From Actinomycetota bacterium (lineage in GTDB: Bacteria > Actinomycetota > Aquicultoria > Subteraquimicrobiales > UBA9087), in the NCBI GenBank assembly GCA_030019215.1, contig JASEEZ010000001.1, forward strand, positions 103,876-167,875: a stretch of DNA of 64,000 bases, given 5' to 3'. The notes beneath the pieces are model-generated. The model ran no database searches, was not told the origin of the DNA, and was given only the letters and a program-made list of their open reading frames with translations. Made by a program: the position numbers and the translations under genes. The first letter of the stretch is position 1. Every line of letters begins with the position of its first letter. Positions 1 through 64,000 of the stretch are shown here, in pieces.

Positions 1-440
1 ATACCCGAATCAACACCTCGAGGAAGACTTCCGGAGAGCACTATCATCCCTGATCGAGAAAGTATCCTTTCGAAACGTTTTTCGAAATCCTCCAGCTCTT
101 CCAGGAAAATCTTGGGGCCTTTCTCGTTGATTTGAGCTAGGAGTCTATTATTCCTATTCAAAACGATGTAATTGGTTCTGGTTTCACCCTCTATGTGAAC
201 AAGATCGGTAGTAATCTCGGTCTTCCAAAGCTCCTCCTGGATAAACCTACCACTCATCCCACCGATAAGCCCCATTGCCACGACATCGGTCCCCAGAGCC
301 TGTATCGCATAAGCGGTGTTGATGCCCCCACCTCCGGGAATGGTAGCAGCCACTTCTATTCGGTTAAGCCTCTCTATTTTCCGCCCCAGAAGGACAAGCA
401 TCTTATCGACAGCAGGATTTAAGGTTACAGTTGCTATCAT
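1..440 (-). CDS. fruK: 1-phosphofructokinase / PfkB-family sugar kinase, 5' part only (runs off left edge)
   Basis: Minus-strand reading from 440 gives MIATVTLNPAVDKMLVLLGRKIERLNRIEVAATIPGGGGINTAYAIQALG..., the typical 1-phosphofructokinase N-terminus. Not in the ORF track because it is truncated. Confidence 0.8.
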   Translation of the reverse strand, partial: MIATVTLNPAVDKMLVLLGRKIERLNRIEVAATIPGGGGINTAYAIQALGTDVVAMGLIGGMSGRFIQEELWKTEITTDLVHIEGETRTNYIVLNRNNRLLAQINEKGPKIFLEELEDFEKRFERILSRSGMIVLSGSLPRGVDSG

Positions 441-546
441 CTGATACACTCCTTCGCTCGCCAAACTAAAGTGTGTTTGCAGTGTTCATTATTCTTCTTC
501 TGGACAAAATAATCCTTGCCCGATATCGGGAAATTTTAAGAGCGAA

Positions 547-1730
547 CTACGCAGAAGCCTCTCCAGAAGCAACGAGAGCAAATCTGGTACCCATCGGTCC
601 TATCAACTCGCAGACCGTCACCGCCGCTATCTCTACAGCAATTATGGGTGCGGCAATCTCTGGAAATCTTGATTGAACGAGTAAGACCAAACCAATGGTC
701 ACACCGGCTTTAGAGAACATTGCAAATCCCAGATACTTTCGCACCACCTCTGGGGCACGGGACATGTGAGCACCCATAAATGCTCCTCCCACCTTCCCTA
801 TTCCCCTCGCTACAATGTAGATCACGGCCACAAACCAATTAGCTACTAAAATATCCAAGTGCAAACTTGCTCCGGCCAAAGCAAAGAATATTACAAAAAT
901 GGGTAACTCTATATCCTCCAAAACAGCAAATATATGAGGATCTTCGTGCAAGTTGACGACCACGAGTCCCATGACCATGGTAACCAATAGGGCTGAAAGT
1001 TCCAACTGCTGCGAAAGCGCGCTTCCCAAAAGTGCCATTCCAATTAGGACAACCACAATTTGATGCCTATCCATAATGAATTTGAATACCCCCACCAAAA
1101 CAAGGCCCAATAAGGCCCCGGCGAATATCGAACCCCCAACTTCAGCAAAAGGTGCAATCAATGTTTCTGGCAATGTTTTTGGTCCCAACTTCTCAACTCC
1201 CGAGAGCATGCCCTCTACAACCACCGCTACCAGGGAAATAGCAGGATGCAAGCAGCATCATCCAGTCCCACTACCGCCAGGAGCGTGTTGGTCAAGGGCC
1301 CTCTGGCTTTGTATTCCCGAATTACGGCGACCGGGGAGGCTGGGGCCGTGGCCGAGGCCATTGCCCCAAGCAACAAGCAAATTGGGAGCGGGATTCCGAG
1401 AATAAACCTGGTGACAAAAAACACCACCACAAAAGCCCCGAAAACCTGAACGATGGTGATGACCAAAACACTTTTTCCAAGCTCTCTCAGTCCCTTAAAG
1501 TGCAACTCACCGCCGATGACAAGCGCAATTAGCCCCAGCCCCAATACTTTTACGAACTCCAGGCTTTCATTTAGGTGAGTTGTTATTATGTTTGTTACGG
1601 AAGGACCCAAGAGGATCCCCACAATGATATAGCCAGTAACCGCGGGGATCTTGAACTTTCTGGATATCCTTCCACCAATGAAACCGGCCAGTAACAGTAT
1701 GCCGAGTCCGGTAACCAGATCTGGAGGCAT
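547..1730 (-). pseudogene. Cation:proton antiporter (CPA family, NhaP/Kef-like membrane domain), split into two ORFs by a frameshift near 1227-1251
   Basis: ORFs 1227..1730 and 547..1251 are consecutive halves of one antiporter: ...TNTLLAVVGLDDAACILLF(PW*) then (MHPAI)SLVAVVVEGML... A one-base change restores a continuous frame. Confidence 0.75.
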
Positions 1731-1807
1731 TTATAAACTTCCACCACCTCAAAGAGCGTCTTTTCGCTTCTCTGAAAAGGAAACTCAAAACCGCGATTAA
1801 TAAATTC

Positions 1808-2078
1808 GGACTGTTAACAAGTTTGGTTTACACCCCACCGTTGGTGACGTGAGGACCATGTGTCGAGAAGACCGTGTCGGAGCCCCGCCAGAAAAAGTCC
1901 CATAAAACCAGAAGTCCGCGGCGGGGCGAGACCCGAGCGGCCACGAAGGACTCGTTTCACTCGCCAACGGGGTAAACGGCCGTAACCGCGCTTGCCCCGT
2001 AGACGCGACAGCGTTCTTCGGGGTGTTTTCGGAGCACTTCACCCCGACCATAGTGTCAACTCATCTTGTCGATAATCC
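1808..2078. repeat. MITE-like element, copy A (imperfect terminal inverted repeats)
   Basis: Starts GGACTGTTAACAAGTTTGGTTTACAC; the reverse complement of its end is GGATTATCGACAAGATGAGTTGACAC. Shares interior and termini with 17435..17671. Confidence 0.65.
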
Positions 2079-2125
2079 AATATTTCTTATTCGATAACCA
2101 GCGACATTTTCCTTGATTTATCCTT

Positions 2126-3610
2126 TTAATCGGCTCCCTTTCTCTCCCCAAAACAGTAAAAATGTCCGTTCCTGGCGCCCACAAATATCTTGCCTTTCCA
2201 GACCACGGGAGTAGACTCGATAACGGCCCCGCCTGGAATTCTTGCCTCCCACACTTCTTTCGGTTCCACCCGTGGGTTTTTCACATCGTAGGCCCGAACG
2301 TACCCCCCAGCATCGCAGGTGATTAAAACATCGTCCACGACCGCGGGCGAGCTCCAAAAATGCGGGGGAAACTCCTTCTTCCAGAGGACCTCCCCTGTCT
2401 TCGCATCAACTGCCAGCAGATCGCCTGGATTAGTGGGCACGAAAAGGACACCCCTATGCAAAGCGGGCGTGGCCCAAACGCCTCCTTTAGCCTTGCCCCT
2501 CGCCGGCACACTGATTGACCAGACGACTGGGTTCTCGGACTTTTCGGGATCGAGTTTAACCACCTGGCCCAACTCCAGCGCCCGCGAGAGACCTCTTTCA
2601 AGTTCGGCGCAGACGTAAAGCTTGCCCTCATCATCAATGACCACTGAGGCATCAACATCGTCCCCCATCCAGAATTCGAATCTGACCGGAAATTCCCCCC
2701 ACCCTTCCTTCAGGCCACCGATGTCGATCCCGTAGACCATGCCCCCGCCATTGGCAAAATAAACCGTATCGCCGAAAAGAGCAGGGGAGTTCTCGATGCT
2801 CACGTTGCGATCTCTAATCTTTCGAAAGAGGTCACGGTCAAAAGCGGGAAAGTCGAGGAGAATCTCCGGCTCGACCCCGACCTTGCCTTCAACGTCGTAT
2901 CCGCGGTTGAGCTTGATGATGAAAAAGTGGCTGTTCTCTCCCCCCTCGAAGAGATGGTCGTCGAGAATCAGTGGACAGCAGTCCCAGTCGTCATTCCAGA
3001 CCCTGTTTTTGACGGAATAGGCAGAGAGCTTCCAGAGCAAGGTGGGAGAATCGTGATCAAGGGCCACGATGCGGAAGTGGTTGTCGCGGGAGCCAAAATA
3101 GATCAGTGGATAGCCGTCGGGGTCAAAGGCCACCGAGCCCTTTATGATGTCACCGGTCTGAAAGGGCTTTAAAATGTCCTTTCCGGTTTCAGCATTCACA
3201 AAATGGACCGCTCCATCAAAAGCCCCAAAAATAACCCACGTCTTATCTTCCCACTCCACAATCACCGGCTGACCCGTCCAACCCGTGCCCGCCCAACGTT
3301 TCGTCTCGGTTTTCAACGAGGAAAGGGAGCTCATCGGTTCGCCTACTGGATAGCTCCAAAGGATCTCCGGACTTCGCGGGACGGGGCCTTGACCGTAAAA
3401 GGTGTTGGTCGAATTACCTCGGAACCTCAAAACACCCCTTACCGCCGGCGTTGTTTCTTCCCTCTCTTCTTTTTTGGCTGGAAAGGATTGGTCCCCCGCC
3501 GACGGCGGGGTCGTCTCCTCAATGACCTCGGGTTGAGAAGGTGGCTCCCGAGATGGTTTTTTGCTTTGAAAAGTAAAGGCAAGGAGAGAGAAGAGCAACG
3601 AAGACGACAA
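2126..3610 (-). CDS. PQQ-like beta-propeller repeat protein, probably exported (BamB-like)
   Basis: 494 aa; repeated blade motifs (VHFVNAETGKDI, LLAVDAKTGEVLWKKEFP, VRAYDVKNPRVEPKEVWEARIPGG); hydrophobic N-terminus. Confidence 0.7.
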   Translation of the reverse strand: MSSSLLFSLLAFTFQSKKPSREPPSQPEVIEETTPPSAGDQSFPAKKEEREETTPAVRGVLRFRGNSTNTFYGQGPVPRSPEILWSYPVGEPMSSLSSLKTETKRWAGTGWTGQPVIVEWEDKTWVIFGAFDGAVHFVNAETGKDILKPFQTGDIIKGSVAFDPDGYPLIYFGSRDNHFRIVALDHDSPTLLWKLSAYSVKNRVWNDDWDCCPLILDDHLFEGGENSHFFIIKLNRGYDVEGKVGVEPEILLDFPAFDRDLFRKIRDRNVSIENSPALFGDTVYFANGGGMVYGIDIGGLKEGWGEFPVRFEFWMGDDVDASVVIDDEGKLYVCAELERGLSRALELGQVVKLDPEKSENPVVWSISVPARGKAKGGVWATPALHRGVLFVPTNPGDLLAVDAKTGEVLWKKEFPPHFWSSPAVVDDVLITCDAGGYVRAYDVKNPRVEPKEVWEARIPGGAVIESTPVVWKGKIFVGARNGHFYCFGERKGAD

Positions 3611-3680
3611 AGATACCCAGGCAAATCCACTTGAGGTTTTTCACCTCAAGTTCTCCTTTCTGCCGATTGTCGGTATCCGC

Positions 3681-4352
3681 TCAACATCTGGCTGCTCTAG
3701 TTTTCACGTGCCTGACAAACCAATCTGCCGCAAGTCTTGCAACTTCTTCGAGCGCTCCTGGTTCTTCAAAGAGATGGGTAGCCCCCGGAACAATTACAAG
3801 CTCCTTTTCCGTATGGAGTTCCTCATAGGCCCGCTGGTTGAGCTCGATTACAGGCTCATCAAAACCCCCGACGATAAGAAGAGTCGGAGCCTTTACCTTT
3901 GGAAGATAAGGCATTGCTAAATCCGGGCGCCCGCCACGAGAAACAATGGCAAAGACTGAGGTGTCCATTGCCGCGGCTTGTAAAGCAGCCGCGGCTCCCG
4001 TACTCGCCCCAAAATAGCCAATTCGCAAACTTTCACTTTGAGGTTGATTTTTTAGCCAGCCGGTGGCCAAGATGAGCCGATTTGTAAGAAGATCGATATC
4101 GAAACGGGTTGAATAAACCAAATCTTCCTCTTCGGTGAGGAGGTCAAAAAGGAGGGTTCCAATGCCGGTCTCTCGCAAAACGCTGGCCACAAAGTTGTTT
4201 CTCGGGCTAAATCGGTCGCTACCGCTCCCGTGGGCAAAGAGCACAACGCCTTTTGCTCTCTCGGGCAAACTCAACATACCCTCAAGAAATTCAGAATCGA
4301 TGGGGATTTTCACTAATTGTTCCCGGCTACCGGGAGCTCTTTTCTCTGCCAT
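3681..4352 (-). CDS. Dienelactone hydrolase-like alpha/beta hydrolase
   Basis: 223 aa; VVLFAHGSGSDRFSPRN, nucleophile motif GYFGASTGAAAAL, late His in PGATHLFEEPG. Confidence 0.8.
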   Translation of the reverse strand: MAEKRAPGSREQLVKIPIDSEFLEGMLSLPERAKGVVLFAHGSGSDRFSPRNNFVASVLRETGIGTLLFDLLTEEEDLVYSTRFDIDLLTNRLILATGWLKNQPQSESLRIGYFGASTGAAAALQAAAMDTSVFAIVSRGGRPDLAMPYLPKVKAPTLLIVGGFDEPVIELNQRAYEELHTEKELVIVPGATHLFEEPGALEEVARLAADWFVRHVKTRAARC

Positions 4353-4738
4353 AATATGCCCCTTTGAATATTTCCTTAATTAAAGAATAGGTCACTGCAA
4401 AGCAGAGTTCAAGGACCTTTAAATCTGCTAAAAACCAGATAATTTACCATTTTTATATCTTTTTTGCTCCAAGCTAATTTTGCTCCCACAGAGCTTGTTT
4501 GAGAAGAGGTGGATCAAAGAAAAAGCAAAAAGAAGAATTTGGGGATGATTTGGCCGATGAGCCAGGGGACAAATTTGCAATTATGCCTGCCCGCCACTGC
4601 GAGGCACAAGCAGGCGGGACTTATCTTTTGCAAGCTTACAGGCCTGTGCAGTGTCGGGCACCATTTTCAGGGAATAAATGCTAAAATTTTGCTGAGAAAA
4701 ATACCAACAGGCAGACAAGATGTTCGGGAAGGCTAAAA

Positions 4739-5134
4739 ATGATTTACTCGGTGCCGGCAGCAATAGTTGCTATTTTCCATGGTTTAGTTGTAGTGGTTCT
4801 TTTTGTCGGAGTCTTTTTCGCCTTGCTTAATAAACTAAAAAGGTGGCCAGTTCTGGAAAAAACTTATTTATCCTTCGCCGTTTTAATGATTGTCTCTTAT
4901 GTTTTTACCGGCGGTTGTTACCTGACGAATATCGAACAGTGGCTGTGGAGAAAAGCTCACTCGCCCTTTGCCTATTCTGGCGGCTGTATTTCTCACTACC
5001 TCGGCTTGGTCAGAATTAAAGTAGATGACGACAGTGTTTACTGGGTGTTAGTTTCCAGTCTGATTCTCGGTTTAGGTTCTTATATCCTTCGGTATTGTCT
5101 GATGAGATTAAGGAGCAGTAAGCAGCGGGACTAA
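4739..5134 (+). CDS. Small membrane protein, resembles DUF2784 family
   Basis: 131 aa with several TM segments and a GGCYLTNIEQWLWRKA...YSGGCISHYLG pattern. Confidence 0.45.
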   Translation: MIYSVPAAIVAIFHGLVVVVLFVGVFFALLNKLKRWPVLEKTYLSFAVLMIVSYVFTGGCYLTNIEQWLWRKAHSPFAYSGGCISHYLGLVRIKVDDDSVYWVLVSSLILGLGSYILRYCLMRLRSSKQRD

Positions 5135-5215
5135 GGCCAGAGCATTTTGATCTCTTCTTTGGGTGAGGCTGTAGAGTTTGTAGAGGATTTGGTCGATGAG
5201 CCAGCTGGTTTGTCA

Positions 5216-5540
5216 AATCGTTCAAACCCGACCCCCTAACTCTACATACCGTAAGCCACGAAAAGGCTGGATAAAAACCACGTGACTTGTATAAACCATT
5301 GGATACAGTATGGAACCGAAGGTTTTCTGGTCCGCAAGTGCGGAAGGGGCGGCAGCAACAAAGCCAGGCCTTGATCCAGATGGGTGACTGGTGCAGTACG
5401 TCGCTGACACCGAGACTCTAAAGAAATAACGGGAGCGGTAAATGTCTTGTCAACATATATTGGGTAAGACTTGCAGGTGATAGAGAGTCGCTTATCGCTA
5501 TGGGATATTTTTTGCTCTTGACAGGAGCCTTTTAATGGGC
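5216..5540 (+). other. Possible ORF-less fragment of a group II intron-like structured RNA (5'/domain I region)
   Basis: Non-coding, RNA-like stretch ACCGTAAGCCACGAAAAGGCTGG...TGGAACCGAAGG...TTGGGTAAGACTTGCAGGTGATAGAGAGTCGC, resembling 5' regions of group II introns from memory; no RT or domain V follows. Confidence 0.3.
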
Positions 5541-5618
5541 GACCCCTTCAGGTTCGGGTTCAGGTTAAACATAAACGCATCATATAACAGTACCAGTTAA
5601 GTGGGAATCACCTTAAAC

Positions 5619-5650
5619 AAAAAAGACTGCAGCTTGTGCAGTCTTTTTTG
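5619..5650. terminator. Bidirectional intrinsic terminator hairpin
   Basis: AAAAAAGACTGCAGCTTGTGCAGTCTTTTTT, directly downstream of the RRM gene. Confidence 0.8.
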
Positions 5651-5668
5651 TTTTGAACGCGAAGATAT

Positions 5669-5977
5669 CTAATATCTTCGCGGGCGGTAGCCGCCTTCCC
5701 TGTAGCCACGAGCTCCAGCCGGCCGTTCCTCGCGGGGCCTGGCTACACTGACATTAAGTTTGCGTCCTTCAAGCTCAGTATCATTCAGTTTCTCGATAGC
5801 TGCTTTGGCAGCCTCGTCGCTTTGCATCTCGATAAAACCGAAACCTTTGCTTCTACCGGTATGGCGGTCGGTGATCAGCGTCACTGATTCAACTGGCCCG
5901 ACTTCAGAAAAGAGCTCACGCAGCTGCTCCTCGGTCGTATTGTATGATAGATTCCCGACATATAGCTTAGTTGCCAT
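5669..5977 (-). CDS. RRM-domain RNA-binding protein
   Basis: MATKLYVGNLSYNTTEEQLRELF...KGFGFIEM: RNP2 and RNP1 motifs, Arg/Gly-rich tail. Start at 5977 preferred because GGAGGAAATTCGA precedes that ATG. Confidence 0.9.
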   Translation of the reverse strand: MATKLYVGNLSYNTTEEQLRELFSEVGPVESVTLITDRHTGRSKGFGFIEMQSDEAAKAAIEKLNDTELEGRKLNVSVARPREERPAGARGYREGGYRPRRY

Positions 5978-6136
5978 TCGAATTTCCTCCTTTCTCATAA
6001 ATGAATTAATGCAGCCCAATGTAGAAGGCCTGAAGACACTCGACGGAACTAAGACGCGGAACCTAGAGGATCAGCTTACGGCCAAATCATTAGCTCTGCA
6101 CGAAAACCTACGATGTTATTATATCAGAGTTTGACC

Positions 6137-6162
6137 CCCAAGAGCAACTAGTTGCTCTTGGG
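6137..6162. repeat. 26-bp perfect palindrome at the edge of the RAYT locus
   Basis: CCCAAGAGCAACTAGTTGCTCTTGGG. Confidence 0.85.
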
Positions 6163-6278
6163 TCTTGTCTTGGGTCTTGGGGGTCATGTCTTGGGGGTCA
6201 AGTCTTGAATTGTCTTGGGGGTCATCTTGGGGGTCATGAATCTCTTCTCTTGTCTTCTCTTGGGGGTCAAGTCTTGAA
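6155..6278. repeat. Degenerate direct-repeat array, unit about TCTTGGGGGTCA(A/T)G
   Basis: At least five near-copies of TCTTGGGGGTCA/TCTTGGGTC in 120 bp immediately downstream of the RAYT gene. Confidence 0.75.
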
Positions 6279-6303
6279 TTATCACTTTTCTGCGCTCGCT
6301 CCT

Positions 6304-7146
6304 CTATCGCTTTATCACTTTGCTAATAGTAGTATAGTGTAGGCCTAGAAAGTCAGCAATTTCTTTCAAGGTGTAACCGTATTTCAGAGCAGCTTCGCGG
6401 ATAATCTGGTTTCTCTGTTGTTTACCGCTTAACTCTTTCGACCCGAATAGCTTCCCTAGAGACGGTCTGGCAAGATATCTTTGGTTACGGGGAATCTCCT
6501 TTATGTTTTCTTTTCCCCAAAGCCTTTCTTTAAGCTCACCCATGAAGGCCTCGCTTCCCAAAAAGATCTGGCCTTTTACGCTGTCCCATGGGTTCTCCTC
6601 TTCAGAGGATAAAACAAATTCACGATATCTCTTCTGAGCAGTACTTTTCTCCTTTGCGAATTGGGCTAAGATCCAATCAACACTGAGATACTTGGCTGGT
6701 TTCCTAAAACCAGCCGTCTCCAAATAGCTACTCCATTCATAATCTTCGGGACTCTCGACAAGTCTTGCCCGAACTGGATTAAGAACAATGTATCGAGAAA
6801 GAGATAGGAGATGGCTTTCTTTTTCCACCAAAATAGCTTTGTATCTTCCCTGAAAGACGTGGCCAACCCGATGGTTAACCTTGTTGAAGCGCTGGGTGTA
6901 GAGCCCGTTGAGGTGTCTCATCCCCTTAGAGAGGTTTCCTTCGGGGGTTTCAATTATGAGGTGATAGTGGTTGCCCATCAGACAGTAGGCGTGGCAAAGA
7001 AAGTTAAAACATCCAACAGTTAAAGAAAGAATGGTAAGGAAAAGCCGGCGATCCTCGCTGGAGAGAAAAATATCTTCTCTCGCGTTTCCTCGTGAGGTTA
7101 TGTGATAGACGGCTCCAGGATACTCAAGGCGTAGTGGTCTAGCCAT
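6304..7146 (-). mobile_element. REP-associated tyrosine transposase (RAYT / Y1_Tnp) with C-terminal helix-turn-helix
   Basis: MARPLRLEYPGAVYHITSRGN...GNHYHLIIET (HUH motif)...FQGRYKAILV; C-terminal YTLKEIADFLGLHYTTISKVIKR. Flanked by inverted GGGGTCARGTCTTGAA at 6263..6278 and 7180..7195. Confidence 0.9.
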
Positions 7147-7212
7147 TTGAAATAGAGCTTAACAAAGAAAATCTTATATTTCAAGACCTGACCCCTACCA
7201 ACCAACTGCAAA

Positions 7213-7249
7213 TACAAATAAACCCCGCCATTGGCGGGGTTTATTTGTA
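7213..7249. terminator. 37-bp perfect palindrome / bidirectional terminator 3' of tRNA-Arg
   Basis: TACAAATAAACCCCGCCA-T-TGGCGGGGTTTATTTGTA. Confidence 0.75.
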
Positions 7250-7250
7250 G

Positions 7251-7324
7251 TGCGCTTGACAGGATTCGAACCTGCGACCTTGAGGTCCGGAGCCCCACGC
7301 TCTATCCCCTGAGCTACAAGCGCA
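7251..7324 (-). tRNA. tRNA-Arg (anticodon CCG)
   Basis: TGCGCTTGTAGCTCAGGGGATAGAGCGTGGGGCTCCGGACCTTGAGGTCGCAGGTTCGAATCCTGTCAAGCGCA; anticodon loop CTCCGGA; GGTTCGAATCC T-loop. Confidence 0.93.
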
Positions 7325-7329
7325 AACCC

Positions 7330-8016
7330 TTAGCGCTTCCCCCTCTTTCCTTTGGGGGCAAGCGATACCTTTATCGTTTTGACCCATCGCGAAAAGGTGG
7401 GGGTCAACTCCACCACAGGTTGTTCTTTAACCATCAGTACCGGCACGTCCTTCAACTGAGAAAACAAGACATCTTTTACATTTGCCTTCAGCAAGTTGGC
7501 CATCTTCTTGGGCGCATAAAATTCCAGCCCGATGGCTATACAGACAAGCTCTCTCTCCTCCTCTTTCACCTCTTTTGCCTCTTCCGCTTCCTTTTCTTCT
7601 TTTATCTCTTCGACTTCCTTCTCCTCTTCTATCTCTTCAACCTCTTCGACTTCCTCAACTTCTTTTACCTCTTCCTCCGCCTTCATCTCGGCAATTTTCT
7701 CCCGCTCTCTCACACGTTCCTTCTCCACCTCGACTATGCCCAAATACCTTTGGATGTTCAAAATAGAACCCTCGGTTGCTCGAAAATGTCGCACGTCTTT
7801 AAGGGAAAAGCTCCCCTCCTTGGATTTGGGAAGAGATTTATCTCCCTCCTTGGTATATTCAAACATTATCGTGCTCTCTCCAAAATCTTCATCCACGGCA
7901 AATTCTTTAACGGTTCCAAAGTAACTTCGACCGCTCTTGAGATACAAATCTCCCCGATCACACTCTTTAAAAAATTCCCTGAACTTCTTTTCATACCATT
8001 TCATGGCCGTCTCCAA
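7330..8016 (-). CDS. Hypothetical protein with central Glu/Lys-rich low-complexity segment
   Basis: 228 aa; internal EEEVKEVEEVEEVEEIEEEKEVEEIKEEKEAEEAKEV. The Ser/Leu-rich plus-strand ORFs here are antisense artefacts. Confidence 0.6.
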   Translation of the reverse strand: METAMKWYEKKFREFFKECDRGDLYLKSGRSYFGTVKEFAVDEDFGESTIMFEYTKEGDKSLPKSKEGSFSLKDVRHFRATEGSILNIQRYLGIVEVEKERVREREKIAEMKAEEEVKEVEEVEEVEEIEEEKEVEEIKEEKEAEEAKEVKEEERELVCIAIGLEFYAPKKMANLLKANVKDVLFSQLKDVPVLMVKEQPVVELTPTFSRWVKTIKVSLAPKGKRGKR

Positions 8017-8027
8017 TGAAGTTCCAA

Positions 8028-8327
8028 CTAATAATATCTGATATGGAAGGAGTCGAACTCGCCTTTATCGTAGGGCTCCCACTGGACTTTCACATCGGTA
8101 ACGTAGGCTCCCGGCGGACCCAGACGACACCAATCGATCATCCGATGGACATCCTTCTCTTCCCCCTCCAAAACGGCTTCAACCTGCCCATCGGGGCAGT
8201 TTCTCACCCAACCGGTGATGCCTAGGCTTTCAGCCTGACGACGAGTGTATGAACGGAAATAAACTCCCTGAACTCTGCCCTCCACCCGGACATGAGCTCG
8301 GACCCTGCTCAATCGTTCAACCTCCAA
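8028..8327 (-). CDS. acyP: Acylphosphatase
   Basis: [42 protein letters not shown]. Confidence 0.93.
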
Positions 8328-8452
8328 GATCCCTCAGCTATAAGCTTACTAGAAAAACTTCGAATATCAAATTCTTCGGAAGATCGCTCATTTCCTCTTT
8401 CCAAGAATGATTTGGCAGAGGATGAGGCCGAAAATTCTTGACGCAGGGAAGA

Positions 8453-8986
8453 TCAAGAAACCCGTTTCAAAAAGGGCTCGATGTACTGTCTTTGAATAGG
8501 GTCGGCGGATTGTCCGAGCAAGACGAGGACGATATAGCGGGGCTCGAAGGGGGTAGCTCGGGGATACATCTTAGCCTCGTAGGGAAGTCTATCTCCCTTC
8601 TTGTAATTGCAAAGGGAACAGGCGGTGGTAACATTGTCCCAACTATCCATGCCACCTTTGGAAATCGGCTTGACGTGTTCCCGGCTTAAATGCTCTCCCT
8701 TCCTGAACTCGCTCTTGTGACGACCACAATACTGGCAGGTATAGTGATCGCGGGCAAAGAGTATGGAGTTGGTCACCACCCCACGCAATCTGCGGGGGAT
8801 CTCTATGTACTTGACGAGCCTTATAACTAGCGGATAGGGAAACTCGCATTTCTCCGAGCGAATGCGCCTCTCCACATGCTCCTCGATAACTTCAGCCTTC
8901 TCCTTTAAAACTAGAACGACGGCGCGCCTAACGGAGACAAAAGCTAGAGGCTCCGCGCTAGCATTAAGGATCAATGTCTTTCCCAT
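8453..8986 (-). CDS. HNH endonuclease
   Basis: CQYCGRH...LSREHVKPISKGGMDSWDNVTTACSLCNYKKGDR. Confidence 0.92.
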   Translation of the reverse strand: MGKTLILNASAEPLAFVSVRRAVVLVLKEKAEVIEEHVERRIRSEKCEFPYPLVIRLVKYIEIPRRLRGVVTNSILFARDHYTCQYCGRHKSEFRKGEHLSREHVKPISKGGMDSWDNVTTACSLCNYKKGDRLPYEAKMYPRATPFEPRYIVLVLLGQSADPIQRQYIEPFLKRVS

Positions 8987-9075
8987 TTCTTCCTCGCTAG
9001 ACTAGCTTGCTTACTTCTCCTATAATATGCCTAAAGAAAGTTGTCAAGTCCAATTTATGACTGCAAGGGGGGAAG

Positions 9076-9738
9076 ATGGTCGCCTCAGCAAAGAAAAAGA
9101 GGGACAAGCAAGATTATGAAGTGCTTGAGCTCTTCGGCATCAGACTAAAGGTCAAAAATCCTCAGCTCGCCGATCTTTTAACTATGGAGGCCAAAGAAGC
9201 ACTCACATCCGACATCTCTGTTCTATCACAGAAGCTTCACGCGCCCGGTGAGGCCGTGGAGGAAATCATCGAAGAGGAGATACCGCTCATCTCGGAAATA
9301 GAATCTTACGACGACTACAGGCAAGCGATAAACACCGTAGGAGAGAAACTGGGATTCGATGTTGGGCTGGGAGGACTGTGGAAATCGCCCACGAACGTTT
9401 ATATCTTGATCAGAGCCATAAAAGAGGATCTTGAATTCGAGGAAGCAAAAAAATACGTCCGCGAGCTGGAAGGACAACAAAAAAAGCTAACCAACGAAAA
9501 TGTTGGCCTCTTCGTCGTGGGTAGCAATTTGGGCTGCGATATGTTTAAGGCAGCTATCCGGGGTCTAAACCTCTACAATAAAATGAGGGTCATCTCCTAC
9601 GAGAACCTCAATCAGATCCTACGGTTTAAGGAGAGTGGCTACCTGGGGCACAAGGAAGTGGCAACCCTAATGGTCCCTCTGGACAATGTGGATGTCGGAG
9701 AACTGATAAACGTGATAAAAGCCGTGGTCTCCTCTTAA
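9076..9738 (+). CDS. Hypothetical protein, 220 aa
   Basis: Clean ORF preceded by GGGGGGAAG; no family recognised. Confidence 0.6.
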   Translation: MVASAKKKRDKQDYEVLELFGIRLKVKNPQLADLLTMEAKEALTSDISVLSQKLHAPGEAVEEIIEEEIPLISEIESYDDYRQAINTVGEKLGFDVGLGGLWKSPTNVYILIRAIKEDLEFEEAKKYVRELEGQQKKLTNENVGLFVVGSNLGCDMFKAAIRGLNLYNKMRVISYENLNQILRFKESGYLGHKEVATLMVPLDNVDVGELINVIKAVVSS

Positions 9739-9744
9739 TTTCCT

Positions 9745-10272
9745 TCAATAACTGGCGAGTGTCTGTGCGATCATCTCGCCAAACCGTTCGGCGGCTTCCG
9801 GACCATTAGCGGTGATAATATTCTCATCCTTCTCGACACTATTACCAGTATAGTAAGCGCCACACGAGCCCACTTTCCCCGCCTCCGAGGGCCAGACGGT
9901 TACCCTTTTGCCAGCCAAAGCCCCCGCATTGGCCAGCGTTACCGGAGCAACACAGATCGCCCCCAAAATCTTGTTCTTCTCCATCGCCTGTTGAACAATT
10001 GAATGAGCGGTGGGATCGCCCCAAAACTCGGAAGCTCCCGATCCTCCAATGAAGATGACCGCATCAAAATCGTCCGGGGTCACTTCCTGCAGAAGGACAT
10101 CTGGTTTTACCTTGAGACCAAACATTCCCGTGGCGGTTGAAGTCACCGACGAAGCCACGGTTACAGAAGCTCCCTTCCCCGTCAAAATGCTTCGAGGTTT
10201 CTGGTACTCCTCATCCCGAAAATTCCTGCTGGCTATCACGATCAATACCCGCTTGTCAGATAAATCCACCAT
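9745..10272 (-). CDS. DJ-1/PfpI family protein
   Basis: VLIVIASRNFRDEEYQKPR...DAVIFIGGSGASEFWGD...GAICVAPVTLANAGALAGKRVTVWPSE. Confidence 0.88.
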   Translation of the reverse strand: MVDLSDKRVLIVIASRNFRDEEYQKPRSILTGKGASVTVASSVTSTATGMFGLKVKPDVLLQEVTPDDFDAVIFIGGSGASEFWGDPTAHSIVQQAMEKNKILGAICVAPVTLANAGALAGKRVTVWPSEAGKVGSCGAYYTGNSVEKDENIITANGPEAAERFGEMIAQTLASY

Positions 10273-10387
10273 TGTAACTCACCCCTTCTTATCTTAACTC
10301 CATCCCTTCCATGATTCAACTTTAAAAAAATCGCTATTTGTAAATTATTTCCTTGATTTCACTGAGAAAGAGGGGTTAAATTAAAGT

Positions 10388-10443
10388 TGTCCCGAGAAGG
10401 AAGGAGAAACTTCGAAAGAAGGCACTTCAACCTACTCGGGACA
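10388..10443. other. Long-range inverted repeat / possible structured RNA
   Basis: TGTCCCGAG ... CTCGGGACA, 9-bp perfect closing stem. Confidence 0.35.
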
Positions 10444-10852
10444 TTTCTTTCTTTGGTTCTTCTCCATTTTTAGCGGGTAAACTTTTAATCTTGTTCTTTT
10501 CTCAAAAGAGCTACGCATTAAAGGGTTCGAGGGGTCGAGGATTCAAGGATTCGAGTGTTGTATTTTTTAACCCTTCGAATCCCTCAGGGTTACCTTGAGT
10601 TTATCGAAAGGTAAGATTTTCACTTGACCCCTTGATCCCTGGAATCCCGTATAGGGACGTTGTCCCCACGGGACTTTACGTCCCTGAATCCTAAAGTTCT
10701 CTTCGCGCCTTACTACACCGATGGTAGGGTGATTTCTACCCACTATTTTTGGAGAAGAGCTTTATTTTTATAGCTTTGGGTTCAACCAAATAGCTCAAAA
10801 TGCCGATAAGATTAATGGAAGGAAATCCGAGAGTTTTGGCGAAGTAAAAAGT

Positions 10853-10930
10853 GACCCGAGAATTTGAGCCGACTCCGCCGAGAAGATCTCGGAAAAGTTA
10901 CCGCAGGCCATTAATCTCGGGTCTTTTTTT
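10853..10930 (+). ncRNA. Candidate structured RNA ending in a U-tract (nested hairpins)
   Basis: GACCCGAG...CCGAGAAGATCTCGG...CTCGGGTCTTTTTTT: outer 8-bp stem, inner 5-bp stem, 7-T tail. Confidence 0.4.
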
Positions 10931-10981
10931 GCCGGCAGTAAATAGCCGCCAGCTATCTGCCATCAGCCATCAGCTAAATGG

Positions 10982-11055
10982 TGGCGCATGCGGGAGTCGA
11001 ACCCGCGATCTCCGCCTTGAGAGGGCGGTGTCCTAGGCCACTAGACGAATGCGCC
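10982..11055 (-). tRNA. tRNA-Glu (anticodon CTC)
   Basis: GGCGCATTCGTCTAGTGGCCTAGGACACCGCCCTCTCAAGGCGGAGATCGCGGGTTCGACTCCCGCATGCGCC; anticodon stem CCGCC/GGCGG. Confidence 0.92.
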
Positions 11056-11087
11056 ACAAAATTTTTGGAACAAAAATTTTGAGTTCT

Positions 11088-11741
11088 CTACTTTTTATTT
11101 TCGCCTGAAAGTATCCTTCTTATGGATTCTGCCTTCTTTCTGCCAACTCCTTCAACGCATTGTAAATCGTCCTCGGAGGCATAGACTACCTTCTCAATGC
11201 CGCCAAAATGCGATAGTAAAACTCTAGCGAGTTGAGGTCCTATTCCGGGAAAGGCCTCTAGAATGTGTACCTGCTGTTCAAGCGTATTCTTTGCCTTTTT
11301 CTTGGCGTGTAAGGAAACGTAATGCTTTAGACCCGATTGCTCTTGTTTTGCAATTACACGCAGAAAACCTGCAGTATCTGTTGAATCTTTGGTAAAAAGT
11401 ACGGGAATTCCGCGGACAACTGCAATGAGAGCAAGTGCGCCTCTAATAGCATCAGGGTGTATCTTTCTTCTACCGTATAGCAAATATCCTTCAATAATAA
11501 ATAAAGGTTTTTCGTAGCTCTCTTTGAGATCGACAATCTGTTTAAATAATCGCTTTTTTATTATAGAGCTCAAAAAATCATCTGCAGTCTTTCTCTCTAC
11601 AGCGACTCTATCACTCAATATATAATCCCCAACCTCAAGTTCTTGAACAACCAGGGAAACTCTGCCATTTCTTAAGAGATCAGGGATTCCTGACCGCTCT
11701 TCTCCATAATCTGCGTAGATAACAAGCTCTGACTGGTCCAA
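11088..11741 (-). CDS. XPF/ERCC4-type nuclease with C-terminal HhH2 domain (archaeal Hef/XPF-like)
   Basis: GDYILSDRVAVERKTADDFLSSI (ERK-xxx-D nuclease motif), FPGIGPQLARVLLSHFGG and VEGVGRKKAESI helix-hairpin-helix motifs. Confidence 0.85.
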   Translation of the reverse strand: MDQSELVIYADYGEERSGIPDLLRNGRVSLVVQELEVGDYILSDRVAVERKTADDFLSSIIKKRLFKQIVDLKESYEKPLFIIEGYLLYGRRKIHPDAIRGALALIAVVRGIPVLFTKDSTDTAGFLRVIAKQEQSGLKHYVSLHAKKKAKNTLEQQVHILEAFPGIGPQLARVLLSHFGGIEKVVYASEDDLQCVEGVGRKKAESIRRILSGENKK

Positions 11742-11769
11742 ATAATTCCCTCACAAACTCTAATAAAGT

Positions 11770-11795
11770 CAAAATTTTTCCTTCGGAAAAATTTT
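11770..11795 (-). terminator. A/T-rich hairpin downstream of tRNA-Gln
   Basis: AAAATTTTTCCTTCGGAAAAATTTT. Confidence 0.6.
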
Positions 11796-11796
11796 G

Positions 11797-11870
11797 TGGC
11801 TGGGGAGGAAGGATTCGAACCCTCGCGCCAGGATCCAGAGTCCTGTGTCCTACCACTAGACGACTCCCCA
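11797..11870 (-). tRNA. tRNA-Gln (anticodon CTG), CCA encoded
   Basis: TGGGGAGTCGTCTAGTGGTAGGACACAGGACTCTGGATCCTGGCGCGAGGGTTCGAATCCTTCCTCCCCAGCCA; anticodon loop CTCTGGA. Confidence 0.92.
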
Positions 11871-11946
11871 CTTAAACCTTGGTCAATCCCCGTCCTCAAA
11901 GATGATAACACACAAAAAATCCTGTGGACAAGGATAACGTCTGACT

Positions 11947-13419
11947 CTAACCGATCTTGTCCGAAATCAAATTTCGGGCCTTCTTCAGCCTCTGCAGGGT
12001 CTGCTCTCTTCCCAGCAATTCAATGGATTCAAACAGGGGTGGACTAACCGTCTTGCCGGTCACAGCGACTCGAACTGGCTGAAGAGCTTTGGCCGGTTTG
12101 AGGGAAAGTTCCTCGCACATCCCCCGCAAGGCCCTCTCTATCCCGTCCTTCCGAAACCCGGGCAAGCTTGCCAATTTCTCCTCGGCCAGAGCCAAAACCC
12201 TTAGCGCCTCGTCGCTCTTCAGAACCCTTTCAACCGCCTGTGGGTCCAGTTTCACTTCCCCAAAGAGAAAATCAGTAAGAGTCACTACGTCCCCCAAGAC
12301 CTTCATTCTATCTCGGATTGACACAACCACTCTCTCCAACCATGACAGCTCCTCCGCATCGGGAAAATCCTTGATCAAACCCGCCTCTCGCAGGAAGGGA
12401 ACTATCCTTAGCGTCAACTCCTTGAGAGGAATCTGGCGGATGTAGTGGCCATTCATCCATTCTAACTTCGCCGGGTCCCAGATGGCCGGGCTCCGCGAAA
12501 CATTGCCAAGGGAAAACTTTTCTATCAGTTCCTCGCCCGTGAACAGGGTCGTCTTCTCATCGTAGGACCACCCCAAGAGAGCGAGATAATTGAGGATTGC
12601 CTCGGGCAGGTAGCCATTCCTGCGATACTCCTCGACAGAGGTGGCACCGTGACGCTTACTCAAAGGCTTTCTATCCGGCCCCAGAATCATCGGGAGATGG
12701 GCAAAGTCCGGGATGGGAAAACCGAGAGCCTGATAGAGAAGGATCTGTTTCGGGGTGTTTGGCAGATGATCCTCTCCTCTGATAACGTGTGATATCCTCA
12801 TCGCATTGTCGTCAACGACCACGGCAAAGTTATAGGTGGGAAAGCCATCGGCGCGGAGTAGGATGAAATCATCAATCAATCTATTCTCGAACCTCGTCTC
12901 GCCCTTAATGAGGTCGTTTGCAACCGTTGTCCCCTCTCGAGGGCAGGCAAATCGAATTGCCGGTCTGCGCCCCTCCTTCTCAAACTCGTCTCTTTCCCGC
13001 GCGGTCAGTTCACGACAACGACCGTCGTATCCGGGGGTGCGACCCTCCTTCAAAGCAACCCGCCGTCTCGATTTCAACTCATCAGGAGTACAGTAACAAC
13101 AATAGGTCTTCTTTTGAGCGAGCAAGCGCTGAGCGGTCTCTTCGTAAAGAGAAAGTCGCTCCGTCTGGCGATAGGGCCCAAAATCCCCTCCCGTCTCAGG
13201 GCCCTCGTCCCACTCCAAGCCCAACCAGTGCATGGAAGAGACGATAGCCTGAATTGCCTCCTCCGTTGAACGGCTGCGATCAGTGTCCTCTATCCTGAGG
13301 ATGAACGCTCCTCCCTTTTGCCTGGCAAAAAGCCAGTTGTAAAGTGCAGTCCTGGCTCCTCCAATATGCAGAAAACCAGTGGGACTGGGAGCAAAACGCA
13401 CCCGCACTCTTTCAGCCAT
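11947..13419 (-). CDS. gltX: Glutamyl-tRNA synthetase
   Basis: VRFAPSPTGFLHIGGARTALYNWLFARQ; PLSKRHGATSVEEYR. Confidence 0.97.
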   Translation of the reverse strand: MAERVRVRFAPSPTGFLHIGGARTALYNWLFARQKGGAFILRIEDTDRSRSTEEAIQAIVSSMHWLGLEWDEGPETGGDFGPYRQTERLSLYEETAQRLLAQKKTYCCYCTPDELKSRRRVALKEGRTPGYDGRCRELTARERDEFEKEGRRPAIRFACPREGTTVANDLIKGETRFENRLIDDFILLRADGFPTYNFAVVVDDNAMRISHVIRGEDHLPNTPKQILLYQALGFPIPDFAHLPMILGPDRKPLSKRHGATSVEEYRRNGYLPEAILNYLALLGWSYDEKTTLFTGEELIEKFSLGNVSRSPAIWDPAKLEWMNGHYIRQIPLKELTLRIVPFLREAGLIKDFPDAEELSWLERVVVSIRDRMKVLGDVVTLTDFLFGEVKLDPQAVERVLKSDEALRVLALAEEKLASLPGFRKDGIERALRGMCEELSLKPAKALQPVRVAVTGKTVSPPLFESIELLGREQTLQRLKKARNLISDKIG

Positions 13420-13487
13420 AAAACTCCCCCAAAATAAAAATGCCCAACCGGGACTTGATGAACCATTGGGTTAGTAGGAGGAAACCT

Positions 13488-13829
13488 TTAAATATCCAGT
13501 TCCCTACCGTAGTCGTCGGCCAACCGGCTGATATCATCCTCAATGGAATAACCATAGGCAATTTCCAAAACCCTGCCCTTCTTACCGGTTGAGATTATGC
13601 GATGAACCTGACCAGCGGGGATGAGAAATTCCTCGCCCCGCTTGGCATCGTGAATTTCATCCCCTATTTGGACCCTCACTCCATTATCGAGAACAACCCA
13701 GGTGTCGGTCCTCAGATTGTGCCAGTGCAAGCTGGTCTCCTGATTGGGCTCGATGGTAATAAGCTTCACCGTACACACCTTGTTGAGGGCATATACCTTG
13801 TAATGCCCCCAAGGTTTGTCCATCCTCAT
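13488..13829 (-). CDS. Cupin, type II phosphomannose isomerase-like
   Basis: DKPWGHYKVYALN...SLHWHNLRTDTWVVL...EEFLIPAGQVHRI. Confidence 0.8.
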   Translation of the reverse strand: MRMDKPWGHYKVYALNKVCTVKLITIEPNQETSLHWHNLRTDTWVVLDNGVRVQIGDEIHDAKRGEEFLIPAGQVHRIISTGKKGRVLEIAYGYSIEDDISRLADDYGRELDI

Positions 13830-13932
13830 TCACTCAACACCCGAGTCTACCTCACAAATAGGGTCTCTAAACCATTTATATAACGCCATGGTTCTTTTGT
13901 AAAGTCTCAGGGAATAATTCGGACAGCCCTCT

Positions 13933-14397
13933 TTAACTCATGGTCTTCAAGAGATTCACCATCTCCATAGAGGACATGGCCGCCTGCCATCCCTTATTGC
14001 CAGATTTGGTGCCTGCCCGCTCCACCGCTTGTTCGATGGTGTCGGCGGTGATGATGCCAAAGGCAGTGGGCACGCCGGTATCCAGATTTATCTTGGCGAC
14101 TCCCTTGGCAGCCTCGCTACAGATGTACTCAAAGTGGGGTGTTCCTCCCCTCAATATCACCCCGAGGCAGATGAGGCCATCATATTTCTTGGACTCGGCC
14201 ATCTTCTTCGCCACCAGGGGCATTTCAAAGGAACCTGGAACCCAGGCGACATTGATGTTCTCCTCGGAAGCTTCGTGACGCCTGAGGGCATCCAGCGCTC
14301 CCTCCAAAAGTCTGGTGCTCAAGAACTCGTTGAATCGACTGACGACGATTCCAAACTTGAATCCCTTGGCGGTTAACTTTCCCTCATAAATCTTCAT
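13933..14397 (-). CDS. ribH: 6,7-dimethyl-8-ribityllumazine synthase
   Basis: [11 protein letters not shown]...[16 protein letters not shown]...[14 protein letters not shown]; rib operon context. Confidence 0.96.
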
Positions 14398-14415
14398 TCC
14401 ATCTCCTTTCGGCGA

Positions 14416-15636
14416 TTATGACTCCTCCCATTCCAGCAAATGGGCAAGTTTTTCCCTTTTCGCCCGCAAGTAATCGATATTTTGAGAAGTCGGCTTGACC
14501 TCCAATGGAACTCTCTCTACAACCTTCAAGCCATAGCCCTCCAATCCAACAATTTTTGCCGGATTATTGGTCATCAGACGCATCGATGACAGACCCAAGT
14601 CAACCAAAATCTGGGCTCCAATGCCGTAATCTCTGAGGTCGGCTGGGAAACCCAGTTCCTCATTGGCCTCTACCGTATCCCTCCCTTCCTCCTGTAATTC
14701 GTAGGCTCTAAGCTTATTCAGAAAACCGATACCCCTTCCTTCCTGACCCAAGATGTAGAGGAAAACCCCCTTTCCCTCCTCGGCAATTCTTTTCAAGGCC
14801 TCCTCAAGTTGCGTTCCACAGTCACACCGGAGGGAGTGAAAGACGTCCCCCGTCAAACATTCGGAGTGGACTCTGACCAGAACATTCCTCTTTCCCTTGA
14901 CTTCCCCCTTGATTAGAACGAGGTGATGCCTGCCATCCAAGATGCTTTCATATCCAACGGCCTTGAACTCTCCATAGGGAGTGGGGAGATCGACCTCGGC
15001 GACTCGTCTGACCAGCTTTTCAGTGCGCCGACGATAGCGAATCAGATCGGCCACGGTCATCATCTTGAGACCAAATCTCTTGGCCACCTTCTTCAGTTCA
15101 GGAACACGAGCCATCGTTCCATCTTCGTTCATGATTTCGCAGATAACACCCGCCTGGAAGAGACCGGCCTGCTTGGCCAGATCGATGGCGGCCTCCGTAT
15201 GTCCGGCCCGTTCCAAAACTCCCCCTTTCTTCGCCCTCAGGGGAAAAACGTGTCCGGGCATGGAAATGTCCTCGGGTTTGGTCTGGGAATCCACCACCGC
15301 TAAAATGGTGGCCGCTCGATCGTGAGCAGAAATCCCCGTGGTTATCTTGTGCTTGGCTCCAATGGAAACCGCGAAGGCCGTCTCATGCTCGGAGGTATTG
15401 GTGGAAACCATGACCGGTATTCTGAGCTCATCCAACCTCTCGGGGGAGCAGGGCATGCAAATGAGCCCCCTTCCATACTTGGACATGAAATTGATTGCTT
15501 CAGGGGTTACTTTCTCCGCAGCCATCACGAAGTCGCCCTCGTTTTCTCTGTCCTCATTGTCGACGACGATGACCATCCTCCCACATCTTATCTCTTCTAT
15601 TGCTTCCTCGATGGAGCTAAAAGGCACTACAACCAC
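14416..15636 (-). CDS. ribBA: Bifunctional DHBP synthase / GTP cyclohydrolase II
   Basis: [57 protein letters not shown]. Confidence 0.96.
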
Positions 15637-15639
15637 CTC

Positions 15640-16284
15640 TTAAATGAAGCCGTGTTCTCGGAGTTTGCTTAAAGTCAAATTTGAGCTTACACCGCTCGCA
15701 GTCAAAATTTTTTCGACGTACTTGCCTATGATATCCACCTCTATATTGACCCTCGCTCCTTTATCCTTAAACCCCAGGGTTGTTACCTTCGCCGTATGGG
15801 GGATTATAAAGACCGTAAAAGCCAAGCTCAGAACATCAACAATGGTCAAACTTATTCCATCCACAGCCACGGACCCTTGGGGAACTAGATAGCGAGCAAT
15901 GTTGGGGGACATCTCTATCCTTAAAAGAATTGCGTTCCCCTTCCTGGCCCTACTCGAAATCCTCCCTACACCATCTGTATGTGCGGTGACCAGGTGTCCT
16001 CCAAGCCGATCAGAAAATCTCAACGCCCTTTCAAGATTAACCATGTCCCCGGCCTTCAGTTCGCCCAAGTTTGTCCTATCCAAAGTCTCGGGCATAACAT
16101 CCGCCTTGAAACAGCTACCCCGCCTGTCAACAACGGTTAAACAAACTCCATTGACGGCTATGGAGTCACCAACCTCTAGCGCTTCGGTCACCTTTGGGGC
16201 CAAAACCTGGAGCTCGCAAGCCCCCCCACTCCTTTTCAGGGCTTGAACTCCCCCAAGCTCTTCAATGATGCCCGTGAACATCAA
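15640..16284 (-). CDS. ribE: Riboflavin synthase alpha chain
   Basis: MFTGIIEELGGV; SIAVNGVCLTV; LGGHLVTAHTDGVG. Confidence 0.96.
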   Translation of the reverse strand: MMFTGIIEELGGVQALKRSGGACELQVLAPKVTEALEVGDSIAVNGVCLTVVDRRGSCFKADVMPETLDRTNLGELKAGDMVNLERALRFSDRLGGHLVTAHTDGVGRISSRARKGNAILLRIEMSPNIARYLVPQGSVAVDGISLTIVDVLSLAFTVFIIPHTAKVTTLGFKDKGARVNIEVDIIGKYVEKILTASGVSSNLTLSKLREHGFI

Positions 16285-16291
16285 ACCCTCC

Positions 16292-17416
16292 TCAACGATT
16301 TCCTATTGTCTCTGATCTTTTCGTCGGGTAGGCTTCGATCATCAAATCAGCGCCCACCCTTTCCACGCTGGCTATTTCAAAATCAGGATTTGAGGTGCAG
16401 TGATTCCATTCCATAAAATCCAGCGCTCCTTCTCCGATCAAAACCTTTGGAGCTATAAAAAATAGGAACTTGTCAACCAAACCCGCCTCGAGCATGGATG
16501 TGTTCAAGCACGCTCCACCCTCAAGAATCACGCTGCTTATCCTTCTCCTGCCCAGCTCGTCCATGAGCTCGAACAGATCAACCCCCGACACGTCGGGGGA
16601 ACCTAAAATGAGCACCTCTACACCCGCCGCTCGCAGAACCTCTGCGGTGTTTTCGGGAACTTCCCTGGTCGTTGCCAGGATCGTGGGCACCTGTCGCGCT
16701 GTCTTCACCACATTCGCTCCCAGGGGTATAGAAGCCCCGGTGCTCACAATGAGCCGAATGGGATTCTTCCCCTCCACCATCCTCACGGTAAGCTCCGGGT
16801 CATCCGCCAGAACAGTCCCGGATCCGACCATTACAGCATCAAACTGGCTCCTCAAACTATGAACCCTCGCTTGTGCCTCCTGGCCAGTTATAATCGTTCT
16901 TCGCCCCCTCTTCTCGGCTATCTTCCCATTCAAACTCATGGCGACCTTCATGAGCACAAATGGCCTTCCGGTGAGAACATACTTAATATAGACCTCATTT
17001 TGCTTCCTCACCTCACCCTCCAAAACCCCGCTCGCAACCTCTACTCCCGCTTTCTCAAGCTCCTCGATTCCCCTTCCGGAAACTTTCGGGTTGGGATCGA
17101 CCATTCCAATGATCGCCTCGGAGATGCCAGCCTCTATCAAGGCTTTTGTGCAGGGAGGTGTTCTTCCTTGAATGCAGCAGGGTTCAAGAGTTACATAAAG
17201 GTTAGCACCCCGCACATCTCCCGCATCCATCAAAGCATTGATCTCGGCATGGGGACCTCCTACCTTTTCGTGATAGCCCTCGCCGATGATTTCCCCATCC
17301 CTGACCAGCACAGCGCCGACAAGAGGATTGGGGTTGGTCTTTCCCCGACCACCCTCAGCCAATTCAATTGCCCTGCGCATAAATTTCTCGCAAATCATGA
17401 CCCCAACCTCGCCCAA
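16292..17416 (-). CDS. ribD: Bifunctional riboflavin deaminase/reductase
   Basis: GRTNPNPLVGAVLV-like start, GGPHAEINAL, EPCCIQGRTPPCTKAL. Confidence 0.95.
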   Translation of the reverse strand: MGEVGVMICEKFMRRAIELAEGGRGKTNPNPLVGAVLVRDGEIIGEGYHEKVGGPHAEINALMDAGDVRGANLYVTLEPCCIQGRTPPCTKALIEAGISEAIIGMVDPNPKVSGRGIEELEKAGVEVASGVLEGEVRKQNEVYIKYVLTGRPFVLMKVAMSLNGKIAEKRGRRTIITGQEAQARVHSLRSQFDAVMVGSGTVLADDPELTVRMVEGKNPIRLIVSTGASIPLGANVVKTARQVPTILATTREVPENTAEVLRAAGVEVLILGSPDVSGVDLFELMDELGRRRISSVILEGGACLNTSMLEAGLVDKFLFFIAPKVLIGEGALDFMEWNHCTSNPDFEIASVERVGADLMIEAYPTKRSETIGNR

Positions 17417-17434
17417 TAGTTCAACGCCCCAAGT

Positions 17435-17671
17435 GGACTGTTAGCAAGTTTGGTTTACACCCCACCGTTGGCGAAGTGAGGACCAAGTGTCGAGAAGACC
17501 GTGTCAGAGCCCCGCCAATAAAACCCTTGAACCATCAAAGGATTCAGCGCGGGGCGAGACCCGAGCGGCGGCTAAGGGATAAGTCTTGATTAAACTATAA
17601 ATGAGGCCGACCGCGTGTCTTCGAGACATTTGAGTCCAAACTATGTGTCAACTTATTTTTGTTAATAATCC
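17435..17671. repeat. MITE-like element, copy B, between ribD and the FMN riboswitch
   Basis: GGACTGTTAGCAAGTTTGGTTTACACCCCACCGTTGGCGAAGTGAGGACC...GCGGGGCGAGACCCGAGCGGC...GTGTCAACTTATTTTTGTTAATAATCC; matches copy A at both ends and in the interior. Confidence 0.65.
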
Positions 17672-17673
17672 AC

Positions 17674-17720
17674 CAAAAAAAACAAAGGAAAAAGCTAAGG
17701 GAGGAAGTCCTTAGCTTTTC
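17674..17720 (-). terminator. Intrinsic terminator of the FMN riboswitch expression platform
   Basis: Minus strand AAAGCTAAGGACTTCCTCCCTTAGCTTTTTCCTTTGTTTTTTTT. Confidence 0.8.
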
Positions 17721-17727
17721 GCCGGTT

Positions 17728-17882
17728 AACTTTCTCCCATCCAGACTATACTGTCGGCTCTGGAACTTTCCCAGATCAACCCCCGACACGTCGGGGGCTC
17801 GCGGACTTTTCCTCGACTAATTCGGGATTCACCGCCGGTCAGGAATTCCCCCGATATATCGGGGGTCACCTTGCCCCGAAAG
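17728..17882 (-). promoter_or_regulatory. FMN (RFN) riboswitch aptamer upstream of ribD
   Basis: Minus strand TTTCGGGGCAAGGTGA...GAATTCCTGACCGGCGGTGA...AAAGTCCGCGAGCC...TAGTCTGGATGGGAGAAAG. Confidence 0.95.
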
Positions 17883-17951
17883 TTTCTCTATGCTTTTATG
17901 TTGTTTTATTTTAGCAAAATCCCCCAGGCTAAGCAACCATACCAAAAGCAG

Positions 17952-18800
17952 TCAACGGGAAATTGCTCTTCTCAAACCCCTGATCGCCTCCGCTATATCA
18001 AAATGATTAAAGACGGCGGAGCCAGCAACCAGTATATCTGCTCCCGCCTTCACTACATCCAGAGCATTCTCGGGGCAAATCCCGCCATCGACCTCGATCT
18101 CGACTGAAAGGTTTCGCTCTTTGATCATATCCCTCAAAAGACAGATTTTCTTCAATGACTGCGGAATGAACTCCTGTCCTCCAAAACCGGGGTTGACGGT
18201 CATCACAAGGGCAAAATCTATCTCGTCCAAGACGTTGGCCAGATTCGTCAAAGCGGTGGCTGGATTCAGGGCCACTCCCACCTTAACCCCGTCGTAGGAC
18301 TTAATCCTCTGAATGACCCGATGAAGATGCGTGCAGGCTTCGAGATGGACCGAAAGAAGATTTGCCCCGGCCCCGATGAAATCCTCGATGTAAAATTCGG
18401 GATTCGCGATCATCAAATGTACATCAAGGGGGAGCTTCGTACATCGCTTGACCGCAGAAACGACTAAGGGACCTACGGTAATATTGGGCACAAAGTGGCC
18501 ATCCATCACATCGACATGGATATAGTCCGCCCCGGCCTTCTCGGCCTTCTTTACCTGTTCGCACAGGGCTGTAAAATCGGCGGAAAGAATCGACGGAGCG
18601 ATCTTTGTCCCTCTTCGCCCCGCCGATGGCGGGGTAAATTTACGTTCCACGGGAATCCCCTTAAACTCCTTTCGAAATTGCAGAGGTGGAGCCCCACGGA
18701 CTGATGTCCGTGGCACCTCCACATGCTTCGTCAGGGCGGAACCCTTCCGAAGCGTACCCGCCTTCGCCGAGGCTACGGCGGGGTACCCTTTTCGCTTCAT
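17952..18800 (-). CDS. rpe: Ribulose-phosphate 3-epimerase; the first ~65 codons of the ORF are probably not native
   Basis: KIAPSILSADFTALCEQV, HVDVMDGHFVPNITVGP, MTVNPGFGGQEFIP. The N-terminal extension is encoded by palindromic repeats. Confidence 0.92.
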   Translation of the reverse strand: MKRKGYPAVASAKAGTLRKGSALTKHVEVPRTSVRGAPPLQFRKEFKGIPVERKFTPPSAGRRGTKIAPSILSADFTALCEQVKKAEKAGADYIHVDVMDGHFVPNITVGPLVVSAVKRCTKLPLDVHLMIANPEFYIEDFIGAGANLLSVHLEACTHLHRVIQRIKSYDGVKVGVALNPATALTNLANVLDEIDFALVMTVNPGFGGQEFIPQSLKKICLLRDMIKERNLSVEIEVDGGICPENALDVVKAGADILVAGSAVFNHFDIAEAIRGLRRAISR

Positions 18801-18850
18801 CCCCGCACTTACGTACGGGGCTTTCGCGAAGGAGGGTAAAAGAATTTTAG
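18605..18850. repeat. Cluster of unrelated short palindromic repeats between rpe and rsmB
   Basis: CCCCGCCGATGGCGGGG, CCACGGACTGATGTCCGTGG, CCCGCCTTCGCCGAGGCTACGGCGGG, CCCCGCACTTACGTACGGGG. Confidence 0.75.
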
Positions 18851-18889
18851 CATCAAGTCTCAGTTCAATTCAAGGAAAACAGGCGAAAC

Positions 18890-20455
18890 TCAACTTCGGA
18901 GAAGTCGAGCTATAAACATTCCATCGGTTCCATGTTTGTGGGGAAGAAGTTGAAACCCACCGTCAAAATTTGAATCCTGTGGCATATCCGGGACATCATC
19001 CAAGGAAAACTCTGGGTGCCCCTTCAAAAAACCCTTCACAACCTCGGTAGTTTCCTTCCTAGAGATGGTGCAAACAGAATAGACCAAAACCCCACCGGGC
19101 TTGACAAACCCTGCGGCGGACTCCAGTAGTCTCACTTGCAAACGAGAAAGTTCCTTGATCTGACCGAGGTTTTTTCGCCACCTGGAGTCAGGGCGTTTGG
19201 CCAGAACTCCCAAACCCGAACAGGGGGCATCCACCAAGATCCTGTCCACCGGCTCTTTGATTACCCCTCCCAAGAGGGTACCATCGGCCTCAACTGTAGC
19301 TACAATCTCCACCCCCAGCTGCTTGCAGGTTCTCCTGAGCAACCTCAAACGCTGAGCATGAATATCCACGGCGATGATCAAACCCTGGTTCCCCATCAAT
19401 TGGGCAAGGTGGGTGGTCTTTCCCCCGGGAGCAGCACACACATCCAGAATCGTCTCACCGGCCTGAGGAGCTACAACTCGGCTCACCAAAATGGAGCTCT
19501 CACCTTGAACCGTAAACAAGCCCTGCTTGAACTCGGGAAGATTCAAAACCGATCTTCCTTCTCTGATGATGAGAGCCTCGGGGATCAGTTCGCTTCGAAC
19601 AACCTTTAACTTTCTTTTCTCGAGAAGGGGGATTAGCTTTTCGGGGGATGTTTTTAGGGTGTTCACCCGCACTGAAAGCTTTGGGCGAAGATTATTTGCC
19701 TGACACAACTTCTCGGTCTCCTTCAAGCCTAACTCCTTCACCCACATCTTCACCATCCATCTGGGGTGCGAATACTTCAGCGAGATGAAATCGACGGGAT
19801 TCTTATTGAAATCGGGCCAGGGGAGTTCGTCTTTCTTGGTGGCTACCCGTCTCAAAACGGCATTTACGAAATTCGCTATGCGCGGTGGGAAAAACTTCTT
19901 GGCCAGCTTCACCGACTCATTGCAGGCTGCATGAGCGGGGATTCTCTCGGTAAAAATCAATTGGTAGCCACCCATCCTCAGAATGTCCAAAGCCAGCGGG
20001 GAAACAGACTCCAAGCCATGAGGCAAAAATCGACCAATTATCCAATCCAGAGTGCCCTCCGACCTCAGCGTCCCATAGACAATCTCCGTTGCCAAAGCTC
20101 GGTCGCGAGCAGAAAGACTGCTCTCACTGAGCATATGAGGCAGAAGGATGTTGGCATAGCCCTCCGTTTGATGAACCCTGTGAATTGCCTCCAGAGCCAA
20201 CTCCCTGGCCGTCCTTTTGGGCTGACTTGTCCCATCCCGCCATTGGCGGGGCCCAGTCCTTGCTTGTTCGCGGCCGGCTGGTTGCCTTTTCGCTTTTTGT
20301 CCTTTGTCGCTCGCCGTCCGCCGTCCGCCGACCGTCCTTCGTCTATCCGCCTTCATTTCCCGTCCTTCGCCCCGCTCGCTAGCTTTCATCCTCCACCGGA
20401 TACCGAGTACATCAACTTCCCAGTTGAACTTTTGCGTTCTTAGAAAAAACCTCAC
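18890..20455 (-). CDS. rsmB: 16S rRNA (cytosine-C5) methyltransferase RsmB/Sun; N-terminal ~80 codons doubtful
   Basis: DVCAAPGGKTTHLAQLMG, VDAPCSGLGVLAKRPD, YSVCTISRKE; NusB-like N-terminal domain. Confidence 0.93.
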   Translation of the reverse strand: MRFFLRTQKFNWEVDVLGIRWRMKASERGEGREMKADRRRTVGGRRTASDKGQKAKRQPAGREQARTGPRQWRDGTSQPKRTARELALEAIHRVHQTEGYANILLPHMLSESSLSARDRALATEIVYGTLRSEGTLDWIIGRFLPHGLESVSPLALDILRMGGYQLIFTERIPAHAACNESVKLAKKFFPPRIANFVNAVLRRVATKKDELPWPDFNKNPVDFISLKYSHPRWMVKMWVKELGLKETEKLCQANNLRPKLSVRVNTLKTSPEKLIPLLEKRKLKVVRSELIPEALIIREGRSVLNLPEFKQGLFTVQGESSILVSRVVAPQAGETILDVCAAPGGKTTHLAQLMGNQGLIIAVDIHAQRLRLLRRTCKQLGVEIVATVEADGTLLGGVIKEPVDRILVDAPCSGLGVLAKRPDSRWRKNLGQIKELSRLQVRLLESAAGFVKPGGVLVYSVCTISRKETTEVVKGFLKGHPEFSLDDVPDMPQDSNFDGGFQLLPHKHGTDGMFIARLLRS

Positions 20456-20558
20456 TCATTCTGGCCGTACTGCACCTGCCCCGTGTCCCGACTTGTCGGG
20501 ATTTTCGGGGTGTTTTCGGAGGTCTGGCCTTTGCCAAAATCAATTGTTTGCCCATAGT

Positions 20559-21521
20559 TTAAAAGCGCAAAAGTTTACTTCCCAGCTTTTCTCCCGCTTT
20601 AACTTCGTGTCCCCGACAAAACTCCGTCGCCGTCATCGCCTGCCTGCCCTCAAGTTGAACCCGGCTCACCAGAAGCTCTCCTTGACCACAGGCAACTACA
20701 AATCCCCTCCTCGCATCGACCTCGAGGACAATCCCCGGTTTTAGGTCCTCCCGACTCGATACCCCACTCAGAGCCTCCCATATCTTCAACCGCTTCCCCT
20801 TATAAAATGTGTACGCCCCCGGCTGAGGGTTCAATGCCCGAATGAGATTTCGAACGCTCTCCGCGGAAAGAGACCAGTCGATGAAGGCCTCTTCCTTCGC
20901 CACCTTTGGAGCATAAGTAGCGATCTTCTCATCCTGCTCCACCGGAGTTATCGCTTCCCTCGATAGGCCCTCGATGGTCGTCAGAAGGAGTTCTGCTCCC
21001 AACCTCGAAAGCCTCTCGCTTAAATCCCCAGCGGTATCATCGGGGCCAACAGGAACGGCGGATTGCAAGAGGATATCCCCCATATCCAGGCCCTCGTCCA
21101 TAAAAATCGTCGTAACACCGGTTATTTCACAGCCATCCATTATCGCTCTCTGGATAGGAGCCGCGCCACGATACTTGGGGAGAAGAGAGGCATGAACATT
21201 CACACAGCCGTATCTGGGCAAACGCAAAAGCCAACCGGGAATTATTTGCCCGTAAGCGACGACGACCACCAGATCCGGCCTCAGCTCATCAATCTTCCGC
21301 TTAAAGCTCTCATCGTTCAAAGTCGACGGTTGCAGGACGGGTAGGTGATTTTCCGATGCCAATTCCTTGACGGGAGAAGGAGAAAGATGAAGGTGTCTTC
21401 CCTTGGGGCGATCCGGCTGGGTGACCACCGCTACTATCTCGTGTTCGCTCTCGAGAAGACCCCGAAGGCTCGGCACCGCAAATTCCGGTGTACCCATGAA
21501 GACTATCCTCAAGCAAATCAC
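20559..21521 (-). CDS. fmt: Methionyl-tRNA formyltransferase
   Basis: VNVHASLLPKYRGAAPIQRAI, MDEGLDMGDIL. Confidence 0.96.
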   Translation of the reverse strand: MICLRIVFMGTPEFAVPSLRGLLESEHEIVAVVTQPDRPKGRHLHLSPSPVKELASENHLPVLQPSTLNDESFKRKIDELRPDLVVVVAYGQIIPGWLLRLPRYGCVNVHASLLPKYRGAAPIQRAIMDGCEITGVTTIFMDEGLDMGDILLQSAVPVGPDDTAGDLSERLSRLGAELLLTTIEGLSREAITPVEQDEKIATYAPKVAKEEAFIDWSLSAESVRNLIRALNPQPGAYTFYKGKRLKIWEALSGVSSREDLKPGIVLEVDARRGFVVACGQGELLVSRVQLEGRQAMTATEFCRGHEVKAGEKLGSKLLRF

Positions 21522-22207
21522 CCTCCGCGAGGAGATCCCTTCAGCTTCTCCAGAATCCTCCCGATCGGCCTCAAGAGAATTCCAGTCACCTTGCCCATGA
21601 CCGAAAGAGGACCAGCCTTCATAGATCGAGAAACCAAACCGGATGCCTTGCCCGGGGTAAAGGAATTAAGGCTAGTGACCTCCTCCAGATCCAGACGCGG
21701 TGGGGGCTTGGGGATCTCGGCGGGATAGCCCAAAGTAACCAGCCCCACCACGGCAAAATGATCGGGTATGTTTAGGATCTCCTTGACTCGCTCTTCATCG
21801 TATATTCCAATCCAACAACTCCCCAGACCGAGAGCATGAGCCGCGATCATCAAGTTCTCCCCCGCTAAAGAACAATCAATCTTATACCAGTCCGATTTTC
21901 TCGTATCCCCGCAGATGACGATGAGAACGGGGACTTCCGAAACGTGATGGGACTTGAGAAAATAAAATCTAGCCCCTCTCCCTATCTCCTCCTTCAAACG
22001 AGGATCGGTGACCACCACAAATCTCCAGGGCTGCAGATTTCCCCCAGTGGGAGCCCAACGAGCCACATCGAGAATTTGTAAAATGGTCTCCCTTGAAACA
22101 GCCTTCTCTTTGTATCTTCGGACGCTTCGGCGAGACTTTATTAGATGTAGCAGGTCAGTCATGAGATCCCCGGCGGAGAATTTCCTGTTGAGGAACGGTT
22201 TGGGCAA
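21518..22207 (-). CDS. Nitroreductase family protein
   Basis: LLHLIKSRRSVRRYKEKAV, ARWAPTGGNLQPWRFVVV, LGSCWIGIYDEERVKEIL. Confidence 0.88.
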   Translation of the reverse strand: MPKPFLNRKFSAGDLMTDLLHLIKSRRSVRRYKEKAVSRETILQILDVARWAPTGGNLQPWRFVVVTDPRLKEEIGRGARFYFLKSHHVSEVPVLIVICGDTRKSDWYKIDCSLAGENLMIAAHALGLGSCWIGIYDEERVKEILNIPDHFAVVGLVTLGYPAEIPKPPPRLDLEEVTSLNSFTPGKASGLVSRSMKAGPLSVMGKVTGILLRPIGRILEKLKGSPRGG

Positions 22208-22697
22208 ATCCGCTCATTTGCTGCAGAGTCTTTCTGCGTTCAGCCTTGCTCATCCGATCAAGGATGAGGATGCCATCAAGATGATCCACTTCATGCTGGA
22301 TGACCCTGGCCAATAATCCCTCCGCCCTAAACTCCACCTTTTTCCCCTCCGGTGTGAGTGCTCTCACTTTTATCTTCTCTGAACGCTTTATGGGCACTTT
22401 GATGTCGGGGACGCTCAAACACCCTTCTTCCTCTTCTTCCGTCTTCTTGCTTCGCCAGACTATCTCCGGATTGATGTAGGAGACGAGGCCCTCACCTAGA
22501 TCAAATATAAATACTCGTTTGAGAACACCAACCTGAGGGGCAGCCAATCCTATGCCCTGTGCATCGTACATGATCTCGGCCAAGTTCTTGATCAGATCCC
22601 TGATTCCATGATCCACTTCCCTTACCGGAAGCGACTTCTCATTTAACGCCGGATCGCCAAATCTCCTTATAGATAAAACAGCCATGTCTTCCTCCAC
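22155..22697 (-). CDS. def: Peptide deformylase
   Basis: GIGLAAPQVG, EEGCLSVPDI, QHEVDHLDGIL. Confidence 0.96.
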   Translation of the reverse strand: MEEDMAVLSIRRFGDPALNEKSLPVREVDHGIRDLIKNLAEIMYDAQGIGLAAPQVGVLKRVFIFDLGEGLVSYINPEIVWRSKKTEEEEEGCLSVPDIKVPIKRSEKIKVRALTPEGKKVEFRAEGLLARVIQHEVDHLDGILILDRMSKAERRKTLQQMSGFAQTVPQQEILRRGSHD

Positions 22698-22777
22698 CTA
22701 AAAGTGAACTTTTGCGTTCTTAGAGAAGAAAGCCTCATTCATGCCAAACACTTTAAGATTCAACCCCACCATCCACG

Positions 22778-25288
22778 CTATAGCATCCAGACCGGGTCCA
22801 CATCGATGGAAATATTCACATCCTCCGCACAATCTTCGGGCAACAGCCGCCTAAAATTCTCCCTTAAGAAACCTTTGACCACAGCAGGATCGCCTACCTT
22901 CAAGATTATATGCCATCTGAACTTGTTTTTTATCTTGGGGAGCGGAGCCGGAGCCGGACCAAGCATGCCCACCAGGCCATCGAGTTTAACCGAGGTGAGA
23001 AACTTACCCGCCTCACTCGCCGCCTTCTCCGTCCGAGCTTCATCCCTTCCCGAGATAAGGATGTTGACCAGATGGCAGAAGGGGGGATAGAGCAGCTCCT
23101 CCCTCAAGGGCAGCTCCTGAGAGTAAAAGTGATCATAATCGCCCTGGGTTAGAGCCTGGATAGCATAGCTCTCGGGCAAATAGGTTTGGACAATGACCCT
23201 GCCGGGGCGTTTTCCTCGACCTGCCCTTCCGCTCACCTGCATCAGCAATTGAAAAGTCCTCTCACCAGCTCGAAAATCGGGAAGGTTCAGAGCTGTATCG
23301 GCATTGATGACTCCCACCAAAGTAACCTCGGGAAAATCCAGGCCCTTGGCGATCATCTGGGTGCCCAAAAGCACACTCACCTCTCGGCTCTGGAACTCCA
23401 TCAACCTCCTACGATGCGATTCTCTCCGGGTGGTGGTATCAGCATCCATTCTTATCACAGCAAGTTCCGGGAAGAACCTCTTCAGCTCGTTTTCGACCTT
23501 TTGAGTCCCCACGCCGAAATACCCAATTCTATAACCACCACATCGGGGACAAATTTCGGGAGCCGGTGCCACATAATTGCAGTGATGACACTTCAAAACC
23601 CTTTTGTCGGCATGATAAGTCAAGGAAACGGCACACTTTTTACATTTTAGCACCAAACCACATTCCCTGCATAGGATGAAGCTGGAAAACCCCCGCCTGT
23701 TCAGAAAGAGGATCATCTTCCCCCGTGACCTTATGCACTCTTCCATCGCCTCTCGGAGACGCAAACTGAAGATGCCACGGTTACCGTTCTTCGTCTCATC
23801 GCGCATGTCCACTATCTCGATGTCAGGTAAAGGTCTATCCTCGATTCTCCTTGTCAACCTGGCCAGCTTGAACTGTCCTCTTTCGGCGCAGAACTTACTC
23901 TCCACAGCCGGGGTGGCGCTCCCCAAGATCACACAGGCGCCGCTCAACTGTGCCCTCTTCAATGCAACCTCACGGGCATGATATCTGGGATTCCGATTTT
24001 GCTTGTACGTGGTCTCGTGTTCTTCGTCCACAATGATCAATCCCAGGTTTCGAAGGGGGGCAAAGAGCGCAGAGCGGGCCCCAACCACGACCTTGAAATC
24101 TCCCTCCTTTATCCTTCTCCACTGGTCAAACCTTTCTCCCATTCCAAGACCGCTATGAAGAACTGCCACGATTTCACCGAATCTTGCCCGGAATCGATGA
24201 ACAGTCTGAGGGGTGAGAGCGATCTCGGAAACGAGAACGATGGCCGTTTTCCCCTTCGATAGGGCGTGGGCGATGGCCTGCAGATAAACCTCCGTCTTGC
24301 CGCTTCCGGTAACCCCTTGCAAAAGAAGGGTGGCCGAAATACCCTTGTCCAAAACATCTTTCACCTCACCCACGGCTTTCTCTTGTTCGCCGGTCAAGCT
24401 CGTGGGGAGCCGAACGACCTCAGGATAGTAGAAATCCAGTTCCCGAAAGGTAGAGTATTCAAAAAGCTCAACGAGACTCTTGGTCACCAGAGAACTCAGA
24501 GAAGCACGCGGGGCATCGGCCAAGGAAAGTAGTTCGTGAACGGGCATTTGCTCGCCCTCCAGGAGTATCTCCAGAATTCTCTGTTGCTTGGGGGCCCTTG
24601 TCGTGAGATCGGAAACGACCTCCCTTGCCCTCGCCGGTGAGACCCCCAGCCTTATCCATTGTTCATGTTTGATATCAACCTTGGGCTCACTGACACAATA
24701 CTTTCTGGAGACAAAGCCTTCTCCCTCAAGCTCGCCGATGAGGGAGGATGTCCGCTTTCCGAATGTCTTCCTGAGGGCTCCCGGGGAAGCCTTCCCGCCA
24801 AGCTCGGCCATCTTCCGCAGTACCTCTCGTCGTTGGCGAGCAGAGGCGGGAACCTTCTCGAGTAATTTACCGATGTCACCGTTCAGCAAAATATGTTGAG
24901 ATACCCTCCTTCCCCTCCCGGGAGGAAGAGCAAGTTTAAGAGCCTCACCCAACGTGGAAAGGTAATAATCGGCGACCCAGCGGCAAAGATCGACCATCTC
25001 TCGATCGAAGGCGGGAGTCTCCTCGATGACCTCCCTGATTGGGCTGAGTCGCGGAAATAAACGTTCTGAGGTCAAAGCGATGACGTAACCTACCCTCAAG
25101 CTCGGACCAAAGGGGACCAAAACCGTGGAGCCTATATCAACCTTAGTGGATAGGGCAGAAGGGATGATGTATTCAAAGGGATGATCGACTTCCCGTACGG
25201 GGATATCAATAATAACCTGGGCATAGCGCTGCTCTGGAGTCAATGGGTGCGGTCCTCCATCAAGATATTTCCCGTTGATTATAACCAA
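22778..25288 (-). CDS. priA: Primosomal protein N' (PriA helicase)
   Basis: LLLQGVTGSGKTEVYLQAI, VDEEHETTYKQ, zinc-binding CRECGLVLKCKKC...CHHCNYVAPAPEICPRCGG. Confidence 0.96.
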   Translation of the reverse strand: MVIINGKYLDGGPHPLTPEQRYAQVIIDIPVREVDHPFEYIIPSALSTKVDIGSTVLVPFGPSLRVGYVIALTSERLFPRLSPIREVIEETPAFDREMVDLCRWVADYYLSTLGEALKLALPPGRGRRVSQHILLNGDIGKLLEKVPASARQRREVLRKMAELGGKASPGALRKTFGKRTSSLIGELEGEGFVSRKYCVSEPKVDIKHEQWIRLGVSPARAREVVSDLTTRAPKQQRILEILLEGEQMPVHELLSLADAPRASLSSLVTKSLVELFEYSTFRELDFYYPEVVRLPTSLTGEQEKAVGEVKDVLDKGISATLLLQGVTGSGKTEVYLQAIAHALSKGKTAIVLVSEIALTPQTVHRFRARFGEIVAVLHSGLGMGERFDQWRRIKEGDFKVVVGARSALFAPLRNLGLIIVDEEHETTYKQNRNPRYHAREVALKRAQLSGACVILGSATPAVESKFCAERGQFKLARLTRRIEDRPLPDIEIVDMRDETKNGNRGIFSLRLREAMEECIRSRGKMILFLNRRGFSSFILCRECGLVLKCKKCAVSLTYHADKRVLKCHHCNYVAPAPEICPRCGGYRIGYFGVGTQKVENELKRFFPELAVIRMDADTTTRRESHRRRLMEFQSREVSVLLGTQMIAKGLDFPEVTLVGVINADTALNLPDFRAGERTFQLLMQVSGRAGRGKRPGRVIVQTYLPESYAIQALTQGDYDHFYSQELPLREELLYPPFCHLVNILISGRDEARTEKAASEAGKFLTSVKLDGLVGMLGPAPAPLPKIKNKFRWHIILKVGDPAVVKGFLRENFRRLLPEDCAEDVNISIDVDPVWML

Positions 25289-25365
25289 TTTCTGACTCCC
25301 CCGATAGACTCCAAGATTTCAACTTCTGATATAATCTTTTCACCAACTAACTATGGAGGGTTGAG

Positions 25366-26325
25366 ATTGGCAATCCTTTCGCCCCCAGACGCACGTTTAC
25401 CCCGTAAGACCTTCGGTCTCTTATGGGGTAAACGGAGTGCATACAAACATTGGGCTGTGTTGATTGGTCTTGTCCTTGTTTTCTCCTGCCTGTCCTTTCC
25501 CACCCACTCTTCCGCCGTCACCCAAAAGGAAGTCGAGAAAGCCAAGACGGAGGCTTCTCGAGTAGACAAGCGCCTCGCCGAAATCATTGAAGAGTACACC
25601 GAGGCAACCGACGAGTTGGCAAAACTTCAAAGAACAATCGAGCAGAATCAAAAACTCCTCAAAGAAGCCGAGATGAAATTGAATCGTGCCGTTCAAAATC
25701 TAAACCGTCGAGTCGTCAATCTGTACAAGGAAAAGCCCACCACCCTGCTCACAACCCTTCTGCACAGCCAAGACCTTCGGGAATTCCTTCTCAAGCTCGA
25801 CTTCCTGATCAGAATCGCTCAGCAAGATGCAAAGTTGGTGAACTCCCTGAAGAACTCCCAGAAGGAAGTGGAAAAGGCAATCACACAAATGGAGAGCGCA
25901 AGGTTGAAACAGGAAGAAGTCGTGGATAGACTTCAGCGCCTCAAAGATCAACTCCAAAAGGAATTAGAGGCAAAGCAAGATAAAGTCGCCCACCTTCAAA
26001 GAGAACTGGAGCGCCAGCGCAAAGCAGAGGAAATGGCCAGAAAACTCACTGCCAGGAGAATTTCCATCCCTCCCCCCTCTGGGAAAACCGAGGAAGGGTG
26101 GGCCAGTTGGTATGGGATTGCGGGATATACCGCAGCTCACCGGACACTTCCCTTCAAGGCGAAAGTTAGGGTAACCAACCTCATTAATGGGAATCAGGTC
26201 GAGGTGACGATAGTGGATAGGGGACCCTTTACGTCTAGTCGAATCATTGACCTCTCCAGAGAGTCCTTCTCACAACTCGCTCCCCTAAGCCGGGGCTATG
26301 CTACGTGCGCCTAGAGGTTTTGTGA
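25366..26325 (+). pseudogene. RlpA-like double-psi beta-barrel protein with N-terminal coiled coil; likely one-base frameshift near its C-terminus
   Basis: [70 protein letters not shown] then TCA*; the shifted frame gives YVRLEVL*, the expected RlpA ending. TTG start at 25366 preferred. Confidence 0.7.
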
Positions 26326-27527
26326 CTCTTACAACCCGCTTCTTTCCTCAAAACATCAGCCTTGTCCATTCGTTCCCAGGTAAAATCCTTGTCGGTTCGG
26401 CCAAAGTGCCCGTAACAAGCGGTTTTCTTGTAAATCGGCCGCCTGAGATCCAAGTCTCTGATGATGGCCGCTGGACGGAGGTCGAAGTGCCCCATGATCA
26501 GTTCCTCTATCCATTTCGGATCTATCTTCGCCGTCCCAAAGGTGTCCACCATGAGAGAAACGGGATGTGCCACCCCAATGGCGTAGGCGATTTGAACCTC
26601 GCACTTATCCGCCAACCCAGCTGCAACCACATTTTTGGCCACGTAACGAGCGGCATAAGCACCTGAGCGATCGACCTTCGTCGGATCCTTGCCCGAGAAG
26701 CAACCTCCTCCGTGACGGGCCATACCACCATATGTGTCGACGATGGTCTTTCGACCGGTTACCCCAGTATCTCCCATCGGTCCACCGACCTCAAATTTTC
26801 CAGTGGGATTAACCAAGACCCTCACATTTTTGTAATCTATCAATTCCTCCGGAATGACCGGTTTTATAACGTGGTCGATCAAATCGGGCTTTATTATTTG
26901 ATCGACCCCTACACCGGGCCGGTGTTGGGCAGAGATAAGAACTGTGCTCACCTTGAGGGGCTTTCCGTCCACATAATCCACTGTGACCTGTGTCTTTCCA
27001 TCAGGCCTCAAGTACGGAAGTATCTTCGCCTTCCTCGCTTCAGCTAAGCGGTGGGCGAGTTTATGAGCCAGCATGATGGGCAAGGGCATGAGCTCAGGGG
27101 TCTCCCGGCAAGCGTAACCAAAGACCATACCTTGATCTCCCGCTCCAAGCTTATCCAGCTCCCCATCTTCTACCTCACCGGTTCTATCCTCCAGAGCATG
27201 GTTGACTCCCACAGCAATGTCAGGTGACTGAGGATCGATGGAGGTAATCACACCACAGGTGTCGCAGTCAAAACCATACTTTGCCCTCGTATAACCGGCT
27301 TCTCGAATCGTCTGCCTGATGATTTGGGGAATCTCCACATAGGTGCTCGTGGTTATCTCACCCGCTACTACAGCCAGACCTGTGGTAACAAGAGCCTCAC
27401 AGGCCACCCTCCCCATGGGATCTTCGGTGTAGATGGCATCCAGGATAGCATCGGATATTTGATCAGCGATTTTATCCGGATGCCCCTCCGTCACCGACTC
27501 CGAGGTAAACTGATAGTGTTTCTTCAA
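26301..27527 (-). CDS. metK: S-adenosylmethionine synthetase
   Basis: [57 protein letters not shown]. Confidence 0.97.
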
Positions 27528-27562
27528 TTCGATCTCCTCCTCTTAAATGCTTTCCGATTTAA

Positions 27563-27598
27563 GCAAAAAAAATCCCTCTTCTGACAGGAAAAGAGGGC
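27563..27598 (-). terminator. Intrinsic terminator of the SAM-I riboswitch
   Basis: Minus strand CCCTCTTTTCCTGTCAGAAGAGGGATTTTTTTT. Confidence 0.85.
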
Positions 27599-27605
27599 TA
27601 TGTAA

Positions 27606-27826
27606 CCTCTCATCTCCCAGAAATTCTCTGCAGGAATTGGCACCTTGTAAAAACAGTCAATGCCCATCCGCCTAAAGCAGACTGCGAAATCAATCAACCG
27701 CTCGCTCAATGGTCAAAAGTCAATTATTTCCCTTTTGACCAAGCTGGAGGCTGATTAACTCTTGACTGATTTACAGGTTGCCGAGGCTTCATCGGGCCAG
27801 TCCCTCCACCTCTCCAGATAAGAGTC
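27606..27826 (-). promoter_or_regulatory. SAM-I (S-box) riboswitch upstream of metK, enlarged variable stem
   Basis: Minus strand AGACTCTTATCTGGAGAGGTGGAGGGACTGGCCCGATGAAGCCTCGGCAACC ... AAGGTGCCAATTCCTGCAG ... GGGAGATGAGAG. Confidence 0.93.
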
Positions 27827-27882
27827 TTTATGAAATTTTCAAAAACAAACCAAGAGAAGCCTAGCAGACCAAGAAATCTCAG

Positions 27883-29082
27883 TCAACAATTTTTTAAGAT
27901 TTTGGCCAACTCATCGACAATTAACCGGGCGAGCTTCGCCTTCGGCATCAAAGGCAACTCTCTCGACCTGCCCTGGGCATCTATCAAAACGGCTTCGTTT
28001 GAGTCTTCTCCAAAACCCGATCCGGGCTTTGTGATATCGTTGACGACGATGAGATCGAGGTTTTTCCCCTTCAACTTCCCCAGAGCATTTTCAATCAAAT
28101 TTTCCGACTCCGCGGCAAATCCCACCAAGACCTGTCCCTTTTTCCTTTTACCCAGCTCCTCTAGTATATCGGGACTTCGCTCCAGCTTCAGCTCCAGCTT
28201 GGCCTCTCCCTTCTTTATCTTGCTTTGGCTATAGCTCGCCGGCCTGAAATCAGAAGCGGCGGCGGCCATGACTACCGCATCAGCTTGATCAAAGCGCTCC
28301 AACATGACATCATGCATCTCTAAAGCGGTTCCGATGGGAATGAACTCAACCCCCCAGGGTGGACGGAGCTGTGTGGGAGCACTGATTAGGGTAACCTTAG
28401 CCCCCCTCCTCCTCGCCGAATCGGCGATGGCGTAGCCCATCTTTCCCGAGGAGCGGTTGCCCAGGAATCGAACAGGATCCAGGGGCTCCCGAGTGCCCCC
28501 GGCCGTTACAAAGATGGTCTTCCCCTTCAGATCCTCCACCTTCAAGAGCTCGGCTTCGACGATGCTAACGATTTCGCCCACCTCTGCCAATCTGCCAATT
28601 CCTTCCTCACCACAGGCGAGTTCACCCACGGTGGGCTCAATGATAACAAATCCCCCGTCTGCCAAAGTTGAAAGGTTCCTCTGAGTAATGGGGTTCAGGT
28701 ACATCTTTGCATTCATGGCTGGAGCAAAGACGATGGATGCATCCGTGGACAAAAGTGTAGTGGAAAGAATGTCGTCGGCGATGCCATGGGCTACCTTAGC
28801 CAAAATATTTGCGGTTGCGGGGGCAACCAACACCAAATCCGCCTCTCGAGCTAAAGAGATATGATGAATCCTCCCTGCGGGTTCCTCATCAAAAAGAGAG
28901 GTGACCACGGGCTGTCGGGTCAAGATCCGAAAGGTTAGAGGAGTAATGAAGCGAGTTGCCGCCTCGGTCATGACAACTTTGACCACAGCCCCCGCCTCAA
29001 TCAGTCGCCTGGCGATCTCAGCTGCCTTATACGCAGCGATACATCCGGTAACACCCAGAATGATGGTTTTCCCTTTAATCAT
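27883..29082 (-). CDS. coaBC: Bifunctional phosphopantothenoylcysteine decarboxylase / phosphopantothenate-cysteine ligase
   Basis: IILGVTGCIAAYKAAEIARRL, APAMNAKMYLNP, VTAGGTREPLDPVRFLGNRSSGKMGYAIA. ORF track extends to 29190 with a non-native TTG-start extension. Confidence 0.95.
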   Translation of the reverse strand: MIKGKTIILGVTGCIAAYKAAEIARRLIEAGAVVKVVMTEAATRFITPLTFRILTRQPVVTSLFDEEPAGRIHHISLAREADLVLVAPATANILAKVAHGIADDILSTTLLSTDASIVFAPAMNAKMYLNPITQRNLSTLADGGFVIIEPTVGELACGEEGIGRLAEVGEIVSIVEAELLKVEDLKGKTIFVTAGGTREPLDPVRFLGNRSSGKMGYAIADSARRRGAKVTLISAPTQLRPPWGVEFIPIGTALEMHDVMLERFDQADAVVMAAAASDFRPASYSQSKIKKGEAKLELKLERSPDILEELGKRKKGQVLVGFAAESENLIENALGKLKGKNLDLIVVNDITKPGSGFGEDSNEAVLIDAQGRSRELPLMPKAKLARLIVDELAKILKNC

Positions 29083-29125
29083 GATTCCCCTTTTATGCCA
29101 GGTGTGAAAGCTAACAACCCGTGGG

Positions 29126-29368
29126 CTATTTGATTCCCTCCACCACGCGCTTGTAGGTGAGCTTGCCTTCGGCGATCTCCTCCAAGGCAATGGTGAGAGG
29201 CTTTCGGGAAATTGCCTCTACCTGAGGGGGGTTCACAAGAGGCAACTCATGCCTGTGGATGCTACCAAAATAGTCGTTTATCTGCCTGGCCCTTTTTGCC
29301 GCAGCAATGACCAAAGTAAATTTGCTGTCCGTTTTCGTAAGTAGGTCGTCTATTTTAGGATAAAGCAC
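29126..29368 (-). CDS. rpoZ: RNA polymerase omega subunit
   Basis: KFTLVIAAAKRARQINDYFG; KPLTIALEEIAEGKLTY; gmk-rpoZ-coaBC order. Confidence 0.9.
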   Translation of the reverse strand: MLYPKIDDLLTKTDSKFTLVIAAAKRARQINDYFGSIHRHELPLVNPPQVEAISRKPLTIALEEIAEGKLTYKRVVEGIK

Positions 29369-29390
29369 TCGATTTCACCCATCACTTTCT

Positions 29391-29975
29391 CTACATAGTC
29401 GTTGGTTTTTTCTTGGCTCTTTCCTGCTTTACAATATTTACCAACCTCTCCGCTGCTCTTTCAACCTCGTCGTTTATTATAACATAGCCATATTTATCAG
29501 CGAATTTGATCTCGGCTTTAGCATTTTGAATTCGCCTCTCCACTGCCTCCTTCGTCTCCGTTCTACGTTTTTCCAGCCTCGCTTTCAATTCCTTCCAAGA
29601 AGGGGGGCTTATGAATATGAGGGCGGCTTCAGGAACCCTCTCTTTCACCTGTAAAGCACCTTGAACGTCGATCTCCAGCACAACATCGTAGCCACCAGCC
29701 AGGAACTCTTTTACCTCATCGTAAAGGGTGCCATACAGACAATCATGAACCTTCGCCCACTCTAAAAACTTTCCCTCCTCGACACCCTTTAAGAACTCCT
29801 CCTCGGAGAGAAAGTGGTAATCAACGCCGGGGATCTCGTCGGGACGAGGTTTTCGCGTGGTCGCCGAAACGGAAAGATGAAGATAGGGGACTCTGTTCAT
29901 AAGTTTTACAACCAGTGTCCCCTTACCCGCACCTGATGGTCCGGAGACAACAAAAATCCTGCCTTTAAACTGCAT
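29391..29975 (-). CDS. gmk: Guanylate kinase
   Basis: FVVSGPSGAGKGTLVVKLM, VSATTRKPRPDEIPGVDYHF. Confidence 0.96.
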   Translation of the reverse strand: MQFKGRIFVVSGPSGAGKGTLVVKLMNRVPYLHLSVSATTRKPRPDEIPGVDYHFLSEEEFLKGVEEGKFLEWAKVHDCLYGTLYDEVKEFLAGGYDVVLEIDVQGALQVKERVPEAALIFISPPSWKELKARLEKRRTETKEAVERRIQNAKAEIKFADKYGYVIINDEVERAAERLVNIVKQERAKKKPTTM

Positions 29976-29987
29976 AAAAAACTTCCG

Positions 29988-30296
29988 CTACGAAAGCTCC
30001 TTCAGGAGAAGCTCACGCTGCCTGGAACCCAAGCCTTGTACTCGACGTGATGAATCGATACTCAGCTTCTCCATCAATCTTCTAGAGCGAGCCTTGCCGA
30101 TACCCGGAAGGGACTCCAAAAGAGCGCTGACCTTCATTTTTCCAACAATGGGATCAGAAGGCCTACTTAATACAGAAGACAGACTGGTTTGTCCTTTCTT
30201 GACGCTAGCCTTGAGTGCTGCTCTCTGTCGCCGCACCTCCAAGGCCTTCCTCAAAGCAGCTTTCCTTTCAGCATCCGTAAGTCTTGGTAAAGCCAT
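29988..30296 (-). CDS. mihF: Actinobacterial-type integration host factor (mIHF)
   Basis: MALPRLTDAERKAALRKALEVRRQRAALKASVKKG...VSALLESLPGIGKARSRRLMEKLSI. Confidence 0.9.
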   Translation of the reverse strand: MALPRLTDAERKAALRKALEVRRQRAALKASVKKGQTSLSSVLSRPSDPIVGKMKVSALLESLPGIGKARSRRLMEKLSIDSSRRVQGLGSRQRELLLKELS

Positions 30297-30407
30297 TCCA
30301 ACTCCTCCTTTACTTTAATTTAAAGCTCACAGACATTATACATAGACAACAACGCGTTGACAACCAAAAATAATTAACGCTGCAACTACAAACTCTTTCA
30401 ACCCGAT

Positions 30408-30992
30408 TTAGTGTAACACCTCAAGCCTTCTGCTTCCCGGGATTTGTAGTGGGACTCCTTCTTTGCATAATGGGCACTCTCTGGGAGTGTACGATTCTGC
30501 TTTTACTTCTGCGAGAAAATAGAATGGTCCTCGGAAGACCCTTTTTTCACCCCTGCTCACCAGGCTACTTACTCCTATTACATCACCTCCCGCCTCCCTA
30601 ACCAGATCGATGACCTGCCTTACCGACGCACCCGTGGTCACAACGTCCTCGGCCACCACAACTTTTTCTCCTTGGTTTATTCTAAATTCTCGCCTCAAGG
30701 CCATTTTTCCTGCTTCTCTTTCGGTAAAAATTATTCGACAACAAAAAATTTGGGCCAGGGCATATCCCAAGATGATTCCCCCCACCGCCGGGGCAACTAC
30801 GAGATCCACCCGCTTATCCTGATAATGTTCGGCCAAGTTTAAGGCAAACATGTTGGTCAAGTCCGGATACTGAAAAATCACAGCACACTGAAGATAGGTG
30901 TCAGTGTGCCTTCCCGAAGAGAGCTCAAAATGTCCCTTTCTAATCGCTTTGTGCTCTCTTAAGATCGCAATTACTTCTTCCTCGTTTATCAT
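30408..30992 (-). CDS. pyrE: Orotate phosphoribosyltransferase
   Basis: KGHFELSSGRHTDTYLQ, VVVAEDVVTTGASVRQVID. Confidence 0.95.
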   Translation of the reverse strand: MINEEEVIAILREHKAIRKGHFELSSGRHTDTYLQCAVIFQYPDLTNMFALNLAEHYQDKRVDLVVAPAVGGIILGYALAQIFCCRIIFTEREAGKMALRREFRINQGEKVVVAEDVVTTGASVRQVIDLVREAGGDVIGVSSLVSRGEKRVFRGPFYFLAEVKAESYTPRECPLCKEGVPLQIPGSRRLEVLH

Positions 30993-31729
30993 GAAATTGC
31001 CCCCTTTATTTCCTCCAGGATCTTAGAGACCGCCTCGACGGGATCGGCGGATTCGATGACCGGTCTCCCCACCACAACATAGGATGCACCCAATCGCACA
31101 GCCTGGGCGGGGGTGAGAACTCTTCGTTGGTCACAAGAGACAAACCACTCTGGACGCACACCCGGGGTGACCACAAGAAACTCTCCGCCCTCCCCACCAG
31201 TGGAAGGACCAAGGGCCTTCCTGATCGCCGATATCTCTTGAGGAGAAGCTATCACACCGTCCAGTCCAGCATCTTTGGCCAGGGTAGCCAGGTAAACAAC
31301 TTGATCGGTTATTCCCCTCTCGACACCCCACTCCCGAAGTGCCGACTGATCTAGGCTCGTGAGGACCGTCACACCCAACATGAGCGGCGGAGGAACCTTT
31401 CTCTTTAAAGCTTCCGTTCTGGTGGCTTCCGCCGCCTTCTTCATCATCTCAAGGCCACCCATCGTGTGAAGGGTAAACATCTTCACACCCATTCCCACGA
31501 TCTGCCAGCAGGCGCCAACCACCTGATTTGGGATATCGCAGAGCTTGAGATCCAAAAAAACCTCCCCGCCGAGGGATTTGACAACTTGAATTATCTCCTG
31601 TCCACCCGAGAGGAACAACCGCAAACCAATCTTGAAGATTTTGACCTTGTCCTTGAGCCGATGGCAAAGCCGAATCGCCTCCTCGCTCTCGGAAACATCA
31701 AGCGCCACTATCAGCCGGTTCTCTGACAT
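30989..31729 (-). CDS. pyrF: Orotidine 5'-phosphate decarboxylase
   Basis: VFLDLKLCDIPNQV, VVTPGVRPEW, GASYVVVGRPV. Confidence 0.95.
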   Translation of the reverse strand: MSENRLIVALDVSESEEAIRLCHRLKDKVKIFKIGLRLFLSGGQEIIQVVKSLGGEVFLDLKLCDIPNQVVGACWQIVGMGVKMFTLHTMGGLEMMKKAAEATRTEALKRKVPPPLMLGVTVLTSLDQSALREWGVERGITDQVVYLATLAKDAGLDGVIASPQEISAIRKALGPSTGGEGGEFLVVTPGVRPEWFVSCDQRRVLTPAQAVRLGASYVVVGRPVIESADPVEAVSKILEEIKGAIS

Positions 31730-32638
31730 CTACGCTTGCACCCTTCCTACAATCTCCCCGATACTTCTATACCCTTTTCCCCGTAAAAATCCTTCTAATC
31801 CCTCGATGATTTCCAGTGCGGCGGAGGGATTCATGAAGTTGGCCGTTCCCACAGCGATTGCCGTTGCCCCGGCGAGGAGGAATTCAACAGCGTCCCGCGC
31901 CTCAACGATTCCCCCCATCCCGATTATTGGAACCTCCACCGCCTGTGCCACCTGCCACACCATCCTTACTGCAATGGGTCGGATGGCCGGACCGGAGAGA
32001 CCACCCGTGACGGTGGCGAGCCCTGGCTTGAAGCCGTCTGTATCGATGGTCATTCCCACTACGGTATTGATCAGGGAAAGAACATCAGCTCCAGCATCGA
32101 CAGCACTGCGGGCCATCTCGGTGATATCGGTGACATTTGGGCTCAACTTGACGATCAGTGGTACGCCAATAGCCTTTTTGACAGCCGAAACCACCTCCGC
32201 CACCGCCACCGCATCCGTTCCAAAAATCATCCCGCCCCGCTTCACATTGGGACAGGAGACGTTTAACTCCACGCCATCGACTTTGGCTTCACTAAGTCTT
32301 CTCGATACCGCCACATATTCCTCTATGTCGTCTCCGGCAACGTTTACGATCACGGGGATATCAAACCCCCTGAGAAAAGGGAGATCTTCCCGCAAAAAGC
32401 AATCGACTCCCTTGTTCTGCAAGCCGATCGAGTTCAGAATGCCGGATGGCGTCTCACAAATCCTCGGTGGAGAATTTCCCTCCCTCCTCTTCAGTGTGAC
32501 CGCTTTTGTCACCACCGCGCCCAGCTTGCTAAGATCGGTAATTTCGGAATACTCCCTGCCACACGCAAAGGTGCCCGAGGCCACCATCACGGGATTCTTC
32601 ATCCTTATTCCGGCCAAATCAACGCTTAAATCAATCAT
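31730..32638 (-). CDS. pyrD: Dihydroorotate dehydrogenase, class 1B
   Basis: MIDLSVDLAGIRMKNPVMVASGTF...VELNVSCPNVKRGG...IVKLSPNVTDI. Start taken at MIDLS (32638). Confidence 0.94.
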   Translation of the reverse strand: MIDLSVDLAGIRMKNPVMVASGTFACGREYSEITDLSKLGAVVTKAVTLKRREGNSPPRICETPSGILNSIGLQNKGVDCFLREDLPFLRGFDIPVIVNVAGDDIEEYVAVSRRLSEAKVDGVELNVSCPNVKRGGMIFGTDAVAVAEVVSAVKKAIGVPLIVKLSPNVTDITEMARSAVDAGADVLSLINTVVGMTIDTDGFKPGLATVTGGLSGPAIRPIAVRMVWQVAQAVEVPIIGMGGIVEARDAVEFLLAGATAIAVGTANFMNPSAALEIIEGLEGFLRGKGYRSIGEIVGRVQA

Positions 32639-32802
32639 CCTTCTTGCTCCCCGCTCTCTTCCTCGATGAGCCTCTTGGCCTCCTCTTTTAACTTGCTCCT
32701 CTTGTATTCGAGTTCGCCATGGATTCTGGTGCGAGGACTGATGAGCCACATCTTTCGGCGCTTCTTCGGTTTTATCCTGATCTTGTGCCGCTCCCGTCTC
32801 AC
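32635..32802 (-). CDS. Unannotated small basic protein (55 aa, GTG start) between pyrK and pyrD
   Basis: VRRERHKIRIKPKKRRKMWLISPRTRIHGELEYKRSKLKEEAKRLIEEESGEQEG*; its TGA overlaps the pyrD ATG (ATGA). Confidence 0.6.
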   Translation of the reverse strand: MRRERHKIRIKPKKRRKMWLISPRTRIHGELEYKRSKLKEEAKRLIEEESGEQEG

Positions 32803-32807
32803 GTCAT

Positions 32808-33569
32808 CTACCAGATTATCTCCGAAGCATCAAAGACCGGTCCATCCACGCAGACCCGCCTGTAGCCTTCCCTGGTTCTGCAGACACAGGAAAGACAGGC
32901 CCCGATACCACAAGCCATCTTTCTCTCCAGCGAAACCTGGCAGGGAACCGTCCCAGCGGTCGATTCCGCCACCTTCCTCAGCATCTCCTCCGGACCACAG
33001 GCGAAGATCCGATCGGGATTATACTCCTGAAAAGCCTCGCCAAAGAACTCCGTCAACAATCCCTCGTAACCAAAGCTGCCATCCTCCGTCACTGAAAACA
33101 CCTTCTGTACAACTGTACTCAAATCTTCGAGACAGACGAGCCCCTCTCTCGTCGCCGCCCCGTAAAGAAAATGAGTCTCTTTCCCATCTTCTCTCAACCT
33201 CTCGGCGAGGAAAACGAGTGGAGCAACGCCGATGCCACCCGCCACGAGAAGGGACTTTTCGAAGTTGCCCGTAAACTCAAAACCCCGGCCTATGGGGCCC
33301 ATTATGTCCAGAGCATCCCCCGATTCAAGTTGGGACAAATAAGTGGTGCCTTTGCCCACCACCTGAATGAGAAGATCGAAGGAGCCATTTTGAACCCGAT
33401 GGACGCTAAAGGGCCGACGCAGAATGTAATCCCTGTTCTCACCGCAGAGAACGTGCACAAACTGACCGGGCTCCGCTTCCAAAGCGATCTCGGACGAAGA
33501 GAGTCTTAATCGGTGAACGCCGTGAACAACCTTGGCATTTGACTCGACTCTCGCTTTAACCCTGTGCAT
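32808..33569 (-). CDS. pyrK: Dihydroorotate dehydrogenase electron transfer subunit
   Basis: YILRRPFSVHRV; iron-sulfur cysteines CGIGACLSCVCRT...CVDGPVF. Confidence 0.94.
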   Translation of the reverse strand: MHRVKARVESNAKVVHGVHRLRLSSSEIALEAEPGQFVHVLCGENRDYILRRPFSVHRVQNGSFDLLIQVVGKGTTYLSQLESGDALDIMGPIGRGFEFTGNFEKSLLVAGGIGVAPLVFLAERLREDGKETHFLYGAATREGLVCLEDLSTVVQKVFSVTEDGSFGYEGLLTEFFGEAFQEYNPDRIFACGPEEMLRKVAESTAGTVPCQVSLERKMACGIGACLSCVCRTREGYRRVCVDGPVFDASEIIW

Positions 33570-33584
33570 CTCCCTCCTGGTTCC

Positions 33585-36500
33585 TCAACGCTTTCTTTTC
33601 TTCCTACGATGGTAGTCCTGAAGTGCATGAACCGATAATTCCTTTGACTTCATGGCCTCAATCGCTTTTGCGGCAGCTGTGGCACCGGCGATCGTTGTAA
33701 TCGAGGGAACGCCGCAAACCGAGGCCGCTGTACGGATATAGTACCCATCGGTACGCGGGCCCCTGCCCCACGGTGTATTTACGACCAACTTTATCTCCCC
33801 ATTTTTTATCAAATCAACGGCGTTAGGTCGCCCCTCGCGAACCTTCAAGATCTCCCTTACCTTTACACCGTTGGCGGCCAGCACCCCACCTGTCCCCCTG
33901 GTCGCAACCAATTCAAAACCCATCTCTACAAATTTTTTGGCTATGGGAACGATGGTCGGTTTATCACGGTTGCAGACGCTGATAAAGACCTTGCCCTCGG
34001 TCGGCAATTCTTGCCCGGCTGCCATCTGAGACTTGGCAAAGGAGAAATCGAAGGTCTTATCGATTCCCATTACTTCACCTGTGGATTTCATCTCTGGTCC
34101 CAGCACCGTATCCACCTCCGGGAATCGCCTGAAAGGAAGGACGGCTTCTTTCACAGCTATATGTTTTAGGATTGGAAGCTCCCCATCCCACTTATAGCCC
34201 AAATCCTCAAGCGTCTTGCCCATCATTAACCGCGTTGCTAGTTTCGCCAGTGGAACACCCACGGTCTTGCTTACAAAGGGCACCGTCCGAGACGCTCTGG
34301 GATTGACCTCCAGAACATAGACCACCCCATCCTTCACAGCATATTGAATGTTTATGAGGCCAACCACGCTGAGCGTCTTGGCCAGTCTAACCGTGTACTC
34401 TTTTATCGTTTCAAGTTGCTCTTTTGCTAAGGAGAATGGCGGCATAGCACAGGCACTGTCCCCGGAATGAACACCCGCTTCTTCGATATGCTCCATTATC
34501 CCTCCAATGAGCACATTCTTGCCATCACACAAGGCATCTACATCTACCTCTGTTGCCCCTTCTAAAAACTTATCTATCAAGATCGGTCGATCGAAAGAAG
34601 CTTTTACCGCCGAGGCTATGTACGTCTCCAGCATCTCCTCCGAATAGACGATTTCCATTGCCCGTCCCCCCAGAACATAGGAGGGTCTCACTAGCAAGGG
34701 ATAGCCTATCCTTCTGGCAACGGCCAGCGCCTCTTTGTAAGAAGTGGCGGTTCCATGGGACGGGGTGGGAATCTTCAGTTTCTTGAGAAGCTGGCTAAAC
34801 CTCTTTCTGTCCTCGGCCAGATCGATGCTGTCTGGGGATGTCCCCAATATTTTTACGCCCGCTTCCTCAAGAGGAACGGCGAGCTTTAGGGGGGTCTGCC
34901 CGCCCAGCTGGATAATCACTCCTTCCGGTTCCTCTGCTTCAATCACGCTCATGACGTCCTCAAAAGTTAGGGGTTCAAAATAGAGTTTGTCCGCCGTATC
35001 ATAGTCGGTGCTAACCGTCTCAGGATTGCAGTTGATCATTATCGTCTCATAGCCATCTTCCTTCAAGGCGAAAACCGCGTGGACGCAGCAATAATCAAAC
35101 TCAATTCCCTGGCCAATCCGATTGGGACCGCCCCCCAAAATCACCACCCGTTTTTTGGTCGACGGTTTCACCTCGGTTTCATTTTCATAGGTCGAATAGC
35201 GATACGCTGTGTAGACCTCCATTTCGCCACCGCAGGTATCCACAGCTTTGTAAGCGGGCTCAATCTTCTCCTTCTTCCTTTTCTCCCTAACCGCCTTCTC
35301 GCTAGATTTAGTAAGGTAAGCTATCTGGACATCAGAGAAACCAAATCTCTTCGCCTCCCGGAGCAAGTCCAAGGGCAAGTTGGAAAGGCGATGTCCTGTT
35401 ATCTTTCCTTCCATCAAAACTATTTCGCGGATCTGATTCAAAAACCACCAGTCTATCTTCGTGAGATCGTAGACCTCATCCACGGACATCCCCTTAAGAA
35501 ATGCATATCTTATGTAAAACACCCGGTCGACATTGGGGATAGCCAGTTTTTTGTAAAGCTCCTCATCGGTCAATTCATCCCTACCATCTGCCCCTACCCC
35601 ATACCTGTCTATCTCCAGAGACCTGATGGATTTCTGCAAAGCCTCCTTAAAGGTTCGCCCGAGGGACATCACCTCCCCCACCGACTTCATCCTTGTGGTG
35701 AGAGTAGCATTAGCCTCGGGAAACTTCTCAAAAGCCCAACGCGGCGTCTTGACCACGACGTAGTCAATAGCGGGCTCAAAGGCTGACGTTTTCCTGGTCA
35801 TGTCGTTCATTACCTCATCAAGGGTATAGCCAACGGCTAGCTTCGTTGCCATTTTGGCTATCGGGTAACCCGTTGCCTTTGAGGCGAGAGCTGAGCTTCG
35901 GGAAACCCGAGGGTTCATCTCGATCACCACCATGCGTCCCGTCTCTGGGTGCACCGCAAACTGTATGTTGGACCCGCCAACGACATCGATTTCCCTCATG
36001 ATATCGATGGAGGCATCCCGGGTGATTTCCCATTCCTTTGCCGTTATTGTCTGCGCTGGAGCCACCGCGATGCTGTCACCAGTGTGAACACCCATGGGGT
36101 CGAAATTCTCAATGGAGCAGACGGTGATGATATTGTCCCTGCAATCCCGCATCATTTCGGTTTCAATCTCTTTCCAACCAATGACCGATTCCTCGACGAG
36201 AACCTCAGAGATCGGGCTGAGTGCCAGACCATAGGCGACCATATCAATGAATTCCTCTTTGTAATAGGCGATACCGCTTCCCGTCCCTCCGAGCGTGAAA
36301 CTGGGGCGAATCACAAGAGGGAAACCAAGCTCCTCAATCTGAGCAAGCGCCTCGTCCAAGCTGTAAGCAAAGCTACTGCGTGGTAAGTCCAGCCCAATTT
36401 TTTCCATGGCTTTCTTAAACAAGCTTCTGTCCTCGGCTTTTTTGATGGTCTCAAAGCTCACCCCGATCAACTCGACTTTGTATTTATCCAAGACGCCAGC

Positions 36501-36812
36501 TTCTGCCAGGGCAGCGGCAGTATTCAGGCCAGTTTGACCCCCCAGGTGAGGAAGGAGTGCATCCGGTCTTTCTTTTTTGATAACCTCCTCTAAGATCAGG
36601 GGCGTGATGGGCTCAACGTAAGTTCTGTCGGCAAACTCCGGATCGGTCATTATCGTCGCGGGATTGCTGTTAACAAGCACTATTTCATAACCATCCTCCT
36701 TCAAAGCCTTGCACGCCTGTGTGCCGGAGTAATCAAACTCGCAAGCTTGACCAATGATGATCGGCCCAGAGCCAACTATCAAAATCTTTTTCAGGTCGGT
36801 TCTCTTTGGCAT
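33585..36812 (-). CDS. carB: Carbamoyl-phosphate synthase large subunit
   Basis: 1075 aa; [30 protein letters not shown]; duplicated ATP-grasp halves. Confidence 0.98.
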
Positions 36813-36853
36813 ATATCCCCTCTTCCTCCTAAAACTATTTTCGTATGCGAAAT

Positions 36854-37984
36854 CTAAGCATGCTTTTCCATAAGCTCAACGAATCCATCAAACGCAGTTT
36901 TTCCTCCCGGAACGCTCGGTCTCACCTTGGGGTAAAACTGCACCGAAAGAGCTGGCGTGTCCAAAAATCTCAAACCCTCGATCGTCCCATCGTGCAAATT
37001 CAGATGTGTGACTTCAACGCGCCCAGATTTAGATTCGATCGTCTCTGCAGTTTTACTCTTCACCTTCGGCGATGATTCGGCCTCCACTACAAACCCGTGG
37101 CTCTGCGTCGTTATCTCAATCTGATCCGTTTCGAGATTTCTCACCGGACAGGAGCCGAAGTGCCCAACACGCATCTTCCCTGTCTTGAGATCAGCTGCCA
37201 AAGCGAGCAAAAGATGGCCCAGGCCAATTCCAAAGACGGGCCTGTTGCCCAGCAAATTCTCAACTGTCTCGACTGCGTAGTTTAATGAAGTCGGATCGCC
37301 CGGCCCGCTAGAGAGAACAATTCCATCCGGCCTAAGTGAAAGTATCTCCTTCGCTGAAGTGCTCGCCGGCATCACCATAACTTTGCAACCAATTGATTCC
37401 AGACACCTCAGAATGCCCCGCGTGATGCCAAAGTCCAGGGCAACAACGTTAAAGCGCATCACCTTCTTCGTCTCCCACCAGATATAAGGTTTTTCCACCG
37501 TCACATCTTTGACCAGGTCTCTTCCCACAAGTCCAGCTGATTTTTTAGTCTTCTTCATCAGATTTTTGTGGTTGAGGTCCGTTGAGGATAAGACCGCTTT
37601 CATTGATCCCTTGTCTCGAATGTGTCTTGTCAAAGCGCGCGTGTCGATATCCTCTACACCCACTATGCCAAAATTTATCAAGAATTCCTCAAGTGATCCT
37701 TCAGCACGCCAATTACTGTACAACCGGGAATACTCTCGAACCACTAGTCCCTCCAAGAATGCCCCCCTCGATTCATAATCCTCGGAGTTTACCCCACAGT
37801 TTCCGATGTGAGGATAGGACATTGCCAATATGAGCCCCGCGTAAGACGGATTGGTTAAAATCTCCTGATAGCCAAGCATGCTCGTGTTAAAAACCACCTC
37901 ACCGGCAGCCTCACCCAAAGCGCCAAAGGCAGTGCCTTCAAATATGGCTCCATCCTCTAAAACCAGGACCGCTTTCTTCTTCAT
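36854..37984 (-). CDS. carA: Carbamoyl-phosphate synthase small subunit; glutaminase catalytic residues substituted
   Basis: [41 protein letters not shown]; but [14 protein letters not shown] and [10 protein letters not shown] replace GICLGHQ and VQ(Y/F)HPEA. Confidence 0.95.
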
Positions 37985-39285
37985 GCAACCCTCCCATCCC
38001 TCAAAACCAACTTCCCATCGACTAAAACGTATTTTGCCATCCCGATCAACTCCCAGCCGCTAAGGGGAGAGTTCCTGCTCTTGGACTCGAACGAGCTTAC
38101 ATCAACCTTAACTTTAACTTTAGGGTCAAATACCGTAACATTTGCTGGGCTTCCGACAGATAAGGATCCTGCCTCGAGGCCCAAAATCCTTGCGGGGTTG
38201 CAACTCAACTTCTCAATGAGCTGGGTATAGCTCAACTCGCCGCTCTCTACCAGCTCCGTTAGCATCAGAGGCAGGGTGGTCTCCAATCCAACGATGCCGA
38301 ATGGTGCATAGTCAAACTCTCGCTCCTTCTCATGAAGGGCATGGGGAGCATGATCACTGGCGATGGCGTCTATCGTCCCCTCCTTTAGGCCTTCCCTTAG
38401 GGCCAGAACATCGACTTCCGTTCTGAGCGGTGGATTCACCTTGTAATTGGTATCGTAGGATTCCAGAAGAGCCTCGGTGAGCACCAGGTGATGAGGGGTT
38501 GCCTCACAAGTCACCCTCACCCCCCTTTCCTTGGCCTGCCTGATTAACCTCACCGAACCCGCTGTGCTCACGTGAGTGATGTGAACTCTCGCCTCGATCA
38601 TCTCGGCTAAGATCATGTCTCTAGCGATCATGATCTCTTCTGCGGCCACCGGGACACCTTTCAATCCCAGCAAGGTGGAGTAAAAACCTTCATTCATCTG
38701 TCCCCGCCCCGAGAGATTCATATCCTCTGCGTGAACGATGATCAAGGCATCGAGCATCACAGAATATTCCAAAGCCCTCCTCATTACCTCAGCGTTCATC
38801 ACCGAATTTCCGTCGTCCGAGAAGGCGACCGCACCAACTCTTATCAGCTCTCCCATCTCCGAGAGCTCTTCCCCCTTCAATCCCTTTGTGATGGCACCGA
38901 CAGGGAGAACGTGGGCAACCCCCTCATTCTGTGCCCTTTCAAGGATGAGCTCAATCACCGAAGCGTTATCGACAACGGGATCGGTGTTGGGCATGCAAGC
39001 CACCGCGGTAAAGCCACCCTTCACCGCCGCCCTGGTACCGCTGGCGATGGTCTCCTCATCCTCCCTCCCGGGTTCCCTCAGATGCACGTGCATATCGATC
39101 AGACCCGGACAGACGATTAAGCCGGAGGCGTCGATCACGTCCGCAGACTTCACCGAGATATCCTTTTTTACCATCTTGACCTTTCCGTCCTCGACCAGGA
39201 CATCCAGAACAGCATCGGTCTTGTTCGCTGGATTAATGACCCGCCCGCCTCTGATCAAAACATCAGGCACCCTCCCCACCCCCAA
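37981..39285 (-). CDS. pyrC: Dihydroorotase
   Basis: PGLIDMHVHLREPGREDEETI; ASDHAPHALHEK. Confidence 0.96.
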   Translation of the reverse strand: MGVGRVPDVLIRGGRVINPANKTDAVLDVLVEDGKVKMVKKDISVKSADVIDASGLIVCPGLIDMHVHLREPGREDEETIASGTRAAVKGGFTAVACMPNTDPVVDNASVIELILERAQNEGVAHVLPVGAITKGLKGEELSEMGELIRVGAVAFSDDGNSVMNAEVMRRALEYSVMLDALIIVHAEDMNLSGRGQMNEGFYSTLLGLKGVPVAAEEIMIARDMILAEMIEARVHITHVSTAGSVRLIRQAKERGVRVTCEATPHHLVLTEALLESYDTNYKVNPPLRTEVDVLALREGLKEGTIDAIASDHAPHALHEKEREFDYAPFGIVGLETTLPLMLTELVESGELSYTQLIEKLSCNPARILGLEAGSLSVGSPANVTVFDPKVKVKVDVSSFESKSRNSPLSGWELIGMAKYVLVDGKLVLRDGRVA

Positions 39286-40192
39286 TCAGGAGATATAGAA
39301 TGGCCATTCTAACGGCTACCCCGTTGGCCACTTGATCGGTAACTACAGACTGAGGTAGGTCAGCCACCTCCGCGGTTATCTCTATTCCCCGATTCATGGG
39401 ACCCGGGTGCATGATTAAAGCATTTTTCTTGAGTCTGCCCGCCCGCTCCTCATTCAGACCAAATAAGGCAGCGTACTCCCTCAGTGATGGAAAGAGGGTC
39501 TCAGTCTGGCGCTCCAGTTGAATTCGCAGAGCATAGACCACGTCAGCCTGGCCCAAAACGGTGTCCAGATCATAGCTCACCTCACAGCCCATCTCCCCTA
39601 TCCCCATGGGAATGAGAGTAGGTGGCCCCACGACCGTCACCCTCGCCCCCAGCTTAGTCAGAGCCAGGATGTTCGAGCGAGCAACCCGACTGTGGGCAAT
39701 ATCCCCAATGACGACAACTTGCAAACCCTCAATCTTTCCTAATCGCTCTTTGATCGTGAACAGGTCCAAAAGCGCCTGGGTGGGGTGCTCATGAGCTCCA
39801 TCGCCCGCGTTAATCACCCCGCACTCAATCAACTTAGCGAGAAAATGGGGAGCGCCAGCGGCGGAATGCCTCATCACCACCAGGTCGGCATTCATTGCCT
39901 CGATGGTCTTGGCGGTATCTTTCAGACACTCCCCTTTGGCCACTGCACTGGCCCTAGCCGAGATATTTACCACATCAGCGCTCAGGCGTTTCCCTGCCAG
40001 TTCGAAAGACACCCTGGTTCTGGTGCTAGGCTCCAAGAAGAGACTGACAATGGTTCGACCGCGGAGAGTCGGGACCTTCTTTACCGCCCGGGTGGATATC
40101 TCCCTAAATGACTCCGCCGTATCCAAGATGAGTTCGATCTCCTCCCCATCCAACTCCCTGATGCCCAATAAATCCTTGCTTTTAAGCTGCAT
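39263..40192 (-). CDS. pyrB: Aspartate carbamoyltransferase catalytic subunit
   Basis: FLEPSTRTRVSFELAGKRL; MHPGPMNRGIEI. ORF extends to 40231; start at MQLKSKDLLGI preferred. Confidence 0.95.
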   Translation of the reverse strand: MQLKSKDLLGIRELDGEEIELILDTAESFREISTRAVKKVPTLRGRTIVSLFLEPSTRTRVSFELAGKRLSADVVNISARASAVAKGECLKDTAKTIEAMNADLVVMRHSAAGAPHFLAKLIECGVINAGDGAHEHPTQALLDLFTIKERLGKIEGLQVVVIGDIAHSRVARSNILALTKLGARVTVVGPPTLIPMGIGEMGCEVSYDLDTVLGQADVVYALRIQLERQTETLFPSLREYAALFGLNEERAGRLKKNALIMHPGPMNRGIEITAEVADLPQSVVTDQVANGVAVRMAILYLLIGGGEGA

Positions 40193-40238
40193 CCTGCCTC
40201 CAGTTTCCATAAAAATACCCCCGATGGACATCGGGGGC

Positions 40239-40793
40239 TCAAGTCACTTCCTCTCCAAGGATAACGGCATCGATGCCGTCTTCTTCCTCAAGGTTCACCC
40301 TCACTTCCTCTCGCTGAGAGGTGGGGATGTTCTTCCCCACAAAATCGGCCCGAACGGGAAGCTCTCGATGCCCCCGGTCAATCATCACCGCCAACTGAAT
40401 CGTGGTCGGTCTGCCGAGGTCAAATATCGCATCCATGGCCGCCCGGACACTCCTCCCCGTGTACAGGACGTCATCCACCAGAATGATGTCTTTGCCCGTA
40501 ACATCGAAAGTGATCTCCGTGACGGAGGCCTTCGGCTGAGGACGGGTGCCTATATCATCTCGGTAAAAGGTTATATCCAGTGCACCCAAAGGCGGGGTTA
40601 TCCCCTCTATCTCTCCAATCTTTCGAGCCAACCTACTGGCGAGATGCACTCCGCGACTCCTGATGCCAACCAGGGCCAAATTTTCAGCGCCTCCGCTTCT
40701 CTCCACAATCTCATGGGCAATCCTGGTCAAAGCCCTCTGAATGGCACCCCTATCCATGATGGTGGTCTTTTCCTTGAAAGCCATCTCAAACAC
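40239..40793 (-). CDS. pyrR: Bifunctional pyr operon regulator / uracil phosphoribosyltransferase
   Basis: [36 protein letters not shown]. Confidence 0.96.
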
Positions 40794-40804
40794 TCCCCAT
40801 GCAT

Positions 40805-40886
40805 AAAAAAACGCCTCCTACGAGACGGCAAGAGGCATTTTGGTTTCGCATATTCTTTTCACTCTCCTTGCTAGCCTCACAGGACT
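40805..40886 (-). promoter_or_regulatory. PyrR-regulated attenuator leader (PyrR-binding loop plus terminator)
   Basis: Minus strand AGTCCTGTGAGGCT (40873..40886) matches ARUCCNGNGAGGYU; followed by TGCCTCTTGCCGTCTCGTAGGAGGCGTTTTTTT. Confidence 0.85.
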
Positions 40887-40902
40887 AGACTTAAAGGTTT
40901 TT

Positions 40903-41556
40903 TTAAGGATAGCAGAGAAACACCGAGACGTCAACAAAAACAAGAACCTCACCAAAAAGGGCACCTTCCGGATTCCCGTCACGCTTTATCGCAGAACCTG
41001 AACTGATTGCTGCGGGGTCGATTGGCTGGCGTATCCGCTTGAGCCAGCTATCTAAGTCCAGTCCGGTTTCGTTGGACGCCGCTACAAGAATATGGGCGGC
41101 CGCTTTCGCATCTTCTAAAGCATCGTGATGCGTAAATTCGTGCCCAAGCATTCTGCAAACATCATATAGGCCATATCCTTTCCATGCGCACTCTGTCCAA
41201 GTACGCCGGGCTACTCGCGCCGAATCGAGCCATATGCATTCTGGCGCAGTGATCTCGTAGCGCTGGGCTGCCTGGAGGATCGCCACCCGATCAAAGTGCG
41301 TGTGGCAGACAACTACTGTGTCTACAAGATAAGAACGAAGCGTATCGGCCAATTCCGGGAACGTTGGGGCACCCTTCACCGTAGACTCGTCGATCCCATG
41401 GATTGATACGTTTATATCATCGAAGTAGTCTTCTGGATCGATATAGCTTTTCCACTCGTCCGCAAGCAGGCCATTCTCGTACTTCGCAAGCCCGATCTGG
41501 CAAATCGATGCCATATCAGCATTTGCTGTCTCAACGTCGATGGCAACGAAATTCAT
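40903..41556 (-). CDS. DnaQ-like 3'-5' exonuclease, probably truncated in a C-terminal BRCT-like region
   Basis: MNFVAIDVETANADMASICQIGLAKYENG...HTHFDRVAI...HHDALEDAKAAAHI; ends ...EGALFGEVLVF then non-homologous VDVSVFLCYP. Confidence 0.85.
   Translation of the reverse strand: MNFVAIDVETANADMASICQIGLAKYENGLLADEWKSYIDPEDYFDDINVSIHGIDESTVKGAPTFPELADTLRSYLVDTVVVCHTHFDRVAILQAAQRYEITAPECIWLDSARVARRTWTECAWKGYGLYDVCRMLGHEFTHHDALEDAKAAAHILVAASNETGLDLDSWLKRIRQPIDPAAISSGSAIKRDGNPEGALFGEVLVFVDVSVFLCYP
40906..40934 (-). promoter_or_regulatory. Putative sigma70 promoter of the pyr operon, inside the 3' end of the exonuclease ORF
   Basis: TTGACG - 17 bp - TATCCT on the minus strand, directly upstream of the PyrR leader. 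Confidence 0.6.
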
Positions 41557-41580
41557 GGTTTGACCTTACTCCCGATTACT

Positions 41581-41824
41581 CTAAAAGTCAGAGGTAATTT
41601 CCAAGGTGGCAATGGTTTCCGATGCCGGACCCCTCTTGAACTTTAGATACGGAGTCCCATCGTCAAGACAAAGCCGTTCTGCCTCAGTCGTGCTAACAGC
41701 CAGGATATCGAACAGAATAAAGCCCCGACCTTCAACCAAAAGCTTCTCGTCTTCGCTGTAGCACAAGCACGTCCAGTTCCGGATCAAGTTTGCTGAGCCG
41801 TTCCTGAAGCTCTCGAACCTTCAT
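41581..41824 (-). pseudogene. Small hypothetical gene disrupted by a frameshift
   Basis: Start frame MKVRELQERLSKLDPELDVLV...; continuing frame ...CYSEDEKLLVEGRGFILFDILAVSTTEAERLCLDDGTPYLKFKRGPASETIATLEITSDF. Confidence 0.55.
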
Positions 41825-41861
41825 TTGTCCTCCTCCCCTCATAGTGGGGTCGCTTCATACC

Positions 41862-41933
41862 GCCTAACGACCAAGCTCACCTGCCGCTATGGAGCGCAGC
41901 GGAATAGCGGTCGGCTGGAGCTCCTTGTTAGGA
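41862..41933 (-). repeat. Integron attC-like site g
   Basis: Minus strand TCCTAAC...palindromic core...GTTAGGC. Confidence 0.75.
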
Positions 41934-41939
41934 GGCTTT

Positions 41940-42347
41940 CTATCCAATTTCGAATTGAACTGACTTGAATGCCTCTTCAAAGTAACGCTTCGGTCGATCT
42001 CTGCTGATAATGTACTCGACCAAGTCGAACAGGAACAAGATAAGGAAGAAGCCCGTGAAAAAACCCAGGATGAACCAAACCCACGGCCAGCCCCCTAGGG
42101 ATGAATCACCGTCGACCCGATAGGTCAGTTGATTCCCTTCTATCTTGATCTTGGCCTCAGCCTTGGTTATCGCTCGTTCCCAAATGGACTTGAGATTGCC
42201 CTTTACAGTGATGCCTGTAGGCGTGATCGTGATATTCTCGTCCTTGTAGTACTTGGCAAGACTGGTCTTGAGCAATTGGGCTATTGTGTCAACCGTTACG
42301 CCATCCTTCTTGATCTCGCATTTTCCGTACACTTCGAAGTTTGCCAT
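41940..42347 (-). CDS. Hypothetical cassette protein with a TM segment
   Basis: 135 aa; GGWPWVWFILGFFTGFFLILFLFDLVEYIIS. Confidence 0.6.
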   Translation of the reverse strand: MANFEVYGKCEIKKDGVTVDTIAQLLKTSLAKYYKDENITITPTGITVKGNLKSIWERAITKAEAKIKIEGNQLTYRVDGDSSLGGWPWVWFILGFFTGFFLILFLFDLVEYIISRDRPKRYFEEAFKSVQFEIG

Positions 42348-42357
42348 TTCTCTTGCC

Positions 42358-42377
42358 TCCTAACAATAATTAGGTAC
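42358..42377 (-). repeat. Degenerate or deleted attC remnant
   Basis: Minus strand GTACCTAATTATTGTTAGGA; core-like ends but no room for a hairpin. Confidence 0.35.
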
Positions 42378-42396
42378 GCATCATGGATGATTCACG

Positions 42397-43269
42397 CTAC
42401 GACTCGGGCTCTGGCGCCACACGCCACGAGGCAAGGCTGGCCCGTGCTTCCTCTTTGGTCTTGAGCCAGCCGTACTCGTGGATCGCCGGTGACCGCCTGA
42501 ATGTCTGAAGCATCTTCAGATTAAAGCCGAAGCGAAGGAAGAGTCTCCACTTCTTCCAACGGGTCAGGCGCTTGCCGCCCCCGCTCTTGAACGAGACCAC
42601 CCGAAACGCATCGTCATAGGCGAAGACTGCGCATGCGAGGTACAGCACCGGGATGAACATCGCTGACATCACGAATGGCAAGCCAAACGCGAAGAGTGCT
42701 TGGGTGTTCAGTAGTTGTTCGTAGTTCCTGACGGCTTGCCACACCACATAGCCGATCAACGCGAAGCCAACGAATGCCTGAACCCCGCTGAGCAGTCGGT
42801 GGGCTGGCTCAGCTCCCTCTTGGCGCTCTGTGACCGCGACAAGCATCACGAGAATGGTGATTCCGGGAACCACAAGGAGGAATTCGATCCAGAAGTTGAA
42901 CGGGAAGAGGTCGGACAGGAAGGCAAACAGGACCATGACCTCGAGATTCACTAGAACAGTCTTGAGGAAGAACCGCAGGTCATACGTTACGCCTTGGGTA
43001 GCCGCGCGGGACACCGAGCCGACGGCGCCGACCGCGAAGAAAGTCAGCGTGTCGTAGAGCATCGTCGAATCCCAGTATCCAATCCGCCAGAGCCACCAAA
43101 CCACGGCGACGTTGTAGGCGATGATGACTGTGAAGAGAGCTAGAAGCTTCGGCGAAAGAAGCGTCTTCAGTAATGACCCGATAGACGAACGAACGCCGTC
43201 CATGGTCAGTGCCCACACGATGAATATCGCGAGCCAAAGCACGATTGCGAGCTGGCGTGAGGTCAGCAC
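42397..43269 (-). CDS. Hypothetical multi-pass membrane protein (cassette)
   Basis: 290 aa with 5-6 hydrophobic segments. Confidence 0.65.
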   Translation of the reverse strand: MLTSRQLAIVLWLAIFIVWALTMDGVRSSIGSLLKTLLSPKLLALFTVIIAYNVAVVWWLWRIGYWDSTMLYDTLTFFAVGAVGSVSRAATQGVTYDLRFFLKTVLVNLEVMVLFAFLSDLFPFNFWIEFLLVVPGITILVMLVAVTERQEGAEPAHRLLSGVQAFVGFALIGYVVWQAVRNYEQLLNTQALFAFGLPFVMSAMFIPVLYLACAVFAYDDAFRVVSFKSGGGKRLTRWKKWRLFLRFGFNLKMLQTFRRSPAIHEYGWLKTKEEARASLASWRVAPEPES

Positions 43270-43351
43270 TACAGAACCCCCGTGCCGAATGATCGCTACC
43301 GCAACAGGATAGCGAGGTGCACTGACATCTCGCGGCCGGCACCAATGCTGT

Positions 43352-43409
43352 GCCTAACGGGCTGCTCAGCCGCAGCGTTTAAGCTGTCGGCTGGACTAGC
43401 GGGTTATGT
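43352..43409 (-). repeat. Integron attC-like site f
   Basis: Plus-strand GCCTAAC GGGCTGCTCAGCCGCAGCGTTTAAGCTGTCGGCTGGACTAGCGG GTTATGT. Confidence 0.75.
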
Positions 43410-43423
43410 GCTAAAAGATGGAA

Positions 43424-44179
43424 CTAATCAAGAATGACGAATTTCTTCAACAATCCTTGTTGTTCAACATCAGCTTGAATATCGTATCGAATAGCAGCAA
43501 TAAAAAATTTCGCTTTTCTTTGCCGACGGGAAATTACGTTCTTTCCCCATTTCGAGACCAATTTACTGCAGCCTAGAGTACCCATTGGGCCAATACCAGA
43601 AAGAACCAATACAGTTTTTTTAGCATCCCACGGCGATTCATGGCAAACTACTACACCTTCATTTCCAGAAGCAAATTGTTGCTCGTTCAAAACGAAAGCA
43701 TTATATCCTTCTCCCCAACGAAAATGGTCGTTTATGATTGGTTCCAACCGCCCGAAAATTTGACCCGAAATCATGTTAGAGGAGGGGCTTCCAAAGCAGA
43801 TAAGGTTATTCTCGAAGCTGAAATTGGGATCAGAATCATATGAAACAGTAAAAGTTTTTCGTAGGCTTCCCAAGGTATGCCCGAGCTCAACTTGCCCAAT
43901 CGCATCCCATGTTCCTGTTACCGGATAGCCACTGTGTATAAGTACTGCTGATCCATCAGACCTTGGTTTTAATAAAGGAGCTGCTCTTAGGACGCCACCA
44001 GGAGTTGGGACTTCTGTGCCTTCCTGAAGCGCATATAGATTGCTCGAAACTAAAGTAATTGGGCCTTTAAGTCTAGCGAGAGGATCCCGTTTTCTGAAAA
44101 GATTTACATGACTGGCTGCTGTGATCAATATAGGAGTAACATCAAATTCGATTTCTATATCATGATACCTTACAATCAT
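43424..44179 (-). CDS. Hypothetical protein, partner of the AbiTii gene in one cassette
   Basis: 251 aa; no family recognised; 31 bp from the upstream gene with no attC between. Confidence 0.6.
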   Translation of the reverse strand: MIVRYHDIEIEFDVTPILITAASHVNLFRKRDPLARLKGPITLVSSNLYALQEGTEVPTPGGVLRAAPLLKPRSDGSAVLIHSGYPVTGTWDAIGQVELGHTLGSLRKTFTVSYDSDPNFSFENNLICFGSPSSNMISGQIFGRLEPIINDHFRWGEGYNAFVLNEQQFASGNEGVVVCHESPWDAKKTVLVLSGIGPMGTLGCSKLVSKWGKNVISRRQRKAKFFIAAIRYDIQADVEQQGLLKKFVILD

Positions 44180-44210
44180 AATTTCCTCTCCCAGTTATGC
44201 GTTTCTCGAT

Positions 44211-45131
44211 TTATTTAAGGCCATAGTATTTCAATGCAGCTTCACTCAATACCTTTGTGGCTACAGTTACACCCATTTTCCACGTGCCTTGAGCGGCCTT
44301 CTTTAAATTTAATGCAATCCAATTTTTTGCTTTCTCGCCAAATGGCTCCTCGTTGCTTATCGGTTTTTCCTTTTCCATTATTTCGGCAATTTCAGTTGCA
44401 TCGGCTTTGGGCATGCCAGACTTTGCAAGATATTCTATTAGTGATTTGGTGTCTCCCTCGCCGACTGAAACGCTAATGGTAGACCCGTGCCCACCCGCGA
44501 CTGCGGTGGTTACGTTTCCATAAATAATCTGTTGGGAAATTTGTTGCACTCTATCTGAGTTTGTCTCTTGGGTTTTTTGGGCTCCGAAGGTCACGTGGGC
44601 TGCTGCGGGGATGGATTTCTCTAACTCAAGAGTAAGCTCAAGAATTCTGCTTCTTACCGCTTGTTGAATTTCAGACAGCGCAGTACGAGAAATTGAACCG
44701 CTAATATCATTACAGGCATAACCTTCATAGATCTTCCCTTGAAGCAACAGAATAAGGTTCGATGCATCTATTCCGAGGCTTCCTCCTTCCGCGCTGCTTT
44801 TTACAAGTTCATCAACGGCTGCGATGCTTTCTCTGATTTCATAGCGAGTCCAACTCTTACCAGCAAACTTTTCGATCAAATACGGCGGAATTGGAGCGTT
44901 CTTAATTCCTGAACCAAAAGGACCAGAAAACGTCCCTTTGTAGCTGACGCCGATTACGCGATAGGAAGGCACTTCTGCGTCTTTTGGGTACCCTTCTGAT
45001 TCATGTTTCACCCATTCTTCGAGCACATTGCTTCCGAGTCTTGCCGCAAGGAGACGAAGTTTCAAAAGAACGGAGCCGAGGTCGCACCCTTCTTGTACAA
45101 CAGACTCTTGAATTTGATGCAGTAAAGACAC
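44211..45131 (-). CDS. AbiTii-domain protein (cassette)
   Basis: N-terminal SLLHQIQESVVQEGCDLGSVLLKLRLLAARLGSNVLEEWVKHESEGYP resembles the AbiTii domain. Confidence 0.65.
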   Translation of the reverse strand: MSLLHQIQESVVQEGCDLGSVLLKLRLLAARLGSNVLEEWVKHESEGYPKDAEVPSYRVIGVSYKGTFSGPFGSGIKNAPIPPYLIEKFAGKSWTRYEIRESIAAVDELVKSSAEGGSLGIDASNLILLLQGKIYEGYACNDISGSISRTALSEIQQAVRSRILELTLELEKSIPAAAHVTFGAQKTQETNSDRVQQISQQIIYGNVTTAVAGGHGSTISVSVGEGDTKSLIEYLAKSGMPKADATEIAEIMEKEKPISNEEPFGEKAKNWIALNLKKAAQGTWKMGVTVATKVLSEAALKYYGLK

Positions 45132-45170
45132 GTCGGATTCTCCAAAGCAACGGCTCTATCTTCTGTTACG

Positions 45171-45229
45171 CATAACTCGGCGCTTGAGCGGCGCGGGAAC
45201 CGAGCCCGTCTCCAAGCGCCTGTTAGGCT
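45171..45229 (-). repeat. Integron attC-like site e
   Basis: Minus strand GCCTAACAGGCGCTTGGAGACGGGCTCGGTTCCCGCGCCGCTCAAGCGCCGAGTTATGC. Confidence 0.8.
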
Positions 45230-45231
45230 TG

Positions 45232-46095
45232 TTAATCTCTTAATAGCTCGGTGAATCTCTTATCGTAGAATCCTTTTGCTTCTTCCCAGTAACTTCCTAC
45301 TATAGTCCATATGTATTTTAGGTCTTGCTTAATCCCAAGGTTAGAAACCGCTTCAATTTCGGAAATAATGATAAGCAAATATAAAATAGACTTATACACA
45401 GCATCCGACTCAAATTTGCCAGGGTGCCAATGATTCTCTGGAAAACTGCTGAAAACAGTGGCTGACATTCCGCCCCATTGGAAGTGACTCAGCGCTGATT
45501 CCCAGCCATAGTGCCAGTCATAGAGTTCTTTGAGGAACAAGTGTCTGCTATCTGAGAAGATTCTATCTCTGAGCATTGTGGATGGAATAGGCCAATATGG
45601 AATATTTTCTCTGGGTGAATTGCGTTCACCATCAGATAGCTCATAGTTCTTCGCCGCAAATTCAAGCAGTTTTGCTTTATCGGCGAGATATCCATTCCAG
45701 TTTGGATCATTTCCATATTCTTGGACTTCTTTAGTGTATTCCTCCCACATCATCCTATATCCAGCTAGTGCATATGCCTTTGGGTATTTTCCAGGGTCTT
45801 CCGAAAAGGCCTCAATAACAAAAATCGAATCTAATAGAGAGCGGTTCAATATATGCGCTTGAGCAGGATACTTTGGGTCCTCGGCAACGAGTTTGCGAAT
45901 GGCTTTATAGGTTTGATAACAGCCTGCAACGATCTTTTGGGCTAAAAAATCAAATTCGGAAAATTGTGCCCCACCCTTTCTCTCAAGAGTATCAATTGTT
46001 CTTTGCACCAGTTTTTCTAATGGCTCATTGACCACCTTGAAATCCAAAGGCTCTGGGTCGGTCGCCCAAGAGGGTTTTGTTATCCTATCGACCAT
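45232..46095 (-). CDS. DUF5677-like protein (cassette)
   Basis: 287 aa; AHILNRSLLDSIFVIEAFSEDPGKYPKAYALAGYRM. Confidence 0.5.
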   Translation of the reverse strand: MVDRITKPSWATDPEPLDFKVVNEPLEKLVQRTIDTLERKGGAQFSEFDFLAQKIVAGCYQTYKAIRKLVAEDPKYPAQAHILNRSLLDSIFVIEAFSEDPGKYPKAYALAGYRMMWEEYTKEVQEYGNDPNWNGYLADKAKLLEFAAKNYELSDGERNSPRENIPYWPIPSTMLRDRIFSDSRHLFLKELYDWHYGWESALSHFQWGGMSATVFSSFPENHWHPGKFESDAVYKSILYLLIIISEIEAVSNLGIKQDLKYIWTIVGSYWEEAKGFYDKRFTELLRD

Positions 46096-46111
46096 TTCAA
46101 ATATCCTTCCG

Positions 46112-46171
46112 GCCTAACGGCATGCGTAACCGGCGGAGCGAAGCGGAGTCCGGTTGACGCAAATGTTGGAC
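46112..46171 (-). repeat. Integron attC-like site d
   Basis: Plus strand GCCTAAC GGCATGCGTAACCGGCGGAGCGAAGCGGAGTCCGGTTGACGCAAAT GTTGGAC; strong stem. Confidence 0.85.
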
Positions 46172-46198
46172 ACATCACTGCTTGTGCGATCCATCGGC

Positions 46199-47008
46199 TC
46201 AGAACACCGTCTTTGTAATCTTCATAACCCCATCCACCAAATCATTAACCTGCTCCGCCTTGGGTTCTGATTTCTTACTGTGATCGCATAGATTTCTGAT
46301 GTCCGCTAAATGCTGTACAAAGCGCCATTGCGGAATATCGATGACGTTAGCTTCCTTCAATTTGTCGTTAAGATCGGCTATGCCCGGCGCTTTCTTTGTC
46401 ACCTTCAACCCATGGTTTTCACAGACCTGCGTGAGGTGACGCTCTAGTACAACGCCTGCCAATGCGCCCGCTCCTCGCATGAATTTGTGCTTTGCTAATT
46501 CCTTTGCCGCATCGAGTTCCGAGTCAAAGAGATCCGCTTGGACCAGCTGACGTATGTCAAAGAGAGAGCTCTCAAATCGCGCTTTGACTGACTTCAGAAT
46601 GGCCAATTGTTGTCTGAAATGTGGGATTGCGGCGTCAGGTCCAGCGACCTTCTCTTTTTCCCAACCGCGGGTTATGCTTAAACCTTGGAGGTAGTCCTCT
46701 ATTCTATAGTTCTCGTACGTAATGTCTTTCCGTGGTTTAGGCTTCTCGTAAAGGCGGACAAAGTCAGAAAGACGGTCTGGCAACAACTGTTTGACTAATG
46801 CTTTCGCCTCCGAGTACCAGGACTGGTATTCCCCTGGAAATGATGGCAGAACTTTAATTATGTCGGCAGCCTCGGCCCCGAATTGCTTTTTAATGCTACT
46901 GTCCATCTCGTCAGGAAAGCACTCCCTTTGCATTGCCATATGCAGCATGGAGCCCTTTTCAATCAGAGAATCAAGTTCCTTCTTATATCGATCTATGTTT
47001 GGTAGCAT
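46199..47008 (-). CDS. Hypothetical cassette protein with DUF4145/HEPN-like C-terminus
   Basis: 269 aa; VVLERHLTQVCENHG...LADIRNLCDHSKKSEPKAEQVNDLVDGVMKITKTVF. Confidence 0.5.
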   Translation of the reverse strand: MLPNIDRYKKELDSLIEKGSMLHMAMQRECFPDEMDSSIKKQFGAEAADIIKVLPSFPGEYQSWYSEAKALVKQLLPDRLSDFVRLYEKPKPRKDITYENYRIEDYLQGLSITRGWEKEKVAGPDAAIPHFRQQLAILKSVKARFESSLFDIRQLVQADLFDSELDAAKELAKHKFMRGAGALAGVVLERHLTQVCENHGLKVTKKAPGIADLNDKLKEANVIDIPQWRFVQHLADIRNLCDHSKKSEPKAEQVNDLVDGVMKITKTVF

Positions 47009-47052
47009 TCCATCCTCTTAATATGTCCAGTTAATATGTCCAGAAATTTGAG

Positions 47053-47136
47053 GTCCAACGAAAAGGGTGAGGCGGCGGGCACTCACTCTAAAATGAGGCA
47101 GGGCTATTCACGCTCGCCTCGACCCACTTGTTAGAC
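47053..47136 (-). repeat. Integron attC-like site c
   Basis: Plus strand GTCCAAC...GAGGCGGCGGGC...CTCGCCTCGACCCACTT GTTAGAC. Confidence 0.75.
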
Positions 47137-47682
47137 CGGTTTTCTTGTTTTCCTGGTTTCGGGCGAGATTCCTGGTTTCAGGGTCACGCGTGGTAACGCC
47201 TCACTACCAACCCTTTGAATGTGAACGACAAATTGACGAGATGATGTTCCTTCGCAGGAGGTATTACCCGGAAGGTTGCTTTTGTTTTCCTTCAACAACC
47301 AGGCGATGAGGTCATTCTCGATCCGCTCAATATCACGTTCCCATATTCGATCGAGGACTTTCCGAAGGTCCATCACCCACACCTGGATCCTGGCGTTGAT
47401 CGCTCGAACCAAGCCGCGAAATGGGCCAGTGCTCCAATGCTCCCCGAGTCTTATGCTGATGTCGTTGGCCCATTTGTCTTGTTCCCCCGGTTTGATTCCG
47501 CCGGCCTTTCCAAGGTAAAGGGGTAAGCCATTTTCTTCGAGTACAAATGCATAAAGGCCAGCGGCGCCAATGGCCCTGCTGAAAGTCAATTTCTCATCAA
47601 GGAAACCCAAAAATTCCCAACTAGGTTGAACCTCGCGATCAAGTATCACACCGTGCAATGGGTTGAGTCTTTCACTGGACAT
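47131..47682 (-). CDS. Hypothetical cassette protein, weakly GIY-YIG-like
   Basis: 183 aa; AAGLYAFVLEENGLPLYLGKAGG motif; 3' end overlaps attC c. Confidence 0.5.
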   Translation of the reverse strand: MSSERLNPLHGVILDREVQPSWEFLGFLDEKLTFSRAIGAAGLYAFVLEENGLPLYLGKAGGIKPGEQDKWANDISIRLGEHWSTGPFRGLVRAINARIQVWVMDLRKVLDRIWERDIERIENDLIAWLLKENKSNLPGNTSCEGTSSRQFVVHIQRVGSEALPRVTLKPGISPETRKTRKPV

Positions 47683-47698
47683 TGTTCGTTTCTCTTTG

Positions 47699-47766
47699 GT
47701 CTAACGCTGGAACTCACCCGACCAAAAAGCGCCAGCTTTTTGGTCGGGTGCAGTGATTGGTTAGAC
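47699..47766 (-). repeat. Integron attC-like site b
   Basis: Plus strand GTCTAAC GCTGGAACTCACCCGACCAAAAAGCGCCAGCTTTTTGGTCGGGTGCAGTGATTG GTTAGAC; long imperfect stem. Confidence 0.88.
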
Positions 47767-47796
47767 TGTGTGAGAGCCAAAAGCGATTAATGCTGA

Positions 47797-48039
47797 TTAC
47801 TCTGTGCCGAACTCGCGATTCCAAATTTCTTCCATATGTTTCCATTGGTCCTTAGGTATGACTTGCGGCTTGCCGAAGAAGCCGCCCGAGAATGGCCCGA
47901 TGGATAAGCCAGCTCCACATTTCTTGCATTTACGAATGGCTTTCCCTTGAAACTGACCCCGGACTTCGAAAGCTCCGCTGTCACCTATTAGCGCTTCGCC
48001 CATATTTCCGCAGGAAGGGCACACAATCTGTTTTGACAT
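47797..48039 (-). CDS. Small protein with two CxxC pairs (zinc-ribbon-like), cassette
   Basis: MSKQIVCPSCGNMGEALIGDS...IRKCKKCGAGLS. Confidence 0.65.
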   Translation of the reverse strand: MSKQIVCPSCGNMGEALIGDSGAFEVRGQFQGKAIRKCKKCGAGLSIGPFSGGFFGKPQVIPKDQWKHMEEIWNREFGTE

Positions 48040-48065
48040 GCATATTCCTCCTCTTTACACGGGTG

Positions 48066-48263
48066 TCAAAAAATAAGCAAAAGAATTCCTATCGCGAGAA
48101 TAACCCATGAAGCTATGTTCAAGAACGAGACCCACGATGGCACCAAACCTGTTCCTGCTGTGTGCTCGAGTAGTTGAGAAGGTAAGCCGCTCCTGTTAAA
48201 CTTTTGTCTGGTTAGGATCGCCGACAGAATGATACCAACGACGCCAATAACAATTAAAACCAT
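48066..48263 (-). CDS. Small membrane protein, first gene of a two-gene cassette
   Basis: 65 aa; two hydrophobic segments; preceded by GGAGGTGAAATATG. Confidence 0.6.
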   Translation of the reverse strand: MVLIVIGVVGIILSAILTRQKFNRSGLPSQLLEHTAGTGLVPSWVSFLNIASWVILAIGILLLIF

Positions 48264-48278
48264 ATTTCACCTCCATCA

Positions 48279-48338
48279 GTCTAACGCCCAGCATCAGCGG
48301 CGGCGCGAAGCGCCGTCCGCTGCAACCGGTTGTTAGCT
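48279..48338 (-). repeat. Integron attC-like site a
   Basis: Plus strand GTCTAAC GCCCAGCATCAGCGGCGGCGCGAAGCGCCGTCCGCTGCAACCGGTT GTTAGCT. Confidence 0.88.
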
Positions 48339-48349
48339 GGCCGCATCAA

Positions 48350-48595
48350 TCAGTCTACTGGTTCCATTCTTCCCACTATTGTGGATAGCCAATACCCAAC
48401 CATCGAAACAAGGAAGAGCCACCAAAGGCCGGCAAACCACGGGTAGAGTAGGAATGTAAATGGGAAGAACACGACCTTGAGAATTGCCATGACCAAATCA
48501 CCGGCCCGATACGACGCAAGAGCCCCATGACCGACGATTACGATCAGCCCGACCCAGAAGACCAATCGCCCGAGAAGTCCTATGAGAATTCGCAT
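48350..48595 (-). CDS. Small membrane protein, first cassette next to attI
   Basis: 81 aa, hydrophobic, preceded by CAGGAGGGTGAATG. Confidence 0.6.
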   Translation of the reverse strand: MRILIGLLGRLVFWVGLIVIVGHGALASYRAGDLVMAILKVVFFPFTFLLYPWFAGLWWLFLVSMVGYWLSTIVGRMEPVD

Positions 48596-48634
48596 TCACC
48601 CTCCTGTTCCAGGCAGCTGCATCTATTACCGGCC

Positions 48635-48800
48635 AGATAACAATAATTATACAGCCTGTATAATACCACAAACAAAGGCTGCTTCCTTCTGCATAAGAAA
48701 TCGAACAATCCTTGATGCCCGCCATCAATAGCTGCTTTTACCAGCGCTTGCATCATTCTGACCACGCGGCCCTTTCCGGCTTATGCAGGCTGCATAAGCC
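48635..48800 (-). promoter_or_regulatory. Candidate attI region and cassette promoter (Pc)
   Basis: Between intI stop and first cassette: GTTATCT core-like site (48635..48641), TTGTTT-18-TATAAT promoter (48646..48675), palindromes 48646..48664 and 48778..48800. Confidence 0.5.
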
Positions 48801-48804
48801 TGGC

Positions 48805-49863
48805 TCAAAGCCCGTCGATCGGGCTTTGAACACCCTGGCCACCCTTGCTCAATACATGCGTGTAAACCATAGTCGTGCTAACGTCCTTGTGTCCCATAAG
48901 TTCTTGGATGGTTCGAATGTCGTAGCCAACTTCAAGCAGGTGTGTCGCAAATGAATGCCGGAAGGTGTGACACCCAACGTGCTTGACGACATTGGTCTTG
49001 TTAACTGCCTCCTTGACAGCTCGCTGGAGAATGGTTTCATGAGTATGATGACGACCTTCTTCAGCAGTCTTTCTGTTCTTCCACCGCTTCTCCTGCGGAA
49101 ATACCCACTGCCAGCACCAGTCGGCGGGCGCGTTGGGATACTTGCGATCCAGAGCCATCGGCATCTGAACCCGCCCCCAACCGGCGTCCAGATCCTTCTT
49201 GTGAATTGCTTTGACTTTCCGCAAGTGGTCATTGAGCGGCGACCTCAGTGACTCGGGGAGCATTGTGATTCGATCCTTGGCACCCTTCCCGTCACGAACC
49301 GTGATTTCATTGCGGGAGAAATCAATATCCTGAACTCGCAGGCGTAAACACTCCATGAGCCGCAGACCTGCACCATACATGAGCGAGGCCATGAGCCATT
49401 TGTCTCCGTTTAGCTGGCTGAGAACAGACTTCACCTCGTCTCGCGTCATTACCACGGGTAGACGTTTGGGCTTGCGGGCGCGGATCACGTTGCCAAGATC
49501 GCCGATGTCGCGACCGATCGCATGGCGATAGAGGAACAATAGCGCACTAAGGGCTTGATTCTGGGTTGAAGCACTGACCTTCTCCTTGACTGCCAGATGT
49601 GTCAAGAAAGCGTTGATTTCGGGTTCAGCCATCTCTTCTGGATGGCGCAGATTGTGGAAATGAATAAACCGCTTGACCCAAGAGCAATAGGTTTGTTCAG
49701 TCCGTCGACTGTAATGGCGGGAACGTAGAGCTTCGCGAAGGCGATCTAAGAGTTTTGGCCGCCTGCCAGCTGTTACCGGCTGTCGCTCATCTGCTACCGA
49801 AGAAATGGGTATAAGTCTTGCCCCTTTTGGTTGCATGATTCTTCCCCCTGCAGAGCAGTTCAA
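48805..49863 (-). CDS. intI: Integron integrase (IntI-type tyrosine recombinase)
   Basis: YSRRTEQTYCSWVKRFIHFHNLRHPEEM; YGAGLRLMECLRLRVQDIDF; IntI-specific insertion APADWCWQWVFPQEKRWKNRKTAEEGRHHTHETILQRAVKEAV; HTFRHSFATHLLEVGYDIRTIQELMGHKDVSTTMVYTHV. Confidence 0.93.
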   Translation of the reverse strand: MNCSAGGRIMQPKGARLIPISSVADERQPVTAGRRPKLLDRLREALRSRHYSRRTEQTYCSWVKRFIHFHNLRHPEEMAEPEINAFLTHLAVKEKVSASTQNQALSALLFLYRHAIGRDIGDLGNVIRARKPKRLPVVMTRDEVKSVLSQLNGDKWLMASLMYGAGLRLMECLRLRVQDIDFSRNEITVRDGKGAKDRITMLPESLRSPLNDHLRKVKAIHKKDLDAGWGRVQMPMALDRKYPNAPADWCWQWVFPQEKRWKNRKTAEEGRHHTHETILQRAVKEAVNKTNVVKHVGCHTFRHSFATHLLEVGYDIRTIQELMGHKDVSTTMVYTHVLSKGGQGVQSPIDGL

Positions 49864-49968
49864 GCCTTTTCACCGTCGCCAATAAGAGCTCTTTTTGGCA
49901 ATTGCACTTCTGTTCTGGTTCAAAAAATACCACAAGAGCACGCCTTTGTCGAGTTAACAAATTGTTAA

Positions 49969-51234
49969 TTAAGACTCTCCCACGATCATCCTTCCGTTGA
50001 TCATAACCATCTTGACCTCCTCGGAAGATGCTTTTGAGTATAATTCCCTGGATAAGTTTTGCCCATCTGAAGAAATCGAGGGGAGCTTCACGGCTATGAT
50101 ATCGGCTTTCTTCCCTTTCTCCAAACTCCCAATCAAATTATCAAATTTTAGAATCTTGGCTCCCTCTAAAGTCAGAATTCGCAAGCCCAGGTCAAAATCG
50201 AAAGAGTTCCCCTCGTTTTTCTGAATAGGCTTCAGGCTCTTCCGCACCTCCGAAAACAAGTCAAAACCGGGATTGCTTGCAAGGCTATCCGTGCCAACGC
50301 CGAAAGGTATCTCCCATCTTAAAAACTCATCCACCGGTGCCTGGCCCACACGCAGCATCTGATTGCTGGTTGGGCAGGTAACGATGGTCGCTTTCGCCTT
50401 CTTTAAAAGCTTCAAGTCCTCATCGCTTAAGTGAACACAATGAGCAGCTAAGGTGCGCTCGCTTAAGAGACCCAAATCCTCGAGATATTCGACGACAGAA
50501 TGGAATTTATCTAGGTTCTTCGCAAACGGGAGACCAAATCTCTTCGATAAAACCCTGAAGGGGCCGGAGCCACACCTTACAAGTTCATTTTCGTAAGCCG
50601 TTTCCGCCAGGTGGATGGTCACCGGGTACTCATTTTGATCCACAAGCCCCCTCACAGCCCTCAAAGCCTCCTCAGAAAGAGTGTAGATTGAATGAGGAGA
50701 GACGCCCATTCGCGTTAGACCTCCACCCGTCAAAGATGAGAGTTCCCTAAGTTTATCTTCAAAGCGCTCAAATTCTTGAGAAACATCCGAAGAGCCCACA
50801 CCCACCAACTCCAAGTAACTTATGCCACGCAAGCCAGTCTCCCTTAGGGCAACCGCTCCAGCACCAGTTCTGGTGATGTCGGCCACACACGTGATCCCTG
50901 CCTGCAACATCTTTCTCGCGCCGAAACGAGCCGATTCAACCCAGTCATCGTCGGAGAAACTGTCACTTCTTTTAATGAGTCTTTGAAGCCAGGGAAGGAA
51001 AGCAGTGGGCCTACAGATATCGCTAAAGAAAGAGTACTCCAGGTGACTATGGAGATTGACAAGCCCTGGTAAAAGAGCACAATCCTTCAAGTGAAGATGC
51101 TCTTCTTTTGGAAATCCTTTGAGGAGTCTTTCAGTGGAATCAATTTCAACTATTTGATCATCTTGAACGAGTATCCCCGCTTCGTAAATGGGGGGAGAAG
51201 TAACGGGCAAAACCACAGAAGCTGAGAGTATCAT
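49969..51234 (-). CDS. mqnX: Amidohydrolase, probable aminodeoxyfutalosine deaminase
   Basis: LPGLVNLHSHLEYS, TIHLAETAYEN, AAHCVHLS, GVGTDSLASNP; in mqn operon. Confidence 0.82.
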   Translation of the reverse strand: MILSASVVLPVTSPPIYEAGILVQDDQIVEIDSTERLLKGFPKEEHLHLKDCALLPGLVNLHSHLEYSFFSDICRPTAFLPWLQRLIKRSDSFSDDDWVESARFGARKMLQAGITCVADITRTGAGAVALRETGLRGISYLELVGVGSSDVSQEFERFEDKLRELSSLTGGGLTRMGVSPHSIYTLSEEALRAVRGLVDQNEYPVTIHLAETAYENELVRCGSGPFRVLSKRFGLPFAKNLDKFHSVVEYLEDLGLLSERTLAAHCVHLSDEDLKLLKKAKATIVTCPTSNQMLRVGQAPVDEFLRWEIPFGVGTDSLASNPGFDLFSEVRKSLKPIQKNEGNSFDFDLGLRILTLEGAKILKFDNLIGSLEKGKKADIIAVKLPSISSDGQNLSRELYSKASSEEVKMVMINGRMIVGES

Positions 51235-51245
51235 CGAACAACCCC

Positions 51246-52079
51246 TTACTTATCTCTTAGTAAAGTATCCTTCCGTAGTTCTTGACAGCGACAGGATCCC
51301 TTGAGCTCAATTTGACTCAAAGCGGAGAGCAACAAATCTCCGATATCCTTAGCCTCGCTTACGAAAATATCCTTGAACTCCGCATGCTCCCAGTCCTTAA
51401 CAATCCCTTCAGCGTAGTTGACCACCTGATATATCCCGGCATAACAAGCACCAATCTCTCTAGCCAAGTACACCTCGGGACAGAGGCTCTGACCAACGAT
51501 ATCCGCTCCCCACTCCCTCATTGCACAAACCTCTACCCGGCTCTCAAAGTGGTAACCATCGGTGACCACGTAAACTCCTCCATCAACCACATTCTTCTGA
51601 GGAAAAAGATTCCTTGCCACATTAAAAAGTAGTTGTGAAAGATCCGGACAGATGGGCTCGCGCATTATCAGAAGATAGTCAGCGGATAAGGAAACATCTT
51701 TTCTCATGCTCTGGTCGATGTAGTCGTGGGGGATGATCAAATCACGCGGACGTAACTCCTCACGAATGCTGCCCACTCCACCCTCAGCAATAATTTTTTT
51801 AACTCCGGCTTGCTGAAGAACCCAGAATAGTTGGCGCGAAGCATCAGCACGACTTACACCCTTTCGCCAGCCGTGCATCTTTACCGCAAGCACAGGCTCC
51901 TTTTCCACCTCGATCAACTTAAATCTAGGGCTAGGGCCAAAGGGGGTCTGAAAGACCAGCTCCTTTTCCAAAACTGACGCTTCTCTCCAACCCAAGTCCT
52001 CGGGGAAGTCAATGGAAAAAGTGCTTGAGCCTCCGATAAACGCCTTTTCTGCTTTTGGGATGTGGCTTCTAATTCGCAT
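51246..52079 (-). CDS. MTAP/PNP-family nucleoside phosphorylase
   Basis: FIGGSSTFSIDFPEDLG, EGGVGSIREELRPRDLIIPHDYIDQ, DGGVYVVTDGYHFESRVEVCAMREWGADIVGQSLCPEVYLAREIGACYAGIYQVVNYAEG. Confidence 0.82.
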   Translation of the reverse strand: MRIRSHIPKAEKAFIGGSSTFSIDFPEDLGWREASVLEKELVFQTPFGPSPRFKLIEVEKEPVLAVKMHGWRKGVSRADASRQLFWVLQQAGVKKIIAEGGVGSIREELRPRDLIIPHDYIDQSMRKDVSLSADYLLIMREPICPDLSQLLFNVARNLFPQKNVVDGGVYVVTDGYHFESRVEVCAMREWGADIVGQSLCPEVYLAREIGACYAGIYQVVNYAEGIVKDWEHAEFKDIFVSEAKDIGDLLLSALSQIELKGSCRCQELRKDTLLRDK

Positions 52080-53145
52080 AACAGTACACCCTCAAAACGT
52101 TAAACTCGGTATCTCGCTGAGCTGGAATCTTGCCAGCATTTTTTATAAGATGCACCATCTCCTCAATGGACATCTTGTGGGAGACCCCAGCTGCCCTCAC
52201 CACATTTTCTTCTATCATTATGCTCCCCAAGTCGTTTGCCCCAAAAGAAAGAGAAATCTGGCCCACCTCTTTTCCTTGAGTCACCCAAGAACCCTGAATA
52301 TTAGGGAAGTTATCAAGATACAAACGGCTGAGGGCCAACGTCCTAAGATATTCAAAGGAGGAGATCGGCTCACCGCCCAGGGCGGTGTTTCCGGGTTGGA
52401 ACGTCCAGGGAATAAAAGAGATAAAACCGCCTGTTTTATCTTGGAGCTTTCTCACCCTCTCTAGGTGTTCGACTCTATCTTCAGCCGATTCAACCGAACC
52501 CATCATCATCGTCGCCGTGGTTGTAAAGCCGAGGTTGTGCGCTTCTTCCATTACTTTAAGCCAAAGAGCCGATGAAATCTTCCTGGGGCTTATCTTTTGT
52601 CTCACCTCATCGACCAAGATTTCGGCTCCTCCCCCGGGAAGAGAGTCCAATCCCGCTTCCTTTAGTTCCTCCAAGACCTCGGAAATTGTCATTCCCGACG
52701 ATTCTGCTATATGGACAATCTCTGGAGGAGAAAAGCTATGGATCCTTATATCAAATTTCCTCTTTATCTTTTTCAGCATCTCTACATAGTAGTCTATTTT
52801 CAAATCCGGGTTAACCCCGCCCTGAAGCATCACCTGAGTTCCGGAGAGCTCGATGGCCTCAGCGACTTTATCCTCGATCTCCTGCTGACTCAAAACATAG
52901 GCCTCGGGGTCGTCAGCCGCCCGATAAAATGCACAAAATCGACACTCGTTTCGGCAAATGTTCGTATAGTTGATGTTGCGGTCAATTAAAAAAGTGGCCA
53001 CACTATCTGGGTGTTTTTGACGACACACAAGATCAGCTGCCCTTCCAAGCTCAAGAAAGTCGGCTTCCTTTAGAAGAAAAATAGCTTCATCAAAGTTAAG
53101 CCTTCCCCCTTCTACCGTCTTCTCTAAAATATCGCCTACTCTCAT
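52069..53145 (-). CDS. mqnC: Cyclic dehypoxanthinyl futalosine synthase
   Basis: Radical SAM ICRNECRFCAFYR; SLPGGGAEILVDEVRQKISPRK; PWTFQPGNT. Confidence 0.92.
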   Translation of the reverse strand: MRVGDILEKTVEGGRLNFDEAIFLLKEADFLELGRAADLVCRQKHPDSVATFLIDRNINYTNICRNECRFCAFYRAADDPEAYVLSQQEIEDKVAEAIELSGTQVMLQGGVNPDLKIDYYVEMLKKIKRKFDIRIHSFSPPEIVHIAESSGMTISEVLEELKEAGLDSLPGGGAEILVDEVRQKISPRKISSALWLKVMEEAHNLGFTTTATMMMGSVESAEDRVEHLERVRKLQDKTGGFISFIPWTFQPGNTALGGEPISSFEYLRTLALSRLYLDNFPNIQGSWVTQGKEVGQISLSFGANDLGSIMIEENVVRAAGVSHKMSIEEMVHLIKNAGKIPAQRDTEFNVLRVYCYAN

Positions 53146-53996
53146 ACTGGTACCTCCGCCCGAATTTTCGCAAACTCGAGTTCAGGAGCCTCTTTTAGCT
53201 CTCTCAACTCCTCGGCCATCTTATAAAAAAGAGCCAAGCCTTCCTGGTAAACCGGACCGAAATCAAACCTTAGAGTCTTAAAATAATCCCTGAGGAAAGG
53301 GGAGCTAAAGGGCTCCCACCTCGCTGCGTGCTCTGCAATTTCATTAAGATGCTCTCGAGAGTAAATCATCGACTTTCTAAAAAGATCGAACACATGCCTA
53401 CTCAAGTCGGAGCACTGCTCAGCAAACGACCTATTAACAGCCCAGACAGCAAAAACCATTCCTTTCCCCGTTAGCTTCTTCCACTCTTCCCCCAGATCGT
53501 AGAGGAAAAGACCGCCCTTTTCCAAAACAGACTTGAAATGGCACCTCAAAGCCTCATCCCCAATAAGCAGAGCGGCCTCCGCCTCAAAGAGCATCTTGCT
53601 CAAATCCGGTGGGCAGGAAAAATACTCTGGCTTCACCGAATATTTCCGCTCAAGAATTATCTTTAAAAGAACCTGGGAGGTCGCGGAAGTGTTGGTCAAA
53701 GCAATTTTTTTTCCCGAAAGCTCCTCAACGGGGCGCTTGCTCACAAGAAGAATGCTTTTCGCCTCGCCATCTGAACTCACAGTAAATTCAGGAAAGAGCA
53801 ATAAAGACCGGTGATTGCGAGCGTACTCGATGGAAGAAATCGGCGATATATCAAGCTCTCCCGCTATTAAAAGCCGATTCAACTCAGTTGGGGTTCCCTT
53901 TACGAGCTCAATATCGAGCAGGACATGGTTTTTGACTAAACCGTAATAAAGAGGCAGACAGTTTAAAAACTGGATATGTCCGACCCGCGGCCTCAA
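53142..53996 (-). CDS. mqnA: Chorismate dehydratase
   Basis: MRPRVGHIQFLNCLPLYYGL; ELDISPISSIEYARN. Confidence 0.92.
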   Translation of the reverse strand: MRPRVGHIQFLNCLPLYYGLVKNHVLLDIELVKGTPTELNRLLIAGELDISPISSIEYARNHRSLLLFPEFTVSSDGEAKSILLVSKRPVEELSGKKIALTNTSATSQVLLKIILERKYSVKPEYFSCPPDLSKMLFEAEAALLIGDEALRCHFKSVLEKGGLFLYDLGEEWKKLTGKGMVFAVWAVNRSFAEQCSDLSRHVFDLFRKSMIYSREHLNEIAEHAARWEPFSSPFLRDYFKTLRFDFGPVYQEGLALFYKMAEELRELKEAPELEFAKIRAEVPV

Positions 53997-55102
53997 TCCA
54001 TCACACCTTCTTCCCCATTCTCATAGATCCTTATGATGTTGTAGAGAGTGTCCCTTTCGACTGGTATCCTTCCAGTCTCACGGATTAAGCCAACGAGTTC
54101 GTTCTTGGCTATTGCTTGATCGGTCTCTGCACCAGCGGCATGGGTTATCTTCTCCTCAACCACTGTCCCGTCCAGATCATCAACACCAAAATGAAGGGAA
54201 AGCTGGGCCACCTTCAAGCCCAGCATGATCCAAAAGGCTTTGATGTGGGGGAAATTATCAAGGACAATCCTCGAAACGGCGAGCATCCTGAGGTTTTCTA
54301 AGGCAGTTACCATTCTCATTTCCTCGAACTCTGTGTTTCTGGGATGAAAAGGAAGGGGGACGAAAGACTGAAAACCCCCCGTCTCATCCTGAAGCTCCCG
54401 TAATCTAAAAAGATGGTCGATTCGCTCCTCAACTGTCTCGATGTGCCCATATAACATGGTGGCATTAGACTTAAGCCCGGTGGAGTGCGCCGTTCTCATC
54501 ACCTCAAGCCACTCATCGGCGGTGCATTTCTTCGGGCAAACTGCCTCCCTCACCCGAGTATCTAAAATTTCAGCTCCACCCCCCGGAAGGGAACCTAGAC
54601 CAACCTCCTTTAACCTCAAGAGAACTTCTTTCACCGGAAGTCCTGAAATTTCTGAAAAATAAGCTATCTCAACCGCCGTAAAGGCCTGTATGTGCACCTC
54701 AGGCATAGCCTCTTTTAACCTCTTTATAACCTCAAGATAGTAGTCAAAGGGTAGGTCTGGGTGAAGCCCGCTAACGATGTGAAGTTCGGTGATCCCGAGA
54801 TCTCTGGCCGACTCGGCTGATTTAAGAACTTCCTCAATGCTCATGGTGTAAGAGCCCGGGTCGCCCTTGTCCTTGCTAAAAGCGCAAAATCTGCATCTTG
54901 ATATGCAAACGTTGGTCAGGTTTATGTGGCGGTTGACATTAAAATAAGCGTAGTTGCCGGATTTTCTCTCCTTGACTTCTCGGGCAAGTTTTCCGAGAAA
55001 AAAGATGTCGTCCAGCTCAAAAAAAGAGAGGGCCTCCTCTTTTAAAAGCCTTTTCCCGCTCCTTACTTTTTCTTTAAGCTCACCAAGGTCGCTCCCCTTC
55101 AT
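53993..55102 (-). CDS. mqnE: Aminodeoxyfutalosine synthase
   Basis: NVCISRCRFCAFSKDKGDPGSYTMS; IVSGLHPDLPFDYYLEVI; SLPGGGAEILDTRVREAVCPKK. Confidence 0.92.
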   Translation of the reverse strand: MKGSDLGELKEKVRSGKRLLKEEALSFFELDDIFFLGKLAREVKERKSGNYAYFNVNRHINLTNVCISRCRFCAFSKDKGDPGSYTMSIEEVLKSAESARDLGITELHIVSGLHPDLPFDYYLEVIKRLKEAMPEVHIQAFTAVEIAYFSEISGLPVKEVLLRLKEVGLGSLPGGGAEILDTRVREAVCPKKCTADEWLEVMRTAHSTGLKSNATMLYGHIETVEERIDHLFRLRELQDETGGFQSFVPLPFHPRNTEFEEMRMVTALENLRMLAVSRIVLDNFPHIKAFWIMLGLKVAQLSLHFGVDDLDGTVVEEKITHAAGAETDQAIAKNELVGLIRETGRIPVERDTLYNIIRIYENGEEGVMD

Positions 55103-55118
55103 AAAATCTTCCCTTCCC

Positions 55119-55688
55119 TTAAGTTTGCCATCCTTTAAAAAGGTGGTGCTCTACCCCGAGGAGATCGAAAACCTTCCCCACAATGAAATTAACCAGACCC
55201 TCAATATCTTTCGGACTGTGATAAAAAGCTGGCATGGCCGGTAAGATATCGGCCCCGGCACGGGCAAGCTTCGCCATATTTTCCAGGTGAATCAAGTTGA
55301 GAGGAGTCTCTCGGGGAACCAGGACCAGCTGTCTCTTCTCCTTTAAGGCTACATCGGCTGCTCTCTCGAGCAAGTTTGACGAGATGCCATTGGCGAGAGC
55401 TCCCAGAGTCCCCATACTACAAGGAATAATGATCACCGCCCGCGGAGCCCTAGAGCCGCTTAAGAAGGCGGCGGAGTAATCATCGCTCTTCCAAATCCTC
55501 AACCGCGCTCCTCCTTTTCCAAAGTCCTTCTTAAGATCGAAACCGGGAAGCTCCTCAGCCATGACTCTCTCTCCAGCAGGCGTTATAGCAAGGTCAACCC
55601 CGTAACCACTCTTAAGGAGTTTCTCGACCAGCCTTACTCCATAGATGCTTCCGCTCGCCCCGGTGATTCCCACCACAAAATCAGACAA
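55119..55688 (-). CDS. ubiX: UbiX-family flavin prenyltransferase
   Basis: VVGITGASGSIYGVRLVEKL; VLVPRETPLNLIHLENM. Confidence 0.92.
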   Translation of the reverse strand: MSDFVVGITGASGSIYGVRLVEKLLKSGYGVDLAITPAGERVMAEELPGFDLKKDFGKGGARLRIWKSDDYSAAFLSGSRAPRAVIIIPCSMGTLGALANGISSNLLERAADVALKEKRQLVLVPRETPLNLIHLENMAKLARAGADILPAMPAFYHSPKDIEGLVNFIVGKVFDLLGVEHHLFKGWQT

Positions 55689-56580
55689 CCTGAATCCCCC
55701 TACTAAAAACTATCTCCAGAGCCACAAAGAGAAATAGGACAAGGCTTATAACTCCGTTCATGGTAAAGAAGGCGAGGTTAAGTCGGGATAAGTCGTCCGG
55801 CTTAACCAGACTGTTCTCGTAAGCAAGTAGAGCCGCCGCAACAAAAACCCCCGTGAAGTAAAAAAAGCCAAGATTAAAGCTTATTCCCAGAAAGATAAGA
55901 ATTAAAACCGAAAGGGCGTGAAGCACCTTAGCAAGGAGGAGAGCCTTTCCGATGCCAAACTGAGCGGGGATTGAAAACAGGCCCTCACGACGGTCGATCT
56001 CAACATCCTGAGTGGCATAGATGACATCAAAGCCCGCCGTCCATAAGACAACGGTCGCACCGATGACAAGGGGTCTCCAGTCAAGGGAATTCGCAATCGC
56101 TGCCCAGGCTCCAATCGGGGCCAAGCCCAAACAAGCTCCCAGAATAAAATGGGAAAGCCAGGTGAACCTCTTGGTGTAAGGATAAACCACAAAGGGAGCG
56201 ACGAAAAAGGGCCAAAGATAGCGGCAGATGGGAGCCAAATTATAGACGGCGATCAAAAACAAGGCCAGGCTCGCCACGGCAAAAATGGAAACGTCAAAAA
56301 CGGATAAAAGACCTTTCGGGAGAGCCCGTTCGGCAGTTCTGGGATTTCTCCGATCGATTTCCTTATCGATTAGGCGATTCAAGGACATGGCAAAACTTCT
56401 CGCCCCGACCATAGCCAGAGTTATCCAAAAAAGTACCGCCAAAACTGGGGGTTTCATTTGGGAAAGAAACGCTCCAAAATAGGCAAAGGGCAGAGCAAAA
56501 ACACTGTGCTCAAACTTTATCATCTCAAGATATATCGCTACCCTAGTCCAAACCGTATTCCGCCCAGCGTTCATCGACAA
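55681..56580 (-). CDS. mqnP: UbiA-family prenyltransferase (probable MqnP)
   Basis: RSFAMSLNRLIDKEIDRRNPRT; AGFDVIYATQDVEIDRREGLFSIPA. Confidence 0.87.
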   Translation of the reverse strand: MSMNAGRNTVWTRVAIYLEMIKFEHSVFALPFAYFGAFLSQMKPPVLAVLFWITLAMVGARSFAMSLNRLIDKEIDRRNPRTAERALPKGLLSVFDVSIFAVASLALFLIAVYNLAPICRYLWPFFVAPFVVYPYTKRFTWLSHFILGACLGLAPIGAWAAIANSLDWRPLVIGATVVLWTAGFDVIYATQDVEIDRREGLFSIPAQFGIGKALLLAKVLHALSVLILIFLGISFNLGFFYFTGVFVAAALLAYENSLVKPDDLSRLNLAFFTMNGVISLVLFLFVALEIVFSRGIQVV

Positions 56581-57985
56581 GCTTTCTTACCTCCTCGTCC
56601 ATAGAGATTTCATCCGGCCATTCCCGGTTGTGTCCTTCCTCGGGCCACTTCTTGGTTGCATCAATTCCCATCTTTGCCCCGTAGCAAGGGGTGTTCGAGG
56701 AATGATCCAGCACGTCGAGCGGTCCTTCGGAAAGTAGGCAATCCCGCTTGGGGTCGACGTTGTTAAAAACCCGCCAAGTGACTTCAGAGTAGTCGTGGAC
56801 GTTCACGTGTTCATCCACCACCACTATGAACTTGCTGAACATCATCTGTCCCAGACTCCACAGGGCATTCATCACCTTGAAGGCGTGCTTGGGAAACTCC
56901 TTCCTTACGGAAACGACAACGCAGTTGTGAAAGACTCCCTCCAGGGGAAGGTCGATGTCTTTCACTTCCGGGAGCACCGCTTTGATCAGGGGAAGAAATA
57001 TGCGCTCGGTGGCCTTGCCCATGTAGCAATCCTCCATAGGTGGTTTTCCCACCACCGTCGCCGGGTAGATGGGGTTTTTCCTCATGGTGATGGCCTTCAC
57101 GTGGAAAATTGGGTATTCATCAGCCAGAGAGTAGTAGCCGGTGTGATCACCAAAGGGGCCCTCGAGCCTCTCATCCCCGTGGAGAACGTATCCCTCGAAA
57201 ATCATCTCGGCGTTGGCTGGCACATGCAGATCCACCGTCTTTGCCCTGACCACCTCAATCGGCTCCCCTCTCAAAAAACCGGAGAAGATGAACTCATCCA
57301 GGCCGTGCGGCAGGGGAGCCGTGGCTGAGTATATGGTAGCCGGATCGCTCCCTAAGGCGACGGCCACTTCGAAAGGCTTGTTCGGGTCGCTCCTTCTGAA
57401 ATTTTGAGCTCCATCGTGGTGTATTTGCCAGTGCATCCCCGTTGCTTGCCGGTCGAATAGCTGCATCCTGTACATACCGGTGTTCTGGTGACCGGTCTCG
57501 GGGTCTTTGGTCATCACAAGAGGCAGAGTAATGAATCTTCCCGCGTCCTGAGGCCAGCACTTGAGGACGGGCAATTGCGAGAGGTCGGCTTCTTCTCCTT
57601 CAAGCACAATTTCCTGGCAGGGTGCATTTTTCACAATTTTCGGCTTTATCCTTGAAATCGAGGCCAGTTTGAGCAGGCTTTTCAATCCCTCGCTGAGGGT
57701 TTTAGGAAGTCGAGGAATGGCCTCGGAAACGATGTTCTCCAACTCCCCGAAGGATTCTCTTCCCAGGGCCCAGGCCATCCTGTTGTAAGAGCCGAAAAGG
57801 TTGCTCACAACGGGTATCTCTGAGCCCTTTACTCTCTCAAAAAGGAGAGCCGGACCGCCCGATTTGACAACGCGGTCCACTATCTCGGTTATCTCAAGTT
57901 CGGGGTTGACCTCCGTCTTTACCCGTTTGAGTTCACCTTTTTTCTCCAAGAAATCTATGAAACCCCTCAAATCTTTAAAGGCCAC
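56543..57985 (-). CDS. UbiD-family decarboxylase (probable MqnL)
   Basis: AFKDLRGFIDFLEKKGELKRV; GMHWQIHHDGAQNFR; EGPFGDHTGYYSLADEYPIFHV. Confidence 0.92.
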   Translation of the reverse strand: MAFKDLRGFIDFLEKKGELKRVKTEVNPELEITEIVDRVVKSGGPALLFERVKGSEIPVVSNLFGSYNRMAWALGRESFGELENIVSEAIPRLPKTLSEGLKSLLKLASISRIKPKIVKNAPCQEIVLEGEEADLSQLPVLKCWPQDAGRFITLPLVMTKDPETGHQNTGMYRMQLFDRQATGMHWQIHHDGAQNFRRSDPNKPFEVAVALGSDPATIYSATAPLPHGLDEFIFSGFLRGEPIEVVRAKTVDLHVPANAEMIFEGYVLHGDERLEGPFGDHTGYYSLADEYPIFHVKAITMRKNPIYPATVVGKPPMEDCYMGKATERIFLPLIKAVLPEVKDIDLPLEGVFHNCVVVSVRKEFPKHAFKVMNALWSLGQMMFSKFIVVVDEHVNVHDYSEVTWRVFNNVDPKRDCLLSEGPLDVLDHSSNTPCYGAKMGIDATKKWPEEGHNREWPDEISMDEEVRKLVDERWAEYGLD

Positions 57986-58574
57986 TTTGAATCTCCTCCA
58001 TCAAACCGGATTTCAGGATTCTTTTCAGGGTCTCCTTGGCCGCCTTGAGAGAGAAGCTCTCGGCTCCCTCCAGGAAAGCTCCGTGGATTATCCCTTGGGC
58101 AGCCCCGAAGATGACCATCCTGGTTGCTTTGGGATCTAAATCTCTCTTGTATATTCTCAGGGATTGTCCCTCCCGAATTATCCCTTCGATGAGGTCGAGG
58201 AAGCTGAGTAAGGATTGAACCTTCTTTTCATAAAAGAGGCTGCCGGGTTTGATTTCTATCAGGAAGACCTCGATCAGATGAGGATTTTTCTCGAAGAGAC
58301 CCATCACTTCATCAAAGATCGCCTCCAGCTTATCGTTCGGGTGTTCAAGATTTGATATCCTCGTCTCGGCTCTCTCGGTGAGCTTCCGCCAGGTCTCCTC
58401 AAAGAGGGAGATGATGAGATCCTCTTTGTTTTCGAAATAGTTGTAAATGGTACCCTCGGCCACGCCGGCCAACTTGGCTATTTTAGAGGTGGTCGCTCCA
58501 TGAAAGCCCTTGTTCGCGATGACTCGAAGGGCGGCTTCCATTATCGTCCTTCGTTTGTCGTTTAAGTTCCCCAA
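57975..58574 (-). CDS. TetR/AcrR-family transcriptional regulator
   Basis: IMEAALRVIANKGFHGATTSKIAKLAGVAEGTIYNYFENKEDLI. Confidence 0.95.
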   Translation of the reverse strand: MGNLNDKRRTIMEAALRVIANKGFHGATTSKIAKLAGVAEGTIYNYFENKEDLIISLFEETWRKLTERAETRISNLEHPNDKLEAIFDEVMGLFEKNPHLIEVFLIEIKPGSLFYEKKVQSLLSFLDLIEGIIREGQSLRIYKRDLDPKATRMVIFGAAQGIIHGAFLEGAESFSLKAAKETLKRILKSGLMEEIQSGL

Positions 58575-58589
58575 GAAAGCACCTCCTTG

Positions 58590-58607
58590 AGTGAGTGCTC
58601 ACTCACT
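58590..58607. promoter_or_regulatory. Palindromic operator for the adjacent TetR regulator
   Basis: AGTGAGTG-CT-CACTCACT, just upstream of the tetR start and next to a TTATAAA -10-like box. Confidence 0.7.
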
Positions 58608-58847
58608 TTATAATCCTCTGCCTCCCTCTTGTCAACCCCTTGCGCCAGTTTACAACATCGTGGATACTTAAGTTTCAGTTTTATTCTATTTTTAAAGTCT
58701 GGCTCAGGCCAAAGTTCCTCAAATTGACAGCGAACACTAGTTCGGATATACTATTTTTGGCTTCTCGGCCTTCGTAGCTACTTCGGCGAAGGAGGCTGGG
58801 TCATGAACCCCCGACATGTCGGGGGGGCGAGATATCGTGCCAATCAA

Positions 58848-58875
58848 CCCCGTTAGAGATTTATCTCTAACGGGG
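58848..58875. repeat. Palindromic repeat
   Basis: CCCCGTTAGAGAT-TT-ATCTCTAACGGGG. Confidence 0.8.
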
Positions 58876-58921
58876 TATACCGAATAACTGAAAGGGCAAA
58901 TACTGGAAAGAAGGGTAAAAA

Positions 58922-60058
58922 ATGAAATTGAGCTTCTCCTCCATCTCAAGCTATCAGAACTGTCCACTGTCCTATAAATTTGCCTACTTGGACAAGCTGC
59001 CCAGAAAGCGGTCTCCCCAGCTAAGTTTCGGGAGCAGCATTCACGCTGCTCTGGCTCACTTGTATAATGTCTCCCTCCCCAAGCCCCCACCCCTCGAAGA
59101 TGTGCTGAACCACCTGGAGAAAGTCTGGGAAAGAGACGGATACCAAGACGAGACCGAGGAAAAGCTATACTTAGAGGACGCCAAACGAATCCTCACCAAT
59201 TTTTACCACACCAACGTCGGGGATTTTCGGGTCCCCGTTGCCCTTGAGCAAAAATTCAAAGTCAAGATGGATGGATATACTCTAGCCGGGATTATCGACA
59301 GAATGGATAAACTTCCCGGCGAAGGGTATGAAATCATCGACTACAAGACGAGCCGGCGTCTCCCACCCAAATCCAGAGTGGACGAGGACTTGCAACTCTC
59401 CATCTATCACCTGGCTGCCCAAGAGGTTTGGGGAATTGAGCCCGAGAAGTTGACCCTTTATTTCATCATCCCCAACCAAAAGATGAGCACCAGCAGGACC
59501 AAAAAGGACATCGAAAGGATAAAGGTATTAATTCAGGAAACGATAGAGGACATACAATCCCAAAAATTCGAAGCCCGAGAAAATCCCCTCTGTCCTTGGT
59601 GTGATTTTCAGGCCCACTGTCCCCTCTATAAGCACAAATTCTTAAAGGAAGCACCGCCTGAGGAAAAAGAAACAACCGACACCCAGATAGAAGAAGTGGT
59701 CAACGAGTATGTGGGGCTAAAGAGTCAATCCAGGCAAATCAACGAGCGCCTCGACGAACTGCAGGTAATAATTCACGACTACTGCGAGAGTCATGGCCTT
59801 TCCCGGCTCTACTCCGACAAGGGAATAATCTCCCGCAGCCAGCGGGTAATCGCCAGCTACAACATGGAAAAGCTGAGGGATATTTTGGAGCCCCTCGGTC
59901 TCTGGGAGAAAACCCTGAAGGTGGACGCAAAATCCTTAAAGGAAATTCTGGAAAGCGATGTCTTGGAGGAAGAGGTCAAGCGGATGATAGAGACGACCAA
60001 AGAGGTGGAAGAGATAACCTACGCACTCTACGTGAGAGAAATTCAAAAGGAACCTTGA
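58922..60058 (+). CDS. PD-(D/E)XK nuclease, RecB/Cas4-like with Fe-S cluster cysteines
   Basis: SFSSISSYQNCPLSYKFAYLDKLP; GIIDRMD...EIIDYKTSRR; LCPWCDFQAHCPLY. Confidence 0.9.
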   Translation: MKLSFSSISSYQNCPLSYKFAYLDKLPRKRSPQLSFGSSIHAALAHLYNVSLPKPPPLEDVLNHLEKVWERDGYQDETEEKLYLEDAKRILTNFYHTNVGDFRVPVALEQKFKVKMDGYTLAGIIDRMDKLPGEGYEIIDYKTSRRLPPKSRVDEDLQLSIYHLAAQEVWGIEPEKLTLYFIIPNQKMSTSRTKKDIERIKVLIQETIEDIQSQKFEARENPLCPWCDFQAHCPLYKHKFLKEAPPEEKETTDTQIEEVVNEYVGLKSQSRQINERLDELQVIIHDYCESHGLSRLYSDKGIISRSQRVIASYNMEKLRDILEPLGLWEKTLKVDAKSLKEILESDVLEEEVKRMIETTKEVEEITYALYVREIQKEP

Positions 60059-60960
60059 CGGCTATCTCGCCGTAGGCGGAGTCGGGGTACGATGACGGAC
60101 AGTGCTCTGGGAACGACGCTAAATCTCATCGGAGTTTGACCAATGAGCTCCCCATCGGCCTGAACCAACACAGGATGAAGAGATTCGATGGAAACAGCTT
60201 TGGTGCGGAAATACTGAACATCCGAGTAGTCCAGATGTCTTCGTAGCAAAACCCCCGTCAGGTAGCGAACAAAACTCGCCATATCCCCCCTCTTGAAAAT
60301 ACAGACATCCAGCCAGCCATCGTCGATGCTGGCCTGGGTTGCGACGCTGAAGTAGCGCCCCGCATAGCATCTGGCATTGCCGACGACCGCGAAGTATCCC
60401 TCGATGGCTTTCCCGCCATCCAAAACTATCCTCATTAAGGTCGGTTTATAGGTTAAAAGAGTTTTGATCCCCGTCAAAACATAAGCCAGATCCTTGAGCA
60501 TTTTCTTGACCTCGGGCTTGACCTCCTTAACAACCTGAGCATCGAATCCAATTCCTGCCATTAAAACGAAATAGCGGCCATCCGCTTTTCCTAGATCGAT
60601 CTCTCTGATTTTATCCCCGATGACTACCCGGCAAGCCTCAACTGGATCGGTGGGCAGTCCCATCTCCGCGGCAAAGACCTCGCCCGTCCCCGCTGAAATG
60701 ACACCCAGAACAGCTTTCGAGCCGGCAAGCCCATTTATCGCCTCCGAAATTGTCCCATCGCCCCCCAGAACGATCACCCTCTCACATCCCTCAGCTAAAG
60801 CTCTCTTTGTCAAGAGGGTAGCCTCTCCGGGCTTCTCTGTTCTAAAGACCTTAAGATCGAGGCCACCTGTTCGAAGAAGCTCCTCAACTTCGGAGAGGAT
60901 CCTTCCCGCTCTCCCCTGCCCTGCCGTCGGATTCACAATAAGGACAGCTCTCGCACTCAC
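60043..60960 (-). CDS. Diacylglycerol kinase-family lipid kinase
   Basis: VNPTAGQGRAGRILSEVEELL; VIVLGGDGTISEAINGL; GTGEVFAAEMGLP. Confidence 0.92.
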   Translation of the reverse strand: MSARAVLIVNPTAGQGRAGRILSEVEELLRTGGLDLKVFRTEKPGEATLLTKRALAEGCERVIVLGGDGTISEAINGLAGSKAVLGVISAGTGEVFAAEMGLPTDPVEACRVVIGDKIREIDLGKADGRYFVLMAGIGFDAQVVKEVKPEVKKMLKDLAYVLTGIKTLLTYKPTLMRIVLDGGKAIEGYFAVVGNARCYAGRYFSVATQASIDDGWLDVCIFKRGDMASFVRYLTGVLLRRHLDYSDVQYFRTKAVSIESLHPVLVQADGELIGQTPMRFSVVPRALSVIVPRLRLRRDSRQGSF

Positions 60961-61380
60961 TATCCGTTCCTCACCACTCGCTTCGAGTTTTGTTATTCGA
61001 AATTCGTTATTGGTTGGCAGTTCACGGTTGACAGTTGACAGATTCCATCAGCTTAGAGCATAGAGCTTGGAGCTTAGAGTATATCTCGTTATTAATAATT
61101 CGTTATTCGAAATTAACTAATTTCGAGTTCCGAATTTCTGGTTCCTTGCCCTTCGTCCTTCGTCCCTCGTCCTCCGACCACTGAACCCTGGTCCCTGGTT
61201 CCTCGTTCTCAATCCTGTCGGAAGTCGGATGTCGGATGGCAGATGGCTGATGGCTTATAGCTGATGGCAGGTTGCAGATAGTTTGAGCCATTAGCTATCG
61301 AGCGAACGGAGTGAGTGGGCCATATGCTATCGAGTAAGCGGAGCGAACGAGCTATATGCTATCGAGGCCGTGAGGCCGTG
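60961..61380. repeat. Intergenic patchwork of degenerate tandem words
   Basis: Runs of (GTTATTCG), (CCTTCGTCC/CCTCGTCC), (CCCTGGTTCC), (GATGGCTGATGG), (GAGCGAACGGAGTGAG), (TATGCTATCGAG). Confidence 0.75.
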
Positions 61381-61383
61381 CTG

Positions 61384-62337
61384 TCAAGCTGGCGGCTGAT
61401 TCATTTCCCCCCTCAGCCCCTCGAGCACTCTCTCGAGATCCTCGGGTAGCTTGTCCTCGAAACCCATCTCCTCCCCAGTGTGCGGATGGATAAATTGAAG
61501 GCGAAAGGCATGTAGAAATTGGCGTTTTAGACCGAGTTCCCTGTCGGCTCTCCTGCGACCATATTGGGGATCCCCAACCACAGGGTGCTTAATGAAAGAC
61601 ATATGGACTCGAATCTGATGAGTTCTGCCGGTCTCCAAGTCGACCTTGAGAAGAGCGTAACCCTTGAACCTCTCCCTCACCCAAAAGTGGGTTATGGCCT
61701 TCTTGCCCGCCCTGGAGATCACCGTCATCTTCTTTCTAAAAACCGGGCTTCTTCCGATGGATGCTTCAATCGTCCCAAAATCCACATCAAAATCTCCATG
61801 AACCAGGACCAGATAGCTCCGTTTGACCCCCCTCCTCTTCAACTGTCTCGCGAGATTCAGATGGGCCTCATCGTTCTTGGCCACCACAAGAAGACCGGAT
61901 GTGTTCTTGTCCAGCCGGTGAACGATTCCCCGCCTCACGCCACCGATCTGAGAGAGCCGTTGCGTGTGGGCAAGAAGAGCGTTCACCAGAGTCCCCGTGG
62001 CATGTCCATGAGCGGGGTGAACCACCATCCCCACCGGTTTGGAGAGAACGATCACATCATCATCCTCGTAGAGGATATCAAGGGGAATATCTTCGGGGAC
62101 CAGGCTGGTTTCCTCGGGAGGAGGAATTTTGAAGGAAACGATCTCCCCTTTCTTCAGATGATAGTTCTTGCCAACCACGCGGCCGTCAACGCAAACCAAA
62201 TCACGGGAAATGAGGTGCTGAGCGAAGGATCTGGAAGGTATATCGGACCTTTTACTCAAAAACGAATCCAGACGTTCACCGGCATCCTCGGCCCCGATGG
62301 TCAACCTGTGAACCCTCCCATACTTCTTCTTGACCAT
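61384..62337 (-). CDS. rluD: Pseudouridine synthase, RluD family
   Basis: S4 domain start; RGIVHRLDKNTSGLLVVAKN; ETGRTHQIRVHM. Confidence 0.94.
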   Translation of the reverse strand: MVKKKYGRVHRLTIGAEDAGERLDSFLSKRSDIPSRSFAQHLISRDLVCVDGRVVGKNYHLKKGEIVSFKIPPPEETSLVPEDIPLDILYEDDDVIVLSKPVGMVVHPAHGHATGTLVNALLAHTQRLSQIGGVRRGIVHRLDKNTSGLLVVAKNDEAHLNLARQLKRRGVKRSYLVLVHGDFDVDFGTIEASIGRSPVFRKKMTVISRAGKKAITHFWVRERFKGYALLKVDLETGRTHQIRVHMSFIKHPVVGDPQYGRRRADRELGLKRQFLHAFRLQFIHPHTGEEMGFEDKLPEDLERVLEGLRGEMNQPPA

Positions 62338-62344
62338 CTCTCCA

Positions 62345-63106
62345 TCACCTCTTGGATTCGTTGGCCCCGACGGTAGACGATCTTGCCATGATCATAATGG
62401 CGATCGCGGCCACCAAGAACACACCAACGCTTATTATCTGGAAGATCGTCAAACCTCCAAGCATAATGGGGCTCTCGCGAAAGAACTCTATCACGAAGCG
62501 AGCCACCGAGTATAAAGTCAGATAGAACCAGAAAAGCAGACCGGGCCAATTAAGTCTTTCCCTCAAGACCCAAAGGATTCCGAAGATGAACACCCCGTAA
62601 AGGAAGCTGTAGAGCTGTGTTGGGTGGCGAGGCAGAACATCGACGTCTGGAAAGACAACTGCCCAGGGTAAATTGCTCGGGCGACCATGGCAGCAGCCAT
62701 TCAAAAAACAGCCAATCCTGGCGATCGCATAGCCCAGGGCAAGGGAGAGCGTTATCATGTCGGCTGTGTCCCAGATCGGAAGCCCCCTTTTCAGAACGAG
62801 GATCACAACCGCTAGTGCGCCTCCAGCAAGCCCTCCGTAATAAACCAAGCCTCCTTCCCAGATGGCAAAGATGGAGAGAGGCATCACGGCAAAAGATTCC
62901 CAATGACCGATCACGTAGAAGAGACGAGCCCCAACGATTCCCCCAATCGCTACCCAGATAACCAGATCATAAATGATATCGGGGTCGAAACCCTTGCGCT
63001 TTGCCTCGCGACGGGCCAATAGAGCACCGATCAAAAAGGCAACAGCGAGCATAAAACCATAGGAGTACACCACTAGTGGACCCAAACGCAATAAAATCGG
63101 ATACAC
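62345..63106 (-). CDS. lgt: Prolipoprotein diacylglyceryl transferase
   Basis: YGFMLAVAFLIGALLARREAKRKG; WEGGLVYYGGLAGG; ARIGCFLNGCCHGRPS; RHPTQLYSFLYG. Confidence 0.95.
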   Translation of the reverse strand: MYPILLRLGPLVVYSYGFMLAVAFLIGALLARREAKRKGFDPDIIYDLVIWVAIGGIVGARLFYVIGHWESFAVMPLSIFAIWEGGLVYYGGLAGGALAVVILVLKRGLPIWDTADMITLSLALGYAIARIGCFLNGCCHGRPSNLPWAVVFPDVDVLPRHPTQLYSFLYGVFIFGILWVLRERLNWPGLLFWFYLTLYSVARFVIEFFRESPIMLGGLTIFQIISVGVFLVAAIAIMIMARSSTVGANESKR

Positions 63107-63232
63107 TCAACCTCCCCATCGTGCTGTCGGATGACGGATGTCAGGAATAAAGAATGTAGAATGAAAAATGTTATTAGGAATTCGTTATTCACTACTTCGT
63201 TATTCGTTATTGGTTCTGGCTTTCCGAGTCCA

Positions 63233-64000
63233 GAGTAGGAGATGGAATTGCTTCCATCGTCCCCTGCCTCAAACCGTGCGTGCGGATTTCCCGCACACGG
63301 CTTCCCTATACCGTTGCCCCTTTGCAGGGAGCAAGTTCAGTTGGTTAGGGTAAAAAGTCTCATTCAAGGTAGCCAATCCCAAGGCCTCAAATTTCCAGTG
63401 CGGCATTTTAAGATGGGTTCTCAAACCCCATCTTTTCACCTTGTATGCCCTCAGCCTATTTTCTATCCAGCAGTCCAGTTCCCAAAATATCCTCTTAGAA
63501 TTGCCATATCTAAAGTAATTGCGCCATCCCCTTATTATGGGATTGAATTCCTTGATAATCTCTGACATCGATTTGGGCTGATTTCTACGGGTAAGTCTTC
63601 TTACCTTGTCCTTGAAGGTCTTTATGGCTCGCTTGCGGGGAACTTTATAGTCAGAATAACCAGAGCCAAAAAGATAGCCTAAGAATTCAAAGGTTTGCCT
63701 TTTATGAACTATCCTTGTCTTTTCTGTGTTAAGTTTAAGATTCAGCTTTCCTTCAAGGATTTCTCTTGTCTGGCTCAATGCCCTCTCTGCCTCTTTTCTG
63801 CTTCGACACATTATGAGGATGTCATCGGCATAGCGGACGGTCTTATAACCCGCCTGAGTCATCGCCTCATCGTAAGGATGAAGATAGATATTGGCCAGTA
63901 AGGGTGAGATAACCCCACCCTGAGGTGTGCCTGTAGTTTGATATTCTATCTTCATCTCCTCCATTACCCCGGACTCAAGGAATGAGCGTATCAGTCTTAG
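63233..64000 (-). mobile_element. ltrA: 3' part of a group II intron (RT/maturase 3' end plus domains V and VI), truncated by window edge
   Basis: RT: QTTGTPQGGVISPLLANIYLHPYDEAM...VRYADDILIMCRSRKEA; domain V-like GAAGCCGTGTGCGGGAAATCCGCACGCACGGTTTG at about 63271..63304 (minus). Confidence 0.9.

Follow-up and report, generated by a model that had tools for sequence, protein, structure and literature searches.

The 64,000-nucleotide stretch of Actinomycetota DNA analysed here (the window) carries an integron in which two genes share a single cassette. The first (ORF1) encodes a genuine AbiTii protein and the second (ORF2) encodes an orphan. How did these genes come to lie together? The likely answer is that this is a fused integron cassette, in which a solitary, horizontally acquired AbiTii gene was joined to the cassette of the orphan by near-total loss of the AbiTii attC site. 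This reading draws on the identity of the AbiTii protein, the attC sites on both flanks, the single-gene AbiTii-attC cassettes found in other bacteria, an attC-type box in the gap between the two genes, and the absence of ORF2 from the AbiTii loci examined.

The integron lies on the minus strand of the window and consists of the gene for the integron integrase, IntI, followed by cassette genes in the same direction with their attC sites (Table 1). Integrase and cassettes (41862-48338) are co-directional, and the 3' end of the integrase gene faces the array, an inverted arrangement rather than the usual divergent one. Inverted integrase orientation is known from Treponema and a few other bacteria. 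All seven attC sites, including the two that flank the pair, come from folding-based scans. With 0 to 6 hits per two-strand scan in shuffled DNA, no site is significant by itself; the seven sites, located at gene ends beside an integron integrase, are jointly significant. As the first-pass annotation had described, the two ORFs lie 31 bp apart between attC e and attC f, an arrangement that makes them an integron gene cassette and supports the proposal that they are mobile and would move as one unit.

Table 1. Features of the integron in the window, and attC sites of related AbiTii cassettes
Feature	Location	Strand	Remarks
IntI integron integrase	48805..49863	(-)	TIGR02249, 481 bits (cut-off 265), E=1e-144
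attC	48279-48338		array; folding-based scan
attC	47699-47766		array; folding-based scan
attC	47053-47136		array; folding-based scan
attC	46112-46171		array; folding-based scan
attC e, 59 bp	45170..45228	(-)	site of the preceding cassette; upstream boundary of the two-gene cassette
AbiTii gene (ORF1), 306 aa, GTG start	44211..45131	(-)	Pfam and PADLOC profiles
Intergenic gap, 31 bp	44180..44210	(-)	probable attC remnant GCATAAC (44194-44200), then Shine-Dalgarno GGGAGAGG of ORF2
ORF2, 251 aa, orphan	43424..44179	(-)	open frame statistics, own ribosome-binding site
attC f, 58 bp	43352..43409	(-)	the two-gene cassette's own site; starts 14 bp after the ORF2 stop
attC	41862-41933		array; folding-based scan
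attC right after AbiTii stop	Marinobacter L034, 10140-10213		opens with GCATAAC
attC right after AbiTii stop	Halomonas L014, 4923-4994		opens with GAATAAC
attC right after AbiTii stop	G565/L033, 7718-7789		opens with GCATAAC

The cassette that follows the AbiTii-ORF2 pair (41862-43409) likewise contains two ORFs, at 42397-43269 and at 41940-42347. Strong membrane helices are present in each, and the cassette is possibly a second fused or two-gene one. No convincing family match was found for the first of these ORFs, and the second was scanned against PADLOC only. The cassette protein encoded at 47131-47682 has a GIY-YIG-like motif (GLYAFVLEENGLPLYLGKA) with no Pfam call and is possibly a small nuclease, and the cassette gene at 45232-46095 contains a DUF5677 domain (33 bits, cut-off 27).

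ORF1 is the sole AbiTii in its genome. It matches the Pfam AbiTii profile PF18864 over profile positions 1-184 of 189 (171.5 bits, cut-off 27.6, E=3.1e-50) and the PADLOC AbiTii profile at 2.2e-40, and the AbiTii-like N terminus noticed in the first pass is in this way confirmed; a failure to match the profile, which the first-pass annotation had named as a ground for refutation, did not occur. The domain occupies residues 1-190 and, in alignments, contains the invariant residues W40, E44, G47, Y48, Y57, and R58. One glutamate is described as highly conserved among AbiTii domains (Anantharaman et al. 2013, PMC3710099); E44, invariant in 12/12 sequences of one alignment (A3) and 8/8 of another (A2), appears to be the residue meant. 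In an AlphaFold2 model built from 12 sequences, the mean pLDDT is 70 and reaches about 85 over residues 40-110 and 120-160. The model shows an alpha+beta domain of fair confidence over residues 1-173, a disordered, Gly-rich linker over about residues 174-220 (the low-confidence Gly-rich part being at about 205-218), and a C-terminal region of four helices at about residues 228-302. The full domain, its predicted alpha+beta fold, its N-terminal position, and the variability of what follows it are all shared with known AbiTii domain proteins, including lactococcal AbiTii.

What is the C-terminal part? It had been described initially as a hydrophobic and Gly-rich segment. The Gly-rich linker and the helices after it are borne out, but none of the helices is of membrane grade, the maximum 19-residue Kyte-Doolittle mean in ORF1 being 1.04. 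A plain transmembrane effector was accordingly rejected, the helices being insufficiently hydrophobic. A HEPN RNase was rejected as well: residues 225-306 have no HEPN family match in Pfam and no histidine conserved among relatives, and because of the missing histidine this part is not the HEPN RNase domain that other AbiTii proteins carry. ORF1 differs in this respect from the AbiTii-HEPN fusions c2405 and Ymh (PMC3710099), its C-terminal part being neither. The helical region is common to other long AbiTii proteins and to phrog_16090, a phage family of unknown function that matches residues 201-305. A Foldseek search with the AbiTii model, a check proposed in the first-pass annotation, gave no match at E<=0.001, either in PDB or among viral models, and for this reason no mechanism can be read from the structure.

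Full-length relatives of the AbiTii protein are widely scattered. The closest are in Marinobacter (74% identity) and in Halomonas and G565 (72-73%), followed by those on chromosomes and conjugative plasmids of Enterobacterales (66-72%), the Synechococcus plasmid pANL (59%), Methylosinus (52%), and many others (24-40%). The best match within the same phylum, in a sample of 246 other genomes, is only 34% identical, so the gene was most likely acquired horizontally. On Enterobacter and Klebsiella plasmids (L003 and L012), a 69%-identical AbiTii gene lies downstream of, and co-directional with, a gene pair for an AAA-ATPase and an ATP-dependent helicase; these genes may form a small defence island carried by conjugative or mobilizable plasmids.

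ORF2, by comparison with known proteins, stands alone. It is nevertheless a real gene: none of 20,000 composition shuffles leaves its frame of 251 codons open, its codon positions are biased (GC1/2/3 = 52/41/33), and it has a ribosome-binding site, GGGAGAGG-AAATT-ATG, with the Shine-Dalgarno sequence 5 nt before the ATG. No match to it was found in Pfam (up to E=10), NCBIfam, PADLOC, PHROGs, or PDB, and no relative among plasmids and phages by tblastn. A pattern scan, which requires exact 8-residue matches and detects close relatives only, found none in IMG/VR or GTDB genome contigs. Nor was there one in 397 genomes of its own phylum, 12 AbiTii-bearing genomes, 321 genomes of the Marinobacter class, or 249 of the Methylosinus phylum; these samples overlap, and an empty result without a positive control is weak. 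A faint match in L030 (E=0.014) was rejected since it lies antisense to ordinary Rhizobium genes. Single-sequence AlphaFold2 gave an unusable fold (pLDDT 30).

Do AbiTii genes elsewhere travel with a relative of ORF2? The first-pass annotation had suggested a two-component abortive-infection system, in which ORF2 would serve as sensor, effector, or antitoxin with AbiTii, like the lactococcal pair abiTi and abiTii. AbiTii loci on plasmids (L003-L007, L009-L012, L036, and L037), on a viral contig (L008), and in genomes (L013-L024, L026-L029, and L032-L034) were compared by tblastn with ORF2, by annotation, or by both. None of about 25 has an ORF2 relative, including those whose full-length AbiTii is 66-74% identical. 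The first-pass annotation had named such an absence as what would refute its proposal, and the result thus goes against a pair. In unrelated contexts, AbiTii is solitary on plasmids of Enterobacter, Klebsiella, Serratia, and Citrobacter, on Synechococcus pANL, in Agrobacterium, Burkholderia, Shewanella, Acinetobacter, and Lactococcus, and at 12 further chromosomal or contig loci. Most enterobacterial copies have a terminator-like hairpin (GGGCCGC...GCGGCC) straight 3' of the AbiTii stop and therefore look like transcription units of their own.

AbiTii proteins can nevertheless have partners, as two cases indicate. Canonical lactococcal AbiT is bicistronic, consisting of abiTi and abiTii (PMC3985639), and on the Enterococcus faecium plasmid pDY32-optrA (L037, 2396-3593) a short AbiTii of 208 aa, with no C-terminal region, overlaps a downstream gene whose product has an apparent N-terminal membrane helix. 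The Enterococcus pair is a more convincing AbiTii two-gene unit than the pair in the window. These precedents, together with the operon-like spacing and the shared cassette, speak for a two-component system. The closest relatives of the AbiTii protein, however, are encoded in single-gene cassettes or as single genes, and ORF2 matches none of the second genes compared. ORF1 also already has the C-terminal region that the short form is without; the long form seems to carry its own C-terminal part in place of a partner. The resemblance to lactococcal AbiT is that an AbiTii gene has a neighbour, but here the neighbour is downstream, encodes 251 aa, is without a match in PADLOC, Pfam, or NCBIfam, and shows no conservation beside AbiTii; it is by position, profiles, and this non-conservation that ORF2 would be set apart. 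Metagenome collections lay outside the search, which may therefore have overlooked a pair maintained in uncultured relatives. Taken on this evidence, a true two-component system is unlikely.

If the two genes did not arise as a pair, what preceded the present cassette? In three genomes of gammaproteobacterial type (Marinobacter, Halomonas, and G565), the AbiTii gene is a single-gene cassette with its own attC, which starts 4-5 nt after the stop codon. The G565 cassette adjoins an integron-integrase fragment that is 44% identical to the IntI of the window. In the window, the AbiTii stop is followed by TAA-ATCGAGAAAC-GCATAAC-TGGGAGAGGAAATT-ATG. GCATAAC lies 10 nt after the stop and has no matching 3' half, the rest of the attC being gone. 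Gap shuffling gives this heptamer a probability of 0.0019, and it is found in 0.0008 of 32-nt stretches on the same strand. With AbiTii single-gene and attC-bearing elsewhere, and only the GCATAAC box remaining in the gap, the cassette is best read as fused. A comparable case is the fused cassette blaGES-1/aacA4 (PMC4670013), which has two complete ORFs and a first attC that is lost or truncated. The likeness extends to the Shine-Dalgarno sequence before the second ORF; the difference is that the first gene here is a phage-defence candidate and not an antibiotic-resistance gene.

Several points weigh against a fused cassette. (i) The remnant is a single heptamer, and the broader R'' consensus, RYHYAAC, is expected in 2.3% of shuffled gaps. 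(ii) ORF2 has its own strong ribosome-binding site and is tightly spaced from AbiTii, as in a selected operon. (iii) A single-gene ancestor cassette of ORF2 was not found in these searches. Could the GCATAAC match be a coincidence, and could ORF2 have arrived in the AbiTii cassette through illegitimate insertion? The remnant measures just 7 bp and is offset by 5-6 nt from its position in the relatives, and its null probability is 0.002-0.02. Against this, the AbiTii attC of two independent relatives opens with exactly GCATAAC, in almost the same position, and a full attC follows ORF2 by 14 bp, as expected of a cassette gene. We regard such an insertion as very improbable.

In the fused-cassette scenario, the AbiTii cassette would have lost nearly its whole attC by deletion, leaving only the GCATAAC box, and would have become joined to the orphan cassette downstream, whose attC f was retained. 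Fusion by IntI itself was considered, but the 31-bp gap retains no recognisable R' junction. A promoter upstream or in the array would now drive a joint transcript of the two genes, which would also be excised together. A search across both genes found neither promoter nor terminator on the minus strand, and expression should for that reason depend on a promoter upstream.

From its domain architecture, the AbiTii protein is a candidate abortive-infection protein that most likely works alone. The N-terminal domain may sense, bind, or respond to a product of the phage, and the C-terminal helices, together with the linker, may be a built-in effector or oligomerisation part that executes the block. 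ORF2 is probably a passenger, co-transcribed and functionally independent, though a helper or control role is conceivable. One speculation is that the fusion has been selected: ORF2 would then found a new family of proteins, acting to regulate, trigger, or enhance this AbiTii, and the pair would form a new two-gene defence operon. We consider this quite unlikely; if true, it would be an example of operon birth by attC loss inside an integron.

Phage-defence cassettes of integrons have been described (Darracq et al.; Kieffer et al. 2025, as reviewed in PMC12409362), and the present setting is therefore of a familiar kind. The case in the window resembles them in that a small gene of defence type travels in an integron cassette; AbiTii, by contrast, goes without mention in the passages of that review drawn on here. 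As an example of a defence gene in what is probably a fused cassette, it is ordinary but clean, and it extends the set of phage-defence genes found in integrons by an AbiTii protein. Elsewhere, the same type of protein is encoded in single-gene cassettes of other bacteria, on conjugative plasmids of enterobacteria, and on the plasmid of a cyanobacterium. The cassette also illustrates, in readable form, that a defence gene can seem to be half of a two-component system when cassette fusion has placed an unrelated gene beside it, a point of importance for guilt-by-association searches in integrons.
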